From: a virus
Reading direction: 5' to 3' (one strand)
Length of the DNA: 20,539 nucleotides
Virus record (IMG/VR): IMGVR_UViG_3300008963_000046
Coordinates: 1 to 20,539 of that record
The notes beneath the pieces were generated by a model that did not search any database, had not been told where the DNA came from, and worked only from the letters and a program-made list of their open reading frames with translations. The position numbers and the translations under genes are program-made. Shown here piece after piece: positions 1 to 20,539 of the stretch. Numbering within the stretch: position 1 is the stretch's first letter; every line of letters begins with the position of its first letter.

Positions 1-2
1 AA

Positions 3-422
3 AAACAAAGTGAATTTATTAAAAATAACCCAGATGTATATAAATCATTTTTTAGAAGTATTTCTAAAGAAGAAGTTTCATTTTTTAATACGATATGTAA
101 TGAAATTAATAATATTAAACATACCGAATTCATTGTTAATATACAAAAATCATTAGATTTAAACCAAGGTATCATTAAATACGATGGATCTTACAAAGAT
201 GGTAATACTTTGATTTTAATAGAATATGATGGTCTTTATTGGCATAACGAGTCATATGATGAAATTAAAGATAAAATATGCCTATCAATAAGAAATGATA
301 TTACCGGAATTATCAGAATTAGTGATGAACAATATAAATCAAATAGAAAAATAATAAAACACATACAAGATGCAATTGAAAAAATTAAAAGTAAAGAATG
401 TAACCGAGTTAAAATCTACTAA
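3..422 (+). CDS. Vsr/DUF559-like homing endonuclease, 5'-truncated
   Basis: The frame is open from the left edge to a TAA at 420-422, so the N-terminus lies outside the window; 139 codons are visible. I read a PD-(D/E)XK/Vsr-type nuclease core: a hydrophobic strand followed by I-E-Y-D-G-L-Y-W-H (Glu at 222-224, Asp at 228-230, Trp-His at 240-245), then a helix rich in D/K and a strand G-I-I-R-I-S. That is the usual end of Vsr and DUF559-like nucleases (D-G-x-x-W-H ... viRi). Related endonucleases are known to sit between the two halves of split inteins in environmental T4-like phages. The neighbour supports this role: the next ORF begins inside this one and encodes a C-terminal intein half. 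Inferred job: cutting intein-free uvsX alleles so that the locus spreads by gene conversion. It is not continuous with the intein frame, so it is probably made as a separate protein. Family placement is fairly sure; target site unknown. Confidence 0.72.
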   Translation, partial: KQSEFIKNNPDVYKSFFRSISKEEVSFFNTICNEINNIKHTEFIVNIQKSLDLNQGIIKYDGSYKDGNTLILIEYDGLYWHNESYDEIKDKICLSIRNDITGIIRISDEQYKSNRKIIKHIQDAIEKIKSKECNRVKIY

Positions 423-489
423 AGTACATGATTTAACGGTAGAAGAAGCTCAACATTATATTTCTGAAAATGGTGTAATTAACCATAAC
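370..489 (+). other. Split intein C-terminal fragment (Int-C) coding segment
   Basis: Forty codons from the ATG to the terminal Asn codon (487-489), followed by Thr (490-492). Its plan resembles the short Int-C pieces of phage split inteins such as gp41-1: Met, a basic M-x-L-K-K-x-K start, block F with D-L-T-V and a downstream His, then G-x-x-x-H-N. Penultimate His39 and terminal Asn40 are the residues needed for Asn cyclisation. No endonuclease domain is in this frame. Confidence 0.8.
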
Positions 490-936
490 ACCGGTCCAGA
501 GTACGCAGCATCAATTGTGCTTTTCTTAAACAAAGCACAACTAAAAGAAGGTGGTGAAAAGGCTGGTATTATTGTAACCGCTAAACCTAATAAGAACAGA
601 TTTGCCAAGCCAAATCCAATTAAGTTCCATCTACACTACACGGAAGGTATGAACCGTTTTGTAGGCCTAGAGAATTACGTTGACTGGGAAGATATCGGTA
701 TTACGCGCGGTAAGATAGAAAAAGGCAAAAAGATACCAAAGGCAACAGCTCGCGGTTGGATCTGTAAACACCTTGATGAAGTTGTACCTAACAATGAATT
801 CTTTACTGATAAGGTATTTACTCAAGAGGTTCTTGAGAAGATTGACAAGAAGATTTACGACCTATTTAACTATAACACAGACGTCGAGTTTAACGTAGAC
901 GATATTATGGAAAACACTCAAGAAGATGAAGATTAA
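370..936 (+). CDS. uvsX: C-terminal split intein fused to C-terminal part of UvsX recombinase
   Basis: Residues 1-40 look like a complete C-terminal intein fragment: block F V-H-D-L-T-V-E-E-A-Q-H-Y at 19-30, then block G ending G-V-I-N-H-N at 35-40, with Thr41 as the +1 nucleophile. Residues 41-188 are the RecA/UvsX C-extein. T-G-P-E-Y-A-A-S aligns with the RecA segment just after the L2 loop (G-G-N-A-L-K-F-Y-A-S) and with T4 UvsX G-G-T-G-I-Y-Y-S. K-N-R-F-A-K-P and E-G-M-N-R-F-V-G-L-E match the strand and G-I-N-x-x-G region of the fold; the tail is acidic. Trans-splicing with an upstream N-half would rebuild UvsX, the strand-exchange recombinase for recombination-dependent replication. The ATG at 370 is preceded in frame by two stops (352-357), so this is an independent start, not read-through. 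It overlaps the endonuclease ORF by 53 nt. Confidence 0.82.
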   Translation: MQLKKLKVKNVTELKSTKVHDLTVEEAQHYISENGVINHNTGPEYAASIVLFLNKAQLKEGGEKAGIIVTAKPNKNRFAKPNPIKFHLHYTEGMNRFVGLENYVDWEDIGITRGKIEKGKKIPKATARGWICKHLDEVVPNNEFFTDKVFTQEVLEKIDKKIYDLFNYNTDVEFNVDDIMENTQEDED

Positions 937-1225
937 CGAAGATAAACTACCTATTAAATATGTAATGGGTGTTGAAAAAGATCTTCCAGGCTATCCAACT
1001 TCTTTAGATGTTATATACGCACATATAAGTATGTCAGTTCGTAATCCAGATAGGTATAAGCGAACTTTTACACTACATGCCATGAAGACCTATCGTTTTC
1101 CAGAAGTTGACGAGCAACATCTGGTTAATTCAATCAACGAAGCAATAGAAGAGGGTCTGTTGGAACAAACCAATTACGAAGAGGGAAAAGAAGCCTACAA
1201 TATTCTTTTGAACCCATTTGAATAA
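926..1225 (+). CDS. Hypothetical protein, 99 aa, between uvsX and helicase
   Basis: I do not recognise this gene. It starts inside the last codons of uvsX (11-nt overlap), so translation is probably coupled. The product is mixed-charge with no membrane segment. The middle (S-L-D-V-I-Y-A-H-I-S-M-S-V) and the later L-V-N-S-I-N-E-A-I-E-E-G-L-L-E look helical and could form a small winged-helix-like fold, which is only an impression. In T4 the slot between uvsX and gene 41 is held by gene 40, but I see no sequence match to gp40, so only the position is shared. A 24-nt gap containing a GATATAACTAAA motif separates it from the helicase gene. Confidence 0.7.
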   Translation: MKINEDKLPIKYVMGVEKDLPGYPTSLDVIYAHISMSVRNPDRYKRTFTLHAMKTYRFPEVDEQHLVNSINEAIEEGLLEQTNYEEGKEAYNILLNPFE

Positions 1226-1229
1226 TCTC

Positions 1230-1241
1230 GATATAACTAAA
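1230..1241 (+). promoter_or_regulatory. GATATAACTAAA motif upstream of gp41
   Basis: A shortened copy of the recurring GATATATAA(T)CTAAA motif, ending 8 nt before the helicase start and followed by an A-run. If it is a promoter, the leader would be extremely short. Confidence 0.35.
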
Positions 1242-1249
1242 AAAAATAT

Positions 1250-2566
1250 ATGCAGTTCGGACAAGATTTTGAGAAGATATTCTTTAGACTATCTTTAGCT
1301 AAGCCAAAGTATCTTCAGGCAATTAAAACTGATTATTATCAGTCTGAAGAGATTGATATTCTAAGTTATCTTGCAAATAAGTTTTACATTAAGTTTAACG
1401 AAACTCCAACTAAAGATCAGTTAAAGTTACTTGTACAAAACAGCAAGAAGGCTAAAGAAAAGATTACAGATGGCATTCTAGACCTGCTCTTTGATGTAGA
1501 TCTAGACCAGTATGACGAAGAATGGCTAACAGATACAGCTGAATCTTGGATCAAATGGCGTACCTTCAATACATCTCTAACAGATACAATTGAGTTTATT
1601 AAGACAACTCAGGTTACACCTGAGAATACTGAAAGTATTATTCAGAAGGTTAAAGGCTTAATCAACGATCGTAACAATATTACGTTTAACTCAGACCTAG
1701 GGCTGGACTTCTTTAACGCAGAAGACCATGACCAGAAAGAAACTGAGAAGGTAAGCTCAGGTTATAACTTTGTTGATAGACTGCTCGGCGGTGGCTATGA
1801 TAAAGGCGGTAACTTGATCGTTTATGCTGGTGAACAAAACATTGGTAAGTCAATTTACCTAGCAAACGACGCTGCAAACTTTGTTAAAATGGGCACAAAT
1901 ACAGTTGTAGTTACAGCTGAGATGGCAGCACATAAATTTGTAAAACGTATTGGCTCAAATTTGCTCTCTATTAATATCAACGATTATACTGAAAAGTCTA
2001 AAAATAGAGACTTAATGAAGCGAAAGCTTGAAACAGTTGGCGACGGTTTTACACCACCTGGCCAACTTTTTATTAAACAAATGCCAACATCGCAAGCTAC
2101 AACTCTAGATATTGAATCTTATATAAGCCAAATTGAAGAAGAAAAGCAGATTAAGATTGGTGCTGTTGTGATAGACTATATCAACATCCTAGCCAACTAC
2201 CGTAACCCAAATACGGAGAATACATATATGAAGATCAAACAGATTGCAGAAGACTTAAGAGCAATGGGCCAACGTAATGACTGGTTGATCGTAACTGCAA
2301 CTCAGATTACACGAAGCGGTTATAATTCAAGTGACATCACAATGTCAGATATTGCAGAATCAGCAGGCCTTTCACATACAGCAGACGTAATGTATGGCAT
2401 TATTCAAGATGATTTAATGCGGGCTAATGATGAATACTGGCTTAAATTGTTAAAGATTAGAGACGGTGAAGGTAAAGGTAGTAAATGCAAACTAAATATT
2501 AATTGGAACTACATGCGCTTAATTGAAACAGATGAGTTAAGCACATCAAATATACATGGAATATAA
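1250..2566 (+). CDS. 41: Replicative DNA helicase, gp41/DnaB-like
   Basis: A 438-aa RecA-fold (superfamily 4) hexameric 5'-3' helicase that would unwind the fork and recruit primase. An N-terminal helical domain (about 1-150) is followed by the ATPase domain. Walker A is G-E-Q-N-I-G-K-S at 194-201, matching the G-x-x-N-x-G-K-S form of T4 gp41. T-A-E-M at 222-225 fits the catalytic Glu region, Walker B is V-V-I-D-Y at 306-310, and the conserved T-A-T-Q-I-T-R-S-G at 349-357 is the DnaB H3/H4 region. A probable arginine-finger or sensor segment K-I-R-D-G-E-G-K-G follows at 402-410. Length is close to T4 gp41 (475 aa). The gene has no intein, although gp41 genes of environmental phages are known split-intein hosts. 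Its stop overlaps the next start by one base (TAATG). Confidence 0.93.
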   Translation: MQFGQDFEKIFFRLSLAKPKYLQAIKTDYYQSEEIDILSYLANKFYIKFNETPTKDQLKLLVQNSKKAKEKITDGILDLLFDVDLDQYDEEWLTDTAESWIKWRTFNTSLTDTIEFIKTTQVTPENTESIIQKVKGLINDRNNITFNSDLGLDFFNAEDHDQKETEKVSSGYNFVDRLLGGGYDKGGNLIVYAGEQNIGKSIYLANDAANFVKMGTNTVVVTAEMAAHKFVKRIGSNLLSININDYTEKSKNRDLMKRKLETVGDGFTPPGQLFIKQMPTSQATTLDIESYISQIEEEKQIKIGAVVIDYINILANYRNPNTENTYMKIKQIAEDLRAMGQRNDWLIVTATQITRSGYNSSDITMSDIAESAGLSHTADVMYGIIQDDLMRANDEYWLKLLKIRDGEGKGSKCKLNINWNYMRLIETDELSTSNIHGI

Positions 2567-3003
2567 TGAAGAGAGATAAAATATTTGAAAATAATTTTGA
2601 TTCACCCGATTTTGAGATAAGAAAAAATATTTCTTTTGAACTGGATGCATCATATAAAGATTCTAAAGATGAAGAAAGTAAGATTCATTATGACATGATA
2701 GCTAAAAAAATACATGAGTTAATAGAACTGTCTAGGTTCAAGCACTTCAATGAAGTTGATGATTTAGGTCAATGTAAAAAGCTAAAAAAGACAGATATTA
2801 ACGATGTATACGGATATATTATTGATGAAATGTCTACTGATTTTAATATAATTGATTTATTTAGTGAAGTATGTTTTTACTTTAATATCCAGCCTGAAAA
2901 GTTTTATAGTTCATTAAGCAACGTTTATAAAGAAGACTTAATTCAAGAATTAGATAAAAAAACAGGTATTTTAGATTTTAAAAATATTAACAAACTATTC
3001 TAA
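2566..3003 (+). CDS. Hypothetical protein, 145 aa; possible gp33-like late coactivator
   Basis: Not firmly recognised. The N-terminal half is very charged (D/E/K) and probably flexible. The C-terminal half (about 90-140) reads as helices: Y-I-I-D-E-M, then D-L-F-S-E-V-C-F-Y-F-N-I-Q-P-E-K-F, then Y-K-E-D-L-I-Q-E-L. Phage late-transcription coactivators of the gp33 type show a similar order (a 'D-x-x-x-x-C-E-x-x-x-I-E' helix, then an 'L-K-x-K-L-x-x-E-A' helix). The protein ends with an exposed F-K-N-I-N-K-L-F, the kind of hydrophobic tail that clamp-binding phage proteins carry. A gp55 homologue is present in this window and would need such a partner. The gene is coupled on both sides by one-base TAATG overlaps with gp41 and gp47. 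The functional label is a guess; the ORF itself is secure. Confidence 0.75.
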   Translation: MKRDKIFENNFDSPDFEIRKNISFELDASYKDSKDEESKIHYDMIAKKIHELIELSRFKHFNEVDDLGQCKKLKKTDINDVYGYIIDEMSTDFNIIDLFSEVCFYFNIQPEKFYSSLSNVYKEDLIQELDKKTGILDFKNINKLF

Positions 3004-4118
3004 TGATCAAAGATGAAATAATTAATAAAGGTGTAAAAAGAGTCTGGATATTAGGTGATCTTCATTTCGGCGTAAGAGCTAATTCTCAGGAATGGCTAGA
3101 TATTCAGAAACAATTTTTTGAAGAGCTCTTTATTCCAACTCTTAAGAAAAATGTAAAAGAAGGTGACGTTTTAGTTCAGGTTGGTGATACTTTTGATAAT
3201 AGACAGAGTATTAATATTAAGGTCTTGAACTATGCGGTTGACCTTTTTGAAAGATTAGGTCAAATCTTGCCAGTCCATGTAATTGTTGGTAATCATGATA
3301 TTTGGGCTAAGAAATCAAATGAAGTCTCTTCAATCGATAGTTTAAAATGGATCCCGAATGTTCAGATTTATAAAGATCCAGAACTTTTAGAATGGTCTGG
3401 TCACAAAGTCTTATTGATGCCCTGGCGTAGAGATAGTACACATGAAGCAGAGACACTTGCAGATTATTCACAGTCAGAAATTGTATTTTGTCACTCTGAG
3501 GTAAAAGGCATCTATCTAAATTCAAAGGTTAGAAATGAACATGGTACCGAAACGAATGTTTATAGTAAGTATACTCGAGTTTACAGCGGTCATATCCACT
3601 ATAGACAAGAGAATGGTAAACTATTAATGGTAGGTGTGCCATATCAGTTAACAAGATCAGATGCTAACAACCCAAAGGGCTTTGATTTGGTTGATTTAGA
3701 GGACATGTCAGAGACTTTTTTTGAAAACCATATATCACCTCGTTTTATTAAATATAACATCACACAGCTCTTTGATATAACTCTAGGAAGCTTTAAGAAA
3801 CAGATTGAGAACAATTTTGTAGATCTATATGTACCCAGTCAAATAGCAAGTACGGCCGCATTAAGTCAACTTGTTAATAAAATACAATATGTTAGTCGTA
3901 GACTTGAGCCCAATATCTACCAAAAAGAAAATTGGATTGATAAAGACTTTCATGACATAAATGAGATTGAAGAGATATACAAGGACTATAACGTAATGAA
4001 CCTTTGTAATACATATATTGATAGTATTAATGAGGATATTGAAATAAAGAAAAAGTTAAAAGATAAAATAAAGCAACTTTATACACAAGTTGCATATAAT
4101 TACGATATTGATCAATGA
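3003..4118 (+). CDS. 47: Recombination nuclease subunit gp47 (Mre11/SbcD-like)
   Basis: A 371-aa metallophosphoesterase with all phosphodiesterase motifs: G-D-L-H at 18-21, G-D-T-F-D at 61-65, G-N-H-D at 96-99, His164 in F-C-H-S, and G-H-I-H at 196-199. These bind the two metal ions of the Mre11/SbcD/gp47 family. With gp46 it forms the ATP-regulated nuclease that resects DNA ends to give 3' tails for UvsX, needed for recombination-dependent replication and host DNA breakdown. The C-terminal third (about 260-371) is helical and charged, as expected for the part that contacts the Rad50-like coiled-coil base. Length is near that of T4 gp47 (339 aa). It overlaps gp46 by ATGA, so the two subunits are probably translationally coupled. 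Confidence 0.95.
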   Translation: MIKDEIINKGVKRVWILGDLHFGVRANSQEWLDIQKQFFEELFIPTLKKNVKEGDVLVQVGDTFDNRQSINIKVLNYAVDLFERLGQILPVHVIVGNHDIWAKKSNEVSSIDSLKWIPNVQIYKDPELLEWSGHKVLLMPWRRDSTHEAETLADYSQSEIVFCHSEVKGIYLNSKVRNEHGTETNVYSKYTRVYSGHIHYRQENGKLLMVGVPYQLTRSDANNPKGFDLVDLEDMSETFFENHISPRFIKYNITQLFDITLGSFKKQIENNFVDLYVPSQIASTAALSQLVNKIQYVSRRLEPNIYQKENWIDKDFHDINEIEEIYKDYNVMNLCNTYIDSINEDIEIKKKLKDKIKQLYTQVAYNYDIDQ

Positions 4119-5785
4119 GGATAGACTATATTGAATTTAAAAACTTTGCCTCTTATGGTAATAAAAAACATAGGCTAGATTTTAATAAAGAGTCTTCTGA
4201 GCTCTTTTTAACTTTAGGTAAAAATGGTGATGGTAAGACCACAATTGCCAATGCTATTATATATGGCCTTTATGGTAAAGTAGAGGGTATAAAGTTAAAT
4301 GATCTACCTAATAGAATCAACGGTGATCTATGGGTTAAAGTTGGATTACAGTGCGGCACAATTAATGTTGAAATTGAACGGGGGCTTTTACCAAATAAAT
4401 TTAAAGTTTTTTTAAACGGTATTGAATTCGATAAAGCCGGTAAAAAATCTATTCAAGAATATTTAGAAGAAGAGGTATACGGCATACCATACCATGTATT
4501 TAAGAATATTATTATTATTTCTATTAATGATTTTAAATCTTTTCTAACAATGAAAAGTATTGATAAACGTCAGATTATTGATAGGATGTTTGGTTTTTCA
4601 ATCATAAATGACATGCAGCACGCAATCAAAGAAGAGCGCAAGTCAGTTAAGATGGATATTGAAAATTATGAAGCTGAAATAAAGCAAATTATAGATTCAA
4701 TTAAGTCAGTTCGCCATAAACTTAATATGCTTGTAGAGGAATCTAGTGAGAAAAATGCTACTAAAATAAAGGAGTTAAAAGAAGGTTTAAAGTCTTTAAA
4801 CAATGAAGCAGCAACGATGAAAGTCGAAGCTGATCAAATAAATGAGAATATTACACTTAAGAGAACTGAATATGAAGATCAACGCTCTAAAGCAACTACC
4901 TTAAAACATGAGTTAGACTACCTTAAAAAGAAGTTAAAGCTATATGAAGGCGGTCAATGCCCAACATGCGAAACTAAACTTGATAGTAAGTGGCATATAG
5001 AAAAGAAAGATGAGTTTGCAAAAAAGATAAAAGAAGATACTTCTAAGATTAAAGATATTAAATCAGAAATGGATGCTCTTTCTAGTACAACAAATCAACT
5101 AAAAGAGTCTAAAAAATCAATTGACTCTAAGATCAATGATATAAAATACAGCATGAAGACTATGAAGTCGGAGCTTATTAAAATTAAAGATGCCTCAAGT
5201 GGAGAAGAGTTTGATTATCTTAAGAGTCTAATCGAGCAGTTTGAAGAATCAGAAGTTGATAAGTCTAACAAGCGCGATCGATTAAACGGTGAATATAACT
5301 TTATGAGCATCGTAGAGCAGGTTTTAGGTGAAGATGGTGTTAAGAATCTAGCGATAAAGACTATTCTACCGGGCTTAAATGCTAATATTGCAGCAATGGC
5401 ACAAACCATGCACTTACAGTTTCATATTAGATTTGACGAGAAATTCAACTGTATTATCAACCACCTCGGTGAAGATATAAACCCAATGACACTATCAACA
5501 GGTGAGCGCAAGAAGGCAGACTTTATCATTATTATAGCCATCATTAAGATCTTAAAGCTAAGATTCCCACAGTTAAACTTACTATTCCTAGACGAACTAT
5601 TAAGCTCAGTTGACCACGATGGAGTCTACAACATTCTAAAGATCTTAAACCAGGTCATCAAAGAGAACAAGATCAATACCTTTGTGATTAACCACACGGT
5701 CTTACCGCATGAAATATTTGATAAGAAGATTCAGATCTACAGAGAGAACGGCTTTTCTAAGTTTGAAATAGATACAATAGAATAG
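4115..5785 (+). CDS. 46: Recombination nuclease subunit gp46 (Rad50/SbcC-like ATPase)
   Basis: A 556-aa SMC/ABC ATPase, almost the length of T4 gp46 (560). Walker A G-K-N-G-D-G-K-T is at 35-42. A long coiled coil (about 165-380) is broken by a zinc-hook C-P-T-C at 282-285. The ABC signature L-S-T-G-E-R-K-K is at 460-467, Walker B L-L-F-L-D-E at 489-494, followed by the D-loop S-S-V-D, and a switch His in N-H-T. ATP-driven dimerisation of the heads gates the gp47 nuclease, and the hook links complexes. It is the last gene of a run of overlapping cistrons (gp41 to gp46); the next gene follows a 45-nt gap with a GATATATAACTAAA motif. Nothing in the sequence looks damaged. Confidence 0.95.
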   Translation: MRIDYIEFKNFASYGNKKHRLDFNKESSELFLTLGKNGDGKTTIANAIIYGLYGKVEGIKLNDLPNRINGDLWVKVGLQCGTINVEIERGLLPNKFKVFLNGIEFDKAGKKSIQEYLEEEVYGIPYHVFKNIIIISINDFKSFLTMKSIDKRQIIDRMFGFSIINDMQHAIKEERKSVKMDIENYEAEIKQIIDSIKSVRHKLNMLVEESSEKNATKIKELKEGLKSLNNEAATMKVEADQINENITLKRTEYEDQRSKATTLKHELDYLKKKLKLYEGGQCPTCETKLDSKWHIEKKDEFAKKIKEDTSKIKDIKSEMDALSSTTNQLKESKKSIDSKINDIKYSMKTMKSELIKIKDASSGEEFDYLKSLIEQFEESEVDKSNKRDRLNGEYNFMSIVEQVLGEDGVKNLAIKTILPGLNANIAAMAQTMHLQFHIRFDEKFNCIINHLGEDINPMTLSTGERKKADFIIIIAIIKILKLRFPQLNLLFLDELLSSVDHDGVYNILKILNQVIKENKINTFVINHTVLPHEIFDKKIQIYRENGFSKFEIDTIE

Positions 5786-5801
5786 CATAATAATTTAGTA
5801 T

Positions 5802-5815
5802 GATATATAACTAAA
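5802..5815 (+). promoter_or_regulatory. GATATATAACTAAA promoter-like motif
   Basis: A near-perfect copy of the recurring motif, ending 15 nt before the ATG of the AAA+ ATPase gene. It lies in the first real gap after the overlapping gp41-gp46 block, where a new promoter would be expected. Confidence 0.5.
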
Positions 5816-5830
5816 AAAGGATGTTTTACA

Positions 5831-7183
5831 ATGCAAATTTTAGATTTTAATGGCTTTCTTAACGAAGCGCAAGTAATGAAAACCACAGGCATATTTGATG
5901 CTAAGTTAGACAAGGCCGCAGATGTTATGACCGCATATTTAAACAAGAAGACAGGTGATGATTACAAGAAATTCCCATACATCTTAGTCCATAGAATAGA
6001 TGGAGAAGAGGGCCCTGGTATTATGCTATACTCTAATAAATCTGATAAAGCTGTTAGGGTTGGAGGTCAAGGCTCAGGTCCAGGTATAGTTGGTTCTTTA
6101 ACCTTTTACTCTAAACATTATGCCAATAGAGCAGATTTTCAGATCACGTCTCAGCAGTTTCCAATTGTTAAGTTAATTGATGAGTTTGTGAGACTAATGG
6201 ATGCTAAATATGTAAAACAAATAGCAGAATCATATGACTTTATGAATGAAAAGGCTAGTGATTATGCCTTTAGTCAAAAAGAAATTAATGAAATTGAAAG
6301 CCTTCTAGGTAAGAAAATGCCAGTTACTAAAATTGCTAAAAAGATGGGCATTGAGTATAGGGCTGTTTTAAAGTTAAAGAAGAACTTAAAGTCAGGTGAG
6401 GTTAAATCAAACATGGAGGTTAAGAACGAACAGACGCTTGATGATAAAGTGAAGTTCTTAGAAGAGACTATGGAAGACATCTACCAGATCTCAAGAAAGG
6501 TTGCTGCTGGTGCATTTAACTCACTCTTTATTTCAGGTCGCGCAGGTACTGGTAAAACATACAATGTTGAAAAGGCAATGCATGACGAAGGTCTTGAAGA
6601 AGGCGATGATTGGGTGCTTGTTTCAGGTGCTGCATCACCGATTATGATGTTTAAGAATTTCTATCAGTATAGAAACAAGACACTAGTCTTTGATGATTGT
6701 GACTCTGTATTTAGAGACGAGAGCGGTCGTAACATGTTGAAAGCCGCACTTGATACAAAGGCTGTTAGAAAGATTAGCTGGATGAAGAGGTCTTCAACTG
6801 TGTTTGATCCAAAGGATTTTGAAAACAACCCAGAAGGTGAATTTAACGCACTAGAAGCAGGACTTGTACCAAACAAATTTGAATTCGCTGGTCGTGTAAT
6901 CTTCATATCTAACCTAGAGAAAGATAAAGCAGATCCAGATGGAGCAATTCGCTCTAGATCAATTCTAATTGATGTAACACCAGATGATGCTACATTAATG
7001 GAACGTATGAAGAAGCTACTACCACATTTAGAACCAACAGACATGCCACTTAATGAGAAAGAGGAGATCTATGAGTTTATGAAGAATGCAGGTGATGTTT
7101 CAATGAGAACGTTCGTAAAAGCTGCAGGTTTTAAAAGAGCAGGTCTTTCTAACTGGGAAAGAATGGCGAAGAGATACCTATAA
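5831..7183 (+). CDS. AAA+ ATPase with prohead-targeting-like N-terminus
   Basis: A 450-aa protein with three parts. Residues 1-14 (M-Q-I-L-D-F-N-G-F-L-N-E-A-Q) resemble T4 capsid-targeting sequences such as the IPIII start (M-K-T-Y-Q-E-F-I-A-E-A), with an F-L-N-E/A site suited to the gp21 protease. Residues about 25-135 are an unrecognised mixed alpha/beta domain with a Gly-rich stretch (V-G-G-Q-G-S-G-P-G). A short helix-turn-helix-like segment (about 150-185) follows. Residues about 205-450 are an AAA+ module: Walker A G-R-A-G-T-G-K-T at 236-243, Walker B T-L-V-F-D-D-C-D at 284-291, sensor-1 I-F-I-S-N at 357-361, and a probable arginine finger in A-I-R-S-R-S at 372-377. It is not gp44. It lies between the gp46/47 nuclease genes and the gp15-like tail gene. 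Role unknown: it could act on DNA or be carried in the head. Confidence 0.9.
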   Translation: MQILDFNGFLNEAQVMKTTGIFDAKLDKAADVMTAYLNKKTGDDYKKFPYILVHRIDGEEGPGIMLYSNKSDKAVRVGGQGSGPGIVGSLTFYSKHYANRADFQITSQQFPIVKLIDEFVRLMDAKYVKQIAESYDFMNEKASDYAFSQKEINEIESLLGKKMPVTKIAKKMGIEYRAVLKLKKNLKSGEVKSNMEVKNEQTLDDKVKFLEETMEDIYQISRKVAAGAFNSLFISGRAGTGKTYNVEKAMHDEGLEEGDDWVLVSGAASPIMMFKNFYQYRNKTLVFDDCDSVFRDESGRNMLKAALDTKAVRKISWMKRSSTVFDPKDFENNPEGEFNALEAGLVPNKFEFAGRVIFISNLEKDKADPDGAIRSRSILIDVTPDDATLMERMKKLLPHLEPTDMPLNEKEEIYEFMKNAGDVSMRTFVKAAGFKRAGLSNWERMAKRYL

Positions 7184-7186
7184 TAA

Positions 7187-8257
7187 ATGGCAAGTTACAA
7201 TCTAAAATACAACAAGGATGACTCGGTTATCCGACATATCATCATTGGTCTACTTGCAGATCTTAACAATAAGTTAAGCATCTCAAGGCAGCTGACTAAC
7301 GAGAATAGAGCTTTAGTAGATGTGCCTTTCTATTATGCAGTTTCGGGTGATGAAAACTTCATGCGCGATAACTTTCTTTTTAGTACACTAAACGGTGAGA
7401 ACTGTGATGTAGACCAAGATAAAGCGGATGGTAACTATGACCGAGTACCAAGGGGTATTGTTAACTTAACTTCATTCTCGATAGATCCCTCAAAGTTGGT
7501 TAATAAACGCAATCTTGGTCAATATAACAGGATTAACCCGGATGATGGCACGTTAGAGTCTTATGTAGCAGAGTTTGAAATGATTCCAGTGGTATTAGGA
7601 GTTGACATTGAAATTATAGTTTCAAGCCAGTTAGACCTCTTTAAAGTAACTGAGGCTATTATTAAGAAGATGTATAAAGCCAATTCATATCATGTTGAAG
7701 CCGGTCACTTAGAAGATGGTACATATAGAATTAGTTCTGAATATGCAATGCCAGATGATTATACAATGGAGAAGCCAATTGAATATGGCTTTGATGATAA
7801 AGGCAATCATAAAGTTACTTTTAGCCTAGAGGTAAATTCATTTATACCATCGTTTGACTTTGAAGAAGACCTTTACCAATCAATCAAGATCATCAAAACC
7901 GAAAACTGTGGTTATATTGGAAATATAGAAGACCCTAATGGTATTCTCTTTACAGAAATTAATAACTTATATTACAGTGAAGATCACCTTAAACTATGGA
8001 AGTACAACGGAGATAAATGGATATTAACACATGAAGGTCAAGATGCTATAACTAAAGCAGAAGAGACTATTTTAAACTGTAAACAGATCGGCATTGAAGA
8101 ATATGAACGTAGAATATCTAAACGCAGAAAAGCTTCTAATAGAATGACTGTAATCGGTAATTCAAGCTTAAATAGAATTAACGATAACGAAGACGGTAAA
8201 TCAGCACTAGGTGATGACTACAAAGTGATTGGTAGAGATCTTCCATTCAAAGAGTAA
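7187..8257 (+). CDS. 15: gp15-like tail sheath stabiliser / tail terminator
   Basis: A 356-aa protein whose first 225 or so residues follow the T4 gp15 pattern. An early helix I-I-I-G-L-L-A-D-L-N-N-K-L-S-I-S-R-Q-L aligns with gp15 L-M-G-D-L-F-S-N-I-Q-I-K-R-Q-L, followed by V-D-V-P-F-Y-Y-A (gp15 I-R-V-P-I-T-Y-A). Then come V-P-R-G-I-V-N-L (gp15 L-P-R-I-N-L), a Q-Y-N turn, an I-P-V-x-L-x-x-x-I-E-I strand, a helix corresponding to gp15 F-Q-I-V-E-Q-I-L, and a V-T-F-S-L-E-V-N strand (gp15 L-T-F-E-V-N). gp15 caps the tail tube and sheath and joins the tail to the neck. This copy has about 100 extra C-terminal residues, charged and helical. It begins 3 nt after the ATPase stop, so the two are co-transcribed. 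Assignment is by eye. Confidence 0.78.
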   Translation: MASYNLKYNKDDSVIRHIIIGLLADLNNKLSISRQLTNENRALVDVPFYYAVSGDENFMRDNFLFSTLNGENCDVDQDKADGNYDRVPRGIVNLTSFSIDPSKLVNKRNLGQYNRINPDDGTLESYVAEFEMIPVVLGVDIEIIVSSQLDLFKVTEAIIKKMYKANSYHVEAGHLEDGTYRISSEYAMPDDYTMEKPIEYGFDDKGNHKVTFSLEVNSFIPSFDFEEDLYQSIKIIKTENCGYIGNIEDPNGILFTEINNLYYSEDHLKLWKYNGDKWILTHEGQDAITKAEETILNCKQIGIEEYERRISKRRKASNRMTVIGNSSLNRINDNEDGKSALGDDYKVIGRDLPFKE

Positions 8258-8267
8258 ATAGAAGATA

Positions 8268-8282
8268 GATATATAATCTAAA
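8268..8282 (+). promoter_or_regulatory. GATATATAATCTAAA promoter-like motif
   Basis: One of two full 15-nt copies; the other is at 16683. It ends 20 nt before the ATG of the 390-aa unknown, in the 45-nt gap after the gp15-like gene. Confidence 0.52.
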
Positions 8283-8302
8283 CATAAAAATCAAAATACG
8301 AA

Positions 8303-9475
8303 ATGGGTAAATCAATAAAAGGCATCATTTCGCCAACTGAAAGACAAGGAGCTGGTTTTATTTTCGAAACTGCAGGTAAGCTTTTTAAAATTACAGGTAA
8401 TGTGATTGAAGACGCACATGGAGCTAGCCAAACCTTTTTAAACCTATCAAAGGCTCTAAAAACGTTTAAAGTTGACGAATCAGGCATTGAATTCAATTAC
8501 GATTTAAATAATAAGAATCAGATTGGTGAATTGAATGAAAGTAAAGCTGAAAACTACAACCAAATCTTAGACTTAAATGAAAAGGCTAATTTTTTAAAGG
8601 ATAAAATAAAGGAATTAAAATTAGCAAATAAATCCGAAGCCGTAGATGAAGCTGCTCTAGAACTTAAAAAAGTTGATGAAAATATATTATCATTAAGCAA
8701 CAAAGGTACACACGTTCGTTTTAAATACGATAAAGAACAAGATAAAACTTTTATCGGCAATAGAGAAGTTATTACCGAAGGTATTACAGAAGAAGCTTTT
8801 GCAGCCGCAATCATTAAGTATGAAGACAAAGCTCTGCTAAATCTATTTGAAAGTGCTGCTAAAAACTTTAAAATGTACAATCTCTTAGAATTCGTGACAG
8901 AGGCTAAAGATGGTGATGTTACAGTATCTGCAATGCGCACTCAAAATAGAGCATATGCATGGAGAATAAACGAAGCTAATAGAATTGGTAAGTTTATCCA
9001 GATGGAGCCACAAGATCTAGTAGATTATGTTGCAGAAGAAACCGGTGAAGATATTTCAAGCTCAGTTCAAGATCTTATCGATAATCTACAAGAAGATGTT
9101 GATAAAAGAGAGGATTCCATCTCTTTAAAAAGAGAAATGATTTCATTTTTACAAGATCAAAGGGGTAAACTTGCTGAAGCCGATAGAAATATACCAGAAA
9201 TTAAAGAAGCAGACCACTTTTTAAGCTCAGAAATTAATAGAATTACTGAGGAAATTGATGAACTTGAAGAAAAAAAGTTAACACGTAATGATGGTTATGT
9301 AGAAGGTAAGTTAAAAATAGAGTCCGGTGAGTTACCTAAAGGCACTGAGATTATGGTTGACGCAATTGAATATACACAAGCATCAAAAAACGATATTCTA
9401 ACAGTCTTTAGAGAAGATAGTCCATTAAGAATCGAAAAAAGAAAAATAGAACTTCCTAGTTCAGAAATATCATAA
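8303..9475 (+). CDS. Hypothetical 390-aa coiled-coil protein with internal cleavage-like site
   Basis: Not recognised. The N-terminal part (about 1-60) is small-residue rich; about 75-135 and 255-335 are Glu/Lys-rich helices with coiled-coil character. In the middle, residues 191-201 read M-Y-N-L-L-E-F-V-T-E-A, very like the start of phage head-targeted proteins. The M191 codon (8873-8875) is preceded by A-rich DNA, so it could be either an internal start or a protease site. The downstream half contains M-R-T-Q-N-R-A-Y-A-W-R-I-N-E and Q-D-L-V-D-Y-V. It sits between the gp15-like gene and a strong terminator, with its own GATATATAATCTAAA motif upstream, in a virion and late-gene setting. A virion or core protein is the best guess, without a family match. 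Confidence 0.85.
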   Translation: MGKSIKGIISPTERQGAGFIFETAGKLFKITGNVIEDAHGASQTFLNLSKALKTFKVDESGIEFNYDLNNKNQIGELNESKAENYNQILDLNEKANFLKDKIKELKLANKSEAVDEAALELKKVDENILSLSNKGTHVRFKYDKEQDKTFIGNREVITEGITEEAFAAAIIKYEDKALLNLFESAAKNFKMYNLLEFVTEAKDGDVTVSAMRTQNRAYAWRINEANRIGKFIQMEPQDLVDYVAEETGEDISSSVQDLIDNLQEDVDKREDSISLKREMISFLQDQRGKLAEADRNIPEIKEADHFLSSEINRITEEIDELEEKKLTRNDGYVEGKLKIESGELPKGTEIMVDAIEYTQASKNDILTVFREDSPLRIEKRKIELPSSEIS

Positions 9476-9494
9476 TTAAATAATTTTTTTAGAT

Positions 9495-9526
9495 AAAGCC
9501 CATTTGTTTAAACAAGTGGGCTTTTT
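9495..9526 (+). terminator. Rho-independent terminator before gp55
   Basis: A 15-bp stem (left arm 9495-9509, right arm 9510-9524, one G-T pair near the middle, inner A-T pairs probably open as the loop) with GCCCA/TGGGC in the stem and a T-run at the 3' end. It ends the transcript of the preceding 390-aa gene. Confidence 0.88.
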
Positions 9527-9536
9527 GTTATATAAA

Positions 9537-9547
9537 GATATAGTAAA
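9537..9547 (+). promoter_or_regulatory. GATATAGTAAA promoter-like motif
   Basis: A degenerate copy of the recurring motif, 12 nt before the gp55 start and 11 nt after the terminator, the order expected for a terminator-promoter junction. Confidence 0.38.
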
Positions 9548-9559
9548 AATAATTAAAAG

Positions 9560-9937
9560 ATGGCTAAAAATAAGAATTACTTAAACAATAAAGACTTATA
9601 TGATGAAGTTGTTAAGTCAAAGGAAGACGGAAAATTAACAAAAAAGGCCGAGGATATGTTTGTAATATTGGCAGAGCGGACTATTAGAAAGCTAAATTAT
9701 GTAAATGAAGATGATCGACAAGACTGCCTACAATTTGCACTTCTGGATTTGATTAAATACTGGAAGAATTTTGATCCAAAGTATAAAAACGCATTTGCAT
9801 ATTTTACACAGGTAGCAAAAAGAGGTTACGCTAAAGGTTGGAATAAAATACATCCTAATAAATATAAAAATACAATGTCAATTGATCGTATTAATAGTAA
9901 TGATCCAGATCAAGATGGCACTATGTTCAATATCTAA
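9560..9937 (+). CDS. 55: Late-transcription sigma factor, gp55-like
   Basis: A 125-aa protein closely following T4 gp55: N-Y-L-N-N-K-D-L-Y-D-E-V-V at 6-18 matches gp55 N-Y-V-N-N-K-E-L-L-Q-A-I-I. A helix I-L-A-E-R-T-I-R-K-L-N is followed by R-Q-D-C-L-Q-F-A-L-L-D-L and F-D-P-K-Y-K-N-A-F-A-Y-F-T-Q at 71-84 (gp55 F-D-E-T-K-Y-K-N-P-H-A-Y-I-T-Q). This is the sigma region-2-like part that binds host RNA polymerase and the late promoter -10 element. It is about 60 residues shorter than T4 gp55, ending soon after the homology in D-G-T-M-F-N-I; the short hydrophobic end may be the clamp-contact tail. It starts a late operon and overlaps the gp4-like gene by one base. Confidence 0.9.
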   Translation: MAKNKNYLNNKDLYDEVVKSKEDGKLTKKAEDMFVILAERTIRKLNYVNEDDRQDCLQFALLDLIKYWKNFDPKYKNAFAYFTQVAKRGYAKGWNKIHPNKYKNTMSIDRINSNDPDQDGTMFNI

Positions 9938-10410
9938 TGTCGATAAAAAACATAAAGCCTAGTAATAATTCAGGCCACATACAGGGTTATTTTAAACCTA
10001 TTAATCCGGACAAATATATTGGTCCACCCCCTATTATTTATAGAAGTTCATGGGAGCGCAAGTTTATGATAATGTGTGATACTAGAGACCATGTTTTAAA
10101 ATGGTCAAGTGAGCCCGTCATGATTAAATATTGGTCAACTATGGACAATAAAGAACATAGATATTATCCAGACTTTTATATGAAAACTAAGACTAAAGAT
10201 GGTGAAAAAGAATTTTTAGTTGAGGTAAAACCAGAAGAACAGATTAAAAAACCAAAGCCGCCTAATAAAAAGTCTAAAAAGGCTATTAACTCATATAAAT
10301 TTTTAGCAGAGCAGTATATAAAAAATAGGGATAAATATGCATATGCTAAAAAGTGGGCCCATGCCCGGGGTTGGCATTTTATAGTTTTGACAGAAAAGAC
10401 TCTAGGCTAG
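9937..10410 (+). CDS. 4: gp4-like head completion nuclease
   Basis: A 157-aa PD-(D/E)XK nuclease-like protein. Visible elements in order: I-I-Y-R-S-S-W-E-R-K-F-M at 33-44 (helix with Glu40), V-L-K-W-S-S-E-P at 53-60, R-Y-Y-P-D-F-Y at 75-81 (Asp79), and E-F-L-V-E-V-K-P at 92-99 (Glu96-x-Lys98). This is the TnsA-like arrangement seen in T4 gp4 (gp50/65), which is needed to complete filled heads before tail joining; size is close to T4 gp4 (150 aa). The C-terminal half is Lys-rich and probably binds DNA. It starts at the overlapping TAATG after gp55 and is followed one base later by the next gene, so all three are co-transcribed. Confidence 0.83.
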   Translation: MSIKNIKPSNNSGHIQGYFKPINPDKYIGPPPIIYRSSWERKFMIMCDTRDHVLKWSSEPVMIKYWSTMDNKEHRYYPDFYMKTKTKDGEKEFLVEVKPEEQIKKPKPPNKKSKKAINSYKFLAEQYIKNRDKYAYAKKWAHARGWHFIVLTEKTLG

Positions 10411-10411
10411 A

Positions 10412-11011
10412 ATGGGTAAGATTAAGAAAGATATAGGTAAATTAAGCAGAGAGGCTGGTAGTAAAACTAAAGCACGTAGGGATGCTGAAGAGTGGTTTCA
10501 AGAGAGCGGCCGTAACATAAGAGATGGCTCTGTTAAAAACTACGGTAGTAGATTTAGGACTGGAATGATTCATGTATTTAGATATGATAATCCTAAATAT
10601 GAAAAAGAATTAGAATGGTGGGATAGAAATCCAGTTGTTTTAGCACTAGATCCGTTTGAAGGTAATGATTTTGGTATTAATCTTAATTTATTACCAGTTG
10701 CTTTTAAAGAAGACATGCTTGATTTTATCTATGATAGAATGCAAGGCCAAATAAAAAGTAGCTCACTTGGTAAAGGTGGTAATGCGACTGCTCAAGGTCA
10801 ACTAACATTAACATATAACGGTGCTAAGACTTTTCTAGAGCGTTTTGGCTTAGATTTTGCTCTACGTCAATATATCCCAAACCGAAAGGCTAATCAAAAA
10901 ATAGTCAACTATGAGAATTGGGCTAGAATAGCCTTATGTGATTTTATTGAGCTTAATGGAACTACAATTGGAAAGATCAAATATCAATTTAGAAATCAAC
11001 TCAAGAAGTAA
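10412..11011 (+). CDS. Conserved T4-like late protein, 199 aa, function uncertain
   Basis: I do not have a firm match. The N-terminal 40 residues are basic (K-x-x-K-T-K-A-R-R-D-A). The core reads G-M-I-H-V-F-R-Y-D-N-P-K at 51-62, then W-W-D-R-N-P-V-V-L-A-L-D-P at 69-81 and G-I-N-L-N-L-L-P at 88-95. This 'YDPK ... yyDr-PLvl ... GiNlhyLp' layout recurs in T4-like phage proteins beside head-completion genes, and I have a weak memory of it being labelled DNA end protector (gp2). In T4, genes 2 and 4 are neighbours, as here. Residues 110-130 are Ser/Gly-rich and probably a loop. Treat the gp2 idea as low-confidence. Confidence 0.78.
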   Translation: MGKIKKDIGKLSREAGSKTKARRDAEEWFQESGRNIRDGSVKNYGSRFRTGMIHVFRYDNPKYEKELEWWDRNPVVLALDPFEGNDFGINLNLLPVAFKEDMLDFIYDRMQGQIKSSSLGKGGNATAQGQLTLTYNGAKTFLERFGLDFALRQYIPNRKANQKIVNYENWARIALCDFIELNGTTIGKIKYQFRNQLKK

Positions 11012-11023
11012 GATATATAAAAA
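11012..11023 (+). promoter_or_regulatory. GATATATAAAAA promoter-like motif before gp20
   Basis: The GATATATAA core is intact but the CTAAA tail is lost. It directly follows the stop of the preceding gene and lies 18 nt before the portal start. Confidence 0.42.
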
Positions 11024-11041
11024 TGAAAATATTATTATAGT

Positions 11042-12631
11042 ATGGCAGGATTTACCAACAAAAGAAATGGACCTTTAAGTTACGGTAGTAAGCCTTTTAA
11101 TTTATCAAATACCCTCAAGTCACTTTCGTCGTTTGGTATGCGATATGATGATATGGTTCTACGCCAGTCTCAATCGATAGGCCCAATGGAGGACGAGTTT
11201 GGTTACGGTGAGATAAATCCAATGGGTGTTGACAATGACGACATCTACGGAGCATTTGCCGCGATGTCAATGACCGACACCAACATGAAAAAAAATATTC
11301 CTTTTTTTGACCAGGAATATGTACAAAAAAGGAATGAACTTAGGGATTTTTCACTTAATGATGAGGTAGAAGATATTTTAGATATATTATGCGATGAGAC
11401 TGTTGTATATGATGATAAAAACTTTTTTTGCCAGCCTGAAATTCTAGGACTTGATGTATCTGATGACGTCGAAAAAGATCTTAATAAATATTTTAGACAG
11501 ATTTATCATTATTTTGGTTTTAATTCAGATCAATCGGCATGGTATTATTTTAGAAAATTTCTAATAGATGGTTATCTATCGTTTGAAATAATCTATAGCC
11601 CAGATCAAACCGAGATCATCGGTTTTAAAGAAATAGATCCAACTACACTTATACCGGGCTATAATCACGAAGATGGTAAAAAGGTTTGGGTGCAGCACAA
11701 AGACGATCCTACTAAAGAACGTAAGTTATATGACTCTCAAGTAATTTATATCTCCTATTCTTCTATTACAACAGCAAGTCGAGTAAGTTACTTAGAAAGA
11801 CTTATCAGGTCATTTAACTTACTAAGGATCATGGAACATACTAGAGTTGTATGGGCCGTGACTAACTCTTCATTTAGAATGAAGTTTATTATCCCAGTTG
11901 GTGGTAAATCTAAAACGCGTGCTAAACAGTCTTTGGCACAATTAATGAACTCTTATAAGGAGAATGTTGATTTTGACTGGGATAGCGCTACACTGCATAC
12001 AGATGGTAAACCGATGCTTCAGTTCAATAAAGAGTACTGGCTACCAAGTAAAGAAGGTGAAAGCCCTGAGATTGAAACTCTAGGCGGTGAAGGGCCAGAC
12101 CTTTCAGATACAGAGGCTCTTAAATACTTTAGCGATAAGTTAAAGCACGTTTCTAAAATTCCTTACTCAAGATTCTTATATGAAGATGGCGGTGGAGACT
12201 TTAACCTTGCAGCCGATGGTATGATCCGCGATGAGGTCAAATTCAGTAAGTTTATTAAGAGACTTAGATCTACATTCCAAGAAATTTTAGTTAAACCACT
12301 CTATATCCAAATGTGCCTTAAATACCCGGAGTTTAGCAAAGATCCACAGTTTAAGACCCAGGTTGCATTAAGATTTAATGAAGAGAATATGTTTGCTGAA
12401 TTAAAGCATATGGAAATTATGGAACGTAGATTAGACTTTATCGGCCAAATGCGTGACAGTCTAATGACGATGAATCAAGAAACAATGGAAGAAGAATACT
12501 ACTTCGATATGGAATATCTAGTGAAAAAGTACTTGAAATTAACCGATGATGAGATTAAGGCTAATGATGCTGCTAAAGCTAGAGAAGATGCTGAAGACGC
12601 AAGCGATGATGACGACATGGGCGGTTTATAA
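11042..12631 (+). CDS. 20: Portal vertex protein gp20
   Basis: A 529-aa portal protein, close to T4 gp20 (524). The diagnostic stretch is in the middle: R-V-V-W-A-V-T-N-S-S-F-R-M-K-F-I-I-P-V-G aligns with T4 R-V-W-R-I-V-R-A-P-E-R-R-V-F-Y-I-D-V-G. It is followed by the A-K-Q-S-L-A-Q-L-M helix, H-T-D-G-K-P-M-L, E-Y-W-L-P (T4 D-F-W-L-P), E-I-E-T-L-G-G-E, and I-P-Y-S-R-F (T4 I-P-L-S-R). Twelve copies would form the ring at the unique head vertex through which the terminase packages DNA, and which starts prohead assembly on the scaffold. The C-terminus is very acidic (D/E/A-rich). It is followed by a small acidic gene and the protease-scaffold, the usual T4 order 20-67/68-21-22-23. Confidence 0.95.
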   Translation: MAGFTNKRNGPLSYGSKPFNLSNTLKSLSSFGMRYDDMVLRQSQSIGPMEDEFGYGEINPMGVDNDDIYGAFAAMSMTDTNMKKNIPFFDQEYVQKRNELRDFSLNDEVEDILDILCDETVVYDDKNFFCQPEILGLDVSDDVEKDLNKYFRQIYHYFGFNSDQSAWYYFRKFLIDGYLSFEIIYSPDQTEIIGFKEIDPTTLIPGYNHEDGKKVWVQHKDDPTKERKLYDSQVIYISYSSITTASRVSYLERLIRSFNLLRIMEHTRVVWAVTNSSFRMKFIIPVGGKSKTRAKQSLAQLMNSYKENVDFDWDSATLHTDGKPMLQFNKEYWLPSKEGESPEIETLGGEGPDLSDTEALKYFSDKLKHVSKIPYSRFLYEDGGGDFNLAADGMIRDEVKFSKFIKRLRSTFQEILVKPLYIQMCLKYPEFSKDPQFKTQVALRFNEENMFAELKHMEIMERRLDFIGQMRDSLMTMNQETMEEEYYFDMEYLVKKYLKLTDDEIKANDAAKAREDAEDASDDDDMGGL

Positions 12632-12639
12632 ATTTAAAA

Positions 12640-12650
12640 GATATATAGAA
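12640..12650 (+). promoter_or_regulatory. GATATATAGAA motif abutting the start codon
   Basis: Contains the GATATATA core but lies only one base from the ATG of the acidic core-like protein. A transcript from it would be nearly leaderless, so this copy may be fortuitous. Confidence 0.22.
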
Positions 12651-12651
12651 T

Positions 12652-13002
12652 ATGAAAATCTATAATAATTTTGAATCATTTATAAAAGAAGCAATAAAGG
12701 CAGGTGAAGAATCAGAGGTGTATATTGATGATTATACTCTAGATTCAGGTGATACAATTAAAGCCACAGAGATCTTAGGTGCAATTGAATCAACGTCGAC
12801 CGAAAAAGAGTTTAAGCAATACTTTTTTGACCAATATGGAGAGGGGTCTTTTATAGACGGTGAACTTGATGATCTAACTAAATTCTTTAATGATGTTAAA
12901 GCAGAAGAGAGAGATAAAGATAATCAGGATGGTGCAGAAGCCAGTGATGACAGTGGTGATGGGTCAGAAGAAAGCGATACAGATCTAGATATTGATTTAT
13001 AA
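12652..13002 (+). CDS. Small acidic prohead core-like protein with targeting peptide
   Basis: A 116-aa protein placed between portal and protease, the slot of T4 gp67 and gp68 (prohead core proteins). I see no direct sequence match to either; the call is from position and character. The N-terminus M-K-I-Y-N-N-F-E-S-F-I-K-E-A closely matches the T4 internal-protein targeting peptide pattern (M-K-T-Y-Q-E-F-I-A-E-A), with I-K-E/A a good site for the gp21 protease. The C-terminal 35 residues are almost all D/E/S/G (D-S-G-D-G-S-E-E-S-D-T-D), like acidic scaffold cores. The middle (40-85) looks helical. Inferred role: component of the assembly core, trimmed and lost or retained during maturation. 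Confidence 0.82.
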   Translation: MKIYNNFESFIKEAIKAGEESEVYIDDYTLDSGDTIKATEILGAIESTSTEKEFKQYFFDQYGEGSFIDGELDDLTKFFNDVKAEERDKDNQDGAEASDDSGDGSEESDTDLDIDL

Positions 13003-13027
13003 TAGGATATTTACATAATAAAAAGAT

Positions 13028-13040
13028 GATATATACTAAA
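13028..13040 (+). promoter_or_regulatory. GATATATACTAAA promoter-like motif
   Basis: A good copy, one base short in the middle, located 16 nt before the protease-scaffold start in a 54-nt gap. Confidence 0.45.
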
Positions 13041-13056
13041 AATACAAGCGTATAGA

Positions 13057-14973
13057 ATGAAAAAAAATAATGATTTGCTAATAGTTGAGATGTCGTCATC
13101 GACACTTAACATAGACAGAAATGAGACCAAAGATTATATACTTGAGGGTATTTTTGGTCAGATAGATCAAAAAAATAGGAACAATAGAATTTATACTGAA
13201 GATGAATACGTTCCTCAAATTGAAAAGCTTCAAGAAAAGATCAAATCTTCAAAGCTCTTGGGTGAGTTAGATCATCCAACACAGTTTGATACCTCTTTAA
13301 AAAATGTATCGCATGTAGTAGAGAATCTTTTTTATGATAAAGAATCAAAGCAGGTACGTGGTAAAATTAGACTCTTAGATACAGATGCTGGTCGTCAAGC
13401 TAAAGCACTTGTAGATGCCGGTGTACCTTTACAGATTTCTTCTAGAGCAGCAGGTGCTGTTGAATCTAATGGTAAAGTTAAGATTAAGCAATTATTTACA
13501 TATGACCTGGTTGCTGATCCTGGTTTTGAGAATGCTGAATTAAAGAGGGTTAACGAATCGTATGGATTTAGCGACGATGGTGGCATTTACATTTATGAAA
13601 TGGGCAAAGATGCTAATATCGTAGAAAGTAATTTAGAACAAGAAAATATAAATACTCAAATAAAAGAAAATAAAACAATGGCAGAATTTGTAAAAGCTGA
13701 AGACTTTAACAAGTACTCAGAGTATCTTGCTGAAGAGATTAAATCAATTAAAAAGATCATAGACGAAAAGTACGATGATAACTCTACAAATGCTGATGAA
13801 AAAATAAATAGAGTAATCGGCCATGGTGATCATCTTGCAGAAAGTATCAATAAAATTGGTGAATATGTAGGGTACTTAGCAGAAAAATTAGATGGTTCTA
13901 TACAGTATACAGAACATGTTGCTGAAAAGACAGACCAGGGTATTCAGTATTCTGAAAGTATAGCTGAGAAGTTAGACCAGAATATCCAGTATACAGAACA
14001 TGTTGCTGAAAAGACAGACCAGGGTATTCAATACTCTGAGAACATAGCTGAGAAGTTAGACCAGGGCATACAGTATACAGAACACGTTGCTGAAGGTGTT
14101 TCAAAGTTAAAAGACTTTGCTAACTATCTTGCAGAAGCACATAATAGTAACACAGAATCTGGTGAGAATATTATAGAGTATGTTAACTACCTAAAAGAAA
14201 ATATGCAGTCAGTATCAGAATATGCTGAATATATAGCTGAATCAATTAATGAAGGCTTAGTAGCTGAAGAAGGCAATGTTACTGGTGAAGAAGCTGGAAA
14301 AGAAGCAGGAGATGGTGCTGATGGTGCTGCGGCCGGTGTTGATAACCCTAAAAATGTACACTCAGAAAAAGATAAAGGTGTTAAAGAAGAAGGAGATGAT
14401 GATATGCCCGATAATACAGGTGAAGATGGCGCATTAGATCCGCTAGAGTCATATAAGAAAAAAATTACTTCTAAATTAGATAGGCTTGTTGAAAGCGCAA
14501 CTAAGGCTGAGAATGAGAACCCATCTTTCTTTAAGATAGTATCCAAATCAACTCAAGAAAAGTATAATAAATTAAATGAGGATGCTAAAACTGAGGTTAG
14601 AAATGCAGTTAGAAAAAGAGGATTTATGACTGAAGCACAAATTGCCTCTTTAATTGAAAACTCAAGCCTAATAGTAGAATCAAAAACAGCACAACCTTAT
14701 GTACTAGAGGCAATGCCTACTGAATACAAAGAGGCTTGGGATAGCCTATCTGAAGCTAAACAGAACCAAATCTTATCACAGTCAAAATACCATAAGTTAA
14801 ATACCGAATATCAGGTAGCTAACTTCTGGCAAACTAGAGACCTAAGAGAATCTGCTCCAACAATGGAAAAAGTAAGTATGGTTAAAGAGTCAAAAGAGAC
14901 TGAAGAGAACAAGGGTCTTGGTTATGATGTAACTGGTTATGCTAAAGAAATAAAAAAGAGGTTTAGTAGATAG
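13057..14973 (+). CDS. 21: Prohead protease fused to scaffold (gp21-gp22-like)
   Basis: A 638-aa protein. Residues 1-170 are the gp21 prohead protease: I-L-E-G-I-F-G-Q-I at 28-36, N-x-R-N-N-R-I-Y at 40-46, L-G-E-L-D-H-P at 68-74 (likely catalytic His73), L-Q-I-S-S-R-A-A-G at 125-133 (catalytic Ser128 or Ser129), and T-Y-D-L-V-A-D-P-G-F at 148-157. T4 gp21 is about 212 aa, so this protein is about three times as long. Residues 208-400 form helical repeats with many L/I/V-A-E triplets, including a 28-aa tandem repeat at 284-347. Residues 400-455 are acidic and Gly-rich; about 458-638 are helical. The long tail has the character and map position of gp22, the main scaffold, which is otherwise absent: gp23 follows directly. 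The protease would build the core as a fusion and then cut it up, freeing the shell for DNA. Confidence 0.88.
   Translation: MKKNNDLLIVEMSSSTLNIDRNETKDYILEGIFGQIDQKNRNNRIYTEDEYVPQIEKLQEKIKSSKLLGELDHPTQFDTSLKNVSHVVENLFYDKESKQVRGKIRLLDTDAGRQAKALVDAGVPLQISSRAAGAVESNGKVKIKQLFTYDLVADPGFENAELKRVNESYGFSDDGGIYIYEMGKDANIVESNLEQENINTQIKENKTMAEFVKAEDFNKYSEYLAEEIKSIKKIIDEKYDDNSTNADEKINRVIGHGDHLAESINKIGEYVGYLAEKLDGSIQYTEHVAEKTDQGIQYSESIAEKLDQNIQYTEHVAEKTDQGIQYSENIAEKLDQGIQYTEHVAEGVSKLKDFANYLAEAHNSNTESGENIIEYVNYLKENMQSVSEYAEYIAESINEGLVAEEGNVTGEEAGKEAGDGADGAAAGVDNPKNVHSEKDKGVKEEGDDDMPDNTGEDGALDPLESYKKKITSKLDRLVESATKAENENPSFFKIVSKSTQEKYNKLNEDAKTEVRNAVRKRGFMTEAQIASLIENSSLIVESKTAQPYVLEAMPTEYKEAWDSLSEAKQNQILSQSKYHKLNTEYQVANFWQTRDLRESAPTMEKVSMVKESKETEENKGLGYDVTGYAKEIKKRFSR
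13678..14973 (+). CDS. Possible internal scaffold start within the gp21-gp22 gene
   Basis: An in-frame ATG (Met208) follows A-rich DNA (A-A-A-A-T-A-A-A-A-C-A then ATG-GCA), much like the starts of neighbouring genes, and opens the product M-A-E-F-V-K-A-E-D-F. It lies just after the protease domain and a low-complexity Asn/Gln linker, and would yield a 431-aa scaffold without protease. The lambda C/Nu3 genes use the same in-frame nested arrangement. No direct proof is possible from sequence alone. Confidence 0.38.
   Translation: MAEFVKAEDFNKYSEYLAEEIKSIKKIIDEKYDDNSTNADEKINRVIGHGDHLAESINKIGEYVGYLAEKLDGSIQYTEHVAEKTDQGIQYSESIAEKLDQNIQYTEHVAEKTDQGIQYSENIAEKLDQGIQYTEHVAEGVSKLKDFANYLAEAHNSNTESGENIIEYVNYLKENMQSVSEYAEYIAESINEGLVAEEGNVTGEEAGKEAGDGADGAAAGVDNPKNVHSEKDKGVKEEGDDDMPDNTGEDGALDPLESYKKKITSKLDRLVESATKAENENPSFFKIVSKSTQEKYNKLNEDAKTEVRNAVRKRGFMTEAQIASLIENSSLIVESKTAQPYVLEAMPTEYKEAWDSLSEAKQNQILSQSKYHKLNTEYQVANFWQTRDLRESAPTMEKVSMVKESKETEENKGLGYDVTGYAKEIKKRFSR
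13906..14095 (+). repeat. 84-nt tandem repeat in the scaffold coding region
   Basis: Copies begin at 13906, 13990 and 14074 (exact 84-nt period; the third is partial). Each 28-aa unit is two 14-aa halves, Y-T-E-H-V-A-E-K-T-D-Q-G-I-Q and Y-S-E-S-I-A-E-K-L-D-Q-x-I-Q. Differences between copies are mainly silent. A diverged half-unit (Y-L-A-E-K-L-D-G-S-I-Q) precedes them. Confidence 0.93.
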
Positions 14974-15000
14974 ATTATATTTTTCACTACATAAAAATAA

Positions 15001-15027
15001 AGAGAGTACTTAAGTGCTCTCTTTTTT
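15001..15027 (+). terminator. Rho-independent terminator after the protease-scaffold gene
   Basis: Inverted repeat AGAGAGTACT / AGTGCTCTCT (15001-15010 with 15013-15022, one G-T pair) followed by a run of T. It separates the scaffold gene from the capsid gene, which has its own leader. Confidence 0.85.
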
Positions 15028-15056
15028 ATGATCCGTAAAAAATAAAAAATTAAGAA

Positions 15057-15070
15057 GATATATAAACTAA
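15057..15070 (+). promoter_or_regulatory. GATATATAAACTAA promoter-like motif for gp23
   Basis: Intact GATATATAA core with an ACTAA tail, 30 nt after the terminator and 76 nt before the capsid start, giving this gene by far the longest leader of the motif-preceded genes. Confidence 0.5.
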
Positions 15071-15114
15071 TCGACGAATAGGGCGAAAGAAGCAGAAAGC
15101 CCATCGAATGTCGA
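15071..15114 (+). promoter_or_regulatory. Predicted stem-loop in the major capsid mRNA leader
   Basis: Outer stem TCGAC (15071-15075) with GTCGA (15110-15114); inner stem GGGC (15081-15084) with GCCC (15099-15102); apical loop purine-rich (GAAAGAAGCAGAAA). It begins immediately after the promoter-like motif, so it would lie at or near the 5' end of the gp23 transcript and could stabilise it. An A-rich single-stranded stretch of about 32 nt follows before the ATG. Role inferred. Confidence 0.45.
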
Positions 15115-15146
15115 GTAAATAAACAAATAAAAAAGATCATTCAAAA

Positions 15147-16610
15147 ATGGCAAATTTAATTAACGAAGCTGAGATCAGAAATACTTGGGCTCCTATTATT
15201 GAGGAAGCTACAGGTATTACTGAATCTAACAAGCTTGCATGGATGTCTGAGTACTGCCACAATCACAAGCTGTACGAAGACGCAAACATTATGTCACTTC
15301 AACCGAACATGAACTTAGCCGGTATGGGAGGTGTATCTTTCCCAGATGCCGGTAACACTGCTAACGTCGGTGGTTCAGGTGAAAAAGGCTCAGGTGATAA
15401 AGCGCCAACATTGCTTCCATTAGCAATGCAGGTTGCTGCTCAAACTATCGGTCTAGACCTAGTACCAGTAGTACCAATGTCAGGTTCAATGGGCTTACTC
15501 TCTTACCTAGACTACACTTATGAAGGTGGTAGAGTTGACAACGCAGTCGCTCCAACTTACGTAAAAGCTTCTGGTGCTGGAACTGCAAACATTGCTGCTG
15601 ACGATGGTACCCACGGTGACTACGAATTCGTAGGTACTTCAAGAATTGACGGTAAGTCAATCTTTAAAGTAGGTACTTTAGACGATTCTAAAGCAAGTGT
15701 AGCTGCTGATTTAGAAGCTGCTGATGCTGATGCAGATTCAGTTGAACTAGTAAAAGCGATGGAAGATCACATTCCTGGATTTACTGGTGATGTTGATGCA
15801 CAGGGTAACGCTAAGCCTTTCTCAAGAGAAGTTGGTGAAAGTACTCCAGACAAAGTAATGGGTCTATCTCTGTTTAGTGAATCAGTTGCTGCGGAAACTT
15901 TCCAAGTAGCTGCTGCTGTAACCAGAGAGCAAGTACAAGACCTTAAGCAGTTCGGTGTTGATGCTGTTGCTCAAGTTGAATCAGTATTAACTAACGAATT
16001 GACTCAGTCTATCAACGACTACATCTTAAAGTCAATGAGAACTCTTGCAGGTAATAACACTACTGACAACCCATTCTCAGGTGCTATCGACCTAGCCCCA
16101 GGTACTACCTACGGTGGTGAGACTAGAGGTGAAGCTCACAGAAGAATCTTAACTAACATTCTTGCTGCTGCTAACTTCATCGCTAACAAAGGTAGAAGAG
16201 GTGCTGGTAACTTCGCAGTAGTTGATGCTAAAATCGCTTCAGCTCTACAAGGTGTTGCTGGTTTCGTACCAAACCCAATGGCGAATACATTTAACCAGGT
16301 TGCAGGTGCAATTTACCCAGTAGGTTCTTTAGCAGGTATTAATGTATACACTGACCCAAGATTACCATTCAACGGTGATTACCTAGGTGACGGTGCTGAC
16401 GTACATAGAATCCTAGTAGGTAGAAAAGGTGATGGTAACTCAGCTGGTCTAGTATTCATGCCTTACCTAATGGCTGAATCAGTACAAACAATTGCTGAAG
16501 GAACTATGGCTCCTAAAGTAGCTGTTAAATCTAGATTCGCATTAGTTGAAGCTGGATTCCACCCAGAAACTCAATACGTTGAGTTTAAAGTTGAAGGTGT
16601 TGAACTATAA
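15147..16610 (+). CDS. 23: Major capsid protein gp23
   Basis: A 487-aa capsid protein of the T4 gp23 (HK97-fold) type; T4 gp23 is 521 aa. It begins M-A-N-L-I-N-E-A-E-I-R-N-T-W-A-P-I-I-E-E, comparable to gp23's K-A-E-L-L-N-K-W-K-P-L-L-E-G. After a Gly-rich segment come D-L-V-P-V-V-P-M-S-G-S-M-G-L-L-S-Y (gp23 D-I-C-G-V-Q-P-M-N-S-P-T-G-Q-V-F), then a long E-V-G-E-S-T ... A-A-A-V-T-R-E-Q-V-Q-D-L-K region (gp23 A-x-x-R-x-L-K-A-x-Y-x-x-E-x-A-Q-D-L-K), A-V-A-Q-V-E-S-V-L-T-N-E-L-T-Q-S-I-N, and G-I-N-V-Y-T-D-P near the end. (L/I)xE sites in the first 44 residues are candidates for maturation cleavage. Codons look more C-ending and uniform than in neighbours, as expected for the most highly expressed gene. 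Flanked by terminators on both sides, it is probably mainly transcribed alone. Confidence 0.95.
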   Translation: MANLINEAEIRNTWAPIIEEATGITESNKLAWMSEYCHNHKLYEDANIMSLQPNMNLAGMGGVSFPDAGNTANVGGSGEKGSGDKAPTLLPLAMQVAAQTIGLDLVPVVPMSGSMGLLSYLDYTYEGGRVDNAVAPTYVKASGAGTANIAADDGTHGDYEFVGTSRIDGKSIFKVGTLDDSKASVAADLEAADADADSVELVKAMEDHIPGFTGDVDAQGNAKPFSREVGESTPDKVMGLSLFSESVAAETFQVAAAVTREQVQDLKQFGVDAVAQVESVLTNELTQSINDYILKSMRTLAGNNTTDNPFSGAIDLAPGTTYGGETRGEAHRRILTNILAAANFIANKGRRGAGNFAVVDAKIASALQGVAGFVPNPMANTFNQVAGAIYPVGSLAGINVYTDPRLPFNGDYLGDGADVHRILVGRKGDGNSAGLVFMPYLMAESVQTIAEGTMAPKVAVKSRFALVEAGFHPETQYVEFKVEGVEL

Positions 16611-16640
16611 TCATTAGATTAAAACAACCTCTATAATATG

Positions 16641-16670
16641 AAGGCCCTCTTTAAAGAGGGCCTTTTTTTA
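16641..16670 (+). terminator. Rho-independent terminator after gp23
   Basis: A perfect 24-nt palindrome (16641-16664, stem containing AGGCCCTC/GAGGGCCT) followed by a T-run to 16669. It lies 30 nt after the gp23 stop and is the strongest terminator in the window. Confidence 0.94.
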
Positions 16671-16682
16671 TTTCATAAGACA

Positions 16683-16698
16683 GATATATAATCTAAAC
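16683..16698 (+). promoter_or_regulatory. GATATATAATCTAAAC promoter-like motif
   Basis: Identical to the 8268 copy over 16 nt. It lies 13 nt after the gp23 terminator and 12 nt before the next start. Confidence 0.55.
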
Positions 16699-16710
16699 AA
16701 ATATAAAACT

Positions 16711-17478
16711 ATGAAACTTAATAATAAATTAATGCTCTTTGAAGAGTTTGTTGACACTAAAACAGCGACTAGTACAGATGTTAAAACATCTGATGCTAAA
16801 ACAACCAGAGCTAACGCTGATGTAGATATTGACGGTAAAGCAAGAGGCACAGAAATTAGAACTGAAATAGTAAAGGACGTAGATAATATCATCAACTCTT
16901 TAGAATTGCTAAGTACTCAAGTAAAAGAGGAGCTAGAAGTACTAGATGAAAGTGTTACTGCAGCTGCCGCTGGTGCTGCGGCATTGGGTTTAGGTAAAGC
17001 AGGTAAAATGCTATATGATGCTAAGTTTAAAGCACCTAAAGCTAAAAAGGCACAGTCTAAAGTTAATGACATGTTACTAAAGATAACCGGTCTAGAATTA
17101 GCATTAGATAATCAAGAGCCAGAAAAGAAGGATAAGATTAAAGGCAAGATTGATGACATGAAATCTAAAACAAAAGAGCTACAAGACACTGTTGATGATA
17201 AATATGGTGATGGCTCAAAGATAGTTAAAAAAGCATTAAGTGCTGAAAAGAAAAGGGGTAAAATGGAAGTACTAAATATGAAAATAGATGGTGCTTCTCC
17301 AGAACAACAAAAAGAGATTAAAGATAGCTTAAAGGAGTTAAAGTCAAAGGTAAAAGCTGATGAAGCTGCCTTTAAAGATGAGATAGAAGATGCTAAAGAA
17401 AAATCTTCGGATGAAGACATTCAAAAAATAAAAGATAAAGAAAAGGAAGATAAGGAAAAGCAAGATAAAGAGGCTTAA
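16711..17478 (+). CDS. Lys/Glu-rich coiled-coil protein, candidate internal head protein
   Basis: Not recognised. A 255-aa protein starting M-K-L-N-N-K-L-M-L-F-E-E-F, reminiscent of the short N-terminal targeting peptides of T4 head internal proteins. A Thr/Asp/Ala-rich region (14-45) follows, then helices, then a short small-residue segment A-A-A-A-G-A-A-A-L-G-L-G (about 80-95). Residues 95-255 are nearly continuous K/E/D-rich helix with coiled-coil character, ending in a highly charged tail. It lies immediately downstream of gp23, where T4 carries gp24, but has no resemblance to gp24. Strong Lys content with an Asp/Glu balance would suit a DNA-packaged or core protein; that is inference. 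Its stop (17476-17478) overlaps the stop of the convergent minus-strand gene. Confidence 0.83.
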   Translation: MKLNNKLMLFEEFVDTKTATSTDVKTSDAKTTRANADVDIDGKARGTEIRTEIVKDVDNIINSLELLSTQVKEELEVLDESVTAAAAGAAALGLGKAGKMLYDAKFKAPKAKKAQSKVNDMLLKITGLELALDNQEPEKKDKIKGKIDDMKSKTKELQDTVDDKYGDGSKIVKKALSAEKKRGKMEVLNMKIDGASPEQQKEIKDSLKELKSKVKADEAAFKDEIEDAKEKSSDEDIQKIKDKEKEDKEKQDKEA

Positions 17479-17984
17479 AGCCGGCGCTTTGCATTCTTCT
17501 TTGCGAGATCTAAGAACTCTTCTCTGTCACTGAGTAAGAGTTCTTTACATTTTTTACGAAATTCAATCGAACTCTTAAGAATACGGCTATCAACCATTGG
17601 CGCTTCAAGAACGTCATGGTATTCTGGGTGGACAAAGTTCTCAAGATCAAAATTCATAAACTTAGACTTGATTGGTTTGCCGCTGATGGCACATAGCCAA
17701 TCGACTGTGTTAGCAATCTCTTTAAGTTTGTTAATGTCCACAGGCCTTTTAGATTGCCAATCAAAGTATGTTTTATATACAGTACTGTCCCTTGTGTTAA
17801 CTTTTTGCATTCTAAGCACACAATGGACAAACTGATCATCGTCTGACCACTTTTTGATGTGGCGATTTTCAACTAAGAACCTACGATATTTTTTCTGAAG
17901 TGGCTTTAATCTAATACCGTAACGGTTAATTGGATATGGACCACCAGTTCTCTCTATAACAATGTTAGTATAAGATATAGCCAT
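17475..17984 (-). CDS. Hypothetical protein, 169 aa, only minus-strand gene
   Basis: Not recognised. The product begins M-A-I-S-Y-T-N-I-V-I-E-R-T-G-G-P-Y-P-I-N-R-Y-G-I-R and is basic overall: K-P-L-Q-K-K-Y-R-R-F-L at about 27-37, and K-K-N-A-K-R-R-L at the C-terminus. It has several aromatic-rich stretches (W-S-D-D-D-Q-F-V-H-C-V-L; V-Y-K-T-Y-F-D-W-Q) and no membrane segment. The reading frame is long, uses codons like the neighbours, and no competing plus-strand frame is open here, so it is a real gene. Three bases upstream of its start, on the minus strand, is GATAAATAATAC (17987-17998), close to T4's late TATAAATA but very near the ATG. It faces the 16711 gene with overlapping stops and is divergent from gp44, from which 61 nt separate it. 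Confidence 0.85.
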   Translation of the reverse strand: MAISYTNIVIERTGGPYPINRYGIRLKPLQKKYRRFLVENRHIKKWSDDDQFVHCVLRMQKVNTRDSTVYKTYFDWQSKRPVDINKLKEIANTVDWLCAISGKPIKSKFMNFDLENFVHPEYHDVLEAPMVDSRILKSSIEFRKKCKELLLSDREEFLDLAKKNAKRRL

Positions 17985-18045
17985 ATGTATTATTTATCAG
18001 TGAAACTAAAAGGCATGTTTTCATATAAGACACAAAATAATATAT

Positions 18046-19002
18046 ATGCAATCAATAAACCAACTCTTTACAGAGAAGTATCGTCCAAAGGATCTAAGTC
18101 ATTTGATTTTACCAGAACGTGTAATGAATAAATTTAGAGATGGCTTATCTCAAAATATGTTATTTGCAGGTAGTCCTGGTACTGGCAAGACTTCAGCTGC
18201 TAAAGCAATTGTAAATCAGTTTGAGCTGCCTTACCTTTATATTAACGCATCGACAGATACATCAGTCGATGTTATTCGTACTCGAATAATTGATTTTTGC
18301 TCCACTGTTTCAATTATGGATAAGCCAGGCAGCTTTAAAGTTGTCATTCTAGATGAGGTTGATGGTGTATCGGATCAATTCTTTAAGGCACTTCGTGCAA
18401 CGATGGAACAATTTGCATCCAACTCAAGGTTTATTGCGACATGTAACTATATTAATAAGTTACCAGATCCAATTTTAAGCAGATTTGAGGTAATTAATTT
18501 TGATTTCGATAAAGATGAAGAATCGGAGTTGACCAAAAAATATATCAAGAGGGTTTACAGTATATGTAATCAAGAAAATATGACGATAGATAAACAAGCC
18601 TTAGTTGAGTTTATTCGTCGTAATTTTCCAGACTTAAGAAGTACTTTAAATAAGCTACAAGGCTATAAGTCGCAGGGTACAAATCACATCACTGAGACAG
18701 AGGTTAAACGCTTTAACTCTGTTTATAAAGATGTTTTTGACCTAATCTTTAACGAGACTGATCCGGCTAAGAACTATCAAGTTCTAGTTAGTAATTATTC
18801 TTCAAAAACAGATGATATTCTACAGACTCTCGGCGATGATTTTATTGAATATATAAAACAAGAAAGATCTCAAAGTGTAAAACATATACCACAGATTGTT
18901 ATTACAGTGGCTAAACATCAGGCTCAAAGAGTCCATGTAATCGACCCTGTTATAACTATGCTAAGCTGTGTTTATGAGATCCAAACTATTGTAAGAGAGT
19001 AA
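18046..19002 (+). CDS. 44: Sliding-clamp loader large subunit gp44
   Basis: A 318-aa AAA+ clamp-loader ATPase, the same length as T4 gp44 (319). It opens F-T-E-K-Y-R-P-K-D-L-S-H-L-I-L-P, matching the 'EKYRPxxLxdlvlp' start of RFC/gp44 subunits. Walker A is G-S-P-G-T-G-K-T at 42-49, Walker B V-V-I-L-D-E-V-D at 99-106, sensor-1 A-T-C-N-Y at 131-135, and the S-R-F motif at 145-147 carries the arginine finger. The C-terminal collar region is helical. Four gp44 with one gp62 would load the gp45 clamp at primer ends; in T4 the clamp is also the mobile activator of gp55-dependent late transcription. Neither gp45 nor gp62 is in this window, so the T4 order 45-44-62 is not kept: the neighbour here is RNase H. 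Confidence 0.95.
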   Translation: MQSINQLFTEKYRPKDLSHLILPERVMNKFRDGLSQNMLFAGSPGTGKTSAAKAIVNQFELPYLYINASTDTSVDVIRTRIIDFCSTVSIMDKPGSFKVVILDEVDGVSDQFFKALRATMEQFASNSRFIATCNYINKLPDPILSRFEVINFDFDKDEESELTKKYIKRVYSICNQENMTIDKQALVEFIRRNFPDLRSTLNKLQGYKSQGTNHITETEVKRFNSVYKDVFDLIFNETDPAKNYQVLVSNYSSKTDDILQTLGDDFIEYIKQERSQSVKHIPQIVITVAKHQAQRVHVIDPVITMLSCVYEIQTIVRE

Positions 19003-19012
19003 CAATAGTTTG
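18982..19012 (+). terminator. 11-bp stem-loop across the gp44 stop codon
   Basis: CAAACTATTGT (18982-18992) and ACAATAGTTTG (19002-19012) are perfect inverted repeats with a 9-nt loop; the gp44 stop (19000-19002) lies at the loop-stem border. Downstream is A-rich rather than a clean T-run, so it may be a weak terminator or an mRNA 3'-end or processing structure. Confidence 0.45.
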
Positions 19013-19045
19013 CAAAAATAATTTTACAGTGTCAAATATTTTTAT

Positions 19046-19053
19046 TATATTTG
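19046..19053 (+). promoter_or_regulatory. Bacteroidetes-type TAnnTTTG -7 box before RNase H
   Basis: TATATTTG fits the TAnnTTTG element used by the Bacteroidetes primary sigma factor. A TTTTA stretch (19022-19026) lies about 20 nt upstream, at the place of the TTTG -33 element but an imperfect match. It is 23 nt before the start codon and does not contain the GATATATAA motif, so this could be an early promoter read by the unmodified host enzyme. Confidence 0.42.
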
Positions 19054-19076
19054 TACTGTAAGTAAAAGATAACAAT

Positions 19077-20360
19077 ATGAAAGTGGGAAAACACACACTG
19101 CTGATAGACGGTAACTACTTTATTTTTAGTCGACTTTTTGTTATGCCTAAACCTAAGAAAGATGATGATATTCTTCTTTCGGACGATAAGCAAAGGGCTC
19201 AGTTTATGCGTAAACTATCAGTTGACTTTGCATCAGAGATGCGTAAGTTTAAAGGTTTTGTAGACGATGTAGTCATAGCTGTAGACGCTAAGTCGTGGCG
19301 TAAAGATCTTTATCCAGAAGCAGAGTACAAGGGTACTAGAAAACAAAAAAGCAACGTGGATTGGGATGCGGTATATTCTATCTATGAGGAGTTTCAAAAG
19401 ACCATGCAAAAACACGGTGTAACTGTACATCAAATTAATGGTGCAGAAGCTGATGACATTCTATTTGGATGGTCGACAATGCTAAATGATCGTGGCAAAA
19501 GCTGCATTGTCTGGAGTGGTGACCGTGATTTAATACAACTCGTTAACCATTCAATGGCTAACGATGCACATACGGTCTGGTACTACAATACAAAAAAGGT
19601 TCTTTATGCTTATCCTGGCTTTACTAAAGACATGGAAACATCTGCAACCCAAAAAATGGATAATGATGACATGCTTTTTAATATGGGCGGTCAACACATG
19701 CTTAGAGACGACTATCAAAATAGGGTTTTAGATTGGATAAAGAATAATAAAGTAACAGTTGAAGAGGTTGACTGTGATCGTTTTATTCTAACTAAGATGC
19801 TTGAAGGTGATAAATCTGATAATATTCAGTCAGTTGTGACTTGGCAAAAAGAGATGAAGAGTGGTAAACTTAGGACGTATTCTATCACTAATAAGATGGC
19901 CAATAAGATTTACGACCAATTTACAAAAGAACATGTAGATTTCACAATCGATTATCTTTTCTCTAATAGTCATAAAGATGCATTATCAGATATTATCTAC
20001 AGAGTAGTAGGTCATAGCAATGTAAGTTTAATAAAAGCTAATTTAACTAGAAATATATCTTTAATGCTGCTTCATACAAGGACTATACCTAATGCGATTC
20101 AAAAAGCTATTTATGAAGCCATTGAAGTTGACTGGGAAGGCGCTATTGAAAACATAGATGTGCTACTTGAAATGAATAAGATCCTAGCAGACACAAAGTG
20201 GTTAGATAAGAAGCATGATGCTAGTCCGGATGCATTTGCAGGTATCGATATTCCAGATGATGACACTTCAACAAAGCCAATGAAATTAGTTGATAAGAAA
20301 GGCCGTATAAAGGAAACAAAATTAAAATCAACTACTAAAAATACAAATACTCTATTTTAA
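19077..20360 (+). CDS. rnh: RNase H / 5'-3' exonuclease (FEN family), extended
   Basis: A 427-aa flap/5'-nuclease family protein that would remove RNA primers and flaps on the lagging strand. Acidic metal ligands are visible: Asp11 in L-L-I-D-G-N-Y, Asp70 in V-V-I-A-V-D, Glu124/Asp126/Asp127 in G-A-E-A-D-D-I-L, Asp149 and Asp151 in W-S-G-D-R-D-L, and Asp245/Asp248 in E-G-D-K-S-D-N-I. The helical arch region carries W-R-K-D-L-Y-P-E-A-E-Y-K-G-T-R-K. T4 RNase H is 305 aa. The extra length comes from a roughly 60-residue insertion before the G-D-K-S-D-N motif (about 165-235) and a long Lys/Thr-rich tail after about 375, ending N-T-N-T-L-F. It follows gp44 after a 74-nt gap. Confidence 0.93.
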   Translation: MKVGKHTLLIDGNYFIFSRLFVMPKPKKDDDILLSDDKQRAQFMRKLSVDFASEMRKFKGFVDDVVIAVDAKSWRKDLYPEAEYKGTRKQKSNVDWDAVYSIYEEFQKTMQKHGVTVHQINGAEADDILFGWSTMLNDRGKSCIVWSGDRDLIQLVNHSMANDAHTVWYYNTKKVLYAYPGFTKDMETSATQKMDNDDMLFNMGGQHMLRDDYQNRVLDWIKNNKVTVEEVDCDRFILTKMLEGDKSDNIQSVVTWQKEMKSGKLRTYSITNKMANKIYDQFTKEHVDFTIDYLFSNSHKDALSDIIYRVVGHSNVSLIKANLTRNISLMLLHTRTIPNAIQKAIYEAIEVDWEGAIENIDVLLEMNKILADTKWLDKKHDASPDAFAGIDIPDDDTSTKPMKLVDKKGRIKETKLKSTTKNTNTLF

Positions 20361-20539
20361 ATGATATCAACACTGCAAGAACACATTTGTATTGAAGAGA
20401 TACTAACAGAAGCTAAAGCGTTTGGAATAAGATCCGAACTAAGAGATTTGGCTGATAATATATGGCTTGAAAGAAAGAATGATGATGAGTTCACGCGCTT
20501 GGATGCATATCATTTAGCATACAACAGATTAATAAAATA
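20361..20539 (+). CDS. Hypothetical protein, 3'-truncated at the window edge
   Basis: The ATG follows the RNase H stop without a gap, and the frame stays open to the last base (59 complete codons). The visible part reads M-I-S-T-L-Q-E-H-I-C-I-E-E-I-L-T-E-A-K-A-F-G, then R-S-E-L-R-D-L-A-D-N and L-D-A-Y-H-L-A-Y-N. It looks helical and resembles small T4-phage hypothetical proteins of the 'EAKxxGLrxEv ... DAYxxAfxxw' type, which I know only as uncharacterised. Function unknown. Confidence 0.7.
   Translation, partial: MISTLQEHICIEEILTEAKAFGIRSELRDLADNIWLERKNDDEFTRLDAYHLAYNRLIK

What the first reader, a model, noticed from the sequence alone, without database searches (positions are those of the whole stretch)
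3..936. Fractured uvsX: split intein with an intervening Vsr-like endonuclease
Seen: an endonuclease-like ORF is followed, in a different frame, by an ORF with a complete Int-C (D-L-T-V ... V-I-N-H-N) joined to the UvsX C-terminal part. Known: Dassa and colleagues described fractured genes in environmental phage data, where a free-standing Vsr-like endonuclease gene sits between the two halves of a split intein. Inferred: UvsX, an essential recombinase, is assembled by protein trans-splicing in this phage. A new uvsX split intein could be an orthogonal member of the fast-splicing class.
Basis: partly seen in the sequence, partly recalled or inferred. Interest (0 to 1): 0.88.

Follow-up and report, generated by a model that had tools for sequence, protein, structure and literature searches.

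The report
Recombinase gene fractured by split intein
The left end of this T4-like phage contig holds the second half of a recombinase gene (uvsX) that a mobile element has cut in two, so the two protein halves must be spliced together after translation; relatives show the whole arrangement, a known type ("fractured gene") that proves widespread at this site, including in cultured T4-like phages.

Summary
Confirmed in substance. ORF 370-936 is a complete intein C-half (40 aa, 370-489) fused to the UvsX C-terminal region. The contig begins inside an endonuclease ORF (3-422) that overlaps the Int-C start by 53 nt in another frame. Int-N and UvsX-N lie off the contig. Every relative with the same endonuclease and enough upstream sequence shows them directly upstream, on a separate ORF that ends in a stop: L008 (73% endonuclease identity), about 20 more viral contigs, and Lak-B megaphages (TAG=Q). 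The site is GGG^TGPEY, aligned with RecA loop L2; close relatives (91% UvsX-C, 93-94% gp41) lack the element, so its presence is patchy. Selection on endonuclease and Int-C is purifying. The modelled endonuclease domain resembles PD-(D/E)XK/Vsr-like nucleases, but no family profile or PDB sequence match names it. The same site is fractured in about 20 cultured phages (Escherichia HY03, Yersinia TG1, Proteus PM2, PspYZU05), with GIY-YIG endonucleases where typed. Some contigs keep a split intein without endonuclease, a few a contiguous mini-intein, and one (L057) two split inteins, giving a three-piece UvsX. New member of a known kind; splicing and cleavage untested; the founding 2009 paper was not readable here.

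The parts
3..422 (+). 3' part of the free-standing endonuclease gene, 5' end cut by the contig edge; holds the catalytic domain (D61, E74, D76, H81, D86 of the fragment = codons at about 183, 222, 228, 243, 258)
   Evidence: ORF; family alignment with invariant D-G...E-Y-D-G...H....D; AlphaFold2 model pLDDT 87.7 with PD-(D/E)XK/Vsr-like fold matches; dN/dS 0.16-0.19
370..422 (+). 53-nt out-of-frame overlap between endonuclease 3' end and Int-C 5' end; 53 nt in most relatives, 56-62 nt in the Lak-B and L062/L069/L070 types
   Evidence: Int-C third codon positions vary less inside the overlap, 0.206, than after it, 0.367
370..489 (+). Int-C half of the split intein with its own ATG; ends in His-Asn
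   Evidence: 90% identical to L008 Int-C, 88% to L067 Int-C
490..936 (+). UvsX C-extein (Thr+1 GPEYAAS...) and stop
   Evidence: 91% identical to contiguous UvsX of L002; UvsX/RecA matches for L002 in PDB
926..1225 (+). neighbouring small ORF, no family match; not part of the element
   Evidence: 74% identical in intein-less L002
1250..2566 (+). gp41 DnaB-like helicase, uninterrupted here; used as a host-lineage marker
   Evidence: PHROG_19 E=5.6e-61; 93-94% identical to intein-less L002-L007

Best explanation
This is a fractured uvsX gene. A split intein sits at the RecA-L2-equivalent position of UvsX (GGG^TGPEY), and a free-standing endonuclease gene with an EDxHD/Vsr-like motif lies between the two intein halves. 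Shown: Int-C+UvsX-C, the overlapping endonuclease end, the same complete arrangement in relatives, purifying selection, and patchy presence against close relatives lacking the element. Inferred: in this phage UvsX-N-IntN lies just off the contig; the two precursors associate and splice (Cys1, terminal Asn, Thr+1) into normal UvsX; the endonuclease cuts intein-less uvsX so that the whole 1.4-kb unit is copied in by recombinational repair. That repair needs UvsX or RecA, so the element depends on the protein it interrupts.
For: Complete homologous loci: L008 (UvsX-N+IntN 6055-7017, endonuclease 7061-8053, IntC+UvsX-C 8001-8573), L047, L025, L052-L072, Lak-B with TAG=Q. Of the 67 loci in which both halves are visible, 63 are split and 4 contiguous; all 21 with a Vsr-like endonuclease or its remnant and an uncut Int-N region have Int-N upstream. 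Int-N/Int-C belong to inteins: a contiguous relative at the same site (L115) matches the gp41-1 intein structure at E=6.8e-10 and Npu DnaE at 7.2e-10. Mobility: the window's UvsX-C is 91% and gp41 94% identical to intein-less L002, while intein-bearing L008 is 67% and 71% in these but 90% in Int-C and 73% in the endonuclease; the host tree nests the window within intein-less rows at 100/99 and forces at least 4 gains or losses. Clean empty sites in L002, L007, L009, L022. Endonuclease fold; it aligns by profile with an endonuclease next to an interrupted gp41 in L133 (Prob 97.9, E=5.9e-13). Dependence of homing on UvsX/RecA in T4: PMC2988022.
Against: Int-N and UvsX-N of this phage are not in the record, and no overlapping contig was found. 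No splicing or cleavage data. No Pfam or PHROG profile and no PDB sequence match names the endonuclease, and the top PDB fold hits are PD-(D/E)XK nucleases (best E=3.7e-3), not Vsr or I-Bth0305I by name. The endonuclease/Int-C tree is too weakly supported to name a donor.
Confidence: 0.9

Rival explanations
1. An ordinary contiguous intein with a built-in endonuclease that looks split because of a sequencing or assembly frameshift.
For: The two ORFs overlap and lie in different frames, as a frameshift would give.
Against: The same stop, separate endonuclease ORF, out-of-frame overlap and own ATG of Int-C recur in many independent contigs down to about 40% extein identity, and in Lak-B phages with another genetic code.
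Confidence: 0.02
2. A decayed element: endonuclease and Int-C are remnants and this phage's UvsX is dead or supplied otherwise.
For: Int-N is not visible; in relatives L026 and L057 the endonuclease is partly deleted.
Against: dN/dS 0.05 for Int-C and 0.16-0.19 for the endonuclease; catalytic-type residues intact; UvsX-C 91% identical to contiguous relatives with dN/dS 0.04.
Confidence: 0.06
3. The gene was broken into two subunits that associate without splicing; the intein halves are vestigial.
For: Protein splitting without splicing is known for other phage genes broken by homing endonucleases; the phages here also carry DNA polymerase in separate pieces.
Against: Splice-site residues are kept in the loci aligned: Cys1 at the Int-N start, His-Asn at the Int-C end, and Thr, Ser or Cys at +1.
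Confidence: 0.03
4. A group I or II intron rather than an intein interrupts uvsX.
For: Vsr-like endonucleases also occur in introns (PMC12350094).
Against: No Rfam match in six loci; both flanks translate into intein motifs up to the exact empty-site junction.
Confidence: 0.01

Closest known systems
Fractured genes (Dassa et al. 2009, NAR 37:2560; paper not held here, known from its abstract by memory and from citations)
   Same: Conserved DNA-metabolism gene broken by a split intein with a free-standing Vsr-like endonuclease gene in between, in phages.
   Different: Host gene is uvsX; whether uvsX was among the eight enzyme types of that paper could not be checked. The endonuclease end overlaps the Int-C start out of frame.
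gp41-1 / NrdJ-1 / IMPDH-1 class of natural split inteins
   Same: Short Int-C (40 aa) and Int-N (97 aa in L008), Cys1, phage origin; a relative matches gp41-1 intein 6QAZ at E=6.8e-10.
   Different: Inserted in UvsX L2; splicing rate unknown.
EDxHD/Vsr homing endonucleases such as I-Bth0305I
   Same: E-x-D....H....D motif, C-terminal nuclease domain, N-terminal repeats (YWxxxGxSxxxA) likely to bind DNA.
   Different: No profile-level match; not compared with I-Bth0305I directly.
Split uvsX of cultured T4-like phages (PspYZU05, HY03, TG1, PM2; annotated as two recombinase ORFs, with a homing endonuclease between in PspYZU05, HY03 and TG1)
   Same: Same uvsX insertion site and split intein where the sequence was read (PspYZU05).
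   Different: Endonuclease is GIY-YIG by annotation in TG1 and by my reading in PspYZU05, where an extra 61-aa ORF follows.

Membership tests
Fractured gene (split intein with free-standing endonuclease between the halves) | Int-C fused to the C-extein with its own start codon | tested here: met
   window 370-936
Fractured gene (split intein with free-standing endonuclease between the halves) | Int-N fused to the N-extein on a separate ORF upstream | tested here: inconclusive
   off the contig in this phage; met in all relatives with the same endonuclease that reach that far
Fractured gene (split intein with free-standing endonuclease between the halves) | Separate endonuclease ORF between the halves | tested here: met
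   3-422, complete in L008 7061-8053
Intein (Hint) family | Block F/G signature with terminal His-Asn and Cys/Ser/Thr at +1 | tested here: met
   DLTV...NGVINHN^T
Intein (Hint) family | Protein splicing activity | not testable with these tools
   no biochemical data
EDxHD / Vsr-like homing endonuclease | Catalytic motif E-x-D....H....D on a PD-(D/E)XK-like fold | tested here: met
   invariant E74, D76, H81, D86 in 14 sequences; model pLDDT 87.7; viral fold matches incl. 'DNA mismatch endonuclease' E=5.2e-5; PDB hits Bax1, McrBC
EDxHD / Vsr-like homing endonuclease | Sequence-profile match to Vsr (PF03852) or related family | tested here: not met
   no Vsr match in the window; no Pfam or PHROG family fits
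EDxHD / Vsr-like homing endonuclease | Site-specific cleavage of the intein-less allele | not testable with these tools
   needs enzyme assay

The most novel reading that the evidence does not exclude
The uvsX L2 site is a hot spot where the split state is kept for its own sake: split inteins persist after the endonuclease is lost (L107, L111, L113, L119, L120), endonucleases of unrelated families occupy the same intein, and one phage (L057) builds UvsX from three pieces by two trans-splicing reactions around a 13-aa middle extein. Trans-splicing would then act as a step that times or limits recombinase activity, on which homing itself depends.
Probability: 0.15. Interest if true: 0.8.

Novelty: new member of a known kind. 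Interest (0 to 1): 0.55.

Why it matters
It supplies a set of natural split inteins at one site in a well-studied recombinase, spanning contiguous, fractured, endonuclease-free split and double-split states. That makes the origin of split inteins testable by comparison. About 20 cultured T4-like phages carry the same break, so splicing of UvsX during infection can be tested directly. The divergent Int-N/Int-C pairs (Int-N of L008 against the others: about 32-74% identity) are candidates for orthogonal protein-ligation tools.

Tried and rejected
Exact search for an overlapping contig that extends the window upstream: none. Endonuclease against the PDB by phmmer and by two profiles: no meaningful hit. 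Endonuclease in the phages collection: no match. Endonuclease in bacterial genomes: pattern hits but no confirmed relative. Direct comparison with I-Bth0305I: three tries with two accession numbers given from memory failed. Founding paper by Dassa not held. Nine papers of the library hold both 'uvsX' and 'intein'; by title and abstract start none was recognisable as describing a uvsX intein, two of them were searched by term and the other seven were not opened. Co-conversion tract next to the insertion: no step in identity to either relative. Donor of the window's element: element tree too weak. Intron: no Rfam match. The 670-bp extra stretch in L057 was first suspected to be an intron and turned out to be a second split intein. 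A control element between Int-N stop and endonuclease start (hairpins in several loci) is seen but not conserved in sequence.

Full report
Observation. The record is a single virus contig of 20,539 bases. It begins inside an ORF (3-422, 139 aa). A second ORF starts at 370 in another frame and runs to 936. The second encodes 40 residues of intein C-half ending in INHN, then UvsX from Thr-Gly-Pro-Glu-Tyr. Pfam Intein_splicing matches residues 7-40 at E=6.7e-5, below its curated cut-off; PHROG_18112, a recombinase family whose profile begins with this Int-C, matches at E=3.3e-17.

Relatives show the missing half. The best complete relative is L008: UvsX-N with Int-N (6055-7017; Cys1 after ...VAGGG), endonuclease (7061-8053), Int-C+UvsX-C (8001-8573). 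The window's endonuclease fragment is 73% identical to it. The same order is seen in L025, L047 and L052-L072, with the endonuclease reduced to a remnant in L057 and L068 and the upstream part cut off in L058, and in Prevotella Lak-B megaphages, whose endonuclease is open only if TAG is read as Gln. Intein-less relatives (L002-L007, L009, L022 and others) run GGG-TGPEY without a break. In the alignment to RecA structures this junction falls at ...TTTGG^NALKFY, the end of loop L2 (naming the loop is own knowledge).

Real and under selection. Against L008, Int-C has dN 0.053 and dS 1.05; the endonuclease fragment has dN/dS 0.19, or 0.17 outside the overlap. The out-of-frame overlap is 53 nt in most loci and 56-62 nt in four of those measured; Int-C third codon positions vary less inside it than after it (0.206 against 0.367), as dual coding would give.

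The endonuclease. Fourteen relatives share D-G, E-Y-D-G, H and D residues. The modelled fragment (pLDDT 87.7) finds PD-(D/E)XK nucleases in the PDB at best E=3.7e-3, and viral proteins named DNA mismatch endonuclease and DUF559. No Pfam or PHROG family fits. It aligns by profile (E=5.9e-13) with an endonuclease ORF that follows an intein-like break in gp41 of L133. The label Vsr-like is therefore supported by motif and fold, not by a family hit. All 15 loci found with this endonuclease lie in uvsX.

Mobility. The window's UvsX-C is 91% and gp41 94% identical to intein-less L002. Intein-bearing L008 is 67% and 71% in these, but 90% in Int-C and 73% in the endonuclease. The host tree nests the window among intein-less rows at 100/99 and needs at least four gains or losses of the element. 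This favours spread by homing, though repeated loss is not excluded and the element tree is weak.

Wider picture. Among 80 loci kept by one search (212 confirmed; the query alignment consisted of split inteins, so the sample leans that way, and some contigs are near-copies), 67 show both halves: 63 split, 4 contiguous. Split ones carry a Vsr-like endonuclease (19), its remnant (2), another ORF or stretch over 450 nt (33), 160-450 nt (1) or under 160 nt (8). Cultured T4-like phages have the same break, annotated as two recombinase ORFs, with a homing endonuclease between them in the three regions opened (PspYZU05, HY03, TG1). L057 carries split inteins at this site and at a second site 13 residues upstream, giving three UvsX pieces; L075 combines a split and a contiguous one; L133 and L134 have the upstream site only.

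Literature. In the library used, nine papers hold both 'uvsX' and 'intein'. By their titles and abstract starts none was recognisable as reporting a uvsX intein. I searched two of them by term (PMC2988022; PMC7824862) and found no uvsX intein in the passages shown; the other seven were not opened. Term searches in six other papers around split inteins, fractured genes, Vsr-like endonucleases and T4-like or huge phages gave none either. The founding fractured-gene paper is not held, so novelty of uvsX as a host gene is open.

Judgement. The finding is right: a fractured uvsX with a split intein and a Vsr-like endonuclease. The half that would complete it in this phage is not on the contig. It is a new member of a known kind; the graded series and the three-piece case are the more surprising parts.

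Noticed in passing
L057 2212-3117, 3347-3799, 4001-4663: UvsX in three pieces: split inteins at two sites 13 aa apart, the middle piece being Int-C1, a 13-aa extein and Int-N2; seen in one contig only.
   Followed up: partly
L075 1803-4513: Split intein at the upstream uvsX site with an endonuclease-like ORF on the minus strand (3473-2649), plus a contiguous mini-intein at the downstream site.
   Followed up: no
L107, L111, L113, L119, L120: Split uvsX inteins with no endonuclease; in L119 the Int-N stop and Int-C start overlap by 4 nt.
   Followed up: partly
L133 3772-5572; L057 4982-5674: gp41 helicase also breaks off in an intein-like start after the Walker A Lys; in L133 an EDxHD-type endonuclease ORF follows.
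   Followed up: partly
L133 1729-3675; L134 1690-3657: Endonuclease fused in frame with Int-C and UvsX-C at the upstream site, Int-N on a separate ORF.
   Followed up: no
L026 7745-8050: Endonuclease reduced to its C-terminal part while the split intein is kept.
   Followed up: partly
window 13057-14973: Prohead protease domain (Peptidase_S77, E=2.4e-12) followed by a long tail with 84-bp tandem repeats (13899-14094), perhaps protease and scaffold fused.
   Followed up: no
L008 7017-7037: Perfect GGAGGTGG/CCACCTCC hairpin between Int-N stop and endonuclease start; hairpins of other sequence in several relatives, possibly control of the endonuclease.
   Followed up: partly
L019/L021-type and L002-L024 loci upstream of uvsX: DNA polymerase encoded in separate pieces with a sliding-clamp-like ORF between in several relatives.
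   Followed up: no
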